From Paraglaciecola sp. MB-3u-78 (GTDB lineage: Bacteria; Pseudomonadota; Gammaproteobacteria; Enterobacterales; Alteromonadaceae): 64,000 bases of DNA. Numbering within the stretch: position 1 is the stretch's first letter; each line of letters begins with the position of its first letter. The notes under the pieces are model-generated. The model was given only the letters and a program-made list of their open reading frames with translations. It was not told the origin of the DNA and searched no databases. The DNA lies in assembly GCF_002835935.1 (NCBI RefSeq), contig NZ_PJCF01000005.1, forward strand, positions 62,001 to 126,000, written 5' to 3'. Of this stretch, positions 1-64,000 are shown one piece after another. Both the position numbers and the translations under genes were made by a program.

Positions 1-1394
1 GCCTGAAAGCCACAAGCAGCAAAAGCGGAATTAGCGCTGTTGACTGCGGGGAAGGAACTACCTGAATTACTTAAACCACATGAATATGAATTGAGATCAC
101 CCTGGTTGATGCTGTATGACTCATCCCGATATTCCGCCCCCAGACCAATATATAGCTCCGATGACATACCCAAATCGACAGAACCTGCCAAATCAAAATT
201 GACTGTCATCTGGTCAAATTCAAAACCACCAGAATAGCCTGCTGTAGGTCCTGCATTGGCTGCAATGTCAGCGTCTGTAGCAGCTGGATTGTTGGCTAAA
301 TACTCAGCCGCAATCGAAGAGTTGATGGTATTACTGGAATCAAAGTCATAAGTATTTTTACCGTAGACTACCGATGCATCCAGGCGCCAGATATTATTAA
401 TATCATGGCGGTAACCAAAGGCAAATGAGGTGTCCTCTGCCGTGTTGTCAATATTGGGAAGAAAACCATCCGGGTAAACCTGGGAAACGTTATTATCATC
501 AGTGGCACCGCGATAAAACCCTGACCCTAAAGCGGTTCGCTCTGAGTAGCCACCAAAAGAATACAGTTCACTATCCCTGCCTACAGGGATCATTGCATTG
601 TAAAAAAGCGAAGTAAATTCACTGCCGGCATCGCCCTGATGCCAGGCCGGGTTATCAGCTCGATTAGTTCGATCGGAATCTCGATATTCTGCAGTTAGAT
701 TGAGAAATTCCCCCTCTTTACCCAAGGCTACTCCGGTATTAATACCCAAGGTCATGTTTTCGCCATCCCCCTTTGAGGTCTCGCCCCATCGCATGCTGAT
801 GGTGGTTAGATCAACAGTATCTTTGAGTTTCAAGTTGATAACACCGGCAATAGCATCAGAGCCATATTGCGCAGCGGCGCCATCGCGTAGCACTTCCACT
901 CTCTGCAGAGCTCCCAGTGGAATGGAGTTCATATCCGTACCGGCAGCACCTTCTCCAACAGTTCCACCCGCTTGAAAAATAGACTGGTTATGGCGGCGTT
1001 TGCCATTAATCAGCACCAGAGTTTGATCAGGCTGTAAACCGCGTAACGTGGCTGGACGAAAGAGGTCTGAGCCATTTGAAACCTGCGTGCGTGAAAAGTT
1101 AAATGAAGGTGCTACGGCTTGCAGCGATTGTCCTAATTCGCTAAACCCACTTTTTTTCAACTCATCGCTTTGAATAATATCGATTGGGGAAGAGGCTTTT
1201 GTAGCAGTGCGGCCCGCCACGCGAGTGCCTAATATAGTGATTTCTTCAGTTTTTTCAGTTTTATCTGATTGAGCCAGTGAGTAGTGGGAAAATCCGGTTC
1301 CTGCGATAAGCACCGCCCCGGTCAAAGTATGACTGGCAATAACAGCGCTCAAACGTCTTTTGGCTATTTTATGGGATAAAAATTGTTTTCTCAT
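1..1394 (-). CDS. TonB-dependent outer-membrane receptor (C-terminal part outside window)
   Basis: The reading frame is open from an ATG at 1394 down to the window edge, about 464 codons, so only the C-terminal end of the barrel is missing. A signal-peptide-like start (MRKQFLSHK, then a hydrophobic stretch ending near SLAQ) is followed by a TonB-box-like region and a plug domain. Recognisable plug motifs are RPATLRGLQPDQTLVLINGK, a VEVLRDGAAAQYGSDAIAG segment and GVINLKLK. Such receptors import bulky substrates across the outer membrane using TonB energy; the substrate cannot be read from the sequence. The gene lies downstream, in the same direction, of a permease, thioredoxin and AhpD-like gene. 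A GGTACAATT inverted repeat in its upstream region (1632-1664) resembles sites near the MocR gene, suggesting shared control. Confidence 0.9.
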   Translation of the reverse strand, partial: MRKQFLSHKIAKRRLSAVIASHTLTGAVLIAGTGFSHYSLAQSDKTEKTEEITILGTRVAGRTATKASSPIDIIQSDELKKSGFSELGQSLQAVAPSFNFSRTQVSNGSDLFRPATLRGLQPDQTLVLINGKRRHNQSIFQAGGTVGEGAAGTDMNSIPLGALQRVEVLRDGAAAQYGSDAIAGVINLKLKDTVDLTTISMRWGETSKGDGENMTLGINTGVALGKEGEFLNLTAEYRDSDRTNRADNPAWHQGDAGSEFTSLFYNAMIPVGRDSELYSFGGYSERTALGSGFYRGATDDNNVSQVYPDGFLPNIDNTAEDTSFAFGYRHDINNIWRLDASVVYGKNTYDFDSSNTINSSIAAEYLANNPAATDADIAANAGPTAGYSGGFEFDQMTVNFDLAGSVDLGMSSELYIGLGAEYRDESYSINQGDLNSYSCGLSNSGSSFPAVNSANSAFAACGFQ

Positions 1395-1852
1395 ATTACT
1401 TGTCTCCGCTTAATTATCATTTTTATAAACCTCTTTTATTCGCGTCAACCCGACAAATGGGAGTAAATACAATGTCATTCATCTACAGGGTGAGTGCATC
1501 TATATATGAAAGCCTCATAAATAGATGATACCTAGCCAGATAAGAACGTTGACAACCCACCTCTCGTAACTTGATCCCCAATATAGGAAAACGGTAATCT
1601 TTAAGACAGAGACAATGTATTTATTTATGATCGGTACAATTTAAGTAATCAGAAAATTGTACCGGTAAAAAGTTAGGAAATTGTGTTGAGTTTTAAGTGT
1701 GACGATTTATATCTATTGAGCATCTTATGATGCTATTCAATCTCGCAGCCAATTGACGCAAATTTTAGAATAAAGCACGGAGCATATATGCATGATGAAC
1801 ACTTTCACAACGTTGTGACAAATGGCAATGGGATGATTAGTTACGCCTATTT
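1395..1852. other. Intergenic region upstream of the TonB receptor
   Basis: A 458-bp spacer between the receptor start and the permease stop. It holds no convincing ORF. The notable element is the perfect 11-bp inverted repeat at 1632-1664, listed separately. A receptor promoter must lie here or further upstream, but no unambiguous -35/-10 pair was identified. Confidence 0.6.
1632..1664. promoter_or_regulatory. Candidate MocR-type operator (site 1)
   Basis: Perfect inverted repeat: CGGTACAATTT at 1632-1642 and AAATTGTACCG at 1654-1664, with an 11-bp spacer. A near-identical arrangement with the same 11-bp spacer occurs at 4441-4475, next to the MocR gene. This suggests the TonB receptor, about 240 bp downstream on the minus strand, is controlled by that regulator. 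The repeat is directly visible; the binding protein is inferred. Confidence 0.6.
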
Positions 1853-3118
1853 TTATTTTCCATAGACTGGCAATATCTCCAACATGGCCAGGATATAGCA
1901 ACCAATATAGAATAATCCCATTAAAATCATAAAATAGATCAAAGCATCACCTCCCCACACCCGATAGCCCGAGGAAGCATATTTTTTACGACTCACTCGT
2001 AGCATTAACGGTGGGATAATCAACGCAGTGACCGCTAGGGCCAAGCCTGCAAAGCCAATTGCGTACATAAAGCCATCGGGGAAAAACAACCCACCAATAG
2101 ACGGAGGTACAAATGCTACAAGAGCTGTTTTGAATCGACCTAAGGGTTTATCATTAAACTTGAATTTATCAGCGATAAAATCAAACAAGCCTAAGCTTAC
2201 CCCCAGAAAAGAGGAGATGACTGCCATATTGGCGAACATAGTTAAAAATTTTACCAGCCATACATTGGTGACCGCATGGTTAATGGCATTAAGCAGTACG
2301 CCAATATTGCCGCCCTCAGCAACAACTGACAGAAACGACTCCCGTTGCAGACTCCCCATAGTGACAATCAACCATAAGATATAAATCGCAATACAAAAAG
2401 TAGATGCAATCAACATACTTCTGCCAATCAACTCGGGTTTTTTACCATAATATTTAATCAGGCTGGGCACATTGGTGTAAAAACCAAAGGAAGTTAAATA
2501 AAATGGCAGGGCAGCGAAAATATAATAGAAATAATGCGTTTGGTTTTCTGAGTTGCCCGAATTTAACAACCCGCTTAAATCAACAATAGGGGTGAATTCA
2601 ACAACTGCCATCAAAAATGTTATTAACATCCCGACGGCAAGAATAGTGATAACACGGGACACCGCCTTGGTACTCATCCAAACCACAAAAGCCAAAAATA
2701 ATGCGAAAATCGACCCAGCCACTATCTGCGGTGGCGCAAAACCAAAAGTGGACATCAGCATATGATTTACAATTGAGCCTCCGCCGCTGATATAGGCATA
2801 ATCCAGAATATAGAGTATGAAAACTAACAGTAAGCCATTAATGACATTCCAGTACTTACCCAATGTATTCTTTACCAGCGTATCGAAGCTTTCCCCCTCC
2901 TCAAAGTTAAGGTTCACCTCCAAAATCATTAAGGAAATATGGTACATACAAAACCAAGACAATAACATGCAGACAATGGACCAACCAAACCACATACCAG
3001 AGGAGATCGTGGGCAAAGAAAACATGCCTGCACCCACCGCAGAACCTGCAGTAATCATAATACCACTTAGCATTGAGGTGGGTTTCTTGGTGTTCTCTGT
3101 CAGTTCAGTGATTTGCAC
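1853..3118 (-). CDS. Aromatic amino-acid permease of the Mtr/TnaB/TyrP (HAAAP) family
   Basis: A 421-residue polytopic membrane protein with about eleven hydrophobic segments. The N-terminal GIMITAGSAVGAGMFSLP motif is characteristic of the hydroxy/aromatic amino-acid permease family, which imports tryptophan or tyrosine with protons across the inner membrane. The length matches the family (about 400-420). The start is a GTG at 3118 preceded by a GAGGAA ribosome site. It is downstream of a thioredoxin and an AhpD-like gene on the same strand, with a 162-bp gap that could hold its own promoter. An imperfectly explained inverted repeat (ATTACATTT at 3145-3153, AAATGTAAT at 3174-3182) lies just upstream. 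Whether Trp or Tyr is the substrate is not resolvable by eye. Confidence 0.85.
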   Translation of the reverse strand: MQITELTENTKKPTSMLSGIMITAGSAVGAGMFSLPTISSGMWFGWSIVCMLLSWFCMYHISLMILEVNLNFEEGESFDTLVKNTLGKYWNVINGLLLVFILYILDYAYISGGGSIVNHMLMSTFGFAPPQIVAGSIFALFLAFVVWMSTKAVSRVITILAVGMLITFLMAVVEFTPIVDLSGLLNSGNSENQTHYFYYIFAALPFYLTSFGFYTNVPSLIKYYGKKPELIGRSMLIASTFCIAIYILWLIVTMGSLQRESFLSVVAEGGNIGVLLNAINHAVTNVWLVKFLTMFANMAVISSFLGVSLGLFDFIADKFKFNDKPLGRFKTALVAFVPPSIGGLFFPDGFMYAIGFAGLALAVTALIIPPLMLRVSRKKYASSGYRVWGGDALIYFMILMGLFYIGCYILAMLEILPVYGK

Positions 3119-3280
3119 TCTTTTATTTCCTCTGTATAAAATAAATTACATTTCTGTTCCAGTCGTTACCAAAAAATGTAATGCAGTTTTATTGGATAGG
3201 CGCTCGTGTTTTTCGATTTAACTCTTACACCCTTTTGTCAGTAAACATAATTTTTAAATTGCTAGTTAATGACTAGAAGA

Positions 3281-3601
3281 CTAGAGATGTTGATCCAACC
3301 AATTGGTAATTTGGCTTTCTAACATGACTCCTGAACGCCGATCGAGCAATTTCCCGTCCTTAAAAATCAGCAATGTTGGCGTGGATTTGACATTGAGATT
3401 TACTGCAGTCAGTGGATTATCTTCCTGATTTGCCATGACCAAAGTGAATATATTCGAATATTTCACGGCTATCTTTTTCAACATTGGACCGAGCATTTTA
3501 CAAGGTCCACACCAGGGCGCCCAAAAATCCACTACCACTGGATGTGGGGAGCGTAATACTAACTCATCAAAATTTTCATCTTTGACATCTATGGGTTCCA
3601 T
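3281..3601 (-). CDS. Thioredoxin
   Basis: Thioredoxin-fold protein of about 106 residues with the classical WCGPC active site (cysteines near residues 31 and 34 from the chosen start), the FWAPWCGPCK context and a cis-Pro loop (KSTPTLLIF). It reduces protein disulfides in the cytoplasm; no signal peptide is seen. The ATG at 3601 is preferred over the TTG at 3607 because an AGGT site sits at better spacing. It lies between an AhpD-like gene (upstream, same strand) and an aromatic amino-acid permease. AhpD-type CxxC proteins work with thiol partners, so a functional pairing with the neighbour is plausible but inferred. Confidence 0.9.
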   Translation of the reverse strand: MEPIDVKDENFDELVLRSPHPVVVDFWAPWCGPCKMLGPMLKKIAVKYSNIFTLVMANQEDNPLTAVNLNVKSTPTLLIFKDGKLLDRRSGVMLESQITNWLDQHL

Positions 3602-3683
3602 AAACAATACCTATTATAAAGAGGGGATGACGAAAGTAGCGGTTAAAAATCCCGCCATTTTGTATTGACCGGTTATATCAATA

Positions 3684-4274
3684 TCACTGGTGCTTTTCTT
3701 TAGACCAACCCTGACCATCCAGATATTTTACGCCAGATTCATTGGCGTCATCTTCCAATGTCGTTGCCATAGAATCATTCCAACGGTTGAGATAACCAAA
3801 TAAGGACACAACACCTAAAATTTCTACGATTTCACCATCGTCCCAGTATTCGCGAAGATTGTCCGATACTTCCTTTGTTACCCCATTGGGTATCGTTGAA
3901 GCTGCAATGGCTAAATCAAGTGCTGCTCGCTCCGCCAAAGAGAATGCAGGGTGACTCTGATACTCCCAAATGTTTTCCATTTTTTCAGCATCAGCACCGT
4001 AACGCTCAGCAGCGCGAATAGTATGGGCCTGACAATAGCGACAACCTGCTGTTAAGCTCGATAAATAACCGATTAAGCGCTTAAGATCGCTAGTCACACG
4101 ACCATGATTTTCCATAACGGCCACATTCAGATTAATAAACGCCTTCGCGATAGCGGGTCGGCGCTGCATGGTTAACACGCTATTTGGACAAAACCCCAGA
4201 GTTTCATTAAAAAATTGTGCTAGCTCGGCAACTTGCGGGTTTGCATCTTGTGATAATGGCGTGATTAATGGCAT
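3684..4274 (-). CDS. AhpD/carboxymuconolactone-decarboxylase-like peroxidase-related protein
   Basis: 196 residues, all-helical CMD/AhpD-type protein. The signature is CRYCQAH (Cys78, Cys81, His84), the CxxCxxH motif of alkylhydroperoxidase-like enzymes; the context LIGYLSSLTAGCRYC is typical of the 'uncharacterised peroxidase-related' subgroup. Established members reduce peroxides using the vicinal cysteines. The start ATG at 4274 follows an AGGAAAATTGTT-type ribosome site. It is the first gene of a probable minus-strand group (this gene, thioredoxin, permease) and is divergent from the MocR regulator, with two candidate operators between. The substrate is unknown. Confidence 0.8.
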   Translation of the reverse strand: MPLITPLSQDANPQVAELAQFFNETLGFCPNSVLTMQRRPAIAKAFINLNVAVMENHGRVTSDLKRLIGYLSSLTAGCRYCQAHTIRAAERYGADAEKMENIWEYQSHPAFSLAERAALDLAIAASTIPNGVTKEVSDNLREYWDDGEIVEILGVVSLFGYLNRWNDSMATTLEDDANESGVKYLDGQGWSKEKHQ

Positions 4275-4440
4275 AACAATTTTCCTTAGTGGAGAGTTTT
4301 TCTGTTTAAAAACTATATTATTTAATTTAAGTAGCTATGACGGCTTCGTCCATCTAAAGACAAATCAATCGGGCTCTAAACGTGTATCCAGTATAGAAAA
4401 CAGACTTTTTTTAATACATAGCCAAAAGTTAGATATTTGC

Positions 4441-4475
4441 CCAGTACAATTAATGGCAATAGATAATTGTGCTGG
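4441..4475. promoter_or_regulatory. Candidate MocR-type operator (site 2)
   Basis: Inverted repeat CCAGTACAATTA (4441-4452) and TAATTGTGCTGG (4464-4475), one mismatch, 11-bp spacer. It has the same spacing and core as site 1 at 1632-1664. A further GGTACAA follows at 4474-4480. It is located about 170 bp upstream of the AhpD-like start. Confidence 0.55.
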
Positions 4476-4647
4476 TACAAAAGTGAATAATTGTATTGCT
4501 GTATATCTGCCAACAGCTAAGACATAACCAATAGAAACTTATTTTTATATTAAATATATGCAAAATTGTCGTTTTAGCGCAGTTATTCAATCCATTTGCT
4601 CCTTAGGAAATATTCGTAGATACAAATGATCTAAACTGCTAATTTGT

Positions 4648-4681
4648 AGGTACAATTTTTCCAATTAGCACATGTGTACCT
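4648..4681. promoter_or_regulatory. Candidate MocR-type operator (site 3)
   Basis: AGGTACA (4648-4654) and TGTACCT (4675-4681) form an inverted repeat with overall span 34 bp, one base longer than sites 1 and 2. The left arm continues as AGGTACAATTT, identical in core to site 1. It lies 67 bp upstream of the MocR start, a position suited to autoregulation. Confidence 0.5.
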
Positions 4682-4747
4682 GTAATAGTTGGGAAGCAGC
4701 TCACTTTTGGTCACAATATTTGCCTAAAAAATAACCGGAAATTCACC

Positions 4748-6163
4748 ATGCGCCAGACTCGCTACAGACAAATAGCTGAAACCCTAGCCGAACAAATACG
4801 CAATAAAACCTATTTAAACGGGGAAAAGCTGCCACCAATACGCGCAGCAAGCCAGCAGTTTTCTGCGAGCGTCTCCACTATCCAACAAGCGTACAGGGAG
4901 TTGGAAGATTTAGGATTGATCGAGGCTAGGCCGCAGTCGGGATATTATGTCAGGTATGATACTCGCGCTATTTCCGAGCCCAATATGTTGACGACATCAA
5001 ACTCTCCAAGCGAAGTAAGTATCAATAAAACCATGCTCAAGGTACTTGAACAAAGTCATCGACCTGGGTTGATTAACCTTGGAACGGCGGTACTACATTC
5101 CGACTTTCTTCCCTTACAACAATTACAGCGCATTATCTCGCGATTAGCCCGCTTCAATATTAGAGAAATAACAACGGCGGAATTTTCAACGGGCAATGAG
5201 GGGTTACGTCGACAAATAGCAAAAAGGCTCGTTAGCGCTGGCTGTGAACTATCGCCCAATGACGTTATAGTAACCGGGGGCTGCCAAGATGCCTTTTCTC
5301 TGTGTTTAAACGCGGTAGCGAAGCCAGGTGATATTATCGTGATTGAGTCTCCGACATTTGCAGGTTTGCTTCAGACCATAGAATCCCTCGGAATGAAAGC
5401 ACTGGAGATACCTACGCACCCACAACACGGCATCAGCCTAGAGGCACTGGCACTGGCAATTGACCAGTGGCAAGTCAAAGCATGTGCACTTGTACCCGCG
5501 TTCAATAATCCCTTGGGATCCTCAATGCCCGCTGAGAACAAAAAAGCACTGGTTTCACTATTGGCTAAACATCAAATTCCCTTGATAGAAGACGATCTTT
5601 TTGCTGATCTGAATTTCAGTGGAGACCGTATTCCAGCTGCGAAGTCGTTTGATAAAGAAGGCCTGGTGCTCTACTGTTCGTCGGTATCTAAATCCCTTGG
5701 ATCCGGCCTGCGGGTTGGTTGGACATGTCCAGGTCGTTATTTCGAACAGGTTAAGTATTTAAAAGCATTTCGCAATATCAGCGGACCAACACTTGAACAA
5801 ATGATAGTCGACGAATTTATGACCACTGGCGGTTATGATCGACACATTCGATATCTTCGTAATACTTTTGCGCGGCAAATCCAATTAATATCAGACTGTA
5901 TTGAGGAGTATTTCCCTAAAGGCACTACAATAACCCGCCCTACTGGTGGCTATGTATTATGGGTGGGCTTGCCAGATAATGCCGATACTTGGGAGCTGTA
6001 TCAACTGGCACTTAACCGAAATATAACCTTTTTCCCCGGTGAACTATTTTCAGCATCAGGAAAATACAACTCTTTTCTGCGGATCAATGCAGCTATTCCC
6101 TGGAATAGTAAAACTGAACAGGCAATCGCCGTACTGGGTCAGATTGCGCACGATATTATTTAA
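4748..6163 (+). CDS. MocR/GntR-type regulator with aminotransferase-like domain
   Basis: 471 residues. The N-terminal third starts with a winged helix of the GntR family (RYRQIAETLAEQIRNK, LPPIRAASQQFSASVSTIQQAYRELEDLGLIEARPQSGYYV). The rest is a fold-type I aminotransferase domain with the PLP lysine in SVSKSLGSGLRVGW (Lys315). This is the architecture of MocR regulators such as PdxR, GabR and TauR, which bind PLP and control amine, amino-acid or vitamin B6 genes. The ATG follows CCGGAAATTCACC. It is divergent from the AhpD-like/thioredoxin/permease genes. The aminotransferase domain probably senses an amino compound; since an aromatic amino-acid permease is next door, an aromatic amine or amino acid is a reasonable but unproven guess. 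Confidence 0.9.
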   Translation: MRQTRYRQIAETLAEQIRNKTYLNGEKLPPIRAASQQFSASVSTIQQAYRELEDLGLIEARPQSGYYVRYDTRAISEPNMLTTSNSPSEVSINKTMLKVLEQSHRPGLINLGTAVLHSDFLPLQQLQRIISRLARFNIREITTAEFSTGNEGLRRQIAKRLVSAGCELSPNDVIVTGGCQDAFSLCLNAVAKPGDIIVIESPTFAGLLQTIESLGMKALEIPTHPQHGISLEALALAIDQWQVKACALVPAFNNPLGSSMPAENKKALVSLLAKHQIPLIEDDLFADLNFSGDRIPAAKSFDKEGLVLYCSSVSKSLGSGLRVGWTCPGRYFEQVKYLKAFRNISGPTLEQMIVDEFMTTGGYDRHIRYLRNTFARQIQLISDCIEEYFPKGTTITRPTGGYVLWVGLPDNADTWELYQLALNRNITFFPGELFSASGKYNSFLRINAAIPWNSKTEQAIAVLGQIAHDII

Positions 6164-6489
6164 AGGCCTTAGCGCGTTGGTTATACTCTGTCCGCAAAAA
6201 AAACGGCCTGTTTAGAACAGCAGTGAGCGTCTAAGCAACCCCACAAATATAATTTCACACTGTTCCAAAAAATAGGGGGCAAGTCACTTGTCTAATTATA
6301 CTTCTTAATCTGTGCGAATTATCATTAAACCAAGGTCATCAAGAATCTACTCCTTTGAGCGATTGGTGGTAATACGTCTCAGCTATGGCGTATGACAAGT
6401 TCTACTGAGAAAGCGGTCGTTACAGTAATGATATATATTGTCTAATTTAGCTATTGTCCTAACTATTATCCCTTTGTATAGGAAGCATT
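6164..6489. other. Intergenic region before the toxin-antitoxin locus
   Basis: 326 bp without a believable ORF. A TAATACG/CGTATGA pair near 6370-6395 could be a weak inverted repeat upstream of the antitoxin, but it is too short to call an operator. Otherwise nothing recognisable. Confidence 0.4.
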
Positions 6490-6744
6490 ATGAAAAGTGT
6501 AACTGCAACAGAAGCTAAAAATAATTTTGGTGATTTGTTAATGAATGCGCAATCAGCACCTATCGCGATAACCCGCAATGGTAAAGAACAAGGCGTTCTA
6601 TTATCTGCTAAAGAGTATTTCAAAATTAAACAACAAGCTCTTCAAACAGCTATAAGCGCTGGTATATCAAGTGGTGATGCTGGGAAAATAGATATTAATT
6701 CTATAAAGGCATTGGCACGAGCCAAATCTGGCACGCAACCTTGA
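6490..6744 (+). CDS. Type II antitoxin, Phd/YefM family
   Basis: 84 residues beginning MKSVTATEAKNNFGDLL, the standard Phd/YefM N-terminal DNA-binding fold, followed by PIAITRNGKEQGVLLSAKEY. Such antitoxins repress their own promoter and neutralise a RelE/ParE toxin. An AGGAAG ribosome site precedes the ATG. The stop codon overlaps the toxin's TTG start (6741-6744), the usual coupling. The partner toxin is broken (next entry), so this antitoxin may now be solitary or may protect against homologous toxins elsewhere. Confidence 0.85.
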   Translation: MKSVTATEAKNNFGDLLMNAQSAPIAITRNGKEQGVLLSAKEYFKIKQQALQTAISAGISSGDAGKIDINSIKALARAKSGTQP

Positions 6745-6980
6745 GTATCGCTTTAACAAACCTCTCTAGGGAAGACCTCATAGACATATGGTTATATGGG
6801 GAAATGAATTGGGGCGCAGAAAGTGTAGACCAATATCTTGATTCTATTGATGCATTTTTGAAGACATTGATTAATAGACGAAATATAGCCGACTTTCACT
6901 ACATAAAGGATATAAAAGAGAGGTAAATATTAGGCATCATGTATTGTCATTTTATGAAAAATGACGTTTTATTCTACCTA
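6741..6980 (+). pseudogene. Decayed ParE/RelE-family toxin
   Basis: The first 61 codons from a TTG at 6741 read like the ParE N-terminus (LTNLSREDLIDIWLYGEMNWG, YLDSIDAFLKTL), then a TAA follows at 6924. Shifting frame at 6923 gives VNIRHHVLSFYEK before another stop, and a second shift gives NDVLFYLYTNS. Together these restore the family's C-terminal block (an 'RxxHHVxFYE' segment). Full-length ParE proteins are about 95-100 residues. Two shifts and a missing middle make an active toxin unlikely. The downstream end is approximate. Confidence 0.65.
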
Positions 6981-7046
6981 TACACTAATAGTTAGTAAAA
7001 AAGGGGTTTTGTGGCTAGCTGAACATTAAGTCTACAGTCAATATAC

Positions 7047-8381
7047 CTATTCATTACTGATAAGTGGAAGTTCGATACAGGCTAAACATCCTGACTGGTC
7101 TGCTTTATTGGTTAAGGTTAATCGTCCATCATGGGCTTCTAAAATTTGTTGGCACAATACCAATCCAATACCGGAACCTTGTTTCTTAGTGGTATAAAAA
7201 GGGACAAAAAGATTATCGTAGTTGTCGATACCCACCCCTTTATCATCGATAGTTAACTTAAGGTTTTGATGATGGAGTTGCCAGAAAATGAGCACTTGCG
7301 CATCAGCGGGCGCTTTTTGCATCGACTCTAACGCGTTTTTAATTAGGTTTATCAGCACTTGTTCTATCAATATTGGGTCTAGGCATAAGCTTACCTCTGG
7401 TGATGAGCCAACCCATATCTTGTCGGTTTGAAACAGGGGAATGACCTTTTCAACCAAGGTTGCAATTGATATGACATTCTTTTGGGGTTCAGGCAAGGTA
7501 GTTATTTGTTTATAACTGCTGACAAAATCTTTTAAATTGTTAGCTCGCTGCGAAATGACCTGTAATCCTTCGCGTAAATTACTGCTGTCTTGGTTAGTAT
7601 TTTGCTGTTTAGCCAAAGCGCGTTTTAAGGTTTCGCTTATAGACGCTATGGGCGCAAGCGAATTATTGATTTCATGGCTAATAACACGTACCAGGCTTTG
7701 CCAGGCATTACGCTCCTCAGTCCTGAGTAACAAACTAACGTCAGTGATAAAGAGTAATTTTTGCTGTTGTCCCGCATAACGAAATGCTTCAACATGAACA
7801 TTATATTTTGCCGGATGCTCTGCAAAGGTCAATTTCATTACTTTACTTTGGCCGCTAACAAGGGAATCAAATGAGGATAGTTGTTGAGAGAGATTATTTG
7901 TGTGTGATGATGTGGGTATCCGCAACAGTTTATTCGCCGCAGGATTGCTTAATATTAATTCATTGTTATCGTTGACCGCTATAATAGCTACGTCTATATG
8001 GTCAATAACTGTCCTTAATAATAACTGGTTCTCAATTGATTCTAAACGTTGCCTATTTAACCTTTTGGCTAGATTGTTGATCGAGTTTACGAGCTCGTTT
8101 CGGGCATTATCACCGTTAACTGAAGATGCTCTGAGACTATAATCCCCTTGATTCATCGCATCTAGTAGATTACTCAAACTGCGAAATTGGAAAGCGGATA
8201 TTTGTTGAATTTTTATATAGGCATAAATAATCGTCACTGTCGCTAACAGTACAGTCAGAAGAATTAAGTAGACCGATATTTTAGCGTAGATCATTACCCA
8301 TATAAGTAATGAAAATACGGGTAATGATGCAAGCAGTGCTAGCTGAGCGAGCTTAGCTTCACTCGATTTTTTTGTCTGCAT
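7047..8381 (-). CDS. Sensor histidine kinase (NtrB/NtrY-like)
   Basis: 444 residues. Two adjacent transmembrane segments (about 11-32 and 35-56) are followed by a HAMP-like linker, a PAS-like region (about 115-215), the H-box ISHEINNSLAPI (His236) and a HATPase domain with N-box (NLIKNALES, about 345), DDKGVGID (about 379) and GSGIGLVLC (about 402). It autophosphorylates on His236 and should pass phosphate to the adjacent NtrC-type regulator, whose stop codon is 30 bp upstream. There is almost no periplasmic loop, so the signal is probably sensed in the membrane or by the PAS domain. It is the last gene of a minus-strand cluster with an export ABC system, which it probably controls. Confidence 0.88.
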   Translation of the reverse strand: MQTKKSSEAKLAQLALLASLPVFSLLIWVMIYAKISVYLILLTVLLATVTIIYAYIKIQQISAFQFRSLSNLLDAMNQGDYSLRASSVNGDNARNELVNSINNLAKRLNRQRLESIENQLLLRTVIDHIDVAIIAVNDNNELILSNPAANKLLRIPTSSHTNNLSQQLSSFDSLVSGQSKVMKLTFAEHPAKYNVHVEAFRYAGQQQKLLFITDVSLLLRTEERNAWQSLVRVISHEINNSLAPIASISETLKRALAKQQNTNQDSSNLREGLQVISQRANNLKDFVSSYKQITTLPEPQKNVISIATLVEKVIPLFQTDKIWVGSSPEVSLCLDPILIEQVLINLIKNALESMQKAPADAQVLIFWQLHHQNLKLTIDDKGVGIDNYDNLFVPFYTTKKQGSGIGLVLCQQILEAHDGRLTLTNKADQSGCLACIELPLISNE

Positions 8382-8411
8382 TGTAGTCCTTTATACAACT
8401 GGCTTTGAGTG

Positions 8412-9767
8412 TTAGATTTTTTCCAATCTACGATAAAAGGCACTGCGGCTCAATCCAAGAGATTTGGCCGCCTTTAATACATTACCATCAAAAAAGCTGA
8501 GACGTTGGTCAATGATATCCAATTCAATTGCCTCTAATGTGGCCAGTTCCGTTGCCGTGAATGGGGTTTGTATTGCGACTTTAGTGGTGCTAGTCAAACC
8601 TAAGTCTTCATATTTAATTTGTTGATTTTGACAAAGTATTTGTGCCCGTTCGATCACGTGACTCAACTCCCTGATATTGCCGGGCCAATCATAATCTAAC
8701 AGAGCTTTTTGCGCTGCGGGTGTCAGAACGTTTTTTTTCGTCTTTGCTAAAAAAGATTCCGCAAGGGGGATAATATCTTCTTTTCTGTCCCGTAAAGGCG
8801 GGATCTCTATGGTGACAGTATTTATTCGGTAAAGTAGATCTTTACGAAATTCATTTTGAGCGACAGCTTCATCTAAGTTCGCATTAGTGGCACTTATCAG
8901 TCTAATCTCTACCGATATAGTTTTGTTGGAGCCAATCTTTTCAAACTCACTATCTTCCAATACTCTCAAGAGTTTACCTTGCTGAGAATAGGGGGTATTG
9001 GCAATTTCATCTAAAAATAATGTGCCACCATCCGCAAGTTCAAATCGGCCAATACGAGTACTTTTTGCGTCTGTGAATGCGCCTTTTACATGACCAAACA
9101 TTTCACTTTCAAACAAAGCTTCAGTGACTGCTCCCATATTTACCGTTATTTGATTGGCTTGATTACGAGCAGAGTGCTGGTGGATATAGAGTGCAAACAT
9201 ACTTTTACCGGTACCATTTTCACCGGTTAACAAAACGGAGGCGTTACTGTTAGCCACCTGATTGATTATGGCCATGGTTTGTTGCATAGCAGCAGAGTTG
9301 GCAATAAGTTCACCACTGAATTCGCTATTCACCTGTTGCTGCAATAGCTGATTTTGTTGAGACAGCTTGTTCGAGTTTTTCACACTGTTTGCCAGTTTTA
9401 TTTGATTGTTTACTATGGCTATCAGGCGGTCTATATCCCACGGTTTTTGAATGAAATCATTGGCGCCATTTTGCATGGTACTAACCGCGACTTCTATGCT
9501 GGCCCAACCTGTCATCACAACAATGGGCAAATCTTCGTCTAACTTTCTAATGTCAGTAATTAAACGTAATCCTTCATTGCCTGAAGTGGTATCCAACGAA
9601 TAATTTAAATCCATCAATACCAGACTAAAATTTTCCTTTGCCAATAGTGCAATAGCAGACTCTGGTGTTTGACATAAGCTCACCTCAAAATTTTCAGAGA
9701 TTAACAATATCTTTAAGGCATAGAGCACGTCGTTGTCGTCGTCAACCAGTAAAATTTTCTCTTTCAT
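8412..9767 (-). CDS. Sigma54-dependent NtrC-family response regulator
   Basis: 451 residues: receiver domain (acidic pocket near residues 9-11, phospho-acceptor Asp53, conserved Lys in FIQKPWD), AAA+ sigma54-interaction domain with Walker A GENGTGKS (about 182), the loop GAFTDA (about 229, canonical form GAFTGA) and LFLDEI, and a C-terminal Fis-type helix-turn-helix (LKAAKSLGLSRSAFYRRL). It should activate sigma54 promoters when phosphorylated by the kinase encoded just downstream. The export operon upstream carries a fitting sigma54 promoter and paired dyads (15547-15670). An IS630 element (9948-11050) now separates this gene from that operon, so co-transcription may be lost. Confidence 0.9.
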   Translation of the reverse strand: MKEKILLVDDDNDVLYALKILLISENFEVSLCQTPESAIALLAKENFSLVLMDLNYSLDTTSGNEGLRLITDIRKLDEDLPIVVMTGWASIEVAVSTMQNGANDFIQKPWDIDRLIAIVNNQIKLANSVKNSNKLSQQNQLLQQQVNSEFSGELIANSAAMQQTMAIINQVANSNASVLLTGENGTGKSMFALYIHQHSARNQANQITVNMGAVTEALFESEMFGHVKGAFTDAKSTRIGRFELADGGTLFLDEIANTPYSQQGKLLRVLEDSEFEKIGSNKTISVEIRLISATNANLDEAVAQNEFRKDLLYRINTVTIEIPPLRDRKEDIIPLAESFLAKTKKNVLTPAAQKALLDYDWPGNIRELSHVIERAQILCQNQQIKYEDLGLTSTTKVAIQTPFTATELATLEAIELDIIDQRLSFFDGNVLKAAKSLGLSRSAFYRRLEKI

Positions 9768-9947
9768 GACAAGGATATTCCTACCTAATTGATGTTCAGC
9801 TCTGGGAGCTAAAGTAATATGATTTTTTCAATCAATGCATTTATTATTTAAATCTACGCGTCAAAAATGGCTTCCCTGCCGACATTATAACCATATGGTA
9901 ATAACCATGGTGATATTTTTTATCTTCTGGAGGAGTTTATCCCAATA

Positions 9948-11050
9948 TATACCCAAGTTACTTCAACTTGCAGGTTTTAGTACCTGAAAGTTATCATTTA
10001 TCCGACTGTTTAATATGTCAGCAATATCCGGAAGGGTGACGTTAAAAAAATGCCGAATGTGTTGTCGAAATTCCTTTGCGCTAGAGAAATATCGATTATT
10101 GCGAGCATATTCATTCATGACTTTCCATAATCGCTCTATGGGGTTCAGATTAGGGCTGTATGGGGGCAGATAATGCAGTGTAATTCCTAATTCAGCCGCT
10201 TTGTCTTTCACCTCCTTGGAACGATGATAACCCGCCCCATCCAGCACTAAATGAAGCGTATTATTTGCTAAGTACCTCTGCTTTAGGTGCTCCATAAAAT
10301 CCATGATGGTGCTGCCATTTACAGTCTCGTAATCATGCACTACCGCTTCAGCTAAATGATTTAACCGGATCGCGCCTACAACATTCATTCGGGTGCGACT
10401 GCCTGTGGTTTCAATGGGTTTATCTACCCCTTTACGTATCCATCCAGATGTCACCTTGGTCGCTTGAGTAGGATGCACTGCATCCATGAATAAAATAGGC
10501 TCATCATCCGATACGCTATCCCGTAACGTTTCATATTCTTCGATAAACGCAGCTTGCTTTTGCTCATCAAATTTATGAGGCACACCTTTAGGCTGTTTGT
10601 AACTAAAGCCGTTTTGGTGGAGCCATTTATTTAACCCAGACACTGAATAGGTAATCTTCCACGTCTTTTGAATGTAGGCCACTATTTGATGGGTGTGTAA
10701 GTAAGTGATATCTGACAGGTGTGCAACCAATTGCTGGGTTTGCTCAGTATTTAAATGACTGGCAGAGCCACCACCCGCAGGCTTGAGCTTCAGACGTTTG
10801 GCGTAATCACCGATATGGCGTGTAATGCTGGCTTCACTCTTACGCAAGGCTTGTGCAATTCTAGCGACGGTCCACCCTTCACTGCGTAACAACACCGCTT
10901 TAATACGGTCACGCTCCCTTCCATCACGGGCTTTCGTATGTCTCGCTTCTAGCGCGGTTTTTTGGTCGGGTGTAAGGGAAATATCAATCATAGGTACAGC
11001 CTGATCCTCAAATCAGACAAAATCAAGCATTTTCATTGATCACGGGTATA
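9948..11050 (-). mobile_element. IS630-family insertion sequence
   Basis: About 1.1 kb element with a single transposase gene. The ends carry short inverted repeats beginning TATACCC (9948-9954) and ending GGGTATA (11044-11050), including the TA dinucleotides expected as target duplication for IS630/Tc1 elements. It is inserted between the MacB-like permease gene (stop at 11073) and the response regulator (start at 9767), inside what otherwise looks like one minus-strand operon. Confidence 0.75.
9963..10991 (-). CDS. IS630-family transposase
   Basis: 342 residues. The N-terminal half holds two helix-turn-helix regions (RIKAVLLRSEGWTVARIAQAL; THQIVAYIQKTWKITYSVSG LNKWL). The catalytic half carries the DDE residues in ILFMDAVHP, LHLVLDGAGYH and YSPNLNPIERLWK, typical of IS630. 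The frame is intact and full length for the family, so the element may be active. Confidence 0.93.
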   Translation of the reverse strand: MIDISLTPDQKTALEARHTKARDGRERDRIKAVLLRSEGWTVARIAQALRKSEASITRHIGDYAKRLKLKPAGGGSASHLNTEQTQQLVAHLSDITYLHTHQIVAYIQKTWKITYSVSGLNKWLHQNGFSYKQPKGVPHKFDEQKQAAFIEEYETLRDSVSDDEPILFMDAVHPTQATKVTSGWIRKGVDKPIETTGSRTRMNVVGAIRLNHLAEAVVHDYETVNGSTIMDFMEHLKQRYLANNTLHLVLDGAGYHRSKEVKDKAAELGITLHYLPPYSPNLNPIERLWKVMNEYARNNRYFSSAKEFRQHIRHFFNVTLPDIADILNSRINDNFQVLKPAS

Positions 11051-11072
11051 CATCGATTTATCGCGAATGGGA

Positions 11073-13490
11073 TTATTCATAATGCAATGCTTCGCTTGGT
11101 TCCATGCTAAGTGCGGCTCTTGTAGGTAAATAGGTAGCCAGCATCACCACAGCGCCAATTAAAAAGGTCATAATAAAGGCAATGATGAACACTGCTAAAT
11201 TACTGGTGCCGAATATTTGCGACATCGCAAAACCCATAGTACAACCCGCCAATAATCCGGGTATTCCACCAATCAAAAATTGTGTGAAACCGGTGATCAT
11301 GAATTCCCTTGTGATCGTTTTTTCACTTGCACCCAAAGCACGTTTGATACCGATCTCCTGGGTTCTTTGACTGATAGTATTGGCCATAACACCATATATG
11401 CCGCTAGCAGCTAAAACCAAGGCCGCAAGGGCGAATAGGGCAACGAGGCTACTGACAAATTGTATGGGAGCAGTAAAGCGTGCATTATTTTGTTCATAGG
11501 TTTCAATTTGAAATGACGGAAGTTGTGGATCAATTGACATCAACGTTTGGCGCAATGTATCTGTGACTTTAGCGACGTCAGCACTCATATGCATAGCAAC
11601 GGTAAGCTGTTGGCGAGGGTCTTGGGTAAAAGGTCTAAAGATGGTTGGAATATGTTTGTCTTCTCGACTACCTTGAATGGTATTTTCAACCACACCCACA
11701 ATGGTTATCCAATCAGCTGGATCGTCATCGCTCAAACGTAATTGTTTTCCGATCGGGGATTCATTGGGGTAGTGTAATTTCGTGAAGTTTTCTGACACTA
11801 ATGCGGTTTTCTTTTCCAGTCCACTATCGCTTGAATCAAAGTAGCGACCTTGCTTTAGCTCCACACCTAATGTGCCTAAAGCTCCGGGCATTATTGCAAT
11901 GTAGTTAGCTCTGGGATAACTGGTATTGTTGTCTTTAGTATACTCCTTACCGGCTAACAAAAATTTTGTTCGACGGCTCCAATCACCTGGCAAAGCTGAA
12001 GAGATCATCACGTCTTCAATGCCAACACCTTTGGCTAAACTGGTTTGTAAGGTTTGAGCAAATTGAACCTTTTTCTCACCAGACACATAGTTGTCATCTG
12101 ATAACAGTATTTTAGCGATTAAGGTGTTTTGGATATCAGCCCCAATATCTTCATTACTTTGCATATAGGCCGCAACCACCATAACACCGGCCGCAATTAA
12201 TACTGTCACAGAGATAAATATTTCACTGATGACTAATATACGGTTTAATCTCCCCGCTTTTTTGCCAAGTGCTCCGCGGGTGCCGTCACGCAGCACGCTG
12301 TTAAAGTCCCCTCCTGAGTTTTTCCAAGCGGGTAATAATCCAGTGACTAAAATGGTACTTATCAATATAGTAAAGAAAAGTTTCATGGTGTAAGCGTCAA
12401 CCCCAAACGTCCACCAAAAAGAAGGAGGGTCAACAAAAAAGGTCGCAACTATGGATTGTGTGATTGTTAGACCCCACGCCAGTACCAGTAAACCAATGAG
12501 CCCACCAAAACTGCAAATGATGATACTTTCCCACAACATTTGACTGATCAGGCGTGATCGAGGGGCGCCAAGTGCAACCCGAATAGCCGTCTCTTTGCCG
12601 CGCTCAACGGCTCGTGACAATAATAAATTACCCACATTAATCGACGCCAGTAACAGAATTAGCACCGCGACTATATGCATGGAATAAATCACTGAGTAGG
12701 CTTCCCCCTCCCTTGATCCGGGAATAGAGTCGATATAGGCACTGATCCCATTATTGGTGTCAGGGTGTTTTAGTTCCAAGCGCTGCATGACTACTTGCAA
12801 TTGCTGGTTAACCTGGGCCAGCGTTGAACTGTCATGTATATGCGCAATGCCGTGTGCAATTTGGGCTGATTCGCGGGTGATTTGACCATAATCAACTTTT
12901 AAGGGAAGCCATAACTGGGTGTTATTTGGGAAAAGATAGCCCTGAGGCATTACCCCAATAATACGGTGACTACTACCATTAATTGGCAATGATTGGCCAA
13001 TGACATTTGGTTCTCCGCCAAATTGATTTTGCCACATATTATAGCCAATAACCGTCACCGGTTCTGCCCCGATTAGATTGTCAGTTGGGCTGAACCCACC
13101 TCCAACAGTGGCTTTGGTGCGGGTTATGGCGAATATGTTAGCTTCGGTATAAATGGCTTTGTAGCGTCTTGCACCATCTCTGCCCGAGACATTGACACTA
13201 GCGTTTTGGTAGGCACCAAATTCAGACAGGCCCGAGACGCTACTTCTTACTTCCGCATAATCGAGTAAATTAATACCATTAGATTCTCTTTTTCCATTTT
13301 GTGAGCTGCTGACAAGCACAAGTGAATCGCCATCTTGAAAAGGTAAATCTTTGTAAATTATGGTATTAAAAAACGAGAACATATAAACACTAAGGCCTAT
13401 ACCTGCGGCCATAACTAAGGTAGTTAAAGCAGTAAAACCGGGTTTCTTAGCTAATAATCTCAAAGCGTAGTTAAAATCTTGAATAATCAT
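11073..13490 (-). CDS. MacB-like ABC transporter permease with two FtsX domains
   Basis: 805 residues. An N-terminal membrane segment (FTALTTLVMAAGIGLSVYMFSF) is followed by a large periplasmic MacB_PCD region, a cluster of three helices (about 270-390), a second periplasmic region and three C-terminal helices ending in LSMEPSEALHYE. This duplicated layout is known from MacB/ADOP-type permeases that drive mechanotransmission for export or lipoprotein handling rather than forming a classic channel. It lies 12 bp downstream of the ATPase gene and shares an operon with the HlyD-type protein. The substrate is unknown; regulation by a linked two-component system hints at export of a peptide, lipid or antibiotic. 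Confidence 0.87.
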   Translation of the reverse strand: MIIQDFNYALRLLAKKPGFTALTTLVMAAGIGLSVYMFSFFNTIIYKDLPFQDGDSLVLVSSSQNGKRESNGINLLDYAEVRSSVSGLSEFGAYQNASVNVSGRDGARRYKAIYTEANIFAITRTKATVGGGFSPTDNLIGAEPVTVIGYNMWQNQFGGEPNVIGQSLPINGSSHRIIGVMPQGYLFPNNTQLWLPLKVDYGQITRESAQIAHGIAHIHDSSTLAQVNQQLQVVMQRLELKHPDTNNGISAYIDSIPGSREGEAYSVIYSMHIVAVLILLLASINVGNLLLSRAVERGKETAIRVALGAPRSRLISQMLWESIIICSFGGLIGLLVLAWGLTITQSIVATFFVDPPSFWWTFGVDAYTMKLFFTILISTILVTGLLPAWKNSGGDFNSVLRDGTRGALGKKAGRLNRILVISEIFISVTVLIAAGVMVVAAYMQSNEDIGADIQNTLIAKILLSDDNYVSGEKKVQFAQTLQTSLAKGVGIEDVMISSALPGDWSRRTKFLLAGKEYTKDNNTSYPRANYIAIMPGALGTLGVELKQGRYFDSSDSGLEKKTALVSENFTKLHYPNESPIGKQLRLSDDDPADWITIVGVVENTIQGSREDKHIPTIFRPFTQDPRQQLTVAMHMSADVAKVTDTLRQTLMSIDPQLPSFQIETYEQNNARFTAPIQFVSSLVALFALAALVLAASGIYGVMANTISQRTQEIGIKRALGASEKTITREFMITGFTQFLIGGIPGLLAGCTMGFAMSQIFGTSNLAVFIIAFIMTFLIGAVVMLATYLPTRAALSMEPSEALHYE

Positions 13491-13502
13491 TTATTGTCCC
13501 CC

Positions 13503-14222
13503 CTAACCAACCAGACTTTGCTGATCATGAATAGTATTAAGCTGGTCTGATATTACCTGACCATCAAGTATTGTTATGTTGCGATGAGCCTTTTCTGCTG
13601 ATCTAGGATCATGGGTAACCATACAAATGGTTGCCCCTTCACTGTGAAGCTTGTCGAGCAAATCCATCACTGCTTGTGCATTTTTTGAGTCCAAGTTTCC
13701 GGTAGGCTCATCGGCTAAAATGATTGAGGGGTTGCCGGCAATAGCACGAGCGACCGCCACTCTTTGCTGCTGTCCACCGGATAATTGAGAAGGAAAATGT
13801 TTGCTTCGATGCGACATATCGACTTTGGCTAACGCATCCTGCACCAAAGCCTGACGTTGGTTTTTACTTAAGTCTTTGCGATAACTCAGCGGAAGGTCAA
13901 CATTTTCTTCAACATTCAGATCACTGATTAAATTAAATGATTGAAAAATAAAGCCTATCTCCATATTGCGAATGCGGGCTCGTTCTGATTTGGAGATATC
14001 TGACACATCATGGTTGGCTAAATTATATTTACCACTGGTGTTGGTATCCAATAATCCCAACAATGAAAGAAGTGTCGATTTTCCGCACCCAGAAGGTCCA
14101 GAAATTGAGACATATTCACCTTTATCAATGGTCAGTGAAATATTACTAAGGGCATGTGTTTCGACTTCTTCGGTGTAGAAAATCTTTTCGATATTGTCGA
14201 GTTTAATTAATGCTGTGCTCAT
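13503..14222 (-). CDS. ABC transporter ATPase, LolD/MacB type
   Basis: About 239 residues with Walker A (SGPSGCGKSTLL), Q-loop (FIFQSFNLISDL), signature LSGGQQQRVAVARAI, Walker B with catalytic Glu (ILADEPTGNLD) and the H-loop (MVTHD). The 'EPTGNLD' form marks the LolD/MacB/FtsE group. The ATG at 14222 with an AGGA ribosome site is preferred to the GTG at 14237. It is sandwiched between the HlyD-type gene (23 bp upstream from this start) and the FtsX-type permease, and powers that export complex from the cytoplasmic side. Confidence 0.9.
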   Translation of the reverse strand: MSTALIKLDNIEKIFYTEEVETHALSNISLTIDKGEYVSISGPSGCGKSTLLSLLGLLDTNTSGKYNLANHDVSDISKSERARIRNMEIGFIFQSFNLISDLNVEENVDLPLSYRKDLSKNQRQALVQDALAKVDMSHRSKHFPSQLSGGQQQRVAVARAIAGNPSIILADEPTGNLDSKNAQAVMDLLDKLHSEGATICMVTHDPRSAEKAHRNITILDGQVISDQLNTIHDQQSLVG

Positions 14223-14245
14223 AATTTTTCCTATCACTATTGTTT

Positions 14246-15502
14246 TTAGTTAATGCGAATTTTTTGATAACTATCCCAACTACTGGGATCGGAAATGATG
14301 ATTTTGTCGCCTGATGACAAACCGTCCATCACTTGAATTTGGTGAATCGAACCTTTGCCCAGTGTTACCATTACACGCTGGGCAAAGTTGCCATCTAGAC
14401 TGATTTTGTAAACGGCTGTCTCGCTTTGGCTTTGGGCAAAAAGAGGCCGGTTGACAAAAAGCGTGTCAGAAATTTCGGCAATTTTTATTTCTCCCTCAAC
14501 CGCAAGATCAGGTCGGGCATCCAAAGGTAATTTACCAATGAATTCTACGTCTACTTGCACGTTGCCATTGACCACTGCAGGATCAATACGGGATACACGG
14601 CCAGTGACTTTATTGTTTCGGGTGTCGATAATCACTGTTTGACCGATAACAACATTCCTAATTTCAAGTTCAGGGATGTTAATTTCTGCAATCAGTGAGT
14701 CCTGTTGAGCGAGTTTTGCAATATTTCCGCCCATGCTTATACGCTGTCCGGGTTCAACCGGCACTTCTTGTACAACGCTATCAATAGAGGCAACTATTTT
14801 TAAGTTTTCAACCTGTTGTTGAGCTCGTTCTAACTCTTTGCGCATTTTATTAAGACGGGCAATGCGCGCATTGTTTTGTGCTTCGATACTCTCTTGCATG
14901 GTAGACAGTACTTCTTGCTGAATATCCCAACGTTGCTTTGATTGGATAGTTTCTAAACGCGTTTGCTCATAGTCAATTTTTGCTACGACGCCCAAATTTC
15001 TATTTAACAATTGCGTGTGTGCTTCTAATTTTAGTTTGCTGCTCTCATAATCAAGCTTAGCGTTTAGCATCACTGCTTTTTGCATCAAAAATGTTGATTT
15101 TTGTACCACCTGACTGGCAGTAGCCTCAGCTACTCTGGCTTCTAATTCCCATTGGGTTTCTTCTAATAATTGCAGAAGTTGCGGATTACTTAATTCAACA
15201 ATTAAATCTCCACGTTTCACTAGAGTGCCAGGCTTAACAACAACCCTTTCTACTCTGGCCTCAACACTTGCTGACAGCCATTGGACATTGTCAGGCACCA
15301 GAACACCGCTTCCCCTAACACTGACTGAGAATTCACCGCGCTTTACTTCATCAGTAACAATACTTTTTGCATCAACACTGAAATCTGCCTGAGACAGTAA
15401 CCACAAGTAGTTAAGTGCGACACACACAATTGCTAGGCCTATCATCCAGGGCCAATAGCGTCTCAGTAATGTGCTCTGAGTCTTTTTGCGCAGTATATCC
15501 AA
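14246..15502 (-). CDS. HlyD/MacA-type periplasmic adaptor
   Basis: 418 residues. A single N-terminal membrane anchor (about 15-35, WPWMIGLAIVCVALNYLWLL) is followed by a biotinyl-lipoyl-like half (VEARVERVVVKPGTLVKRGDLIVELSNPQLL), a long coiled-coil hairpin (about 110-235), the second lipoyl half (VPVEPGQRISMGGNIAKLAQ) and beta-barrel domains. Such adaptors bridge inner-membrane exporters to an outer-membrane channel. It starts at TTG 15502, with GAGG seven bases upstream. It is the first gene of the export operon, right behind a sigma54 promoter (15547-15563). No outer-membrane factor gene is nearby, so a TolC-like protein is presumably supplied from elsewhere. Confidence 0.88.
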   Translation of the reverse strand: MDILRKKTQSTLLRRYWPWMIGLAIVCVALNYLWLLSQADFSVDAKSIVTDEVKRGEFSVSVRGSGVLVPDNVQWLSASVEARVERVVVKPGTLVKRGDLIVELSNPQLLQLLEETQWELEARVAEATASQVVQKSTFLMQKAVMLNAKLDYESSKLKLEAHTQLLNRNLGVVAKIDYEQTRLETIQSKQRWDIQQEVLSTMQESIEAQNNARIARLNKMRKELERAQQQVENLKIVASIDSVVQEVPVEPGQRISMGGNIAKLAQQDSLIAEINIPELEIRNVVIGQTVIIDTRNNKVTGRVSRIDPAVVNGNVQVDVEFIGKLPLDARPDLAVEGEIKIAEISDTLFVNRPLFAQSQSETAVYKISLDGNFAQRVMVTLGKGSIHQIQVMDGLSSGDKIIISDPSSWDSYQKIRIN

Positions 15503-15546
15503 GGTTGAGCCTCATATACAAAATTCAGTTTAGTTTAAAACCATAC

Positions 15547-15563
15547 TGCAGTGAGCATGCCAA
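15547..15563 (-). promoter_or_regulatory. Sigma54 (-24/-12) promoter of the export operon
   Basis: On the minus strand the sequence reads TTGGCATGCTCACTGCA. It has GG and GC elements 12 bp apart as required by RpoN (consensus TGGCAC-N5-TTGCA; two mismatches outside the invariant GG/GC). A transcript would start near 15536, leaving about 34 nt before the HlyD TTG start with its GAGG site. The operon's linked regulator is of the NtrC family, which acts only on such promoters. Confidence 0.75.
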
Positions 15564-15616
15564 GTAGTTATCTATATGATTATTAGTAATAATTTATATT
15601 ATTCATGCTAATGCAC

Positions 15617-15670
15617 TTTAGCTTTCCCTGAAATGGGAAAGCTAAATTTGGTGAAAGTCCCATGAATGGG
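15617..15670. promoter_or_regulatory. Paired upstream activator dyads for the NtrC-type regulator
   Basis: Dyad 1 is a perfect 12-bp inverted repeat (TTTAGCTTTCCC at 15617-15628, GGGAAAGCTAAA at 15635-15646). Dyad 2 contains CCCATGAATGGG (15659-15670). Both share CCC-N6-GGG, and their centres are 33 bp apart, about three helical turns. They lie about 95 and 128 bp upstream of the predicted start point, the usual place for enhancer sites. Dyad 1 lacks a T-run, so a terminator is less likely. Confidence 0.6.
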
Positions 15671-15759
15671 AAAATATTGTGAGTTAATCGATGAAGCTAA
15701 GCTGAGCCGAGATGGAACAGGTATATATGCTGATTTAAATCTTCTGCTCTAGTGAGGTA

Positions 15760-16542
15760 TCACAGATTCTGAGCCGTTTTTTCCTCTATTTGTTTAATTT
15801 TGCTAGCGATCAGTTTAGAGGCCTTAGCAAAGCTTAAACGGCGGAACTTGATTGAAGATAAAATTGTTTTTATTAATGATATTTCAGCCGTAATATCTTC
15901 TATTTTTGTCATGTCATTGGTTAGACTTTTAGTAAATGATTCTTTGGTATTAGCTTTCCAACTTAATTCACTATCAGCATCAATCATTTTGGCAATGCAC
16001 CATATATTCATTAACTGTTCCACCTGACTTAATACCAGTTCTCCGATGTGAATGGTATTTAAGTCTAGCAGGTGATAGCGATCAAATAAGTCACGACTAA
16101 AGTTTGTATATAATTCCTGCACTCGTTGAAAAGGGTTATTCGCGATAGAGTTTTGAATTTGCTGATGTTCTGCGCTTTTTAATTGCTCTAATACCTCAAT
16201 CCCACTTTTTAACTCTGTGACTATATTACGTGAATATGTTGAAAATAACTGACGAGTGTTCTCTCTTAGCTTTTTATATTTTTTGTATTCACGACGCCGA
16301 CGAAGTGCCTCAAAGCCGCCAAAAATAATGATCAATTCAATAAACATACCTGTAAACTCTGTCGTCATTCCTAACAAAAGATCACAGTCGGTTATCCAGG
16401 GAATAAAAGAAGTACTACATTGTTCTATAATAGCGCCACCTACCTCAATTAAATCAAACAGCCCAATGAATGGTGTCCCAACGGTCATTGCCATATGAGC
16501 TGGCTCTGTATCAGGCGGCATCATGAGATGAGTCAGTTTCAA
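15760..16542 (-). CDS. Uncharacterised membrane-anchored protein
   Basis: 260 residues that I do not recognise. A hydrophobic N-terminal third (segments about 20-40 and 55-80, including FTGMFIELIIIFGGFEAL) is followed at once by a very basic stretch (RRRREYKKYKK), and the remaining 170 residues are predicted helical and charged (LKSGIEVLEQLKSAEHQQ, a C-terminal Lys-rich helix). This suggests one or two membrane spans with a cytoplasmic helical domain. It is monocistronic and upstream of, but not co-transcribed with, the sigma54 export operon, since the regulatory dyads lie between them. No enzymatic motif is visible. Confidence 0.6.
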   Translation of the reverse strand: MKLTHLMMPPDTEPAHMAMTVGTPFIGLFDLIEVGGAIIEQCSTSFIPWITDCDLLLGMTTEFTGMFIELIIIFGGFEALRRRREYKKYKKLRENTRQLFSTYSRNIVTELKSGIEVLEQLKSAEHQQIQNSIANNPFQRVQELYTNFSRDLFDRYHLLDLNTIHIGELVLSQVEQLMNIWCIAKMIDADSELSWKANTKESFTKSLTNDMTKIEDITAEISLIKTILSSIKFRRLSFAKASKLIASKIKQIEEKTAQNL

Positions 16543-16751
16543 TAACGCCAGTAATGACTTTAATGAAGTCTTATCGACTAAAATGATTACATCTATTTTG
16601 GTTTGTTCTGAAAGAATTTAAGATTAAACTAGATGTCGGATCTATACAACATGCATCGATTTTGTAGGATTTTGACTATGTGAATCGTTAGCTGCCAAAG
16701 GGGATGAGAAATAGGAACCCACTTCTTCAAGCTACTGTTAACAGATGTTAT

Positions 16752-16949
16752 CTAATTACTGACGTTTTCTTTTCTCTGTGAAATCCAGCCTTTTGGGCTC
16801 TGTGCTGAATCCCATTCTTTTATGTTGATTCCGGGATCAAAAACGTATGCCGGGCTTAATTCTTTTATCTCAGGACAAGCGCTTTGCGCTGTTGTGCAAA
16901 CCAGTTTTGAATATTGCTTTTGATTATGATGATGATGAAGTGATTTTAT
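16752..16949 (-). pseudogene. Possible C-terminal remnant of an unidentified protein
   Basis: A 65-codon minus-strand frame open between an upstream TGA and a TAG at 16752-16754, without ATG. Its last 45 residues (including IKELSPAYVFDPGINIK and PKGWISQRKENVSN) have a composition like a real protein. It may be the tail of a gene truncated by insertion or deletion. The family is not recognised. Confidence 0.25.
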
Positions 16950-17063
16950 TCAAACAGACTTATCTGAGGCGGTGCTCTACTTTGTGGGGGCAATAAAATT
17001 CAGCGGTTCAAAGATGGCATGACTGCACCGGTCACCGGTGGTGCCACCACGGTAGGGTGGTCG

Positions 17064-17134
17064 GATAAGTAAACAGCATTGCTGCTGCTCACTCTCCTCA
17101 GAACGGTGCATGCGGGTTTCCCAGCACACGGCTC
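17064..17134 (-). mobile_element. Group II intron 3' fragment (domains V and VI)
   Basis: Read on the minus strand, 17134-17100 gives the domain V hairpin: GAGCCGTGTGC, then TGG-GAAA-CCC with a GNRA loop, then GCATGCACCGTTCT. This matches the near-invariant bacterial domain V pattern. It is followed by GAGGAG and a domain VI-like 10-bp stem (AGTGAGCAGC with GCTGTTTACT) ending TTATC near 17064. Upstream on the same strand (17143-17268) a short open frame rich in Lys/Arg could be the tail of an intron-encoded protein, but there is no reverse transcriptase. The intron is therefore 5'-truncated and dead. Confidence 0.75.
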
Positions 17135-18412
17135 AAGCCTGCTTAAGTCCAGCAATGGACCAGCAATAAACTCAAAATCTCCCTCTCTCCTTTAGATTTA
17201 GACTTTTCTCCCCGTTTAAAGAAGTACTGTGCAAACTTAGTATCTTGGGGCAGGGTAAACTTTCGTCTTTAACTTTGACTTAAAAACCTTCTCTACAATG
17301 AATATTGATAGTGATTTGCGGTTAATCCTTTGTTTCATTGACACAGCAACGCATTGTCAACGGCGGAAAATTAGTTTTTACACAGTCTGGGCACAAACTT
17401 CCCAGTCAAGCCTCGGTTAGTGATCTTGCAATGCGACTCGTTTTAGCGAACAGTAAAAATGACTATCAGTCCCAGACAAATCGAACTAATAGAGCACGCC
17501 AGATTCTGTGTTTAGCTCATTAAGGGGCTAATATTTTCCAACATTATTTGAATACCACACCAATATTGGCTTTTATTCTGTTTATGGTTTTACTTAACAA
17601 AACTCACCCCCATCTCTAATAAAAGACTAATGGTGTTGTCCTTATTATCTTAAGCCATTGTCAGTGTTCTGGTTGAGTAATCAATGCTTAGAGCCAGTCA
17701 ATTACCACTAGATTCAATTATTATAGTTCGCTACTTTACGCTTGATTTCTATACGTTCATCACTACAGAAGTCTGCCTTGCGAGTGAAAAAAACACAGCC
17801 CTTGGGCAAACTTTGCACTTAATCGATTCTTTCTTTGAATTGATTTTATTGGAATAAATCCTGCCTCCTATTATAGGATTTAGATTATTATAGGATTCAG
17901 ATGGTTCGTTAATTAGGAATAGACATGAAAAAAACTATGATTGCAGTGGCGTTATCTACCTTTATTGTATCTGGGTGTGCGTCTAATGTTAGTAATACTC
18001 AAAAAGGCGCTGGAATAGGCGCCGTTATAGGAGCATTAGTAGGAAAAGGTACCGGCGACAATGATAAAAAACGCTATGTTTGGGGCGCTGCTTTAGGCGC
18101 ATTAGCTGGTGGTGCCATAGGTAGCTATATGGACAAACAAGAAGAAGAGTTTCGTGAAGAACTCGCTGATAGTGGGGTCGAAGTGTACCGGGAAGGAGAC
18201 AGTATTCGTTTATCGATCCCCGGTAATATTACTTTTGCTAATGATAGTGCCGCGCTTGTAACGGGTTTTTATCCGGTACTTGAAGATGTTGCAAAAGTCC
18301 TTAACCGTTACGATAAAACTAGGTTGAGTATTGAAGGTCACACCGACTCTGTAGGTGACGCAAATTATAATACGCAGTTATCGATGCAACGAGCGAACAG
18401 TGTAGCCAACTA

Positions 18413-18420
18413 TTTGCAAG
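18413..18420. repeat. IS66 target-site duplication, left copy
   Basis: TTTGCAAG directly precedes the left end of IS66; the second copy is at 20846-20853. Eight bp is the duplication length known for the IS66 family. Confidence 0.92.
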
Positions 18421-18504
18421 GTAAGCGCCAAATAAACCCACGGTCTTATTTTACCATTACCGCTGGTGCATAATTTCGTCACTGAAATCAAGTGAGGAAA
18501 TGAC

Positions 18505-18807
18505 ATGTCAAAACAACCCATCATCTTTTGGCAGCAACACGTAAGCCAATGGAAGGATTCAGCATTAACACAAACGCAGTATTGTAAAAAGCATCAACTA
18601 AACCCGCAGCGACTAAGTCACCATAAGCGTAGATTAGAAACGCAAGAAACAGCACCGGTCAAAACGGGTTTCATTGCATTGCCTATTCCAGAGTATTTAC
18701 CCAAGCCAGAATTATTAACGCTGCACTTCGCCAATGGCCTGTCGTTATCGGGTATTGCGCCCAATAATATCGATGTGGTGAAACAGCTAACGGCGGCATT
18801 GTCATGA
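18505..18807 (+). CDS. tnpA: IS66 accessory protein TnpA
   Basis: 100 residues beginning MSKQPIIFWQQHVSQWKDSALTQ and containing YCKKHQLNPQRLSHHKRRL, the helix-turn-helix-like N-terminal region of IS66 TnpA proteins. It is needed with TnpB for efficient transposition in studied family members. The stop overlaps the tnpB start by 4 bp (ATGA at 18804-18807), indicating translational coupling. Confidence 0.85.
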   Translation: MSKQPIIFWQQHVSQWKDSALTQTQYCKKHQLNPQRLSHHKRRLETQETAPVKTGFIALPIPEYLPKPELLTLHFANGLSLSGIAPNNIDVVKQLTAALS

Positions 18808-19169
18808 CAAGTGCGATGCGCCCGTGCATGTCGCTTACGCATATTTATCTATATCCGCAGGCAATTGACTTCCGTAAGTCATTTCGAGGCATTAGCGCCA
18901 TTGTCGAATGTGAGTTGGGTCACAACCCTTTTTCGGGTCACTTGTATGTGTTCACCAATAAACGGCGCACTAAAATCAAATGTCTGTTCTGGGAAAACAA
19001 TGGTTTCGTGCTGTATTACAAAAGCCTAGAGGAAGATAGATTCATTTGGCCGAGGTGTGAAAAGGAGGTGATAACACTCAACGGCCAGCAAATAAACTGG
19101 CTACTTGATGGTCTTGATATTAGTGCCATGAAGGGCCATAAAAAGTTGCATTTCGACAGTGTTTTTTAG
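18804..19169 (+). CDS. tnpB: IS66 accessory protein TnpB
   Basis: 121 residues of the IS66 Orf2 family: IYLYPQAIDFRKSFRGISAIVE, NPFSGHLYVFTNKRRTKIKCLFWENNGF and the C-terminal DGLDI block. Later in-frame ATGs at 18816 and 18828 are possible starts, but the ATGA overlap with tnpA favours 18804. Confidence 0.88.
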   Translation: MTSAMRPCMSLTHIYLYPQAIDFRKSFRGISAIVECELGHNPFSGHLYVFTNKRRTKIKCLFWENNGFVLYYKSLEEDRFIWPRCEKEVITLNGQQINWLLDGLDISAMKGHKKLHFDSVF

Positions 19170-19204
19170 GGCTTTTTAGCCTCAAGTTTAGTATAATATC
19201 GGGC

Positions 19205-20821
19205 ATGAAATTACCGCCCAACACCCATAAAAACAAGGCTTTTAGCGACACCGATACCATGTCAAGGTTGCAAGCTATGCTGTCTGAAAAAGACGGGGTG
19301 ATTGGGGAAAAAGAAACACTGATTGCAGAGCAAAGTGACATCATCGAAAAGAAGTCTGATGTCATCGATTCACTTAAAAAGCGCGTTGAGTTACTCGAAG
19401 AGTATTTACGCTTATCTAATAGCAAACGCTTTGGCAGCAGCTCTGAACAAACCCCGCCAGAGCAAGGTAACTTGTTCAACGAAGCCGAAGCGACCAGTGA
19501 GCCAGAACAAACTGAGCCTGAGTTACCGACCACAAGCGAGCCTAAAGCCAAAACCGGTCGCAAACCCTTTGCTAAAAACCTACCACGCACCCAAGTGTTT
19601 GCGTATTTGTCAGATACTGAAAAAGAAGGCGCAATCAATACCTTCTTTGTGAAAGTCAGAGAAGAGCTAGATATTATCCCTGCCAAAGTACAGGTACTAG
19701 AGTACATGCAGGAAAAGGCGGTGTTTAAAGACGAACAAGGCACAACCACCATGAAAGCGGCTGAGGTCATTAAACACCCTGTACCCAAAGCCATGGGCAG
19801 TATCAACTTAATGACCTACATCATTATTGCTAAATACGCCGATGGCATGCCGCTTTATCGATTAGAGGGGATTATCGAACGATACGGGGGCAGCATATCA
19901 AGAACAACACTCGCCAACTATGTCATTGCGCTAGGCAAACAAATCCAACCCTTAATTAACTTATTAAGGGAGACTCAGCATGCCGGCTCACTCATTATGG
20001 CGGATGAAACCCGCATTCAGGTATTAAAAGAGCCAGGGCTTGCGCCCACGGGCGATAAATTTATGTGGGTGACACTCGGCGGTAAAGCCGACCAACAAAG
20101 CGTGCTGTTTGACTATGACCCATCGCGTGCTCGCCATGTGCCTATGCGCTTGCTACATGGATTTACTCATGGCTACCTGCAAACCGACGGTTATGCAGGT
20201 TACAACGAAGTGTGCCGCAAAAACCAGCTCATTCAATTAGGCTGTATGGATCACGCTCGCCGCAAATTCATCGAGGCACAGCAATCACAACCTAAAGGGA
20301 AAAAAATAAAAGCCAGCAAAGCCGACATGGCCTTGAGCCTGATTAACAAGCTCTATGGGATTGAGCGCACCATCAAACATGCTAGCAATGAGAAAAGACT
20401 GGCCGTTCGCCAAGCTAAGAGCATGCCGATATTAAACACACTGCAGGCATGGCTCACGGCAAACAAACCGCGCGTGGCCACCGACAGTTTAACTGGCAAG
20501 GCCATGACCTACTTGCATAATCAGTGGGATAAACTCACTGTGTATTGCACAGATGGGCAGCTTCGCATCAGTAACATTATGGCTGAAAACGCCATTCGCC
20601 CTTTTGCCGTTGGGAGGCGTGCATGGTTATTCGCCGACACACCTGCTGGCGCAAACGCCAGTGCCGCACATTACAGCTTGATTGAAACCGCTCGGTTACA
20701 TGGCATTGAGCCATACGCATATCTCAATACTATATTCAAAGCGATACCCTATGCGGAAACGGTGGAAGATTTTGAAGCGTTATTGCCGTGGAACTATAAG
20801 CGCAGTATTACGACTGTTTGA
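19205..20821 (+). CDS. tnpC: IS66 transposase TnpC
   Basis: 538 residues. An N-terminal coiled-coil (about 15-75), a GRKPFAKNLPR segment and a C-terminal DDE domain with acidic residues in LIMADETRIQ, YLQTDGYAGYN and MAENAIRPFAVGRRAWLF are visible. The usual CxxC zinc-finger pairs found between the N-terminal and catalytic parts of many IS66 transposases are absent here (that segment reads YLSDTEKEGAINTFFVKVREE). The frame is otherwise complete. Confidence 0.92.
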   Translation: MKLPPNTHKNKAFSDTDTMSRLQAMLSEKDGVIGEKETLIAEQSDIIEKKSDVIDSLKKRVELLEEYLRLSNSKRFGSSSEQTPPEQGNLFNEAEATSEPEQTEPELPTTSEPKAKTGRKPFAKNLPRTQVFAYLSDTEKEGAINTFFVKVREELDIIPAKVQVLEYMQEKAVFKDEQGTTTMKAAEVIKHPVPKAMGSINLMTYIIIAKYADGMPLYRLEGIIERYGGSISRTTLANYVIALGKQIQPLINLLRETQHAGSLIMADETRIQVLKEPGLAPTGDKFMWVTLGGKADQQSVLFDYDPSRARHVPMRLLHGFTHGYLQTDGYAGYNEVCRKNQLIQLGCMDHARRKFIEAQQSQPKGKKIKASKADMALSLINKLYGIERTIKHASNEKRLAVRQAKSMPILNTLQAWLTANKPRVATDSLTGKAMTYLHNQWDKLTVYCTDGQLRISNIMAENAIRPFAVGRRAWLFADTPAGANASAAHYSLIETARLHGIEPYAYLNTIFKAIPYAETVEDFEALLPWNYKRSITTV

Positions 20822-20845
20822 TACGTGGGTTGATTAGCCGCTTAC

Positions 20846-20853
20846 TTTGCAAG
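20846..20853. repeat. IS66 target-site duplication, right copy
   Basis: TTTGCAAG immediately after the right end of IS66; pairs with 18413-18420. Confidence 0.92.
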
Positions 20854-21011
20854 GAACAAATGTTGATGCCAACCGTTTACAGACCCTTGGTATGGGTGAG
20901 AGCCAACCAGTAGCGAGTAACGATAGTGCCCAAGGACGTCAAAAAAATAGACGGGTTGAACTGCGTGTTATACCTTTATCCAGCTAATCAAAAAATAACC
21001 TAACAACACAA

Positions 21012-21040
21012 AAAAAGGGCTGTTTGATACAGCCCTTTTT
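21012..21040. terminator. Bidirectional terminator between the OmpA gene and the RND operon
   Basis: AAAAAGGGCTGT (21012-21023), loop TTGAT, ACAGCCCTTTTT (21029-21040). The stem is GC-rich at the loop end with A and T runs on the two sides, so it can serve both convergent genes. Confidence 0.9.
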
Positions 21041-21060
21041 TTGTTGTTGATAACATCAAA

Positions 21061-24000
21061 TTATTCGGGGGTTTTTATCGGTACACAACCGTTTTCATCA
21101 AGTTGTTGTCCCTTGACCAACATTGACAGTTTCCGGCATAACACATAAAAAACGGGGGTAAACATTAAGCCAAAGAAAGTCACGCCCAACATGCCGCTAA
21201 ATACAGTGACGCCTAATGCCTGACGCATTTCTGCTCCTGCGCCCGTCGCAATTGCTAATGGGATGACGCCAAGAATAAAGGCGAAAGAGGTCATTAAAAT
21301 GGGTCGTAGCCTGAGTTTTGCCGCTTCAACCGCAGCTTCATGTAAAGGTGTGCCTTGTTGTTCTAAATGCCGGGCAAACTCAACAATCAAAATCGCATTT
21401 TTACTGGCAAGGCCCACCAAAACGATCAGACCTACTTGAGTCAGAATATTATTATCCATACCCATCACCCATACCCCCGTAATCGCGCTGAGCAAACACA
21501 TAGGTACAATCAGAATAACCGATAAAGGTAAGGTCCAACTTTCGTATAGCGCTACCAATAACAAATACACAAAGATGACTGCCATGATAAATGCCATGAT
21601 TGCTGTATTCCCAGCTATTTGTTGTTGGTAGGCTAGATCTGTCCATTCAAAGCTAATGCCATCAGGTAATATTTCTGCTGCGAGTTTTTCCATACTCGCT
21701 ATTGCTTCGCCTGAACTAAATCCAGGTGCGGTGCTACCTAATAAGTCTGCTGCTGGATAGAGATTGTATCTAGGTACGCGCGACGGGCCAGATTGGTACT
21801 TAAAGGTCACCACTGAACTCAGTGGTACCATATCCCCGGAGACATTTTTAACCCGTATACGGCCAATATCATCAGGGGTCATTCTAAAGGGGGCATCGGC
21901 TTGTGCTGTTACCCTAAAGGTTCTGCCTAAGTAACTGAAATCATTTACAAAAGCGCTACCCAAATATATTTCTAAGGCGCTAAATACTTCTGATACTGGC
22001 ACCCCTAAACGTTCTACTCGCTCTCTGTCTATATCCACATAGAGTTGCGGCGTATTGGTTTCAAACAAACTAAAAACAGACTCAGTCGCAGGTGCTTGAT
22101 TCGCCGCACCTGCCAATTGCCACATAGCTTCTTCTAAAACGGGAAGACCACGGCCAGCTCTGTCTTCAATCATCATTTTAAAGCCACCACCATTACCAAT
22201 GCCGCGCACTGCAGGGGGAGGAATAACCACTACAAAGGCTTCTTTTATTTGTGCCATTTGGCTGCGTACGTCAGCTAAAATTTGTTCAAAGGTTAGACCT
22301 TTGGCTGAGCGATCATCGAAGTAGTCCATCATTGTGAATATAGCAGCAGAATTAGAAGCATTGGTAAAGGTAGCGCCAGAAAAACCAGCAAAACCCACAG
22401 AGGTTCGAATGCCATCGATTTCTAATAACCTGCTTACCGCGTCTTTGACTACGTCATCGGTGCGTGACAAAGAAGCACCTGCAGGCAATTGAATACTCAC
22501 AATTAAGTAGCCTTGATCTTGCGCTGGGATAAAACCTTGGGGAACAGAGGTAAATACATAACCCGCTAATACCATGAGTCCGATATAGGCCAAAGACATG
22601 AGCGCCCCTAATCGTATAAGCTTGGACGTTAACTTTCCGTATAACTCCGCCGCTCTATTCATCATACGGTTAAAAGCATTGCCTAAGCGCGTTAACCATC
22701 CGGCTTTTTCTTTTGCAGGCTTATGGGATTTAAGCAACACCGCTGATAGGGCAGGGCTTAGGATTAATGATACTGCCACGGAAATCAGGGTAGCCACTGC
22801 GATGGTGATGCCAAATTGGCTATAGAACTGTCCTGAAATGCCACCAACAAAAGCCGTTGGCAAAAATACGGCTACCAACACCAAGCCAATTGCCATTACT
22901 GCGCCACCTACCTCGCGCATCGTTTCTCGCGCGGCTTGCATAGGCTTTTGACCTTGGGCTAACAAACGCTCCATGTTTTCTACCACCACTATGGCATCGT
23001 CTACCACTATGCCTATGGCGAGCACTAAACCAAATAGTGTGAGGTTGTTCAGTGAAAAGCCTAGTGCACTCATCACTGCAAACGTTCCGATTAGAGAAAC
23101 AGGAATGGCGATAATAGGGATAATGGCCGCTCGCCAGTTCTGTAAAAATACCAGTATCACTAAAACCACTAACCCTATGGCTTCATAGATAGTGATTTCA
23201 ACCGCATCGATAGACTGACTTATAAATTCTGTGGGATTGTAGGCAATATCGTAGGCCAAATCCGGTGGGAAATTGGCTGATAAATTCTCCATGATGCTAC
23301 GAATAGTCGCTGCAGTTTCTAAAGCATTAGTACCGGGACGCTGGAAAATAGGCATCGCCACCGCTTTTTTATCACCCAAATAGCCTCTAGTGGCATAACT
23401 TTCTGCGCCTAACTCGACTCTGCCAACGTCTTTAAAGCGTACAATTCTGCCGTCAGTATTTTTGATAATAACGTTGTTAAATTGTTCCGGCTCAATTAGC
23501 CGACCTTGGGTTTGTACACTTAATTCAAATGCTGTCTGACCTTGGGAAATAGGTGACTTATTTAGTGTGCCACTGGCCACTTGAATATTTTGTCCTTGTA
23601 AGGCGCTAATCACTTCGCCTGCTGTCATACCAATTGAGGCTACGCGGTCTGGGTCAAGCCAGACACGCATTGAATATTGGCTGGCCCCAAAGACTAAGAT
23701 ATTGCCCACACCTTCAATACGCGCCAATTGGTCACGGACCTGTAAGGTGACATAGTTAGCGATATAGGTTTGGTCGTAGGTACCATTGGGTGAAAACATA
23801 TTCACTACCAACATCAAGTCAGGTGAATTTTTAATAGTAGTGACACCAATACGTCGCACAGGCTCTGGTAGCCGCGGTTCTGCAATGGCTACGCGGTTTT
23901 GCACTTGTACTTGAGCGGTGTCTAAATCAGTGCCTAGCTTAAAGGTAACAGTGATACTGACATTGCCGTCAGCGGTAGATTGAGAAGAAATATACAGCAT

Positions 24001-24228
24001 GTTCTCAACGCCATTTATCTGCTGTTCTAGAGGTGTGGCTACTGTTTGCGCGGCTATTTCGGCATTGGCCCCGGGATAAGATGCCGTTACTTGAATAGTC
24101 GGCGGGGCAACTTGTGGGTATTGCTCGATTGGCAATGTTTGGTATGCAAGACTACCAATAATCAACACTATTATGGCTAAAACAGAGGCAAATTTGGGTC
24201 TGGAGATAAAAAACTGAGAGAAATTCAT
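21061..24228 (-). CDS. RND multidrug efflux pump, inner-membrane subunit (HAE1 family)
   Basis: 1,055 residues, the size of AcrB/MexB. It starts FFISRPKFASVLAIIVLIIGSLA and carries the family's NTP/porter region (PTIQVTASYPGANAE, QNRVAIAEPRLP), the proton-relay helix GLVLAIGIVVDDAIVVVENMER with the paired Asp residues, and the C-terminal half QVGLIVLVGLASKNAILIVEFA. It exports drugs and other amphiphiles in exchange for protons, together with the adaptor encoded 14 bp upstream. No outer-membrane channel gene follows. A strong terminator closes the operon at 21012-21040. Confidence 0.94.
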   Translation of the reverse strand: MNFSQFFISRPKFASVLAIIVLIIGSLAYQTLPIEQYPQVAPPTIQVTASYPGANAEIAAQTVATPLEQQINGVENMLYISSQSTADGNVSITVTFKLGTDLDTAQVQVQNRVAIAEPRLPEPVRRIGVTTIKNSPDLMLVVNMFSPNGTYDQTYIANYVTLQVRDQLARIEGVGNILVFGASQYSMRVWLDPDRVASIGMTAGEVISALQGQNIQVASGTLNKSPISQGQTAFELSVQTQGRLIEPEQFNNVIIKNTDGRIVRFKDVGRVELGAESYATRGYLGDKKAVAMPIFQRPGTNALETAATIRSIMENLSANFPPDLAYDIAYNPTEFISQSIDAVEITIYEAIGLVVLVILVFLQNWRAAIIPIIAIPVSLIGTFAVMSALGFSLNNLTLFGLVLAIGIVVDDAIVVVENMERLLAQGQKPMQAARETMREVGGAVMAIGLVLVAVFLPTAFVGGISGQFYSQFGITIAVATLISVAVSLILSPALSAVLLKSHKPAKEKAGWLTRLGNAFNRMMNRAAELYGKLTSKLIRLGALMSLAYIGLMVLAGYVFTSVPQGFIPAQDQGYLIVSIQLPAGASLSRTDDVVKDAVSRLLEIDGIRTSVGFAGFSGATFTNASNSAAIFTMMDYFDDRSAKGLTFEQILADVRSQMAQIKEAFVVVIPPPAVRGIGNGGGFKMMIEDRAGRGLPVLEEAMWQLAGAANQAPATESVFSLFETNTPQLYVDIDRERVERLGVPVSEVFSALEIYLGSAFVNDFSYLGRTFRVTAQADAPFRMTPDDIGRIRVKNVSGDMVPLSSVVTFKYQSGPSRVPRYNLYPAADLLGSTAPGFSSGEAIASMEKLAAEILPDGISFEWTDLAYQQQIAGNTAIMAFIMAVIFVYLLLVALYESWTLPLSVILIVPMCLLSAITGVWVMGMDNNILTQVGLIVLVGLASKNAILIVEFARHLEQQGTPLHEAAVEAAKLRLRPILMTSFAFILGVIPLAIATGAGAEMRQALGVTVFSGMLGVTFFGLMFTPVFYVLCRKLSMLVKGQQLDENGCVPIKTPE

Positions 24229-24242
24229 TGGTCTACTCCCAG

Positions 24243-25355
24243 TTAGTAGCTGTATTGGCTAGCAATATCGACTTGTTTCGGTGACACAACAGCCCCCGGT
24301 CGAGCGCGCATAATGCCGTTGACTATTATATTGTCATCGGGGAGTAGACCTTCAGTAATAATGCGCAAATCTTGGGTGTGCAATTCACCTAAGGAAACAA
24401 ATTTGCGCTCTATTTTATTTTCCTTTGTCACCACGTAGACAAATTTGCGTGACTGATCTGTGCCAACAATCAAATCGGGTACTAAGGTTACAGATACATT
24501 TTCTTGGGATAACAAACGCATACGACCAAATATACCGGGTAAAATAAAACCACCTGGATTATCCAAAATAGCTCTGCCTTGTATAGTGCCTGTACCCGGG
24601 TCTATCTGGTTGTCAACAAAGTCCATGACACCTAGATGGCTAAACTCTTGTTCGTCTTGTAAGCGTACTTGCACTGGATTGGATTTAGTTCGTGAGCTTT
24701 CACGTTTGTCAGACTGACTTAGACGTATATATTTTAAAAGATCCCTTTCTCCAGCATCAAAATAGAAGTGAATGGGATCAACTGATACAACTGTAGTAAG
24801 CAATGTTGCTCCGGATGCACCGCCGGTAACAAGGTTACCTACATTCACATAGTCCCTTGAAACGACGCCATTTATAGGTGATTTGACCTCAGTGAACTCC
24901 ATTTCAAGCTTGGCACTTTCAAGGGCTGCCCAAGCGAGATCGTATTCATTGGTTCTGCGATCGACTTCTTCTTGTGACAGGGAATTTTTGTTACGTAAGT
25001 CTTTACCACGTTCCAGCTCTTTTTTAGCTAATTCGAACCTAGAGCCCGCGCTTTTAAGGGCGATTTCGAACGGACGTTGGTCTATTACAAACAATACATC
25101 GCCCTTTTTGACTGCTTGGCCGTCTTGAAATTTTGTTTGCTGTAAATATCCACTCACTCGCGATCTGATTTGTACTTGGTTGACCGCAGCAAATCTGCCG
25201 GTGTATTCATCCCACTGAGTGATCACAGCTTGAATGGGCTGGCTGACATCCACTTCTGGGGCCGATTGTTGCTGGGCTTGTTTTACAGGCTCTGAGCAAC
25301 CGCTTGCCAGAGTTAGCAAAAATAGCAACGAATACAAAAAGATAGATAAACGCAT
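24243..25355 (-). CDS. RND efflux periplasmic adaptor lipoprotein (AcrA/MexA type)
   Basis: 370 residues with a lipobox (LASGCSEP) for inner-membrane anchoring, the lipoyl halves (AVNQVQIRSRVSGYLQQTKFQDGQ; EVKSPINGVVSRDYVNVGN), a coiled-coil hairpin (about 100-150) and the barrel and membrane-proximal domains. It couples the pump to an outer-membrane channel. It is the first gene of the RND operon; palindromic sites at 25498-25531 lie about 145-175 bp upstream and may be an operator. Confidence 0.92.
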   Translation of the reverse strand: MRLSIFLYSLLFLLTLASGCSEPVKQAQQQSAPEVDVSQPIQAVITQWDEYTGRFAAVNQVQIRSRVSGYLQQTKFQDGQAVKKGDVLFVIDQRPFEIALKSAGSRFELAKKELERGKDLRNKNSLSQEEVDRRTNEYDLAWAALESAKLEMEFTEVKSPINGVVSRDYVNVGNLVTGGASGATLLTTVVSVDPIHFYFDAGERDLLKYIRLSQSDKRESSRTKSNPVQVRLQDEQEFSHLGVMDFVDNQIDPGTGTIQGRAILDNPGGFILPGIFGRMRLLSQENVSVTLVPDLIVGTDQSRKFVYVVTKENKIERKFVSLGELHTQDLRIITEGLLPDDNIIVNGIMRARPGAVVSPKQVDIASQYSY

Positions 25356-25497
25356 GGTAGTGTCCTTTAATGGTCGAGCAGAGAGGTGTAATCTAGAATA
25401 TATAAACAGAATTGAAGGTGTTGTTGCTAAAAATTCAGTAGAAGATTAAACGCCAAATGTGTTTATGCTTGCTGCAATCATACATACTAAATAAGCA

Positions 25498-25531
25498 GAT
25501 ATCGCAAACAAAAAGTGTTGCGATATCGCAA
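25498..25531. promoter_or_regulatory. Candidate operator upstream of the RND operon
   Basis: A perfect 14-bp palindrome, TTGCGATATCGCAA (25518-25531), is preceded 24 bp away by a second copy of GATATCGCAA (25498-25507). The two also form a 10-bp inverted repeat. Position, between the end of the phosphatase gene and the start of the efflux operon on the same strand, suits a repressor site; no regulator gene is adjacent. Confidence 0.5.
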
Positions 25532-25554
25532 AAAGAAATAATTGACTGTCGCGC

Positions 25555-27033
25555 TTACTTCAAATTAACAGTAAATGCCTGTTTAAAGTCTTTAACAGGT
25601 AATCTATCACTGTCTTGCTGACGAATACGCCAAGCCTGCACTGACATGCCCACGCTTGCTGTATTCTTGTGAAAACTTACTGTCATAAAATGTTCCCGAG
25701 TCCGTGCTTTCCAGTAGGCCGAAAAAGGGAAGCCTTTTTTTGTATGCACATTAAAGTTTTTATCGTATTGCACTAACTGCGGTTCAAAACCGGGAATGTC
25801 GATGGCTGATGGGTCGGGAAAGTGTTTAGGAGTGGTTTTGGCTTTATCCGAAGCCAAGCTATTTAACCCGGTTAAGTTCGACATAGGCGACGACACTACT
25901 TCAATCAATCTGCCCCCATGGACGCCCATTTTCACCTGTGCGATACGTCCAAAATGCACATCACCCGACATCACCACTATGTCATGCCCAGAACTGGCCA
26001 TGGCTGTAATTAGTTGTGCATATTGTTTTTTGAAACTCAGTAGATTTCGTTCCAACTTATTTTTTTCTGCGAGCAAGACTTGTGGGATCACTAACACGCC
26101 AGGTTTATTTAATCCTTGTGCCCAGCTAACCAATTTATCAAAGCCTTGCTTATCGATAAATTGCGTTTTACTGCGATAGGAGCGTAAATCGGCCACACAA
26201 AAAGACAGGTCGCCACCAATTTCAAAAGTATCAACCTTACTACTTTGCTGCACATTCAACACGCCATCTCGGGAAGCACCTTTCCAAGCGTTGCGAATTT
26301 TGTTTATTTTTAACATAAATAATGTGGGCAACAAGCTGTCGTAAAACGGATAATCATTCCAAAATTCATGGTCATCTGGCAACATCCAAGCACCGCCACG
26401 GGCCAATATGCTACCCAATGCTTGCCAATGTTTGGCGTAGTCGTCTGCTACTCGTTGACGTACTTCGTTGGTTAGCGGCGACAGTGAGTCTAGGCCGATA
26501 TCTAAATACACCTGATCGCCCACCATAAACTTAATATCAGGTTTGACGGATTCATCGCCACGCTCGTATAAAGCTTTAAACGCACGAGCGGCCTGACCAC
26601 AATCACGGTGTTCGTAAAAACAACTACTCAGCGCCACAGTAAAGGCCTTATTTTTATTTGTTGGTAGCGCTGCAGGTAAGGTTGAAAAGGTACCACTGCG
26701 TAATAATTGCCATTGGTCTAACCCTTGATGTTCATCCCCTTCTAAGCGTTGATAAAAGTCCACAGTGTAGTTCTGCCCTGTTTGTAGGCCGGATACCAAA
26801 CGAGTGTCATAAAAACGCTGACTTAACCTGCTGAATGGCCGTTGCCATTGTTTTAGGGTGATATCTTCTGTGCTGATTTCATTGCCATCTAAGCTTACAA
26901 TTAACCTTGCAAGTTTAGGTTTGCGTAATGTGCCAAACAAAGTGCCTGCCCAAAGTTCCACCGAATTTTGGCTAACCTTATGAAACACCAAACTCCACTC
27001 TGAAGTATTGGTTAGGAAATCGACGATATTCAT
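25555..27033 (-). CDS. PhoD-like metallophosphatase
   Basis: 492 residues with an N-terminal Fn3/PhoD-N-like region and a PhoD-type metallophosphatase domain: CFYEHRD, KFMVGDQVYLD, WMLPDDHEFWNDYP and VMSGDVHFGRI, which supply the metal-binding Asp, Asn and His residues. Members hydrolyse phosphodiesters or monoesters. No signal or Tat peptide is seen at the N-terminus (MNIVDFLTNTSEWSLVF), so this version is likely cytoplasmic, unlike secreted PhoD. It ends just before the RND control region, on the same strand. Confidence 0.82.
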   Translation of the reverse strand: MNIVDFLTNTSEWSLVFHKVSQNSVELWAGTLFGTLRKPKLARLIVSLDGNEISTEDITLKQWQRPFSRLSQRFYDTRLVSGLQTGQNYTVDFYQRLEGDEHQGLDQWQLLRSGTFSTLPAALPTNKNKAFTVALSSCFYEHRDCGQAARAFKALYERGDESVKPDIKFMVGDQVYLDIGLDSLSPLTNEVRQRVADDYAKHWQALGSILARGGAWMLPDDHEFWNDYPFYDSLLPTLFMLKINKIRNAWKGASRDGVLNVQQSSKVDTFEIGGDLSFCVADLRSYRSKTQFIDKQGFDKLVSWAQGLNKPGVLVIPQVLLAEKNKLERNLLSFKKQYAQLITAMASSGHDIVVMSGDVHFGRIAQVKMGVHGGRLIEVVSSPMSNLTGLNSLASDKAKTTPKHFPDPSAIDIPGFEPQLVQYDKNFNVHTKKGFPFSAYWKARTREHFMTVSFHKNTASVGMSVQAWRIRQQDSDRLPVKDFKQAFTVNLK

Positions 27034-27385
27034 TTCTAGCTTCCTTTTATGTGATTTTTGTCGCTACCATGGCATCAGTATGCGAGACTTTTGCAAATGC
27101 TGGATTGATGGGCCGGGGGGAATAAAATGCTTGTTGAAATTGGTGGTGTTCGTTGCCTGTGAAGTACATCATTTATCCTTATTGGCATACGGTGTAGGTA
27201 ACAACTTTTTTGATTTCATAATAATAGTAGAGACTTGAGCAATCGCATTATTTTTGTTCAATAAGTAAAATTGTTTTACATGTAGAAAAACCTATCTTTT
27301 TTATTTCACTAGCAAAACAATAAGTGCTGAAGTAGACCTTTGTTGTATTTGACCTATGCTTTTGTAAATTGCATAAAGGTGCGTA
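27034..27385. other. Divergent intergenic region
   Basis: 352 bp between divergently oriented genes. It probably holds both promoters. No repeat, RNA or small gene could be supported. Confidence 0.4.
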
Positions 27386-28930
27386 ATGACTATGTCAGAT
27401 ACCTCAATATCACGCTCAGAAGAGTTAAGTTCTTCGAAAAAAATGTGCCCTTTCTGTGCAGAATTTATTTCGTGTACCGCGAAAAAGTGCAAACACTGCA
27501 ATGAGTTTGTCGACGAAAAATCTCGCAAGCAAAACCAATGGAGCAAAATGGCCCGAGTAGTGGGTTTGCTTACTGCTGCATTGAGTGTGTTCTATCCCAT
27601 TCGTGAAGGTTACTTCTACCTGCAACAAAAACAGCAACAACGGACAGAGTTAAGTTCTTATAAGCAGGTAGCGAAGTATTTTGAGTCTTTAGATTCTCTG
27701 AAATATTCCCAACAAGCTTTAACTAAAGCTTTGGCTTTAGCTCCTAGTGACATCGACCTGCAGCGCAGGTTGTTGATTTTACGTGCTCATGAACTACTTA
27801 GAGAAATCGAGTGGAGCACTAGTATTCAACCACAACATCAGCAGGTTATTGAGGAGATGATCTTAGACGGTTATCGGTTGTTGCAAACAAATTTGGCTGA
27901 TGAAGATCGAACTCAGTTATTGACTATGGTTGCCAGGTTGTTACCCCATGACCAATATTGGAATGATGATGATGCTATTTCTCATTTATTTACTCAGGCT
28001 TACGCTATACACCCTTCAGACTCTGAAGTGTTATTTCGATATGGACAATGGTTGGTAAACACTGAGCTTGACGCTGAAAAAGGTATTGAACTGATCACCC
28101 TAGCTGTAAAGCTCGATCCGAATGACGCTTTATACCCCCACGAATTAGCCAGAATATTACGAGCAAAAGGAGAATTCGAGCCGGCATTACTGCTACTGCG
28201 ACGTTCGATCAATCTGCTACCCAAACAGCGTGAGTTGCAGCGAATAAGAGCCTCAAACTACTCCAAAGCGGAACTCAGGAAGTTACTTACTGAAGCTGAT
28301 AGAACTCAGGATATTTCTACAGGAGAATTTTATGGTTTGAATATGCAGGCTAGACAAGAACTGATAGAACAAGTGTTACAGGAACGTCAGAATGATCGCA
28401 GTATTAACTTCATTGCTGCCCGTTTTTACTTCGCTAATCAACAATATAAATTGGCAGAGGAGGCCATTAACAAGTCAATATCTGATGGGGATTTGAAGCA
28501 AGTTATTAGAGGTTATTATTTAGAGCAATTCGAGTTGTATCGAAACATCCTTCTGAACACAGGTAACAACCCTGAAAAATTGCATGAAATACAACTGGCG
28601 TTTTCACATTATCAAGACGCTTTAAGTTTTGAGGAAGCGCTGGAAACAGGCGTGGAAGGTGAACACCGCTACAAAATTGGATTACGAGTTGAAAAGAAAG
28701 CTGATAGCGACAGCCAGCAGGGGTTATTAGTGATTAAAGCCTATAGTGGTTACCCCTTTTCGAAAGCAGGTGTGCAAGAAGGAGATAGAGTGTTGATGCT
28801 GGCCCATCGTCAAGTAAAATCAGTACTGGACATATATCGCATACTTAGTAATTTTACAGCAGGGACATCACTGCCTTTAACCATCAAACGACAAAAGCAG
28901 GAGCTTGAATTGGAGCTCTTGGTAGAGTAA
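27386..28930 (+). CDS. Zinc-ribbon/membrane/TPR/PDZ protein of unknown role
   Basis: 514 residues with an unusual order of domains. An N-terminal zinc ribbon has CPFC (Cys21, Cys24) and CKHC (Cys35, Cys38). A single membrane segment follows (about 56-71, VVGLLTAALSVFYPI). Then come tetratricopeptide-like helical repeats (about 90-400; SQQALTKALALAPSDIDLQRRL, AVKLDPNDALYPHELARILRAKGEFEPALLLL). A C-terminal PDZ domain (about 430-514) has AYSGYPFSKAGVQEGDRVLMLAHRQV. The zinc ribbon would be cytoplasmic and the TPR/PDZ part periplasmic if the positive-inside rule holds. It looks like a scaffold joining proteins across the membrane. It is monocistronic, with an AAAGGTG site before the ATG. Confidence 0.75.
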   Translation: MTMSDTSISRSEELSSSKKMCPFCAEFISCTAKKCKHCNEFVDEKSRKQNQWSKMARVVGLLTAALSVFYPIREGYFYLQQKQQQRTELSSYKQVAKYFESLDSLKYSQQALTKALALAPSDIDLQRRLLILRAHELLREIEWSTSIQPQHQQVIEEMILDGYRLLQTNLADEDRTQLLTMVARLLPHDQYWNDDDAISHLFTQAYAIHPSDSEVLFRYGQWLVNTELDAEKGIELITLAVKLDPNDALYPHELARILRAKGEFEPALLLLRRSINLLPKQRELQRIRASNYSKAELRKLLTEADRTQDISTGEFYGLNMQARQELIEQVLQERQNDRSINFIAARFYFANQQYKLAEEAINKSISDGDLKQVIRGYYLEQFELYRNILLNTGNNPEKLHEIQLAFSHYQDALSFEEALETGVEGEHRYKIGLRVEKKADSDSQQGLLVIKAYSGYPFSKAGVQEGDRVLMLAHRQVKSVLDIYRILSNFTAGTSLPLTIKRQKQELELELLVE

Positions 28931-29382
28931 TGCAAACGACAGATTATTGTGACTCAAGTTTATATTTTTTCAGCCTGTTATATGGCGTGTGGAGTTCATT
29001 CATTATTACCAAATTATTATTGGGCGCAGACGCAACTAAATCCTCTAACGGGACACTCGCAATGGTGCGTCACAGTTAAAGTGATAAAAAAGTGAACAAA
29101 AATTATTTGTTAGAGATTTATAATCACGTCTGAACTGTCTGCATACGAAATATCAGTTAAACGTGCTAGCCTCATGTTTGGTTTATCAGCGTGCCTTGAT
29201 TTGGTGCCTTGGCCTTTAAATATCGTAATAGACCCTTCTCTCGTGGCTCAGGAATAATCTGTGAAATCACATCTACAAAAAGGTAAACAGGCCCTAGTTT
29301 GGACTCCTCTGCAAACAAACATGCAGCACCTGTATAGCGAAACTGAGCAGTTCAATACCAAAACAGCCCAAAAGGATAATTA
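28931..29382. other. Intergenic region
   Basis: 452 bp with no convincing ORF, repeat or structured element. It should contain the promoter of the following hydrolase gene. Confidence 0.4.
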
Positions 29383-30204
29383 ATGAAACAATTGATTTTC
29401 TTAATATGGACAATTATATGTGGTCAATCTTTAGCATTAGCACATCAAAGCTCTATAACTTATGTGGCAAATGAAGCGGTATTGATAACAAACGGTGATA
29501 AAAAAGTATTGTTTGACCCGTTTTTTCATCAAGCATTTGGTACTTATCAGTTGGTGCCAGCAGAGACTAAACAGGCCATTTTTAGCGCAGCGCCTCCTTT
29601 TGACAAGCTTACTGCTATTGTTATCAGTCATGCACATGGTGATCATTTTGCCGCTGATGAGGTGTTGAAATATATGCTGAAACATCCAACTACCCAGTTA
29701 ATTGCACCTGAACAAGCGGTCACAGAACTTATGGCATTGACTGGGGCGAAGCCAATACTTACTCAAGTGACTAGCGTTAAACTGGCCTTTAATCAGGCAC
29801 CTAAAACCTTTGAAGTGGCAGGCTTAATGATTGACGCCGTGCGCATTCCTCATGCGGGTTGGCCCAGTCGCGCAGAGGTTGAAAACTTAGTGTTTAGGGT
29901 AACGTTAAACAACCAAGGTACATCTACCACTGTTATGCATATGGGCGATGCTGATCCCGATGACGATCATTTCCTGCCGTACAAAGACCATTGGCAAAAG
30001 CGTGTTAGCGATGCAGCTCTGCCGCCCTACTGGTTCTATTTTTCAGCCGAGGGTAGGGATATCTTGACTAATATTCTCAACGTTAAAAACAGTATTGGTA
30101 TCCATGTGCCCATTAAAATTCCCGATCGACTTAAATCTAGCGGTCAAGACTATTTTTCCAAGCCCGGTGAGCTTCGAAAGCTTGATGAATCTCATGAGCA
30201 TTAA
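29383..30204 (+). CDS. Secreted metallo-beta-lactamase-fold hydrolase
   Basis: 273 residues with a cleavable signal peptide (QLIFLIWTIICGQSLALA). The metal site HAHGDH, a following IPHAGWP, and HMGDADPDDDHF are typical of the UPF0173/UlaG-like branch of the fold. A periplasmic hydrolase with one or two metal ions is expected; the substrate cannot be deduced. An AAGGA ribosome site precedes the ATG. The next gene starts 20 bp downstream and may be co-transcribed. Confidence 0.8.
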   Translation: MKQLIFLIWTIICGQSLALAHQSSITYVANEAVLITNGDKKVLFDPFFHQAFGTYQLVPAETKQAIFSAAPPFDKLTAIVISHAHGDHFAADEVLKYMLKHPTTQLIAPEQAVTELMALTGAKPILTQVTSVKLAFNQAPKTFEVAGLMIDAVRIPHAGWPSRAEVENLVFRVTLNNQGTSTTVMHMGDADPDDDHFLPYKDHWQKRVSDAALPPYWFYFSAEGRDILTNILNVKNSIGIHVPIKIPDRLKSSGQDYFSKPGELRKLDESHEH

Positions 30205-30224
30205 ATATAGAAGGCAAATCCATC

Positions 30225-30443
30225 ATGAAACAGTTGGTCCCTTATCTTAACTTTAACGGCCAGTGCCAAGAGGCATTGCATTTTTATCAAAGCTGTTTTG
30301 ACGATTTAGAGCTATCTATGCAAACATTTGCTGATGCTAGGGTCGACGATATGTCACAAGAGAAGAAAGATAACGTGATGCATGCAGAATTTAAAACCGA
30401 TAAATTTGGCATTCAATGGATGTTAAATGTGATGAAAAGTTAA
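30225..30443 (+). CDS. Short PhnB/VOC-family protein, C-terminally truncated
   Basis: 72 residues. The N-terminus (LVPYLNFNGQCQEALHFYQSCF, then VMHAEFKTD) matches the PhnB-like branch of the vicinal-oxygen-chelate family. Those proteins are normally about 140 residues, so only the first betaalphabetabetabeta module remains. No continuation was found in the other frames before the next gene. It is either a decayed gene or a half-size protein that dimerises. It lies 20 bp after the hydrolase gene. Confidence 0.6.
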   Translation: MKQLVPYLNFNGQCQEALHFYQSCFDDLELSMQTFADARVDDMSQEKKDNVMHAEFKTDKFGIQWMLNVMKS

Positions 30444-30544
30444 TAACCTGAGCTCAGGCTATCTAGGTCTAATCAAGTTAACGTATTCTTATTTATCCAC
30501 TTTTTAGGTAGTCTAGTGCCTTCAAAAATTACTAGGGTATAAAT

Positions 30545-31024
30545 ATGAAGTCGCTATTTTGGGCACTATTGGTGATTGTGTCGGTAGGCTGTGGTTCGAC
30601 AGAACAGCCGAAGGCGAAATCTGAGCCTTTTACCGGGGAGATTTCAGCTAGCCAACTGCTTACAGAATATCCGCAATTTCGCTCCTATTATGAACAATAT
30701 CAACCGAGCGCCTCAGAAATTGCAGCGGTCAAATCTTTGTCAGGTAAGTCTCTGATCGTATTGCTTGGCACATGGTGCCATGACAGTGAGCGTGAAGTGC
30801 CGAGACTGTTGAAATTGTTGGATTTGTCTGGTGTTAAATTGGAAAGCTTGTCGTTACATGGCGTCAATTACAACAAACAGGAGCCAAATAATTTGCATCA
30901 GCAATATGACCTAAAATACACGCCAACCTTTATCCTGATGCAAGGTGAAAATGAGTTGGGACGGGTTGTTGAAAAACCTATGCTGAGTTTGGGTGAAGAT
31001 TTAGCCAGCTTTGTTACTGAGTGA
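30545..31024 (+). CDS. Thioredoxin-like lipoprotein with a single active-site cysteine
   Basis: 159 residues with a lipobox (VSVGCGS, Cys19-20 region) and a thioredoxin fold: LIVLLGTWCHDSEREVPRLLKLL and the cis-Pro segment KYTPTFILM. The active site reads WCHDS, so the second cysteine of CxxC is a serine. CxxS proteins act as isomerases or glutathionylation-type enzymes rather than dithiol reductases. It should be anchored facing the periplasm. An AGGGTATAAAT site precedes the ATG. Confidence 0.78.
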   Translation: MKSLFWALLVIVSVGCGSTEQPKAKSEPFTGEISASQLLTEYPQFRSYYEQYQPSASEIAAVKSLSGKSLIVLLGTWCHDSEREVPRLLKLLDLSGVKLESLSLHGVNYNKQEPNNLHQQYDLKYTPTFILMQGENELGRVVEKPMLSLGEDLASFVTE

Positions 31025-31093
31025 TTGAACCATTTTGTGGTGCAAGTAGCGTACTCGATTTTTTCATCTAACAATCTATAGTAGGAATTAACT

Positions 31094-32467
31094 ATTCAAT
31101 CACTCACACCCAGCGATAAAGACCTGTGGTTTCTTCCACTAGGTGGAACCGGCGAAATAGGCATGAACATGAACCTGTATGGTCATGCTGGGCAGTGGTT
31201 GATGATGGACTGTGGCATAACTTTTAATAGTCCACTTTGCCCCGAAGCTGAAGCAAAAACTTGTGGGCTGCATAAACATGACGTTGTGGCTGCCGACCCC
31301 TGGTTTATTAGTCAGCGTAAAGAGCAGCTAGCGGGTATTGTGATCACCCATGCCCATGAAGATCATATCGGGGCTTTGCCTTATTTATGGCGTCGCTTTA
31401 AATGCCCAGTTTACACTACCAAATACACCGCAGAAATATTGCGGCGAAAGCTTGCTCGTGATGGTCAAGGTGACAACATTCCGATCATCGAAATAGACAG
31501 TGGCGAGCGTGTGGATATTGGTGAATTTAACGTTGAATGGATGTTGATTACCCATTCCTTACCAGAGCCCCACGCTTTTGTGATCAGAACTTCAGCGGGC
31601 AACGTTTTTCATACCGCGGACTGGAAAATTGATCTAGCGCCGGTGACAGATAAACCCTTCAACGCCCATGCTTTTAAACTATTGGCCAAACAAAATATTT
31701 TAGCCATGGTTTGTGATTCAACCAATGCCACTCGCGGAGGACATTCTGTGTCTGAGCAACAATGTTATACGGGCTTAAAGCAAGCCGTCGCCAACGCAAA
31801 AGGCCGGGTAGTAGTGGGATGTTTTAGCAGTAACATTGCCCGTTTGATTACCCTAGCAAAAATAGCTAAAGAGACAGGCCGTTACTTTGCGTTGTTCGGT
31901 CGGTCATTACAAAACACTGTTGGCGCCGCCAAAGCCACAGGGCATTGGCCAGATGATTTGCCGGTGCTAGATGCTTTTAATGCTGGATATTTATTACCAC
32001 AAGAAGTGTTGGCGGTAGCAACAGGTAGTCAAGGCGAGCCAAGGGCCGCATTAAATCAATTGGCCAAAGACACCTATCGCAATGTGTCTCTGGATGAGGG
32101 GGATCTCGTGATTTTCAGCTCTATTGTGATACCCGGCAATGAAACATCAATCGAGAACCTGCTTAAAGCCTACAAAGCCCGCAAGATTCAAACCCTAATG
32201 GCCGATGACTCGGAGCTACCTATTCATGCCTCAGGCCATCCATGTCAGGAAGAACTAAAACAAATGTACGAATGGGTGCGCCCACAAATTGCTATTCCCA
32301 CACACGGAGAAGCCGAGCATTTACAAGCCAACGCAGAAATAGCCCGTTTAAGTCATGTACCCAGTAGTCTCACAGGATTGAACGGCGACCTGTTTAAGTT
32401 GGCACCAGAAGTAAAGTTAGTTAAACAGGCTGTGAGGGCAGGCAGGATTGCTTTGCAACAATCTTAG
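31094..32467 (+). CDS. RNase J-like metallo-beta-lactamase/beta-CASP ribonuclease, probable ATT start
   Basis: About 457 residues. The core has HAHEDH (metal site), a beta-CASP region (GCFSSNIARLITLAKIAKETG) and the closing motifs GNETSIENLL, HASGHP and PTHGEAEH, as in RNase J exo/endoribonucleases. The first ATG (31163) would cut the opening beta-strand; homologous sequence clearly continues upstream (DLWFLPLGGTGEIG equals the conserved 'PLGGxGEIG' of RNase J). The frame is open back to TAG at 31082, and the only plausible initiation codon upstream is ATT at 31094, seven bases after AGGA. Rare ATT starts are known, as in infC. A CTG (in GACCTGTGG) is the alternative. Confidence 0.8.
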   Translation: MQSLTPSDKDLWFLPLGGTGEIGMNMNLYGHAGQWLMMDCGITFNSPLCPEAEAKTCGLHKHDVVAADPWFISQRKEQLAGIVITHAHEDHIGALPYLWRRFKCPVYTTKYTAEILRRKLARDGQGDNIPIIEIDSGERVDIGEFNVEWMLITHSLPEPHAFVIRTSAGNVFHTADWKIDLAPVTDKPFNAHAFKLLAKQNILAMVCDSTNATRGGHSVSEQQCYTGLKQAVANAKGRVVVGCFSSNIARLITLAKIAKETGRYFALFGRSLQNTVGAAKATGHWPDDLPVLDAFNAGYLLPQEVLAVATGSQGEPRAALNQLAKDTYRNVSLDEGDLVIFSSIVIPGNETSIENLLKAYKARKIQTLMADDSELPIHASGHPCQEELKQMYEWVRPQIAIPTHGEAEHLQANAEIARLSHVPSSLTGLNGDLFKLAPEVKLVKQAVRAGRIALQQS

Positions 32468-32528
32468 GGGAGCCCTTTATAGCCAGATGAGCAAGATGAG
32501 ATCAAACTTGCTTTCAGGTTAGCTACTT

Positions 32529-34061
32529 TTATTTAACCTGTTGCAGCCTAAATGTTTGCAGGTTTACGATCAGATAAAGAACTGAAATTTGTGCTGCAAG
32601 GGCAATGAATACCCAGTAAATCTGTGGATTAAATCCCGCAAAGATAAAACAGCATAAGGCAATGGCGCCATTGGTGAGAGCATAAGGCAGCTGGGTTCTA
32701 AAATGTTCAAACTGCTGACATCCTGAGCCAGTGGAGGAGAGTATGGTGGTTTCTGAAATAGGTGAGCAGTGGTCACCAAATAAGCCTCCAGATAAAACTG
32801 CACCAATGCTCACTACAAGGGAAGCCTCTATGGCAAACGCAGTTGGGATCATTAAAGGGAACATAATGGCGAAGGTGCCCCATGACGAGCCAGTGCTAAA
32901 AGAAATAATGCCAGACAACACAAAAGCCACTGCCGGCAATAACCAATAGGGAAAACCTTGTTGAGCCTGCTCGGCGATATAAGTGGCCGTGCCGAGTTCC
33001 TTGCCTAACCCACTGAATGTCCACGCTAAAATCAGTACTATGGCGACTTGCATCATATTACCCATACCTTGCAAATACAGGCCAATGCCTTCAGTTAACG
33101 TTCTGACGCCATAGTAAGCCATCATAAACATTAAACTGACGGCGGCAAAAAAGTAGGCACTGGATAATGCGGCGCGAAAGGTCGACCCAGCAACATTTTC
33201 AAAAGGGAAACCTAAGGGAAGTAAGATTGCACACAGCACTGTGGCCATAATCAATAATGGAATAAACACAAATGACGCCCGAGCTTTACTGTGACTGAAT
33301 GCCTGTATAGCGTCCTTGTTTTGCTCACTAATGCTGTGCTCTGTCGCCCGTTTGGCTGTTTTTTCTGCCTCGGCCATGGGACCAAAATCAAGGTTTGTAT
33401 AGATAAGTACCGGTACAATAAAGATGGCCAAAATGGCATAGAACTGGAAAGGTATGGCCTGAATAAAACTATCCAAGGCCGATAAATCTTGCCCAGCACC
33501 ATCAAATTCTTTTTGTATCAGGCTAATGATGTATATGCCCCACCCGATAAAAGGCACTAAAATTGCGACAGGGGAAGACGTGGAGTCCACAATAAACGCC
33601 AGTTTTTCTCGTGATATTTTGAGTTTATCGAATAATGGCCGAAACACCGGGCCAACAATCAGCGGGGTGCCTAAGTCAGAGTAGAAAATGAAAATCCCTC
33701 CGCACCAAGCCGCTAGTTGTGCGCGGCCTGTGCTACTAATCTTGCGTACGATAGATAGCGCAAAAGCTGGTCCGCCCCCTGATTTTTCCATCAAGGTCAC
33801 AAATCCACCAATAAATACCAGCAGTACTATTACCCCTGCATTATAGCTATTGCTGAGTGTGGTCACTAAATGATCTTTGACTAAGGTAGACATAACGTCT
33901 AAAGGATTAAAGCCTACCAGCATGACGACGGCACTCACCACACCTGCAAACAAACCAATTACAACGTTGCGGGTACTTAGTGATAACCCTAGGGTAATGG
34001 CGATAGGAATAATAGAAGTGATATCAGCATGGGGCATTGTATTGGTCATTATGTTGAGCAC
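32529..34061 (-). CDS. NhaC-family Na+/H+ antiporter
   Basis: 510 residues with about twelve membrane helices. Conserved NhaC features include FIGGFVTLMEKSGGGPAFA, FYSDLGTPLIVGPVFRPL, VDSTSSPVAILVPFIGWG and FSTGSSWGTFAIMFPL plus GDHCSPISETTILSSTG. It exchanges sodium for protons at the inner membrane, fitting a marine lifestyle. Start is GTG 34061 (AGAGA upstream) or ATG 34049. It converges on the RNase J-like gene. Confidence 0.88.
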   Translation of the reverse strand: MLNIMTNTMPHADITSIIPIAITLGLSLSTRNVVIGLFAGVVSAVVMLVGFNPLDVMSTLVKDHLVTTLSNSYNAGVIVLLVFIGGFVTLMEKSGGGPAFALSIVRKISSTGRAQLAAWCGGIFIFYSDLGTPLIVGPVFRPLFDKLKISREKLAFIVDSTSSPVAILVPFIGWGIYIISLIQKEFDGAGQDLSALDSFIQAIPFQFYAILAIFIVPVLIYTNLDFGPMAEAEKTAKRATEHSISEQNKDAIQAFSHSKARASFVFIPLLIMATVLCAILLPLGFPFENVAGSTFRAALSSAYFFAAVSLMFMMAYYGVRTLTEGIGLYLQGMGNMMQVAIVLILAWTFSGLGKELGTATYIAEQAQQGFPYWLLPAVAFVLSGIISFSTGSSWGTFAIMFPLMIPTAFAIEASLVVSIGAVLSGGLFGDHCSPISETTILSSTGSGCQQFEHFRTQLPYALTNGAIALCCFIFAGFNPQIYWVFIALAAQISVLYLIVNLQTFRLQQVK

Positions 34062-34242
34062 TATGATGTATCTCTTTGGATATTTGCGTGCTTAAATCAA
34101 ATTTAACTAAGCTGACATACTTAGCATAAACGACCCATTGTCCCAATGTAAACCATAATAGAATTAACATTCTCAGTTGCTTGTTAGTGCGCTGCAGGAA
34201 TATATTTTTCTCACACACTTCTGACTTAAGTTAAGTGTGGCG

Positions 34243-34443
34243 TTAAGTCATCTGCTCATCGATAAATATCTCTTCAACACTTAAATTGAACAGCCGGCCG
34301 ATTTTAAATGCCAAGGGTAAACTGGGATCAAACTTACCCTTTTCAATGGCATTAGCCGTTTGTCTTGATACGTCCAAAGCATTGGCTAAATCCGCTTGAG
34401 TCCAGTCGCGTTCAGCTCTAAGTACTTTTAAGCGGTTTTTCAT
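34243..34443 (-). CDS. Small XRE-family transcription regulator
   Basis: 66 residues that are almost entirely a helix-turn-helix: LKVLRAERDWTQADLANALDVSRQTANAIEKGKFDPSLPLAFKIG, ending FNLSVEEIF. This is the compact YgzD-like type that usually accompanies a membrane protein gene. The ATG overlaps the stop of that upstream gene (ATGA at 34440-34443). An AAGTAAA/TTTACTT palindrome in front of the operon (34881-34906) is the probable autoregulatory operator. Confidence 0.88.
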   Translation of the reverse strand: MKNRLKVLRAERDWTQADLANALDVSRQTANAIEKGKFDPSLPLAFKIGRLFNLSVEEIFIDEQMT

Positions 34444-34862
34444 TGGTATTTCCTATTACCGATTAAAATACTGATGATGTATGTGATGGCCATGAGGATT
34501 ATAAGGTGATTAATTTCTGGCTCGAAGGTTATCAGTTTTATATCTTCCAATTGCTCGTAGGCAATACCAGCTATCAAACCCACACCTAAGGTTATGCCCA
34601 TGGCATCCATAGTGATTTTGCGTTGCAACTCGTCAAGGTTTGCTAAATGTTTGACGTTCACCATTATCATGGCCACACCCAACGCGAGATGAGTGATCAA
34701 GGCAGTAATCGAATAGGCTGGTTGATAATCCCAAATGTATTCTGCGCCAAATCTCAATAACGCAGTACTGGCTACCCAAGCCAAGGTCCATAACCCTAGA
34801 TGTAAAGTTTTGGATTTGTTGTGTTGTGTACAGGTTGTGTCGCTGTGTTTTACAGTGCTCAT
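34440..34862 (-). CDS. Small membrane protein co-transcribed with an XRE regulator
   Basis: 140 residues with four hydrophobic segments (about 26-45, 53-75, 90-110, 118-135; LGLWTLAWVASTALLRFGAEY, LIILMAITYIISILIGN). Family not recognised beyond 'XRE-partner membrane protein'. It is the first gene of a two-gene operon; its product may sense or relay a signal to the regulator. IS21 has inserted about 50 bp upstream of its start. Confidence 0.75.
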   Translation of the reverse strand: MSTVKHSDTTCTQHNKSKTLHLGLWTLAWVASTALLRFGAEYIWDYQPAYSITALITHLALGVAMIMVNVKHLANLDELQRKITMDAMGITLGVGLIAGIAYEQLEDIKLITFEPEINHLIILMAITYIISILIGNRKYQ

Positions 34863-34880
34863 AAGTCAAACTCCTAAGTC

Positions 34881-34906
34881 ATAAAGTAAAATAGGCTTTA
34901 CTTTAT
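34881..34906. promoter_or_regulatory. Candidate XRE operator
   Basis: Perfect 10-bp inverted repeat ATAAAGTAAA (34881-34890) and TTTACTTTAT (34897-34906) with a 6-bp spacer, 19 bp upstream of the membrane-protein start. Position and symmetry suit autoregulation by the small XRE protein. Confidence 0.6.
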
Positions 34907-34907
34907 G

Positions 34908-34915
34908 ACTTAGTT
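34908..34915. repeat. IS21 target-site duplication, left copy
   Basis: ACTTAGTT, repeated exactly at 37541-37548 on the other side of the element. Confidence 0.9.
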
Positions 34916-35114
34916 TGCATATTAACATCCAACCCGATCACCTAATAACATTGATGCCGATCACCTAATAACATCCATCCCGATCACTCAATAACATCGA
35001 AGCCGATCACTTTTTGGTTAAAATGTTATTCAGTGACCGGCTTAATGTTATTGCCCAACTTTTACTCTTTTTTGTCTGTCCAGTAGGTGTTTTTAACCGT
35101 TATTCTTTTCATTT

Positions 35115-36677
35115 TTGATGGTGAGAATAACTATGCCAATGGCACCTATTTCAATGCGTAAGTTAAAAGAGATTTTAAGACTCAAATACGGCTGTTTGCT
35201 CAGCCATCGAAAAATAGCCAAAAGCTTATCTGTTTCAGCGTCAATCGTGTCTATTTATGCCATTCGTGCCACCTCTCTTGGGATCACTAGTTGGCCGCTT
35301 GATGAAAAATGGAATGATGAGACGCTTCAACGAGCATTCTTCAAAACCAAACCTAAGAGCAAGGGCTACATCATCCCTAATTGGTCTGTCGTCCAGCAAG
35401 AGCTGAGGCCGAAAACGATGACATTGCAGTTATTGTGGGAAGAATATGGTGAGCGGTATCCAGAAGGTTTTTACAGCTACAACCACTTCTGTCGTCTATA
35501 TAAAACATGGCTAACATGTCAAAAACCGTCCATGCGTCAAAACCATAAAGCAGGTGAAAAACTGTTTGTTGATTATTGTGGACCCACTATGAATATTGTG
35601 GACTCAACAACGGGTGAATGCCGCACAGCACAGGTTTTTGTGGCAGTCATGGGCGCATCTAACTACACCTTTGCAGAGGCTACGTTTAGCCAAAAACTCG
35701 AAGACTGGGTGATGAGTCATGCACGATGCTTTGAATTTCTGGGTGGCGTACCTGAATTGGTCATCCCAGATAACTTAAAAAGTGCCGTGACAAAAGCGTG
35801 TCGTTACGAGCCGGATCTGAACCCAACCTACCAACAACTCGCCGCCCATTACGATACCGTTATCGTGCCTGCCAGACCTTATAAACCCAAGGATAAATCG
35901 AAAGCTGAGGTGGGTGTTCAAATCGTTGAACGTTGGATAATGGCGCGACTTCGCAAGGAAAGCTTTTTTAGCTTGCGACAGTTAAATCTAAAAATACAGA
36001 CACTTTTAACCGATTTGAATCAAAGGCAAATGAAAAAGCATCCAGGCTCAAGGCTATCCCAATTTGAAGCGATAGATAAACCCGCACTGAAACCTTTGCC
36101 GTCACAACCTTATCGCTACACCTTAGTGAAACAGGTCAAAGTGCATATTGATTATCACATCGAGATTGAAAAACATTACTACTCGGTGCCACACGCCTTG
36201 ATCAAGAAAAAGCTAGAAGCACATGCTACGGGGCAACTGGTCACACTTTATCATCAAGGGGTACAAGTGGCCGTTCATCCAAGATCATACCGCGTGGGAG
36301 GTCACAGCACCCTGGATATCCATATGCCCATCGCCCATCAAAAACAGCAGCAATGGACCCCCGAACGATTTGAAAGTTGGGCCAGAAAATTCGGAAAATC
36401 AACCGAGCAATTTGTCATTCAACTCATGCAAACCAAAAAACACCCCGAGCAAAGTTACCGTGCCTGTATGGGCATATTGAGTTTAGGAAAAAAGTTCACA
36501 GACAAACGACTTGAAGCCGCCTGCTACCGAGCGTTAGCAACAGGTGTTACGCGAGTAAACCAAGTGAAAGCTATCTTAGAGAAAGGGTTAGATAGCCAAC
36601 CTCTACCGGAAAAACAGCTGGATCTTTTAAGTGAGATAGACCATCAAAATATCCGTGGCAATCATTATTACCACTAA
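35115..36677 (+). CDS. istA: IS21 transposase IstA
   Basis: 520 residues. An N-terminal helix-turn-helix (KEILRLKYGCLLSHRKIAKSLSVSASIVS) is followed by an rve integrase domain with DDE residues (KLFVDYCGPTM; PELVIPDNLKSAVTKA; DKSKAEVGVQIVERWI) and a C-terminal Mu-like beta-barrel. IstA cuts and joins the element's ends, with IstB selecting the target. The original ATG may be 35115 or slightly downstream (35133). Confidence 0.92.
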   Translation: MMVRITMPMAPISMRKLKEILRLKYGCLLSHRKIAKSLSVSASIVSIYAIRATSLGITSWPLDEKWNDETLQRAFFKTKPKSKGYIIPNWSVVQQELRPKTMTLQLLWEEYGERYPEGFYSYNHFCRLYKTWLTCQKPSMRQNHKAGEKLFVDYCGPTMNIVDSTTGECRTAQVFVAVMGASNYTFAEATFSQKLEDWVMSHARCFEFLGGVPELVIPDNLKSAVTKACRYEPDLNPTYQQLAAHYDTVIVPARPYKPKDKSKAEVGVQIVERWIMARLRKESFFSLRQLNLKIQTLLTDLNQRQMKKHPGSRLSQFEAIDKPALKPLPSQPYRYTLVKQVKVHIDYHIEIEKHYYSVPHALIKKKLEAHATGQLVTLYHQGVQVAVHPRSYRVGGHSTLDIHMPIAHQKQQQWTPERFESWARKFGKSTEQFVIQLMQTKKHPEQSYRACMGILSLGKKFTDKRLEAACYRALATGVTRVNQVKAILEKGLDSQPLPEKQLDLLSEIDHQNIRGNHYYH

Positions 36678-36696
36678 TAAAACCTAAGGAAACAAC

Positions 36697-37461
36697 ATGC
36701 AATCAGTGACGCAACAAATCAATACTCAATTAGTCATGCTAAAGCTAAGCGGCATACGTGATGCGTTATCACAACAAAGTGAACAACCCAATCTATACGT
36801 CGAACAAAGCTTCGAAGAGCGGTTATGTTTATTGCTTGACCATGAAATAACCCAGCGAGATCAACGTAAAATTGACCGACTGACCCGCCAAGCCAAATTT
36901 AGAGTGAACGGGACATTAGCACAGTTGGATTATGGTGCGTCGAGGCAGTTAAACAAAACGCAGATCCGCTCATTAGCGCAAGGTGAATGGCTTCGTCTTC
37001 ACCAAAACATACTGATCACAGGAGCAACAGGTTGCGGTAAAACCTACCTTGCTTGTGCGTTGGGCCATAACCACTGCCAGCAGGGAGAAAACGTTTACTA
37101 CTTTAGGCTCAAAGAATTGCTTGAAAAGATGTTTATGGCACAAGCGGATGGCAGTTATCGAAAGTTTATTAACAAACTCACATCAGCGAACTTACTGATC
37201 TTAGACGATTGGGGATTAGAGCCATTAACGGGGCAACAACGCAGTGATTTACTTGAGTTAATAGATGCGAGGTATGACACAAAATCGACACTGATTGCGA
37301 GTCAATTACCGATAGAAAATTGGTACGATATGATCGGGGAATCCACGCATGCAGATGCGATCCTAGATCGGCTTGTTCACGGGGCAATTAAGTTAGAATT
37401 AAAAGGCGAATCCATGCGAAAAAAACTAAATTCCTTGACTGAAGCCGATCACACAAGTTAG
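36697..37461 (+). CDS. istB: IS21 helper ATPase IstB
   Basis: 254 residues, DnaC-like AAA+ ATPase with Walker A (ITGATGCGKTYLA), Walker B (LLILDDWGLEPL), and the family ending ELKGESMRK. It follows istA by 19 bp with a CTAAGGA ribosome site. It is required for target capture and ATP-dependent transposition. Confidence 0.93.
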   Translation: MQSVTQQINTQLVMLKLSGIRDALSQQSEQPNLYVEQSFEERLCLLLDHEITQRDQRKIDRLTRQAKFRVNGTLAQLDYGASRQLNKTQIRSLAQGEWLRLHQNILITGATGCGKTYLACALGHNHCQQGENVYYFRLKELLEKMFMAQADGSYRKFINKLTSANLLILDDWGLEPLTGQQRSDLLELIDARYDTKSTLIASQLPIENWYDMIGESTHADAILDRLVHGAIKLELKGESMRKKLNSLTEADHTS

Positions 37462-37540
37462 ATTTTACTGAGTTCTACTGGAAGACAAAAAAGTGATCGT
37501 CTTCAATGTTATTGACCGATCGGTTTCATGTTATTACGCA

Positions 37541-37548
37541 ACTTAGTT
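37541..37548. repeat. IS21 target-site duplication, right copy
   Basis: ACTTAGTT immediately after the right end of IS21; pairs with 34908-34915. Confidence 0.9.
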
Positions 37549-37606
37549 TAACGTCTAGATATGTTATGTCAAGTGTATTTTACAAAAAGAACGCTTTACG
37601 TGACAT

Positions 37607-38767
37607 TTAAGACAGTTTGTCTTTAAAGTCTTGGTACTCAAACTTACGCACCAGCTCAAAATTACCCTCTTTGCGAATAATACCGATGGAGGGATGTTCA
37701 ACGCCATTAAAGAAGGTGGTTTTGACCATAGTGTAGTGCATCATATCTTCAAATATTATCCGTTCACCTATTTGTAATTCGTGATCAAAGCTGTATAAAT
37801 CAATGGCATCACCGGCTAAACAGGAGTTGCCACCGAATCTATAAGTATAAGCTTTCTCGCCTGCTTTGCCTGCACCGCGAACATCAGGCCGATAGGGCAT
37901 TTCTAATACATCAGGCATATGGGCCGTGGCTGAGATATCTAAGATGGCTATTTTGTCTTGGTTTTCTACTATATCTACCACTTCTGCTACTAAAGTGCCC
38001 GTTTGCCAAGCCACTGCCGAACCTGGTTCAAGGATCACGGTTAAATGAGGATGCCGTTCTCTAAAGGCTTTTAACGTATCGACTAAATGATTAACGTTAT
38101 ACCCTTGGCGAGTCATCAAGTGCCCACCACCAAAGTTAATCCACTTTAAATTTGGTAACCATTTTGCAAATTTCTCTTCTACCGCTTTGATAGTGCGTTC
38201 GGTTGCAAATGAATCAGATTCACATAAATTGTGGATATGTAAACCTTCTATACCTCTTATATCTGCACTGTGTAAGTCTTGTGCGCGGATACCAAGACGT
38301 GAGCCTGGGGCGCTAGGATCGTACAGCTCAGTCTCGGCTTCTTGATGTTCAGGGTTAACTCGCAGACCCGCAGATACTCTTGAATCAAGAATTTGTTGTT
38401 TATATCTTTGCCACTGGCCCAAACTATTAAAGGAAATATGGTCAACTAAGTTAACCAACTCATCAATGTCTGCAGGTTTAAAGGCGGGTGAATAGGCATG
38501 AACCTGTTTGCCTATTTCTTCTTTTCCTAATCTGGCTTCCCATACCGCGCTGGCGGTCGACCCCTGTAGGTATTGACCCACCATTTCAAAGGTTGACCAC
38601 ATAGAAAATCCTTTGAGGGCCAGTATTATCTCTACGCCACTTTCTTTTTGTACGTGCTGCATTAGCTGCAAATTGGCTTCGAGTTTGGCCTCTTCACAAA
38701 CATAACAAGGTGAAGGAATAGCTGGGTTTAACATAGGATCTTGCATAAAAAGGCTACTTTTGCTCAC
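37607..38767 (-). CDS. nspC: Carboxynorspermidine decarboxylase
   Basis: 386 residues, fold type III PLP decarboxylase of the alanine-racemase/ornithine-decarboxylase superfamily. The PLP lysine is in IILALKGFSMWS; glycine-rich NFGGGHLMTR and the C-terminal GNSCLAGD motif (Cys near the active site) are present. It decarboxylates carboxynorspermidine or carboxyspermidine to the triamine. The dehydrogenase that makes its substrate is encoded just upstream on the same strand (38966-40168). A terminator (38821-38845) separates the two, so nspC may also have its own promoter. Confidence 0.92.
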   Translation of the reverse strand: MSKSSLFMQDPMLNPAIPSPCYVCEEAKLEANLQLMQHVQKESGVEIILALKGFSMWSTFEMVGQYLQGSTASAVWEARLGKEEIGKQVHAYSPAFKPADIDELVNLVDHISFNSLGQWQRYKQQILDSRVSAGLRVNPEHQEAETELYDPSAPGSRLGIRAQDLHSADIRGIEGLHIHNLCESDSFATERTIKAVEEKFAKWLPNLKWINFGGGHLMTRQGYNVNHLVDTLKAFRERHPHLTVILEPGSAVAWQTGTLVAEVVDIVENQDKIAILDISATAHMPDVLEMPYRPDVRGAGKAGEKAYTYRFGGNSCLAGDAIDLYSFDHELQIGERIIFEDMMHYTMVKTTFFNGVEHPSIGIIRKEGNFELVRKFEYQDFKDKLS

Positions 38768-38820
38768 AAAATAAATTGGCGGATAAGGATAACTTTGCCA
38801 ATCTGGGAATTAAAGAAAAA

Positions 38821-38845
38821 AGGCTTTACTAATGAGACAAAGCCT
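38821..38845 (-). terminator. Terminator after the carboxynorspermidine synthase gene
   Basis: On the minus strand, AGGCTTT, a loop of about 11 nt, AAAGCCT and then TTTTTTC. It lies beyond a heptamer array that follows the synthase stop codon. Confidence 0.7.
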
Positions 38846-38858
38846 CTTGATAATTTTA

Positions 38859-38922
38859 GCTACGAGCTACGAGCTACGAGCTACGAGCTACGAGCTACGA
38901 GCTACGAGCTACGAGCTACGAG
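38859..38922. repeat. Heptamer tandem array, about nine GCTACGA units
   Basis: Perfect 7-bp tandem repetition over 64 bp. It is the reverse complement of the unit at 52592-52702. It sits between the stop codon of the synthase gene and its terminator. It produces artefactual frames of the ELRATSY type in all readings because seven is not a multiple of three. Confidence 0.95.
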
Positions 38923-38965
38923 AGTTTTTAGCTCGCTACCCGCAGCTAGAGGTTCAAAGCTGCTG

Positions 38966-40168
38966 TTATCTCATAAACGGACTTGCGTCACATTCGATCA
39001 CATGCCAAGGCAAGCCATGAGTATTTAGCATCTCCATAAAGGGGTCTGGATCGAATTGTTCCATATTCCACACGCCAGGTTTTTTCCAAGTACCGTTTAA
39101 TATAAGTGCCGCACCTATCATGGCTGGTACACCTGTTGTATAAGACACTGCTTGGGCACCGACTTCCTCATGGCACTTAGCATGTTCACAATTATTGTAG
39201 ATAAAGATGGTTTTTTCTTGGCCATCTTTTATGCCGGTTATATAGGTACCGATACAGGTTTGCCCCGTGTAACCGTCAGCCAATGAACCGGGATCAGGTA
39301 ACACCGCTTTTAAAAACTCTAAAGGTATAATTTGCTGACCTTGGAAGTCGATAGGCGCGATACTTGTCATGCCGATACCTTCAAGTACTTTGAGGTGGGT
39401 CAGATAAGCGTCACCAAAGGTCATCCAAAAACGTGCACGTTTAAGGGTAGGGAAGTGTTTGACCAGTGATTCCAATTCTTCATGGAACATCAAGTACGAA
39501 GCCCGGACTCCGATATTTTGATAGTCCAAGTCTTCCCGTACGCTTAATGGATCTGTTTCTTTCCATTCACCGTTTTCATAAAAACGTCCACGCTGAGTGA
39601 TTTCGCGAATATTAATTTCTGGGTTGAAGTTAGTTGCAAAGGCTTGACCGTGATCACCGCCGTTACAGTCAACTATATCTAGATAATGAATTTCATCAAA
39701 ATAATGTTTGGCCGCATAAGCGGTGTAAACATTGGTCACACCGGGATCAAAACCGCTTCCTAATAAGGCCATTAAGCCGGCTTTTTGGAACTTTTCTTGG
39801 TAAGCCCATTGCCAGGAATATTCGAATTTAGCGACATCTTTGGGTTCGTAATTAGCGGTGTCCATGTAATCCACACCTGTTTCTAAGCAAGCATCCATTA
39901 TGGCTAAGTCTTGGTAAGGCAGAGCCAAGTTAACCACCAAATCAGGTTTGACTTGGTTGATGACAGCAACCACTTCACTGGCATGATCGGCATCAACAGC
40001 AAATACGCCTTTTACTCGGTCTAAACCGACTTCTTTTTGTAGTGCTGCACATTTTGAAACCGTGCGACTTGCTAGGTATATTTCATCAAATAATTCAGGC
40101 AAACGAGCACATTTTTTTATGGTGACAGCGGCAACGCCGCCAGCACCGATGATTAGAACGCGAGACAT
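38966..40168 (-). CDS. Carboxynorspermidine synthase (saccharopine dehydrogenase family)
   Basis: 400 residues. An N-terminal Rossmann motif (VLIIGAGGVAAVTIKKCA), the YMDTANYEP block and GSGFDPGVTNVY identify the saccharopine-dehydrogenase-like carboxynorspermidine dehydrogenase. It condenses L-aspartate semialdehyde with diaminopropane or putrescine using NADPH, giving the substrate for NspC. The pair forms the alternative polyamine route typical of Vibrio and Alteromonadales. Aspartate semialdehyde is also the branch intermediate of the threonine pathway encoded at 44.4 kb. Confidence 0.92.
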   Translation of the reverse strand: MSRVLIIGAGGVAAVTIKKCARLPELFDEIYLASRTVSKCAALQKEVGLDRVKGVFAVDADHASEVVAVINQVKPDLVVNLALPYQDLAIMDACLETGVDYMDTANYEPKDVAKFEYSWQWAYQEKFQKAGLMALLGSGFDPGVTNVYTAYAAKHYFDEIHYLDIVDCNGGDHGQAFATNFNPEINIREITQRGRFYENGEWKETDPLSVREDLDYQNIGVRASYLMFHEELESLVKHFPTLKRARFWMTFGDAYLTHLKVLEGIGMTSIAPIDFQGQQIIPLEFLKAVLPDPGSLADGYTGQTCIGTYITGIKDGQEKTIFIYNNCEHAKCHEEVGAQAVSYTTGVPAMIGAALILNGTWKKPGVWNMEQFDPDPFMEMLNTHGLPWHVIECDASPFMR

Positions 40169-40291
40169 AGTGAGTTCCTAATAAACAAGATTACATATAA
40201 AAGTTGAATGCTAGCAGTAATTTATTGTGGTGCAAATTGAATATTGAAAAACGCAGCTGAGTTTGCTTAATCCCCAGTGGGGTTTGTTGTA

Positions 40292-40834
40292 TCAATATGT
40301 GCACATTTCAACTGATACCAGACCTAGTGACTTCAGCACCGTTTGTTTTCTTTGTGCGATGTCACCGGATACCAGTATGTGTTTGATGCGATGTTCTTTA
40401 AGGTATTGACGATTAAATAGCTGAAATTCGTGACGATTGGCATCGCCTGAACGCTCCCATGTATCGTCGTAAGGGATATCATCATCACAGAGCACCACTA
40501 AATCGTAACGTTGCCAACATTGAGTCGCAAGCTGCGATAACTCTGGCAATGCTGATTGGTGGTAATGCATGGCAAAGTGCCAAGTAGTAAAAGCGCTGGT
40601 ATCACAGAATAGATATTTGTTAGCCCTAGAGGATGCAATGTCTTCCCATTGGTTTTGAGTTTGCGCAATATGCAACAACTGTTTGGGCGACAATCGACGG
40701 TCGACTTGATGTTGTAACCAGTAATCTCGACCATATTCAGGTACTGTTATGCTATTTAGCTCATCGGCCAACACTTCACATAAGGTGGTTTTACCTGTGG
40801 AAGGGCCACCTAAAAAGACAATTTTTTTGATCAC
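40292..40834 (-). CDS. Nicotinamide riboside kinase (NadR C-terminal type)
   Basis: 180 residues of the AAA_28/NadR-kinase family: P-loop FLGGPSTGKTTLCEVLA, VPEYGRDYW, FCDTSAFTT and ERSGDANRHEF. It phosphorylates nicotinamide riboside to NMN. Unlike full NadR it lacks the repressor and adenylyltransferase domains. The ATG overlaps the pnuC stop by 4 bp (40831-40834), so uptake and trapping of the riboside are coupled. Confidence 0.88.
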   Translation of the reverse strand: MIKKIVFLGGPSTGKTTLCEVLADELNSITVPEYGRDYWLQHQVDRRLSPKQLLHIAQTQNQWEDIASSRANKYLFCDTSAFTTWHFAMHYHQSALPELSQLATQCWQRYDLVVLCDDDIPYDDTWERSGDANRHEFQLFNRQYLKEHRIKHILVSGDIAQRKQTVLKSLGLVSVEMCTY

Positions 40835-41460
40835 GAAATGCGCTGTCCTTTATTTGATTTATTTGGATTAGAGGTTGAGTGTTTATACCATTGCCATTGA
40901 CCGATAATAGCCATTATTAAAAAACAAGCATACAGAGCTGATGTTGGGAATAAACCTTTTTGCCAATATATTCCAATGGCAACAATGTCTACGACAATCC
41001 ATAACATCCAGTTCAATAATTTTTTATGTGACAGCAGCCATTGTGCTGCCAAGCTAGCACAAGTCGTAAAGGCATCAGGATAGGGGAAGCTAGCATCTGT
41101 GTATTGGGTCATTATGGTACCGAGTACCATTGTGCTAACAACAATAGCGATAACCCATAAACCATATTCTTTGGTTGTACCTTGGTTAACTATCACATGA
41201 CCCATTGAATCTTGAGCGTTTTTCCACAACATCCAGCCGTAGATTTGAAAACCAATGTAAAATAGGTGTAATGCCATATCTGAATACAGCTTCACGTCAT
41301 AAAAAATCCAAGCGTAAATACTGACTTGTACAAAACCAAAAGCAAAACACCAGATATTGCGTTTGATAACAAGATAAACACAGATAAAGCCTGATAGGGT
41401 TGCTATCCATTCCTGTGGTGAAGCGCCTGCAAAACCTTCAAGCCATTCGATCCAGTTCAT
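40831..41460 (-). CDS. pnuC: Nicotinamide riboside transporter PnuC
   Basis: 209 residues with seven predicted helices. The PnuC features IEWLEGFAGASPQEWIATLSG, NIWCFAFGFVQVSIYAWIFYD, MALHLFYIGFQIYGWMLW and the C-terminal WIVVDIVAIGIYWQKGL are present. It mediates facilitated uptake of nicotinamide riboside, which the overlapping kinase gene then traps as NMN. No riboswitch was recognised in the 175-bp leader. Confidence 0.92.
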   Translation of the reverse strand: MNWIEWLEGFAGASPQEWIATLSGFICVYLVIKRNIWCFAFGFVQVSIYAWIFYDVKLYSDMALHLFYIGFQIYGWMLWKNAQDSMGHVIVNQGTTKEYGLWVIAIVVSTMVLGTIMTQYTDASFPYPDAFTTCASLAAQWLLSHKKLLNWMLWIVVDIVAIGIYWQKGLFPTSALYACFLIMAIIGQWQWYKHSTSNPNKSNKGQRIS

Positions 41461-41635
41461 AATAACGGGTAAAAATTTTTGAAAGCTGTCACCAGATTAA
41501 CAAACAATGATTTTGAGCTGGGATAGGAAAACGTAATTCGTATAAACAATAAACAGCCATATATAAAGTGATTTGAGTAGCGGGACTTCATAACAAACAA
41601 TTTACCGTATATTTGATGAATAAAGCAATGATGAC

Positions 41636-42553
41636 TTATCTAGCTCCCTGCAAACCTCCTGTGTGTAATGCTAAAATACGACTTTTTTGTGGAAAGTATC
41701 CCTTTGCAATCAGCTCTCGTAATGCAAAAAATAGTTTTCCACTATACACCGGCTCAATTTCAATTTTTGTTTGTTGATAAAAGTCTTGGCAAAATTGTCT
41801 GAGTTCATGATTAGACTTAGCATATCCCCCAAAATGATAATCGTGATTGATGTGCCAGCTTTTTGAGGGTGTATCCTTTTCTAATAAGTCTGTGACGAGT
41901 TGTTCTAGGTAACCTTCACCTTTAAGCACACCAATGCCTAATATTTTACATTCTGTTAGTTTGCCGTGCTGGATTAACCCCGTGATTAACCCAGCAAGAG
42001 TGCCTCCGCTGGCAACCGGCGCCAACACATAGTCATAGGAATTTTGCAGTTCATCAATAATTTCAGCGACACCTTTGAGTGCAGGTAACTGCGAACCACC
42101 CTCAGGAATAATCAAAGCATTTGGGTATTGTCGTTGCATTGTTTGCAGGTAGGTAACGTTCGTTCGTTGTTGATATGTCTGTCGGTCAACATACTGGATA
42201 TTGGTTTTCCAACAGATTAAATCTTGCAACATAGGGCTAGGGTTGTGTGAATAATCCCCTCTGATAATCGCGGTAAATTGAATATTGAGTTGTTGGCAGC
42301 AATAACCTAAGGCGTGCACGTGATTTGAAAACCCGCCACCAAAACTGATGATATGTTTTGTCTTGGCGGCAATAGCAGGCATTAAAGCATGCTTTAGCTT
42401 GCGCCACTTATTGCCCGAGATGATTGGGTGCAGTAAATCATCCCGCTTGACCGCTAGTGTTATGCCGTTTTTTGCTCCCCAATCAGGTTGAATAATAGAT
42501 TCAGCTGAAGAGGTGGCTATTGTTAACTGTGATAATAAATTATTTTTATTCAA
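41636..42553 (-). CDS. PLP-dependent D-cysteine desulfhydrase/ACC deaminase-family enzyme
   Basis: 305 residues, fold type II PLP enzyme. The cofactor lysine is in PIISGNKWRKLKHAL; SFGGGFSNHVHALGY and PVASGGTLAGLI form the phosphate-binding loops, and ALHTGGLQG closes the fold. Members deaminate 1-aminocyclopropane-1-carboxylate or desulfurate D-cysteine; gammaproteobacterial ones are mostly D-cysteine desulfhydrases. It stands alone, divergent from the MAPEG gene. Confidence 0.82.
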   Translation of the reverse strand: MNKNNLLSQLTIATSSAESIIQPDWGAKNGITLAVKRDDLLHPIISGNKWRKLKHALMPAIAAKTKHIISFGGGFSNHVHALGYCCQQLNIQFTAIIRGDYSHNPSPMLQDLICWKTNIQYVDRQTYQQRTNVTYLQTMQRQYPNALIIPEGGSQLPALKGVAEIIDELQNSYDYVLAPVASGGTLAGLITGLIQHGKLTECKILGIGVLKGEGYLEQLVTDLLEKDTPSKSWHINHDYHFGGYAKSNHELRQFCQDFYQQTKIEIEPVYSGKLFFALRELIAKGYFPQKSRILALHTGGLQGAR

Positions 42554-42608
42554 TCTATTTCTGTTTTAACCTCGTTATTTAAATAACAGTTAATATAAAG
42601 GAATCACA

Positions 42609-42995
42609 ATGAGCATCATTATAATCTGTTTATTTATAGCAACCTTAATGCCCATTCTCGCTAAAGCGCCCTTGGCTTTGGCTATGAATAAGGCTGGTGG
42701 CTATGATAATCGAAACCCCCGTGAGCAACAAAAATCTTTATCGGGTTTTGGCGCTAGAGCAAAAGCGGCTCACGAAAATTGTTTTGAAGCGTTAATCATG
42801 TTTACCCCTGGCGCCCTAGCAGTGCTGGTCACTAATAATGCAGAGCAATTAGCAGAATATTTTGCTATTGCATTTGTTGCCTCAAGATTAGTTTACCTAG
42901 TTGCCTACTACTTTGATAAACATGTGTTACGCAGCACATTTTGGGGCATCGGGTTTATATCTTCCTTGTCACTTGTTTGGTTAGCTATTCCCTAG
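42609..42995 (+). CDS. MAPEG-family membrane protein
   Basis: 128 residues with four helices. The MAPEG core is visible as KAAHENCFEALIMFTPGALAVL with the conserved Glu-Asn, plus ASRLVYLVAYYFD. Family members are glutathione-dependent transferases or peroxidases, but bacterial ones of this type are largely uncharacterised. It converges on a 31-codon ORF that appears to be SoxR-controlled. Confidence 0.85.
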   Translation: MSIIIICLFIATLMPILAKAPLALAMNKAGGYDNRNPREQQKSLSGFGARAKAAHENCFEALIMFTPGALAVLVTNNAEQLAEYFAIAFVASRLVYLVAYYFDKHVLRSTFWGIGFISSLSLVWLAIP

Positions 42996-43025
42996 TGTGC
43001 TGCTGCTTATTAATAAGGTAGGTCA

Positions 43026-43121
43026 TTACTTGAAATACATAGTGCCATTGTATGTTTCTAGGATTTTTTCGATGCTGTTTTTAAGGTGATTTTTGATAGT
43101 GGTTATTAGGTTTTTCATCAT
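43026..43121 (-). CDS. Putative 31-residue protein behind a SoxR promoter
   Basis: An ORF of 31 codons plus stop, starting ATGATG at 43121 with GAGGT five bases upstream. It begins MMKNLITTIKNHLKNS and ends YNGTMYFK: a short basic, amphipathic-looking helix with no known family. It is the only ORF between the SoxR-type promoter on this strand (43159-43195) and the 3' end of the convergent MAPEG gene. In other bacteria the equivalent position is held by soxS or by efflux or oxidase genes. Translation is not proven; a small RNA is an alternative. Confidence 0.5.
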   Translation of the reverse strand: MMKNLITTIKNHLKNSIEKILETYNGTMYFK

Positions 43122-43158
43122 ATTTACCTCGATTGGTTAACGTTTGCTGTTTTCGATA

Positions 43159-43195
43159 GAGGAATCTTAAAACCTCATGTTAACTTGAGGTAAAG
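43159..43195 (-). promoter_or_regulatory. SoxR box in a MerR-type promoter
   Basis: The 18-bp dyad CCTCATGTTAACTTGAGG (43173-43190) differs from a perfect palindrome at one position and matches the known SoxR box CCTCAAGTTAACTTGAGG. On the minus strand it lies between TTTACC (-35) and TAAGAT (-10) with a 19-bp spacer, the long spacing that MerR-family activators such as SoxR need. The promoter therefore points away from soxR, toward 43121. The box is also 54 bp upstream of soxR and may mediate autoregulation. Confidence 0.88.
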
Positions 43196-43244
43196 CATTT
43201 TTTTCTCTATATTTAAAATACTTGTTTAATAAGAGGTGGTGGGG

Positions 43245-43685
43245 ATGGAAGAAGCCAATTTGTCAGTAGGTTATGTCGCCAGACGTTCGGGGGTGAAGGT
43301 GTCAACTTTGCACTTTTATGAACAAAAGGGATTAATTAGAAGTTGGCGCAATCAAGGTAATCAAAGACGGTATAAGCGAGATGTATTACGCAGAATTTCT
43401 GTCATAAAAGCAGCGCAAAAGTTAGGGATAAGTTTGAGCAGCATCCATCAAACCTTCTTAGATATGCCAAATGGTCGGACTCCAGATAAAAAGGACTGGG
43501 CGCAATTGTCAATGCGTTGGCAGCAACAACTGGATCAGCAAATTACTGCGTTGACTAAGCTTCGAGATTCACTCGATGGTTGTATAGGTTGTGGCTGCTT
43601 ATCTATGCAAAGTTGTCCTATCTATAACCCTGATGATGTGCTTGAAGGAGAAGGTCCAGGGCCGGTTATTTTAGATAGAAACTGA
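43245..43685 (+). CDS. soxR: Redox-sensing transcription regulator SoxR
   Basis: 146 residues, MerR family. The helix-turn-helix (VGYVARRSGVKVSTLHFYEQKGLI), a dimerisation helix and the [2Fe-2S]-binding cysteine cluster CIGCGCLSMQSCPIY are all present. Oxidation of the cluster by redox-cycling compounds switches on target promoters. The ATG at 43245 is chosen over the GTG at 43236 because AAGAGGTGG then serves as ribosome site. A SoxR box lies directly upstream. No soxS is adjacent, as in most non-enteric bacteria. Confidence 0.95.
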   Translation: MEEANLSVGYVARRSGVKVSTLHFYEQKGLIRSWRNQGNQRRYKRDVLRRISVIKAAQKLGISLSSIHQTFLDMPNGRTPDKKDWAQLSMRWQQQLDQQITALTKLRDSLDGCIGCGCLSMQSCPIYNPDDVLEGEGPGPVILDRN

Positions 43686-44225
43686 TTACGTTTCGCAATA
43701 TACCCTTTAGCATCTGTTATGAGAATCGTGTTTTCAGTAGCCGTGCTATTTATCTTGGGTAGAAGCGTGTCTACTAACTCAGTGCCTTGTAAACAGCCAT
43801 TGTTGTCTGAAAAATGTATTATCGATTGCCCGACAGAAGAGTGATTTTTTGTAATTGATTGACGAAGTTTTGTTCAAATTCGATTTTAGCGATAGCCATT
43901 GAGAGTTTTGATTCAGGGCCAAATTCGTCTAGCTGACTGACAGAAAGAAACAGTAATCCAGCTAAACAGGTAAAACACCGAATACCGACAACCCATTTGG
44001 CAGGCATAGTTTAGACCGAAATCGGTTGCAACTGCTGCTCAAGATTCTTACCCAATTCGGCGAATTCGAGCGCCTCGTTTTTATTGTTTGCTATGTGAAA
44101 ATCACCACATAACTGTCGCTATTAAAATTCAAATAATGGCGCGTTGTGTGGTGCAGGAATATCAAATAACAAAACAACTCTAAGTGCTAGTTGACTTATA
44201 GATGTCTATACGGCAAATTGCGTAC
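43686..44225. other. Intergenic region upstream of the threonine leader
   Basis: 540 bp. A minus-strand frame of 62 codons (43819-44007) has one hydrophobic stretch but no ribosome site and is not believed. The thr promoter is expected near the 3' end of this region. Nothing else was recognised. Confidence 0.4.
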
Positions 44226-44294
44226 ATGAAAACAATAAAATCACTCACAACCGGCATGATAATTATTACCTTTGAAAAGGTGTTCGCTGGCTAG
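44226..44294 (+). CDS. thrL: Threonine operon leader peptide
   Basis: 22 codons: MKTIKSLTTGMIIITFEKVF and two more residues, then TAG. Four threonines and four isoleucines in a short peptide directly before a terminator and thrA are the signature of thr attenuation, as in E. coli thrL, although the run is less dense. When charged tRNA-Thr or tRNA-Ile is scarce, the stalled ribosome should prevent the terminator from forming. Confidence 0.8.
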   Translation: MKTIKSLTTGMIIITFEKVFAG

Positions 44295-44313
44295 TGCATT
44301 CGCATTACACATT

Positions 44314-44345
44314 AAAAGCCCGCAACCACCGCGGGCTTTTTTGTT
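44314..44345 (+). terminator. Threonine operon attenuator
   Basis: AAAAGCCCGC (44314-44323), loop AACCACC, GCGGGCTTTT (44331-44340) and a T-run. It lies 20 bp after the thrL stop and 62 bp before thrA. Confidence 0.88.
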
Positions 44346-44406
44346 ATCTGGATGCTAAAAATACGTGATAAACATAGTGTGTTGAAAACAGTTAAGGAAG
44401 TAAAAA

Positions 44407-46869
44407 ATGAAGGTATTGAAGTTTGGCGGGTCGTCTCTCGCTGATGCAGAGCGTTACTTGAGAGTAAAAGACATTAGTATCGCATGTCACACCGATGTCG
44501 GTGCGGCAGTTGTATTGTCTGCTCCAAAGGGCGTCACCAATGCCTTGTCGCTATTGTGTGATGAAGCAGCATCTGGCAAAGATTACGGCGAATTGTTCGC
44601 CAAATTAAATATGGTTTTGTTTGGTATTTTGGATGACTTGAAAATTAGCCTTCCAAATTTTTCTCAAGCTAGATTAGGTGAATTTCTTCAACATACTTTA
44701 AATGAACTCAATCAGCATTTAGAAGGTTTTGCATTGTTGCGGTGTGCCCCTGAGCAGGTTGTCGCTAGAGTGTTAAGCGTTGGCGAATATGTGAGTGTGA
44801 ATATATTTAGTGAAATCTTGACCAGTCTAGGTCATGCCAATTGTATTATTGATCCGGTTAAATATATTGTTGCTGAAGGTGATTACTTAGACAGCATTGC
44901 CGATGTATCTGCTAGTAAGGCTCGCTTTAGTGATGTAGATATCTCAGGTGACAAAATATTAATTATGCCTGGGTTTGTTGCGGTGAATGCGGCGGGTGAA
45001 AAAGTCACCTTAGGTCGAAATGGTTCAGATTATTCAGCTGCTATTTTGGCTGCTTGTCTTGGTGCACAGTGTTGTGAGATTTGGACAGACGTAGATGGTG
45101 TTTATAATGCTGATCCAAACCAAGTAGATGGTGCCGTATTACTTGATAAGCTGACTTATCAAGAAGCGATGGAATTGTCTTATTTTGGTGCGAAAGTGTT
45201 ACACCCTAAAACAATTGGCCCCATCGCTCAACACCATATCCCCTGTTTAATTCGCAATACACTCAATCCAGCAGCGCCAGGTACCTTAATTAGTAACGAA
45301 GCGAGTACTAAGTGGACTAGCGTAAAAGGAATCTCACACTTAGATGATATGACTATGTTCAACGTGGCAGGTCCTGGCATGAAAGGCATGGTGGGTATGG
45401 CTAGCCGTGTGTTTGAAATTATGTCTAACGCGAATATCTCTATTAGCTTGATTACTCAGTCTTCGTCTGAATACAGCATTAGTTTCTGTATTCACAGTAG
45501 AGATGCCAGTCGCGCACAGGATTTATTAGAAGACTCATTTGCTTTAGAACTAAGCAATCATTTGCTAGACCCTATTGAAGTACGTCATGAATTGGCCATT
45601 GTCACTTTGGTAGGCGATGGGATGCGCCATTCTAAAGGTTTGGCGGCTAAATTCTTCAGCTCCTTGGCACAAGCAAGAGTGAATAACGTGGCTATTGCTC
45701 AGGGGTCTTCTGAACGCTCCATCTCCACTGTCATCGAAGCCAGCAAAGCTAAGAAAGCGGTTAAAGTTGTGCATCAGAATTTTTTCTCTAACCTACATGC
45801 TATCGATGCTTTTTTAGTAGGCTGCGGTAGTGTTGGAAAAGAGTTGTTAGCCCAAATTGCTCGCCAACAAACTGCTTTGCTTGAAAAAAATATTAGTTTA
45901 AAAGTGTACGGTATTGCCAATAGTAAAAAATTATTGCTTCAATCAAACGGCATTGATTTGAGTGCACCTTGGCAGGAAGACTTAGATAAAAGTGATAAAC
46001 AATTCTCTATCGATAATTTGAAAGCTTTTGTACACGACAACAGCTTGGTTAACCCTGTTGTTATCGACTGTACTAGTAGCGCTAATATTGCTGATCAATA
46101 TCCTCAGATGATGTTAGATGGCTTTCATGTTGTCACACCAAACAAAAAAGCCAACACCGCCAGTACTGAGTTTTATAAGCTTTTAAGAGAAACAGCTCAA
46201 AAAACTAATCGTCAATTTTTGTACGAAACCACAGTAGGTGCGGGTTTACCGGTTATCGATAATTTACAAAACTTGTTTTATGCCGGCGACGAATTAGTTC
46301 GCTTTGAGGGCATATTGTCTGGTTCATTATCCTTTGTGTTTGGTAAGTTAGATGAAGGTTTGAGTCTGTCAGAGGCAACCGAAATTGCTAAAAAGAATGG
46401 TTTTACTGAGCCTGACCCTCGTGATGATTTGAGTGGTATGGATGTAGCCAGAAAACTTCTGATTATGGCCCGTGAATCAGGTCTAACCCTTGAACTATCT
46501 GACATCACCATAGAGCCAGTATTACCATCCTATTTTGATGCCAGTGGCAGTATTGAAAATTTTATGGCGCGTTTGCCTGAATTAGATAGTTACTACGTTC
46601 AAAAAGTAGCCGCCGCGAAGAATGAAGGTAAAGTATTGCGGTATGTAGGCTCGATTGATCATGGTAAATGTGTGGTCAGTATCGAAGCTGTGAATGAGTC
46701 TCATCCCCTGTATATGGTAAAAGAGGGCGAAAATGCCTTGGCCATTCATAGTCACTATTACCAACCTATTCCTTATGTTATTCGAGGTTACGGCGCCGGT
46801 GCTGCGGTGACTGCCGCAGGTGTATTCGCAGATGTCATGCGCACTATGCCCTGGAAGCAATCTATCTAA
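44407..46869 (+). CDS. thrA: Bifunctional aspartokinase I/homoserine dehydrogenase I
   Basis: 820 residues, full length for ThrA. The aspartokinase half begins [20 protein letters not shown], with [20 protein letters not shown] and the ACT regulatory region ([17 protein letters not shown]). The dehydrogenase half begins near residue 465 ([13 protein letters not shown]) and carries the [18 protein letters not shown] and [12 protein letters not shown] motifs. It catalyses steps one and three from aspartate to homoserine. The first ACT-bearing region implies threonine feedback. Start has an AAGGAAG site; the stop overlaps thrB by one base (TAATG). Confidence 0.97.
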
Positions 46870-47864
46870 TGTCAGACGCTAAAATCAAAAAATCGACCCT
46901 AAGAGCCTATGCGCCCGCTTCTATCGGTAACGTCAGCTTAGGTTTTGACTTACTTGGCGCGGCTTTAAAACCAATAGACGGAAGTTTGTTAGGTGATGAA
47001 GTCGATATCGAAGTGGCAGAGCAGTTTAGTTTGCACGTCAAAGGACGTTATGCTGACAAATTGCCAACTGATCCAAACAGCAATATTGTCACCCTTTGTT
47101 ATCAGCACTTTATTGCAGAGTTAGAACAGCAAGGTCATCAAAAAAGTGCTATTCCCGCACTTAAAATGACACTGCATAAACATTTACCTATTGGTAGTGG
47201 TTTAGGTTCAAGCGCGAGCTCGATTGTGGCAGCATTACATGGCCTGAATCAGTTTTTTACTGAGTATTTTGGTAAGGCCCCTTTCACAGACAATGCATTA
47301 TTGTTAGTGATGGGTGAACTGGAAGGGCAAATAAGCGGTAGTGTACATTATGATAATGTTGCGCCATGCTTCCTCGGTGGTTTAACCTTAATGGCCGAGC
47401 ATAAAGAACAAGTAGCATTGCAATTGCCCATGTTTGAAAACTGGTATTGGGTGTCCTGCTATTCTGGTATGAGTGTGTCGACAGCCGCCGCGCGGAATAT
47501 TTTACCGAAACAGGTTTCCATGGCTGATACCATTCAGTTTGGTCGACAGTTAGCCGTATTTACTGATGCCTTGTACCGAAAGGATGAAAAACTCGCCGCG
47601 GCCATGATGATAGATGTGATTGCCGAACCTTATCGCAAATCATTATTGCCAAGGTTTGACGAGTCTCGTGAATTCGCAGAACAACATGGCGCGCTGGCTT
47701 TTGGTATTTCAGGCTCTGGACCAACAGTATTTGCAGTGTGCGATAATATACAAAATGCTAAAATTATTAATCAATGGCTAGCCGATAATTATATTCAAAA
47801 TGACACAGGTTTTAGTCATATTTGTCAGTTAGACACGAGTGGCGCATCTATAAGCCATTCTTGA
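46869..47864 (+). CDS. thrB: Homoserine kinase
   Basis: 331 residues, GHMP kinase family. ASIGNVSLGFDLLGAAL, the P-loop-like LPIGSGLGSSASSIVAAL and the C-terminal GALAFGISGSGPTVFAV motif are clear. It phosphorylates homoserine. Translationally coupled to thrA. A short hairpin (TGAAAGC-GATA-GCTTTCA, 47862-47879) starts at the stop codon; without a T-run it is more likely a processing or stability element than a terminator. Confidence 0.96.
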   Translation: MSDAKIKKSTLRAYAPASIGNVSLGFDLLGAALKPIDGSLLGDEVDIEVAEQFSLHVKGRYADKLPTDPNSNIVTLCYQHFIAELEQQGHQKSAIPALKMTLHKHLPIGSGLGSSASSIVAALHGLNQFFTEYFGKAPFTDNALLLVMGELEGQISGSVHYDNVAPCFLGGLTLMAEHKEQVALQLPMFENWYWVSCYSGMSVSTAAARNILPKQVSMADTIQFGRQLAVFTDALYRKDEKLAAAMMIDVIAEPYRKSLLPRFDESREFAEQHGALAFGISGSGPTVFAVCDNIQNAKIINQWLADNYIQNDTGFSHICQLDTSGASISHS

Positions 47865-47949
47865 AAGCGATAGCTTTCATCGGAGCTACTAACATAAGGC
47901 CAACCCCCCTGTTACTAGTGCAACACTTAAGTATTAAAAAGGTCATAAA

Positions 47950-49233
47950 GTGGAACTTGTAAATTTAAAAGATGCCTCTGAGCAAGTCACGTTTGCAGAA
48001 GCAGTAAAAAAAGGTTTAGGCAAAAACCAAGGGTTGTTTTTCCCTAAACAATTACCCAAGTTTGATGACATTGAGTCAATCCTGGCTATGCCTTTTGTTG
48101 AGCGCAGTATAGAAGTTTTAGCCACCTTAATTGGTGATGAACTACCGCGCGAAATGCTTGCAGGCATAGTTGAGCGAGCTTTTGTGTTTGGCGCTCCTCT
48201 GGCTAAGGTTACCGACAATGTGTATGCTTTAGAGCTTTTCCATGGACCTACATTAGCGTTCAAAGATTTTGGCGGCCGTTTTATGGCTCAGTGTTTAGTT
48301 GAAATCTCAGATGGTCAGCCGATCACTATTTTAACTGCTACATCGGGAGATACCGGTGCCGCTGTTGCCCATGCGTTTTATGGCATCGAAAATATCAATG
48401 TGGTGATTTTGTATCCAAAAGGAAAAATCAGCCAGCTCCAAGAGAAGTTATTCACCACTCTTGGTGGCAATATCCATACCGTGGCGATTGAAGACGATTT
48501 TGATGCCTGTCAGCAACTGGTAAAAAGCGCCTTTGATGACCCTGAAGTACGTGACGGATTGCATCTAAACTCTGCAAATTCTATTAATATAAGCCGATTA
48601 GCCGCGCAAGTGTGTTATTACTTTGAAGCAGTGTCACAGCTTACTCCAACTGAACGTGCAGACTTAGTGATTTCAGTACCCAGTGGTAATTTTGGTAATT
48701 TGACCGCAGGTCTTATTGCTAAAGTGATGGGTTTACCCGTCAAACATTTTGTCGCCGCCACCAACTTAAACGACACTGTGCCACGATATTTAAAAACCGG
48801 CGAATGGGAGCCTAAAGACACCATTGCCACTTTGTCTAATGCGATGGATGTGAGTCAACCAAACAATTGGCCGCGAATTGAAGCCATGATTGAGAATGGT
48901 TTGGTCGACAAATCTGATATTTCGGGCGCCACAGTAGATGAAGAGTACACGCAAGTGGCAATGCGTCAATTAGCACAATTAGGTTACGTAAGTGAACCCC
49001 ATGCCGCTATTGGTTACAAAGCATTAGTCAGAAAAATGGAAGAAGGTCAGACAGGTATTTTCTTAGGTACCGCTCACCCAGCTAAATTTCGTGAAACGGT
49101 AGAAAATGTTTTAGGCCAACCCATCAGTTTGCCAAAACCTCTCGCAGATTGTGCAGGTAAAGAGGGACTATCAGTTGAATTAGCTTGTGATTACCAAGTG
49201 TTAAAAGCGCACTTGTTCAGTTTGTTGGGCTAA
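47950..49233 (+). CDS. thrC: Threonine synthase
   Basis: 427 residues, fold type II PLP enzyme. The lysine motif LAFKDFGGRFMAQCL, TATSGDTGAAVAHAF, SVPSGNFGNLTAGL and the C-terminal GTAHPAKFRETVE are characteristic. It converts phosphohomoserine to threonine. Start is a GTG with an AAAAGG site. It follows thrB by 85 bp within the same operon. Confidence 0.96.
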   Translation: MELVNLKDASEQVTFAEAVKKGLGKNQGLFFPKQLPKFDDIESILAMPFVERSIEVLATLIGDELPREMLAGIVERAFVFGAPLAKVTDNVYALELFHGPTLAFKDFGGRFMAQCLVEISDGQPITILTATSGDTGAAVAHAFYGIENINVVILYPKGKISQLQEKLFTTLGGNIHTVAIEDDFDACQQLVKSAFDDPEVRDGLHLNSANSINISRLAAQVCYYFEAVSQLTPTERADLVISVPSGNFGNLTAGLIAKVMGLPVKHFVAATNLNDTVPRYLKTGEWEPKDTIATLSNAMDVSQPNNWPRIEAMIENGLVDKSDISGATVDEEYTQVAMRQLAQLGYVSEPHAAIGYKALVRKMEEGQTGIFLGTAHPAKFRETVENVLGQPISLPKPLADCAGKEGLSVELACDYQVLKAHLFSLLG

Positions 49234-49242
49234 ATAGTTCTA

Positions 49243-49902
49243 ATGAGCACTTGGGCAGATATTTTAGATCAAGAAAAACAGCAGCCTTACTTTCAAAAAA
49301 TGATGAAATTTGTTGAAAGTGAGAGGGCTGCTGGAAAAACGATTTATCCACCTAGTGAAGATGTGTTTAATGCCTTCAATTTAACTGAGCTGGATACAGT
49401 AAAAGTGGTGATATTAGGCCAAGATCCTTATCACGGCCCTAATCAAGCCCACGGTTTATGTTTTTCGGTATTACCCAATGTTAAAACGCCCCCTTCATTA
49501 GTTAACATATATAAAGAATTAGCCTCTGACATATCCGGATTGACTATACCGCCACATGGCTGTTTACAAAGTTGGGCAGAGCAAGGAGTGCTGCTACTGA
49601 ATACTGTGCTCACAGTGGAACAAGGGCAAGCTCACTCTCATGCAAAGATAGGTTGGGAACGATTTACTGATGCTGTTATTCAACGACTAAGTGAACATTG
49701 TCATGGTCTGGTGTTTTTACTGTGGGGTAGTCATGCTCAGAAAAAAGGTGAAGTGATAGATACACAAAAACATCATGTGCTTAGTGCTCCGCACCCTTCG
49801 CCACTATCCGCGTATCGAGGTTTTTTGGGCTGTAAACATTTCTCTGACAGCAACGACCTTTTAAAACAGCAAGGTAAAAGTCCCATTAATTGGCAGCTAT
49901 AA
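49243..49902 (+). CDS. ung: Uracil-DNA glycosylase
   Basis: 219 residues, family 1 UDG: the water-activating loop [52 protein letters not shown] and the intercalation loop [20 protein letters not shown] are all present. It removes uracil from DNA. It starts 9 bp after thrC, so it may be transcribed with the thr operon, an unusual partner for a repair gene. Confidence 0.96.
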
Positions 49903-50037
49903 CTTTCTATTCAGCTAATTGATTATTGCGCAACTTTTTATCACCATCACATTCTATTGTAAGATAGTGCTATCAACCCAGTTCTCTTATAACAACGCTA
50001 AAGAGCATTTTCTTAGTCACCACAAAAAGGTCATACA

Positions 50038-51675
50038 ATGAGAAACAATTTTGTCATCCTTAACATCACTGCTTGGGTAGTGATGTTATTGCTGAGTTTT
50101 AAATGGCCTACTATTATCTGGTTCAGCCTATTACTCATTCCGATTTCTTTCATCGGCCTATACGACATGTATCAAACTAAACATGCTCTATGGCGAAATT
50201 TTCCTGTCGTTGGTCGAGGGCGCTGGATCATGGAATTTATGCGCCCTTTTTTACGTCAGTACTTTTTTGAGTCTGAAACTGATGGAGTACCGATTAACAG
50301 AATGTTCAGATCCGTTATTTATCAGCGTGCTAAAGGTGCCCAGGATGCAGTGCCTTATGGAACTAAGCTCGATACCCAAGCCGTAGGATATGAATGGATT
50401 GGCCACTCATTAGCCGCTATTCATGCAGATAAAGAGACACCAAGTCAACGAATACAAGTAGGGGGGCCAGCTTGTTTACAACCTTATTCTGCAAGTGTGT
50501 TTAATATATCGGCGATGAGTTATGGCTCGTTGAGTAGTAATGCGATAGAGGCGTTGAACAAAGGCGCAAAAAAAGGCGGCTTTTTCCATAATACCGGTGA
50601 GGGTAGCGTTAGTCCTGCACATCTAAAACATGGCGGTGATTTAGTTTGGCAGATAGGGACTGGATACTTTGGTTGTCGAACTAAACAAGGAGGTTTCGAT
50701 TCTGAGAGTTTTGCTAAAACGGCCTTAAAAGATAATATCAAGATGATTGAAATCAAGTTATCACAAGGTGCGAAGCCTGGTCATGGTGGTATTTTACCCG
50801 CACATAAAAATACTATCGAGATAGCCAATATCAGACAGGTAGAGCCGGGCACTCAGGTTGACTCACCACCGGTTCATTCGGCGTTTTCTACTCCGTTGGA
50901 AATGATGCATTTTATTAAGCAGCTTAGGGATTTGTCTGGTGGCAAACCAATAGGTTTTAAATTATGTATCGGCCGAAAAAGTGAGTTTATTGCTTTGTGT
51001 AAGGCAATGATCGAAACGAATATCCAACCTGACTTTATAACGGTTGACGGTGGGGAAGGTGGCACAGGTGCTGCGCCATTAGAATATTCTAATTCAGTTG
51101 GCATGCCGCTGCGGGAGGCGCTGGTCTTTGTGGTTGACGTACTCATTGGCTTTGGTCTAAAAAAAGAAATTAAAGTGATTGCAAGCGGAAAGACATTTAC
51201 CGGTTTCCACTTAGTTAAAAATTTAGCTTTGGGTGCCGATATGTGTAATAGCGCTAGGGGCATGATGGTTGCGCTTGGCTGTGTTCAGTCCTTGGTGTGC
51301 CACACTAATGAGTGCCCCACAGGCATTGCTACCCAAGATCCCGTTTTAGCTTCTGGATTGGTTGTGGGCGATAAAGCGACACGTATTGCCCGCTTTCACA
51401 AAGAGACAGTGTACGCTTCTTTTGATCTGGTTTCTTCTGCTGGCTTATCGAACCCAAACCAGTTAAATCGTTCTCACATCTACAGAAGGGTCAGTCAAAC
51501 CGACATTAAACGTTATGATGAAATTTATCTCAATTTAACAGAGGGTTGTTTATTGCAAGAAAGCTGTCAGCCAGATATTTTTGGCCAAGAGATGAAAGAG
51601 TCATCAACTGATAGTTTTATGCCTAAGCAGTATATAGTCGAGGGGCACTCTGGGTTAGAAAAAGTAGCTAGTTAA
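50038..51675 (+). CDS. FMN-binding glutamate-synthase-like protein
   Basis: 545 residues. Two N-terminal membrane segments (about 5-40) precede a glutamate synthase central/FMN domain: FNISAMSYGSLSSNAIEALNKGAKKGGFFHNTGEGSVSP, KLSQGAKPGHGGILPAHK, ITVDGGEGGTGAAPLEYS, ASGKTFTGFHLVKNLALGADMCNSARGMM and HTNECPTGIATQDP, where the cysteines may hold an Fe-S cluster. It lacks the glutaminase domain of GltB. The physiological reaction of these membrane-linked homologues is not established. Confidence 0.85.
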   Translation: MRNNFVILNITAWVVMLLLSFKWPTIIWFSLLLIPISFIGLYDMYQTKHALWRNFPVVGRGRWIMEFMRPFLRQYFFESETDGVPINRMFRSVIYQRAKGAQDAVPYGTKLDTQAVGYEWIGHSLAAIHADKETPSQRIQVGGPACLQPYSASVFNISAMSYGSLSSNAIEALNKGAKKGGFFHNTGEGSVSPAHLKHGGDLVWQIGTGYFGCRTKQGGFDSESFAKTALKDNIKMIEIKLSQGAKPGHGGILPAHKNTIEIANIRQVEPGTQVDSPPVHSAFSTPLEMMHFIKQLRDLSGGKPIGFKLCIGRKSEFIALCKAMIETNIQPDFITVDGGEGGTGAAPLEYSNSVGMPLREALVFVVDVLIGFGLKKEIKVIASGKTFTGFHLVKNLALGADMCNSARGMMVALGCVQSLVCHTNECPTGIATQDPVLASGLVVGDKATRIARFHKETVYASFDLVSSAGLSNPNQLNRSHIYRRVSQTDIKRYDEIYLNLTEGCLLQESCQPDIFGQEMKESSTDSFMPKQYIVEGHSGLEKVAS

Positions 51676-51839
51676 CCAGAGATCAGGTTAGATAAATTGG
51701 TCAAGAAGCGTTATTTGTTACGAGCTTCGAGTTTTAGGAAAAAGCTAAAAACAATATGAAAAATGCTGCCGTTATTGATTAACCGGATAATTATTCATAA
51801 GGTCATTTTTGTAAATCTCGAAGCAAAATCAAAAGCTTA

Positions 51840-51936
51840 TTACCACAGAGGAAAAGGAGGACACAGAGGAAAAGACAAAACCAGTCTGAAATCTGTTCCT
51901 CTGTGCAGCGAAGCGCTCTGTGACCTCGGTGGTTTA
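51840..51936. repeat. MITE-like palindromic element (CCACAGAGG family)
   Basis: Left arm TTACCACAGAGG... GGACACAGAGGAAAAGA, right arm ...TTCCTCTGTGC... GTGACCTCGGTGGTTT. The arms are imperfectly complementary over most of the 97 bp. Similar 'accacagagg' palindromes are widespread in bacterial spacers. A degenerate second copy may lie at 60912-60970. Confidence 0.65.
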
Positions 51937-52017
51937 AGATCTTTATTTTTTAAATTTGGAAGTGAAAACGAAAAAATCCAGTTGATATACAACTAACTTA
52001 AAGACTTATTATTTTTG

Positions 52018-52045
52018 CGAAGCTCGAAGCTCGAAGCTCGAAGCT
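52018..52045. repeat. Heptamer tandem array, four CGAAGCT units
   Basis: Four perfect 7-bp units, one base different from the GCTACGA/TCGTAGC arrays at 38859 and 52592. Confidence 0.9.
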
Positions 52046-52097
52046 AGCTTACAAATCAATTGATACTTAGATTTGCCTTGAATACACATATAAAAAA

Positions 52098-52115
52098 GCC
52101 CTGAATTTTCAGGGC
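52098..52115 (-). terminator. Terminator of the DUF3545 gene
   Basis: GCCCTGA (52098-52104), loop TTTT region, TCAGGGC (52109-52115). On the minus strand it is followed by TTTTTTAT, right after the DUF3545 stop. Confidence 0.85.
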
Positions 52116-52123
52116 ATTTACAT

Positions 52124-52294
52124 TTACAAAAATTCTAAATCATCTTCTGGTGACATTCCCAACTCTCGTAATTCTTGTTTGAGTCGTTGTCTGTCGTGGA
52201 TGGCTTCAATCTCTCGCCATTTGCGTTTATTTGCTTTGTTTTTAGACGACTTGGTTTCTGAATCTAAGGTAGACAATAATTCGGACTTATCCAT
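52124..52294 (-). CDS. DUF3545 small basic protein
   Basis: 56 residues from ATG at 52294 (GGAAGGAGAG upstream) to TAA at 52124. The sequence MDKSELLSTLDSETKSS, then KRKWREIEAIHDRQRLKQEL, matches the DUF3545 family of marine gammaproteobacteria by its conserved KRKWREIEA(I/L)xDR core. It is charged, helical and probably cytoplasmic. Function unknown. It is flanked by repeats and ends in its own terminator. Confidence 0.85.
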   Translation of the reverse strand: MDKSELLSTLDSETKSSKNKANKRKWREIEAIHDRQRLKQELRELGMSPEDDLEFL

Positions 52295-52518
52295 TTTGCT
52301 CTCCTTCCTTATTTTTATAGCGCAGTGATTACAACAATACCCTTCAAGCTTTTGTGATTATCGACATAAAACAATAGCTTATAGACTATGTACCATACAG
52401 AACGTTAGAATAGTATAAGTATTTGTCCCTCTTATTAACAAACAGTGAATATTTAGTGACAAGGAAAGAGCAGTTACGAGCTTCGAGCAGGGAGCTTCTA
52501 GCTTTAAAAAAAAGATAA

Positions 52519-52554
52519 AAAAAGGGCGTCATTTGATTAAAATGACACCCTTTT
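52519..52554. terminator. Terminator downstream of pgi
   Basis: AAAAAGGGCGTCATTT (52519-52534), loop GATT, AAAATGACACCCTTTT (52539-52554), one mismatch in the stem, A and T runs on both sides. Confidence 0.85.
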
Positions 52555-52591
52555 TGGTTGACAATACAAGTTACAGTACAACAATACCTGC

Positions 52592-52702
52592 GTAGCTCGT
52601 AGCTCGTAGCTCGTAGCTCGTAGCTCGTAGCTCGTAGCTCGTAGCTCGTAGCTCGTAGCTCGTAGCTCGTAGCTCGTAGCTCGTAGCTCGTAGCTCGTAG
52701 CT
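52592..52702. repeat. Heptamer tandem array, about sixteen GTAGCTC units
   Basis: 111 bp of perfect 7-bp repetition, starting only 4 bp from the pgi stop codon and lying between that stop and the terminator. It is the reverse complement of the unit at 38859-38922. Confidence 0.95.
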
Positions 52703-52706
52703 GAGT

Positions 52707-54350
52707 TTATCCGTTCGCTTGTCTAAATTTACCAATCAACTGATTGGTTGATGCATCAAAGTTCAAGTTAGCTTCAGTATTGACCAATTTATCAAGCACT
52801 TTATTACCCAGTTCTTTACCTAGTTCCACGCCCCATTGATCGAATGAGTTCACACCCCATATGGCACCTTGTACAAAGACTTTATGCTCGTACATCGCAA
52901 CCAACGCACCTAAGGTTTTAGGATCAACTTGTTTGAATAATAAAGTATTACTTGGTTTGTTACCGGGCATAGTTTTATGGGTAGCAAGTGATTCAAGCGT
53001 GCCCTCGTCTAAACCTTTTGAAGCTAAATCAGTTTTACATTCTTCGAAGGTTTTACCTTGCATTAAGGCTTGGGTTTGACCAAAACAGTTGGAGGCCAAC
53101 ATGGCATGGTGAGTAGCATCTTGATTCGGAACTTTCAGGGGTAACATAAAGTCAGCTGGCACTAACACCGTTCCTTGGTGGATCAGTTGATGGAACGAAT
53201 GTTGACCATTAGTTCCTTCACTGCCCCATATAATTGGTCCTGTTGCATAATCTACCTGCGTATTACTACCGGCGATACGTTTACCGTTACTTTCCATATC
53301 TAGCTGTTGCACATAAGCGGGGAAACCACGTAAATAGTGATAATAAGGCAATAACACATGACTTTGTGCGCCAAAGAAATTCACATACCACACACCTAAC
53401 AAGGCTAAAATCATCGGCAAGTTTTGCTCAATGGGTGCCGTTTGAAAATGTTCATCCATTTCAAATGCACCTTGCAATAATTCGCGGTAGTTGTCGTAAC
53501 CTATTGTGAGTGCAATGGGTAAACCAATCGCTGACCAAAGTGAATAACGTCCTCCCACCCAATCCCATAAAGGAAAAATATTGTCTTCGGCCATACCAAA
53601 CTCAGTGGCCGCTTGAATATTTGAAGACACAGCAATAAAGTGTTTAGCGATATCTTGTTGTGACCCACCTGCGGCTAGAAACCATGCTTTAGCTGTTAGT
53701 GTATTTTGTAAGGTTTCTTGGGTGGTGAATGATTTAGATGACATCACCACTAAGGTTTCTTGGTGATCAACAGTGGCCAATACGTCTTTTATATGACAAC
53801 CATCAACGTTCGCTACATAGTGCACTTTTACCCCTTCAAACCAATAAGGTTTAAGGGCTTCTGACATTATTTTAGGACCAAGGAAGGAACCACCTATGCC
53901 AATGGCGACAATTTGTTTCAGTGATTTTCCGGTATAACCTTTACGGTCACCACTGTGGACACTGCTAACAAAGTCTTGGATCTTTTGCTGACACGCTAAC
54001 ACTTCTGGCATCACATCTTCGCCGTCTACTATTATCGGTTTATCTGAAAAGTTACGCAGCGCAGTATGCAGTACAGCCCGCTTTTCGGTGTGATTGATTA
54101 TGTCACCGGCAAACATAGCTTGGCTTTTTTGGCTTACCTGACATTCAGTGGCAAGTGCTTGTAATGCTTGCATTACTTCGTCAGTAATAAGATTTTTTGA
54201 AAAGTCTAATTCAATACCACAAGCGGCTTGGGTGAAGTTTTCAGCACGTTGTGGATCTGCAGCAAACCAGTCACGCATATGTTGGCTTTTTATTTGAGTG
54301 GCTAATTTTTCAAGGTTCTTCCAAGCGATGGATGCGGTTAGTGCTGTCAT
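52707..54350 (-). CDS. pgi: Glucose-6-phosphate isomerase
   Basis: 547 residues, full length. Signature blocks [51 protein letters not shown] and [17 protein letters not shown] are present, including the catalytic Glu and His regions ([23 protein letters not shown]). It interconverts glucose-6-phosphate and fructose-6-phosphate. Downstream of tal on the same strand, with an ERIC-like element between. Confidence 0.96.
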
Positions 54351-54387
54351 AATGTTCTCACTGTAGGATAAAGATTAGGTCTGGCCT

Positions 54388-54515
54388 TTATACCCGTCTC
54401 CCTTGAAGCTGCAGCGTTGTTGGCTGCTCTCACTCACCCCAATCACTTATACGTCTAAGCTCATGGGCTGAGTTCCTTTGCCGCCTAGCTGCAACTCCAA
54501 TGGCTTTGGGTATAA
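54388..54515 (-). repeat. ERIC-like intergenic repeat
   Basis: About 128 bp with TATACCC/GGGTATA-type ends and, on the minus strand, the core CTCAGCCCATGAGCTTA... AAGTGATTGGGGTGAG, which follows the ERIC/IRU core (CCCCAGGAGCTTAC... GTAAGTGACTGGGGTGAG). It lies between tal and pgi in a transcribed spacer, as is typical for these elements. Confidence 0.75.
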
Positions 54516-54563
54516 CATAGTTAAAAGCGCCGAATTCGACGCTTTTATAACTATTAATTTAGC

Positions 54564-55517
54564 TTATAGGTAGCTTCTTAACACGGTTTCCAATTTAACT
54601 TGGTCAGCGGCAAAATTGCGAATACCTTCAGATAATTTTTCAGTCGCCATGGCGTCTTGATTCATATCCCATCGGAACTGAGCTTCAGTTAAAGGCGTTC
54701 CAGGTGTTTTGGTTGCGCCCTTGTCTTTTAACTTAATGGGTAAAGGTGCGTCAGTTTGTGATAATTCTTCAAGCAAGGCAGGACCAATAGTTAAACGGTC
54801 ACAACCGGCCAATTCAGTAATTTCACCAGTGTTACGGAAACTGGCACCCATAACAACCGTTTTATAACCATGATCTTTATAGTAATTATAAATTTTAGTG
54901 ACTGAAACCACACCTGGATCTTCGGCTGAAGTGTAGTCGGGTTTTCCGGTGCTGTTCTTGAACCAATCAAGAATACGCCCCACAAACGGAGAAATTAAGA
55001 ATGCACCTGCTTCTGCACAAGCTTGAGCCTGAGCAAAACCAAACAGCAAAGTGAGGTTACAGTTAATTCCTTCTTTTTCTAATACTTCTGCTGCTTTAAT
55101 TCCTTCCCAAGTAGAGGCTAACTTAATCAATATACGACTTTTGTCGATCCCTGCTTCCTTATATAACTTAATCAATTTATGGGCTTTTTCGATACTAGCT
55201 GCGGTGTCAAATGATAAACGAGCATCTACTTCTGTAGAGATCCTTCCAGGTACGATATTCACGATATCGGTACCAATAGTCACAGATAATTTGTCGCCAG
55301 CATCAATTATTTGTTGTTCAGCATCAGAAGATTGTGCTTTCGCCCAAGCCACTGCTGCTTGAAGATGAGACTGATACTGCGGCATTTCTGCTGCTTTAAG
55401 TAACAATGACGGATTAGTGGTGGCATCTACCGGTTGGTATTTTTTAATGGCTTCAATATCACCTGTGTCAGCCACAACAGTGGTGATTTCTCGTAGTGCT
55501 TGTAATTGGTTAGACAT
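54564..55517 (-). CDS. tal: Transaldolase
   Basis: 317 residues, TalB type: [49 protein letters not shown] with the Schiff-base lysine, [17 protein letters not shown] and [25 protein letters not shown]. It moves a dihydroxyacetone unit between sugar phosphates in the pentose phosphate pathway. With pgi 213 bp downstream it forms a sugar-phosphate cluster. Confidence 0.96.
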
Positions 55518-55833
55518 ATTATCCTCAGTAAGTAATGACGCTTTTTCGCTATCGCGATCTAATGTGTATAGCTTGGCAAAATTGTTCAGGAATTCAAAGA
55601 AGTAAGCTGACTATCATATGTCTTAATGCTTACCGTAAGATTACTAAAAAAGTATAGGTACAGGGTATAACCGTTAAATAGCAGACGCCAGTAAAAGGCC
55701 AATTTTGCGAACAAAAATAACGACTATATGAAATCACGTAATCGTAAGGCCAGCTTAAAATTGCAAAAATATTTTGGTTAATTTAAGAGCCGTGGCTTAT
55801 ATGTTTTGTTAAAGACGTTAATTTTTTCATCAT
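55518..55833. other. Intergenic region upstream of tal
   Basis: 316 bp between tal and the DUF2799 gene. It should contain the tal promoter; no definite motif, repeat or small gene was recognised. Confidence 0.4.
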
Positions 55834-56454
55834 TTAATAGTATGAGAACTCAGCTTTTGCTAGCTCGTATGTGTGTAGAGCACTTTCAAATTCCTGTTTT
55901 AATTCAGGCAAGGCATCATATAGGTCAACTTGTTGCTGTTGATGTTGGGCAATTTCGTCTCTCACCATTATTCGCTGATCTCGTTTAAGACCATCAGCAA
56001 TCATAAGCTCACTTTTTTCAGTAATCGCGTGTTCTAGCCAATCGATATCTTTGTAAGTGCCTTCGAGATCCCCAGCACGTTGATTTAATACCTTTTTTAA
56101 GCCATAGAGGGTTTGGCCATCTCTGAACCCCGCTAAAAATGCAGCTTCAAATTGTTCAGGACAACTACGGCTATAATCTTTGCCTTGACGCCCTCGAGAG
56201 AAACCGTTGTTTGCTGTGCAAAAACGTTTAGAGCCAGCAAAATGCCCCTTGCGATAGGCCGTCAAATCAGGTGTGACGCCGTGCTCGGCACACTCTTTTC
56301 TATGTTGCGAAATATGTGATTCTTGCTTACCAAAACTACCGTCTTCAAAACCTATTAAATGCCAATCAGCGGTTAAGCAATCTGATTCATTCATATTGGC
56401 GCAATTTGATAACAACAAAATGATGGCCGTCATGCCTAAAAATTTTATGTACAT
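55834..56454 (-). CDS. DUF2799 lipoprotein
   Basis: 206 residues with a lipobox (LLLSNCANM). The body shows the DUF2799 pattern: DWHLIGFEDGSFGK, HRKECAEHGVTPDLTAYRKG and FEAAFLAGFRDGQTLYGL. Function unknown. Long C-terminal helices (about 120-200) could form a coiled coil. It is monocistronic and divergent from yaaA. Confidence 0.82.
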   Translation of the reverse strand: MYIKFLGMTAIILLLSNCANMNESDCLTADWHLIGFEDGSFGKQESHISQHRKECAEHGVTPDLTAYRKGHFAGSKRFCTANNGFSRGRQGKDYSRSCPEQFEAAFLAGFRDGQTLYGLKKVLNQRAGDLEGTYKDIDWLEHAITEKSELMIADGLKRDQRIMVRDEIAQHQQQQVDLYDALPELKQEFESALHTYELAKAEFSYY

Positions 56455-56637
56455 ATTTATCCTTATCTAAAGGTCGGTTTATGTAGAAAGTTTGTAAACC
56501 GGCTGAGCTTAATACTGGCTGAAGCGCTTATGAAATACAAAGAAAATTAAAATTCAACTTGTATTTGCCCACGTATCCCACATATTCCCTTTAGCCATCT
56601 TTTAAAACTAAGTTTTATCAATACAGGATCTCATTGA

Positions 56638-57411
56638 ATGTTAGTTGTTATCTCGCCCGCCAAAAACCTCGATTATGACACCCCAGCAGTAACAGACATC
56701 TATACTCAACCAGAGATGTTGGATGATTCACAAACGCTGATCAAATATTGCCAAACATTAAGTCCAGCTAAAATTGGATCATTAATGAAAATCAGCGATA
56801 AGTTAGCCGGCCTAAACGCAGACCGTTACGCCAGTTGGCACACACCTTTTGATATTGATAATGCGAAACAAGCGCTATTAGCATTTAACGGTGATGTATA
56901 CACAGGGTTAGATGCCAGCTCGTTTAGCCAAGCAGATTTCGACTATGCTCAGCAACACTTACGTATTTTATCAGGCTTATATGGAGTGCTACGTCCACTG
57001 GATTTGATGCAAGCGTATCGATTAGAAATGGGCACAAAACTGGGCATTGGCGAATGCAAAAATTTGTATCAGTTTTGGGATGAGCGTATTAGCCACAAGT
57101 TAAACGAAGCAATCGATACCCAAGGTGACAATGTGTTGGTTAACCTGGCTTCAAATGAATATTTTAAAGCCGTTAAACCTAAGGCTCTCAATGCTGAAAT
57201 CTACACTCCGGTATTTCAGGATTGTAAAAAAGGACAATATAAAGTGATCAGCTTTTTCGCTAAAAAGGCCAGGGGCATGATGGCTAAGTATATATTACAA
57301 AATCAGTTAACTCAGGTTAGCCAATTACAACAGTTCGATTCTGCCGGATACCATTTTTCCACTGAAAAGAGTAAGGGCAATACGTTGGTGTTTACGCGGG
57401 AAGAACAGTAG
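56638..57411 (+). CDS. yaaA: Peroxide stress protein YaaA (DUF328/UPF0246)
   Basis: 257 residues. [62 protein letters not shown] and [11 protein letters not shown] are hallmark blocks. YaaA lowers free iron and protects DNA under hydrogen peroxide in E. coli, where it belongs to the OxyR regulon. No OxyR site was identified here by eye. Confidence 0.94.
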
Positions 57412-57702
57412 TATTTTGTTCGGGAATACGTTGTACTTACTTGACTTAAACTAGTGTTAGAGGTGTTTAGATGTATCCATTTTTATATGAAATGCACTAA
57501 TCATCGTTATGTCATGAGTCTTTAAGTTTTAAGCCTCATAGCATTGAGATTCAAATAATACATACCAAAAGTAAAGTTATCATTCCCCATACATAAGTAT
57601 CACCTTGTAGATTTTTCAATCACTCAAATTACTATTTAATGCCCAATATCGAAACAGAACACGTTTCACCTTTTCCTTAAATATAACTTGAGAAACTTAA
57701 CC

Positions 57703-58098
57703 ATGTTGAAAATAGTTAAAATTACCATCGCCATCTCTATTATCTCTGTATTCTCTGTGGGCAATGCCCAAGCCGACGTAAACGAAGCCCTTCAAAATAT
57801 CTGTACTATCGTTAAAGCGGATGACAAAGGTGAACTTCGTAAAAAAATGAAACGCGTTGAATCTGATTATAAACTTAAGCTTAAAGATTATTATTCTGGT
57901 ATCTCTTGTGGTGGTAACAGCCTTATCCGCACCGCTATGCTTAATAATGCTATTGAAACTGGTACCTTGATGGTCAAGAAAATGTCTAAAGGTGACTTAA
58001 GCGCTCCTGAGCAAGACGGCAAAACCGTTATTGCTTGGGCATCAGAAAACGGCTTAAATAGTTCTCCAATAGTTGCTGTGCTTAAAGGCAGAATTTAA
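57703..58098 (+). CDS. Secreted DUF3718-type protein
   Basis: 131 residues from ATG 57703, preferred over TTG 57688. A clear signal peptide (IVKITIAISIISVFSVGNAQA) leads into a short domain with two cysteines (NICTIVKADDKGELRKKMK; YYSGISCGGNSLIRTAM), which fits the DUF3718 family of periplasmic proteins from Alteromonadales. Function unknown. It ends in a strong terminator (58178-58221). Confidence 0.72.
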   Translation: MLKIVKITIAISIISVFSVGNAQADVNEALQNICTIVKADDKGELRKKMKRVESDYKLKLKDYYSGISCGGNSLIRTAMLNNAIETGTLMVKKMSKGDLSAPEQDGKTVIAWASENGLNSSPIVAVLKGRI

Positions 58099-58177
58099 GT
58101 TTTATAACCGCTTTTTCCTAACGGATCACAAGTTCAACATGGAAGGTGAGTCTCGTTCTTTTAAATAGAAAGCAACT

Positions 58178-58221
58178 CACCATAAAAAAATGGCCTCTTT
58201 TGAGGCCATTTTTTTATGGTG
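58178..58221 (+). terminator. Long perfect hairpin terminator
   Basis: 20-bp perfect stem: 58178-58197 ending ATGGCCTC, a TTTT loop, then GAGGCCAT... to 58221. The stem contains an A7/T7 block, so transcription could stop in either direction. Confidence 0.88.
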
Positions 58222-58470
58222 AAAATTAAAGACATATCATCACTCAAGGATGAGTGCTGGGAGCTTATTCCACTTTGTGTTTATGCTTCATCTTAGTTCG
58301 AGCAGTAAAACAAGTGAGCAAGCAAGGTTATCTTAAATACCGACTCCTGAATTGATAATGCAGTTAAGTCACATCAAAATATAGTTTCTGACAGTACAAG
58401 GTGTTGTGGCTTGCTATCTATTAGAATTACCCTTACCTTGCCGTCACTTAAATTTTTAGAATCGCCACTT

Positions 58471-60837
58471 ATGCAAGTCTCCTTAGAGGGATTTATTCTT
58501 ACAGCTCGCAGTATAGAACGACAAGGTAAAACCTATATTGAATGCTGGTTTCTAACTGAAAATAACGTAGTAAAGGGGATATCAACAGCGCAACAAGGGG
58601 TGTTTTTTATTGATCAAAAAGATCAGACGCAAGCATCGCAAGTACTAAAAAAAAGTGCAATTGAACATCACTACAAATCCTTAGCTTTAAAGACGTTTGC
58701 GCATCAAGTCGTGGGAGGTGTGTATTTTGATAGAAAAAACTCACTGTATAAAGCAAAAACACTCCTAAAGCAGCACCACATCAGCTGTTTTGAGGATGAT
58801 ATTCGTTTAACCGAACGTTATTTGATGGAGCGTTTTGTGTATGGCAGTGCTGCCTTTACAGGCAAACAAGTTACCTATGAGTCATTAAAAGACAGTCCTG
58901 TAGAAGTGACAGATATTCAATGTAAACCCAGCCAATTTGTGCCGAACTTCAGCCTGTTATCTATCGATATCGAATGCAGTGAGCACGGCGAATTGTTCTC
59001 AATTGGCTTAGCCAGCGATACCTATAAGTGTGTATTGATGATTGGCAAAACACAAGCAGCAGAAGATTGGATCCATTGGATAGACAATGAAAAGGCATTG
59101 CTGCAACAGTTTGTTATTCAAGTGAACCAAATCGACCCCGATATAATTATTGGCTGGAACGTGGTTAATTTTGACTTTCGTTTGTTGATTCAACGCGCCG
59201 CTTTGCATCGAGTTGAATTGGCTTTGGGGCGGGATAATCAAGCTGTTTTATGGCGAGATGCTAGAAATGAAGTGGATCAGGGGTTTGTCTCTATGCCCGG
59301 TCGAGTGGTGGTGGATGGCATTGACGCATTAAAAACCGCCACTTATCAGTTTGACAGCTTTAGCTTAGAAAATGTGGCTCAAACTCTTTTAGGAAAAGGT
59401 AAAAAGACGGAAGACGTTGACGATAGACTCGCCCAAATTAAATATGATTTTAAACATAATAAAGTCAAGTTAGCAGAATATAATCTACAAGATTGCCAGT
59501 TGGTGTTAGATATTTTTGAACACACTAAAGTGATGGATTATTTAACGTTACGTAGTCAGCTAACAGGCCTTGAGTTAGATAGAATGGGTGGCTCGGTTGC
59601 TGCATTTATCAATTTGTATTTACCCAAGCTCCACCGGGCAGGGTATATCGCACCTAACAGACCAAAAGACGGGGGGTTAGCGAGCCCCGGTGGTTATGTG
59701 ATGAGTTCCAAGCCGGGTTTGTATAAACATGTATTGGTACTCGATTTTAAGAGCTTATACCCGTCCATCATGCGCACCTTTAAAATTGACCCACTGGGTT
59801 TAGTGGAAGGTTTATTATCTCCAGAACAGGCTATCGAAGGTTACCGCGGGGCTAAATTCAGTCGAGATAAACACTTTTTACCAGACATTATTACCTCGCT
59901 TTGGCAACAGCGCGATGCGGCTAAGAAAAACCAAGATGCCGCTCGCAGTCAGGCGATAAAAATTCTAATGAATTCCTTTTATGGCGTATTAGGCTCAGGT
60001 GGTTGTCCATTTTACGATACCCGTTTAGCTAGCTCTATTACTATGCGTGGCCATGACATTATGCAAACCACAGCAAAATGGATTGAAGAAGCCGGTTATC
60101 AAGTGATTTATGGCGATACTGATTCGACCTTTGTTTGGTTAGATGGGGAGTATTGTGATCAACAAGCCTCTGAAATTGGTCAGTCCCTTGCCCTTAATAT
60201 TAATCAAAAATGGCAAGACAACATACGCCAAGAACATCAGCTTGATTGTGATTTAGAAATTGAGTTTGAAACGCATTTTAGCCAGTTTTTAATGCCAACG
60301 ATTCGTGGTTCAGAACTTGGTAGTAAAAAACGTTATGCAGGATTAAAAACCACCAAAGATGGTGCAGAACTCGTATTTAAAGGTTTGGAAACTGTGCGTT
60401 CCGATTGGACACCACTGGCTAAAGGCTTTCAGCTTACACTATATAAAAGGGTCTTTGCGGGGCAAAAGGTGCACGATTATTTGCTGCAGATTATCGAAGA
60501 TACACGCTCTGGAAAGCTTGACGAGCAACTGGTATATCGCAAACGGATCCGCCGTCGGTTAGATCTCTATGTGAAAAACATACCGCCTCATGTCAAAGCC
60601 GCAAGGCTAGCGGATCAACAAAATGCAGCTTTAGGTAAAACACTCAGGTATCAGCACAAAGGCTGGATATCTTATATCATCACTATCAATGGCCCACAGC
60701 CGCTAGAATATCTAAGCAGCCAAATTGATTACGACCACTACGTAGAAAAACAAATCAAACCTATTGCAGAAGGAATTTTGCCCTTTATAGGTTTATCTTT
60801 CGAAGACATGACCAGCCAACAAATGGGGTTGTTTTAA
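58471..60837 (+). CDS. polB: DNA polymerase II (family B)
   Basis: 788 residues from ATG 58471; the upstream TTG at 58411 would add 20 unrelated residues. The exonuclease domain shows FSLLSIDIECSEHGE, WNVVNFDFRLLIQRA and YNLQDCQLVLDIF. The polymerase domain shows LDFKSLYPSIMRTF, KILMNSFYGVLGSGGCPFYD and VIYGDTDSTFVWL, with both metal-binding aspartates. It acts in replication restart and translesion synthesis. E. coli polB is LexA-controlled, but no CTGT-N8-ACAG box was seen here. Confidence 0.95.
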   Translation: MQVSLEGFILTARSIERQGKTYIECWFLTENNVVKGISTAQQGVFFIDQKDQTQASQVLKKSAIEHHYKSLALKTFAHQVVGGVYFDRKNSLYKAKTLLKQHHISCFEDDIRLTERYLMERFVYGSAAFTGKQVTYESLKDSPVEVTDIQCKPSQFVPNFSLLSIDIECSEHGELFSIGLASDTYKCVLMIGKTQAAEDWIHWIDNEKALLQQFVIQVNQIDPDIIIGWNVVNFDFRLLIQRAALHRVELALGRDNQAVLWRDARNEVDQGFVSMPGRVVVDGIDALKTATYQFDSFSLENVAQTLLGKGKKTEDVDDRLAQIKYDFKHNKVKLAEYNLQDCQLVLDIFEHTKVMDYLTLRSQLTGLELDRMGGSVAAFINLYLPKLHRAGYIAPNRPKDGGLASPGGYVMSSKPGLYKHVLVLDFKSLYPSIMRTFKIDPLGLVEGLLSPEQAIEGYRGAKFSRDKHFLPDIITSLWQQRDAAKKNQDAARSQAIKILMNSFYGVLGSGGCPFYDTRLASSITMRGHDIMQTTAKWIEEAGYQVIYGDTDSTFVWLDGEYCDQQASEIGQSLALNINQKWQDNIRQEHQLDCDLEIEFETHFSQFLMPTIRGSELGSKKRYAGLKTTKDGAELVFKGLETVRSDWTPLAKGFQLTLYKRVFAGQKVHDYLLQIIEDTRSGKLDEQLVYRKRIRRRLDLYVKNIPPHVKAARLADQQNAALGKTLRYQHKGWISYIITINGPQPLEYLSSQIDYDHYVEKQIKPIAEGILPFIGLSFEDMTSQQMGLF

Positions 60838-61822
60838 AGGTAGCTACCAACGACTAGTTTGAAGTGAAAAAATATTAAAAGCTTAATACCCCAGAAGAAA
60901 ACGAGCGTTGGCGCTACACAGAGGGAGGATACATTCGATTTTTTAACCTGTGTGTACACCTTGGTCTAAAGCATTGGATGTTATTTCTGTGTCGGTAAAC
61001 AATAAAGTTGTTAACTGAGAAAGACAGGATTGAGCGAATTATCGTTATACGATCAAGCGCTACCGACCGTCTCAAAAATTGAGAAAGCAGACAGTCACAT
61101 CACTTGTTGTGAATTAGAAGTTTGTGCCAATACCCGTCATTCGGAGTCACTTCAGTTAAACTGATTTTCGCGATAAATTGTCAGTCTAGTTCGCAGCCCA
61201 AAAGGGCAGCTAACGACCTATAGCGGACGTAAGAGAATTCAAACTATCAGACTATATTGAGCGCAAAATCATCATACGATTAATCAAACTTGACTGACGG
61301 CAATGAGCGATCACCGGACATACGTCTAGGCGGTGTAATATAGCAAGGTCACACCGCGTTAGCGGACTATCAATCAACGCCTTTTCAAGTGCTGTGCCCC
61401 CTTGATTTTGAGTATGTATGCTTTGAGCGACGCACTGTCAGATTCCTTTACATAATTTAGCTCTGGAATATTCCCTTGAAATTGATAATTCATCGCCTAT
61501 TTAATGCTGTACCCTGCGTAGAAGTCACATTTCTTGATATAAGGTGTGATAACCAACTCAATTACTTAGTTGTTGTTGTGTCAGGTTTCTTTGCATTTTT
61601 CTATTATGGAATAAATATAAAGAGACCAACATGTTGAATCATATAGATAATTTAATATGGGCATAAATCATGCAAGATAAATTTTATTAGACAGCAGTCT
61701 CTTCTTATTTGCTAACACTAAGCATTTCACGTGTTTCGTCTTTCCTAGTTTGAAGTCCTTACCTCAGGAATACTTTCGCCCTTCAGTTTAGGGACTCCAT
61801 ACGCAATATTAGGAAAATTTCA
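60838..61822. other. Long gene-free spacer after polB
   Basis: 985 bp with stop codons in all frames and no protein-like ORF. A degenerate CCACAGAGG-type palindrome lies near its start (60912-60970). The middle holds short GC-rich words (CAGCCCAAAAGGGCAGC, CCTATAGCGGACG, ACACCGCGTTAGCGGAC) that could be parts of dispersed repeats, but nothing I can name. The end should contain the promoter of the PEP-CTERM gene. Confidence 0.5.
60912..60970. repeat. Possible degenerate CCACAGAGG-type palindrome
   Basis: GCTACACAGAGGGAGGATACA on the left and CCTGTGTGTACACCTTGGTCT-like sequence on the right resemble the arms of the element at 51840-51936, with many mismatches. Confidence 0.35.
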
Positions 61823-62455
61823 ATGAAAAACACGTTATACCTAACCTTACTTTATTTTATGTTCACTGCCATTGCGGTTTTTGTCACGAAACCCGCGAGT
61901 GCTACATTGGTTTTAAGTGATTTAAATGGGGATACGGTACTTTACGACGCTGGGAGAGGTTTTTATATTTTGCCCGTGTTTAATTATGGAGGTTTTGTTT
62001 TTACGGGAGATCATGCTCAACGTTTAAGTGATGCACAGACGTTTGCGTCGAGTATCAGTTATGGTGGCGTTAACGGATGGAAAGTACACAGAGGTAATGA
62101 ACCTTTTGGTAGTACTGATAATTTTACGTTCACTGCCAATCACCTTGACAACATAGACTTAGCTTATGGTTACGGATTATTCGGAGATGTGGACAGTAAT
62201 AGTTACGGATTGGGTGTGGGCGACGACGGATTTTTCAACGATTGTCAAATGAATCGTTATGATTTTTTTGACAGTACTTGCTATTACCGAAAACCAACAC
62301 GCCAACCCCGTTTACACGCGATTTATGAAATTTACCAGACGGACTTTGTGCAGGTAAGCGGGAACGGTCCAACCCCGGAGGTTTCAGCACCACATTCTTT
62401 GATGTTAATCGGATTGGGCCTGCTGGGACTTGTGGTACGTAGATTTAAAAAATAA
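61823..62455 (+). CDS. PEP-CTERM sorting-domain protein
   Basis: 210 residues. A signal peptide (FMFTAIAVFVTKPASA), a middle region resembling the Lcl/DUF1566 pattern of many such proteins (LSDLNGDTVLYDAGRGF, DAQTFASSISYGGVNGWKV), and a C-terminal sorting signal (VSAPHSLMLIGLGLLGLVVR followed by RFKK). In this order the PEP motif often reads VSAP. An exosortase should process the tail and release or anchor the protein outside. An AGGAAAATTTCA site precedes the ATG. Its 3' end overlaps the convergent reverse transcriptase gene by 51 bp. Confidence 0.82.
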   Translation: MKNTLYLTLLYFMFTAIAVFVTKPASATLVLSDLNGDTVLYDAGRGFYILPVFNYGGFVFTGDHAQRLSDAQTFASSISYGGVNGWKVHRGNEPFGSTDNFTFTANHLDNIDLAYGYGLFGDVDSNSYGLGVGDDGFFNDCQMNRYDFFDSTCYYRKPTRQPRLHAIYEIYQTDFVQVSGNGPTPEVSAPHSLMLIGLGLLGLVVRRFKK

Positions 62456-63451
62456 ACTATCTAGCGTTTGTCGCTCAGTATCAATTATCGACGACGGTAT
62501 GCCTGAATAAACCCATGTAACCCAACGTTGTCGATAATCATCAAGAAGCATCTTCCAATTTGGTTGATGCTTTTTTTGCTCGTAAAGCCTTGATAATCGA
62601 CGAATGTGGTTTTCTAATGTTCGTTTTGAAACCCTTAATTTATCTTTGCCGAATTGATAACCTAAAAAATCAAAGCCTTTTGATATTTTACCTATAAAGG
62701 TTTTATCCGGCGCTTGCTCCACTTTTAATTGATGAAAGTGCTGATTGACTGTTCTCACGGCTTTGCGAAGGTGCCAGCGGGTTTTGGCCAATACAATCAA
62801 ATCATCCATGTACCTTCGATAAAAATAGCGTGGGTCACCTGCCATCTGCTCATCCAGTCCCTTTAAATAGTACGCCGCAATAATCGGTGATAAGGGGCAG
62901 CCTCTTGATATACCGCAGTGTATAGACTTAAACGTACCGCCTCTTTCAACGGTGCGTTTAACAAACTGCACTAACAAGCGCCAGATAAAAGGGTCGGTGA
63001 TGTCTTTATCTAATTGCTTGAGCAATATCGTATGGTCAATCGACTCATAATAGCCCTTTACATCGGTTTTCATCACGTAGCGATAATCAGGCAAAGCTGC
63101 GTGTAGGTCATTCACGGTGGCTTTTAGTCCCCCATGCCCTTTGATATGAGTACAAACTGAGGATAATGCTAATGCCTCCGGTAAGGCCATGGCTAACATC
63201 TTTAATACCAGCGCATCTTGTGATGACCACAAATGAATACTTTCACCATCGGCTTTGGTCACCACACTGAGCGGCATGAAGGTGTAATCTTGTTTGTTGA
63301 GTGTTTGCAGCAGCTCACCACGGATAGTGTGCCAGTGAAAACGCAGATGCCAGATATCGGCATTGGCGGGAAAGTTACGCCGCTGCTTACATAGCCATGA
63401 ATAAGCAGTATCGAGCGTGGCTTCGGTGAAAACAAGTTTGGTATCTAGCAT
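62405..63451 (-). CDS. Stand-alone reverse transcriptase
   Basis: 348 residues. Reverse-transcriptase motifs run in order: YVMKTDVKGYYESIDH (about 125, first catalytic Asp), GISRGCPLSPIIAAYYL (about 180), YRRYMDDLIVLAKT (about 211, catalytic YMDD), PDKTFIG and GFDFLGYQFG (about 248-267). No maturase or HNH domain follows, so it is not a standard group II intron protein. The SP in motif 4 argues against diversity-generating RTs, which have SQ. Retron marks (NAxxH, VTG) are not seen. The last 16 codons overlap the PEP-CTERM gene antisense, so the original C-terminus may be lost. Confidence 0.85.
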   Translation of the reverse strand: MLDTKLVFTEATLDTAYSWLCKQRRNFPANADIWHLRFHWHTIRGELLQTLNKQDYTFMPLSVVTKADGESIHLWSSQDALVLKMLAMALPEALALSSVCTHIKGHGGLKATVNDLHAALPDYRYVMKTDVKGYYESIDHTILLKQLDKDITDPFIWRLLVQFVKRTVERGGTFKSIHCGISRGCPLSPIIAAYYLKGLDEQMAGDPRYFYRRYMDDLIVLAKTRWHLRKAVRTVNQHFHQLKVEQAPDKTFIGKISKGFDFLGYQFGKDKLRVSKRTLENHIRRLSRLYEQKKHQPNWKMLLDDYRQRWVTWVYSGIPSSIIDTERQTLDSLFFKSTYHKSQQAQSD

Positions 63452-63849
63452 GGCTTAAGCATAGCTGAATGGCGGCTGAGGGAGCAAGCTTTGGTTGTTT
63501 TTAGAAAAGCTGAATGACTGGTGTTGGCCGACGGATAGAGGACGTTCCTAAAGATGGGTTTAGTAGCAAAATACAGCAATATAATTCTTCGTTCGTATGA
63601 CTGCTTTGTCGGACAAGCTGTCATAAAGATATAAACCATTGAACAGTCACAAATATAATTTCATGCCCATTCACTCAGTTCTAAGCTTTAATACACTCGG
63701 GCTTCAGCCATTGATAAACCCATATTGAGACTTAATTTGGGAATAAAAATTGATTTATATGTTCTCTGCTGTCTTAGGTATAATCATGTTGCTGACTAAG
63801 TTGCTAAAAAAGTTTTAGCTGCTTCTCGAAACATACTAAGAGAATATAA
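63452..63849. other. Region upstream of the reverse transcriptase and of the last gene
   Basis: 398 bp between divergent genes. On the minus strand a 64-codon frame (63445-63639) ends by overlapping the RT start (ATGCTAG) and might be a leader or coupled ORF, but it has no recognisable family. GCTGAATG occurs three times near 63466-63515. A TATAAT at 63779-63784 is a plausible -10 for the gene starting at 63850. Confidence 0.45.
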
Positions 63850-64000
63850 ATGACAAAAAATGTATCACTCATTGTGATGATGTTAGGCTTTTTTTCTACA
63901 TCATTATTGGCCATGAAGGTCGATCCCAGTCTCATCAGTAAAATCACCTTAGAAAAAGACCATGCTAAAGTGGCATTAGGGGATAACCCCTTCAAACAGG
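63850..64000 (+). CDS. Secreted protein, N-terminal part only
   Basis: Frame open from ATG 63850 to the window edge (50 codons). MTKNVSLIVMMLGFFSTSLLA is a typical signal peptide, followed by MKVDPSLISKITLEKDHAKV. The rest of the gene is outside the window, so no family can be given. A TATAAT lies about 66 bp upstream. Confidence 0.65.
   Translation, partial: MTKNVSLIVMMLGFFSTSLLAMKVDPSLISKITLEKDHAKVALGDNPFKQ

Follow-up and report, generated by a model that had tools for sequence, protein, structure and literature searches.

What does a SoxR-type promoter drive when it faces away from soxR and has room for only one very short open reading frame (ORF) before the next, convergent gene? Descriptions of SoxR regulons usually list enzymes, pumps and SoxS, and in Escherichia coli it is established that SoxR oxidized by redox-cycling compounds activates promoters with a 19-bp spacer. 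The window analyzed here, a stretch of 64,000 nucleotides from Paraglaciecola sp. MB-3u-78, holds such a promoter, for which the original prediction had offered two products: a small helical protein encoded by a 31-codon ORF, or a small regulatory RNA, in this lineage. The features on which the argument depends are the following:

43245..43685, plus strand: soxR, a MerR-family redox activator with the motif C-x2-C-x-C-x5-C (TIGR01950; 2zhg; motif)
43189..43194, minus strand: -35 element TTTACC of the leftward promoter (from sequence; invariant across five aligned loci)
43173..43190, no strand: SoxR box CCTCATGTTAACTTGAGG, 18 bp (from sequence; conserved in aligned loci)
43164..43169, minus strand: -10 element TAAGAT (from sequence; position kept in relatives)
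43126..43130, minus strand: Shine-Dalgarno sequence GAGGT, 7 nt from ATG 43118, with ribosome sites at the matching place in relatives
43026..43121, minus strand: microprotein ORF MMKNLITTIKNHLKNSIEKILETYNGTMYFK, 31 codons as listed, or 30 codons from the probable start at ATG 43118
43029..43055, minus strand: conserved C-terminal core TYNGTMYFK, the last nine codons, followed by TAA (family alignment, columns -9 to -1; the part of the ORF with the lowest pN/pS)
42609..42995, plus strand: convergent MAPEG-family gene (ORF list; MAPEG by family profile)
43185..43213, plus strand: possible soxR promoter TTGAGG-17-TATATT (consensus scan), its -35 overlapping the SoxR box

The coordinates confirm the promoter as first described: the box lies between and around TTTACC and TAAGAT, the 19-bp spacer between the two is of the MerR/SoxR type, and the whole faces away from soxR. 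Across five aligned loci, TTTACC, the box and the bases just after it are nearly invariant. The window box is one mismatch from the perfect palindrome CCTCAAGTTAACTTGAGG, which is present in the same genome at C1:107826 in front of a VOC/glyoxalase-like gene; these are the only two sites for the 18-mer, at no more than one mismatch, in the 6.48 Mb of the genome. The neighboring gene is a true SoxR, scoring 213.5 bits against TIGR01950 (curated cut-off 116.9), with 2zhg, itself a SoxR, as its best solved relative and the four cysteines of the [2Fe-2S] motif in place (CIGCGCLSMQSC). From box and spacing, we infer that the window promoter is activated by SoxR. Homologues point to ATG 43245 rather than GTG 43236 as the start of soxR. 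The rightward promoter scan returned two such sites in the region, with 1.2 expected by chance, and TATATT is kept in all three relatives whose aligned stretch reaches that far; that soxR might regulate itself through this overlapping promoter is a guess.

Several other features of this neighborhood were observed. A second SoxR box occurs in six genomes of the window's genus, each time preceding a VOC-like gene (L305 in G000, L302 in G002, L314 in G004, L306 in G018, L307 in G020 and L315 in G012), and no small ORF of the family described below lies between box and gene in those six genomes. Behind soxR in the window, fragments of a gene (43779-44007, minus strand) are shortened relative to a longer version, an open frame of 173-178 residues, that adjoins soxR in G002, G004 and G012 (L007, L008 and L011). 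Further on, a short ORF resembling a threonine leader (MKTIKSLTTGMIIITFEKVFAG, 44226-44345, plus strand), with a GC-rich hairpin and a T-run, precedes an 820-codon frame at 44407; it scored 25.1 bits against the Rfam Thr_leader model, under the gathering score of 55.

Leftward of the box, the microprotein ORF is the only frame before the convergent MAPEG gene, as had been predicted; the next gene on the same strand (41636-42553) lies beyond MAPEG, and the ORF would be the sole product of the promoter. Both the 31-codon ORF and its GAGGT ribosome site are real. The start needs revision: it is probably the second ATG, giving 30 residues (43118-43026), because the intact ORFs of four relatives keep that ATG alone and because the ribosome site is better spaced from it (7 nt). 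The decayed copy in G012 has both ATGs.

These four relatives allow the coding capacity of the frame to be judged. Orthologues lie opposite soxR in three genomes of the same genus (G018, G002 and G004; 22 genomes searched, its own included), and a fourth orthologue occurs opposite soxR in another genus (G271; 395 genomes of the family searched). All four keep the length of the ORF, its ribosome site and its C-terminus. In G271, no MAPEG gene stands beside the ORF, so that plain synteny does not explain why the ORF is conserved. For the final 30 codons, the five sequences give a pooled pS of 0.512 and pN of 0.234 (pN/pS 0.46; ten overlapping pairs), and over the last nine codons the values are 0.420 and 0.105 (again ten overlapping pairs). 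Because the ten pairs overlap, significance was taken from two disjoint pairs, in which synonymous changes make up 19 of the 41 differences, the expected share being 19.3% (P = 7.7e-5). Frame conservation and synonymous bias, by which the original prediction proposed to judge the ORF, are thus both present, with frame, length and C-terminus kept in all four relatives.

Loss of the system is informative as well. In G012 (L011), the ORF is frameshifted, soxR has an internal stop and the box carries three changes, so the three elements, as read from their sequences, are decaying jointly. G020 has lost the ORF and shows two changes in the box and one in the -35 element. Close SoxR orthologues are lacking in most other genomes of the window's genus. 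The family search gave matches at E <= 0.1 in 32 of the 395 genomes, of which six hold an orthologue or a decayed copy and the remainder are weak; among the weak matches, the loci inspected were L042, L053 and L056. At L042 (G018:C157), a 64-codon ATG frame ending in KILEVYNGGVYLK resembles the end of the microprotein (E 0.03-0.25), and no SoxR box was seen at that locus. A pattern search of genome contigs returned 46 stretches, four of them confirmed, in an uncultured Paraglaciecola (L071), Paraglaciecola arctica (L072 and L073) and an uncultured Glaciecola (L074); of 498 pattern stretches in viral contigs, none was confirmed.

The ORF list contains many frames of similar length, and a chance ORF under a genuine SoxR promoter is the first alternative to consider. 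It is contradicted by the orthologues and the synonymous bias, as well as by the antisense and shuffle controls given below, and its probability is negligible. Judged by these sequence comparisons, the ORF at 43026-43121 is a real gene.

The distribution of the gene was followed by reading the DNA on the divergent side of soxR. In the window's family, 200 of the 395 genomes contain a SoxR relative at E <= 1e-30; 150 of these loci, taken from the best-scoring end, were read, comprising 131 survey loci and 19 held out from the definition of the motif. In other families of the order, 48 loci were read of 80 matched. A locus was counted when a frame of 20-70 codons, with its ATG 40-138 nt from the box start on the same strand, ended in the C-terminal pattern. 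The window's own ORF has its first ATG 69 nt from the box start and ends in YNGTMYFK-stop, which agrees with the strict form of the family end, N-x-[TA]-M-x-x-K-stop. Such frames were found in 67 of 131 survey loci, 7 of 19 held-out loci and 4 of 48 loci from other families, or 78 of 198; the strict end is present in 44 of the 67 survey cases and the remainder match a looser form. The 78 members span 24 genera of the window's family (20 from the survey and four from the held-out loci) plus a single genus from each of four other families, which makes the scope much wider than the single lineage originally envisaged.

The box itself is more widespread than the peptide. Only 5 of the 198 soxR loci have no box within seven mismatches, while 61 of the 128 box-bearing survey loci lack the peptide, as do 42 of the 46 box-bearing loci read in the order's other families (four have it). 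Outside the order, 18 SoxR loci were read, 16 with a box, and the pattern was found in none of the 16. A glance at the flanks of seven weaker SoxR relatives (42-45%) found no SoxR box. Occurrence can be patchy even within a genus, as in g17, where eight loci have the peptide and ten do not. Its absence from so many box-bearing loci means that the peptide is dispensable, an accessory part of the response.

Where the peptide occurs is related to the space available. Of 73 loci in which no frame of at least 90 codons begins within 100 nt of the box, 65 have the motif in its strict or loose form; of 52 in which such a frame does begin that close, none has it. The eight roomy loci without the motif include three with variant ends (G027, G063 and G311) and G020, where it was lost. 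Among held-out loci with both box and room, seven of ten carry the pattern, one of them (G057) barely, a modest outcome. Two held-out loci of genus g33 (L329 and L332, in G094 and G053) have small ORFs at the position of the microprotein with a different shared C-terminus (WQNPTF close to its end), and SoxR may control a second type of peptide there. In genus g18 (L154, L160, L197 and others), what usually comes immediately after the SoxR box is a frame resembling an FMN reductase; the one tested, at L197, is PF03358, and the peptide is absent from 26 of 27 g18 loci with a box.

The survey loci served both to define the motif and to count it; the independent tests are the held-out loci, the antisense strand, the shuffles and the genome-wide search. 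The strict end was counted in the 125 survey loci whose box has six mismatches or fewer. Within 260 nt behind the box, 45 of 810 stops on the sense strand and 0 of 1122 on the antisense strand carry it; farther off, the figure is 2 of 5178. Codon-block shuffles gave it in a mean of 0.04 of the 125 loci. With windows of the same width, and summed over survey, other-family and held-out loci, the looser pattern was found in 0 of 1335 antisense, 2 of 565 farther sense and 0 of 1930 shuffled cases. A hidden Markov model (HMM) of the last 22 residues, run against 236 genomes of the family, gave 55 matches at E <= 0.01 (about 2 expected by chance), with 53 beside soxR, one in G060 and one in G239; at E <= 0.02 there were 66 matches, 56 of them beside soxR (about 5 expected by chance). 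Many of the 53 were training members of the model, and what the search adds is the near-absence of the motif elsewhere. The G060 copy lies away from that genome's own soxR, under its own box (TTTACCTCAACCTAACTTTAGG) and with an FMN reductase gene behind it. At the G239 match there is no convincing ORF, and no SoxR at E <= 1e-30 is listed for that genome. The window's own member scores modestly against the model (E 4.6e-4).

What the members share is their end. Residues were counted in 69 unique peptides, drawn from 71 ORFs in 68 loci; of 85 matches to the regular expression, 13 were dropped for a start too far from the box and L176 was also dropped, and the single extra residue after the lysine in G409 and G027 was trimmed. 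The peptides are 21-63 residues long. Lysine is last in 68 of 69, methionine stands at -4 in 61, threonine or alanine at -5 (52 and 11), asparagine at -7 (54), phenylalanine or tyrosine at -8 (55) and leucine at -9 (42). The consensus end, L-F-N-x-T-M-x-x-K-stop, follows an amphipathic stretch; upstream of this C-terminal part the sequences barely align, and the N-terminus is hypervariable. Codons in the conserved columns are mixed, with AAT 30 times and AAC 24 times for asparagine, AAA 44 and AAG 24 for lysine, and all four for threonine.

Mean hydrophobicity is high at -16, -15, -12, -11, -9, -8 and -4, positions spaced as in an amphipathic helix. In 87% of the 69 peptides, the helical moment at 100 degrees exceeds the shuffle mean (mean z 0.84), and proline occurs within the last 16 residues of only one. 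This hydrophobicity pattern gives modest grounds for viewing the C-terminus as an amphipathic helix. The mean net charge over the 69 peptides is +3.9, which, together with the amphipathic pattern, would also suit a membrane-active or toxic cationic peptide that does not dock on a partner. However, the residue-specific conservation at -7, -4 and -1 exceeds what a membrane helix needs. A peptide of this kind is improbable; it would also act in trans, and its probability overlaps that of the main reading developed below.

Whether the peptide acts in trans or on its own transcript turns on the genes behind it. A gene with a VOC-like N-terminal pattern follows in 57 of the 78 loci, and the two such genes tested by profile are PF00903. 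With the peptide as the first ORF behind the promoter, a free N-terminus and conservation running up to the stop, this arrangement resembles a cis-acting leader peptide, whose translation or arrest at the C-terminus would tune the detoxification gene behind it and which would be a relic in the window's lineage, its target gone. Against this, 16 of the 78 loci, the window included, have no frame of at least 80 codons that begins in the 250 nt after the peptide, yet the window's group, in which three of four Paraglaciecola-group loci stand alone, still shows selection on the protein. In the window, there is no regulated gene behind the ORF before the convergent one. At the fourth locus of that group (G004), the next gene is the one found beyond MAPEG in the window. 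Five loci have other following frames: an N-acetyltransferase (G264), an ECF-sigma-like frame (G119), the G004 gene and two without identity. In genus g13, there are two tandem copies with nothing behind them in the stretch read.

Spacing and loss speak against a leader as well. In 45 loci where VOC comes next, between 1 and 123 nt separate the peptide stop from the VOC start, and the following genes differ among loci. In genus g17, L099 and L100 have near-identical promoters, one driving VOC directly and the other peptide plus VOC, so that VOC is driven with the peptide removed; the loss looks as if a segment between two similar ribosome sites had been deleted. In the window and four relatives, all without VOC behind the peptide, no convincing conserved RNA structure or terminator was found. 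A leader peptide is therefore unlikely, and stand-alone loci, tandem copies, variable spacing and following genes, and the loss in g17 together favor a peptide that acts in trans.

The small regulatory RNA, which was the second of the two products first offered, fares worse. It would be SoxR-controlled, coding or not, and the transcript in the window would indeed be short; RNAalifold found a five-pair long-range helix beyond the palindrome of the box, with two pairs showing a compensatory change in one sequence. Nevertheless, no pair of that helix is intact in all five sequences, each being broken or gapped in one or two, and the covariation term is +0.6. Beyond the palindrome little structure is conserved, there is no Rfam match up to E = 1, a terminator-like site was not found and the conservation tracks codons. 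Such an RNA is very improbable. On this evidence, the non-coding RNA and the chance ORF have been rejected, and the leader peptide has been rejected as the main reading.

By contrast, the first of the two offered products, a SoxR-controlled small protein, is supported by the kept frame and C-terminus, by synonymous change and by recurrence behind SoxR boxes. The reading that we consider likely is a SoxR-induced microprotein that acts in trans through its C-terminal helix and belongs to an undescribed family. Redox-cycling compounds would oxidize SoxR, which would then turn on synthesis of the peptide; the transcript would yield the peptide first, and the peptide would work in trans. Its amphipathic C-terminal helix, with a free terminal lysine, probably docks on one common partner, in a protein groove or on a membrane surface, with the N-terminus as a free extension. 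It would work beside detoxification enzymes of the same regulon (VOC/glyoxalase-like, with one case each of an FMN reductase and an N-acetyltransferase), whose genes lie behind its own in most species. More tentatively, and this may well prove wrong, the helix with its fixed terminal lysine could bind the same target throughout a large group of marine gammaproteobacteria, for example SoxR itself, its Rsx/RseC reducing system, a drug pump or the ribosome, and a peptide of 20-60 residues could thereby carry or limit the response to redox drugs.

Known systems share parts of this picture. The SoxR/soxS system of enteric bacteria has the same regulator, box and 19-bp promoter facing away from soxR, and in most of ten f18 loci TTTACCTCAAGTTAACTTGAGGAATTATACT stands before a frame that is presumably soxS; unlike SoxS and other direct SoxR targets, the product in the window is no SoxS, pump or enzyme but a microprotein. 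AcrZ, MgtS and CydX are stress-induced tiny proteins that bind a larger partner, as the microprotein is proposed to do; the new peptides match no Pfam or NCBIfam family above cut-off. Leader and arrest peptides of the ThrL and TnaC type also have a short first ORF, a free N-terminus and a conserved C-terminus, whereas the microprotein often has no gene behind it, is variably spaced and can be lost cleanly without the gene that follows. The VOC/glyoxalase-like genes behind SoxR boxes, which are its usual partners under the same promoter, encode an enzyme of known fold, and the peptide is a separate gene in front.

Catalogs of known families contain no relative that could be found. Twelve peptides each were compared with Pfam and NCBIfam, with no match above cut-off, and three with PADLOC and six with PHROGs gave only weak matches, the best at E 0.0057 (PADLOC PDC-S05, one peptide). 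A search of 5.77 billion predicted proteins with a longer alignment, built from other members, gave 12 matches at E <= 10 among 45 candidates; the method needs shared five-residue words and is insensitive for such short proteins. Five matches are named, all as "hypothetical" or "uncharacterized", from Pleionea litopenaei, Aliiglaciecola aliphaticivorans, Neiella marina, Alteromonas flava and Cognaticolwellia aestuarii; at least the Aliiglaciecola match is identical to a row of the query, others may come from genomes that supplied rows, and these matches are no independent confirmation. With 12 matches among 5.77 billion proteins, gene finders probably miss most members. Among the papers listed by full-text searches of a collection with few subscription journals, none describes such a peptide, judging by title and abstract. 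The family thus appears to be undescribed and nearly unannotated.

A conserved peptide encoded first behind SoxR promoters across about two dozen genera would fill a gap in the picture of how cells respond to redox-active antibiotics. It also offers a short, testable object with a sharply defined functional end.
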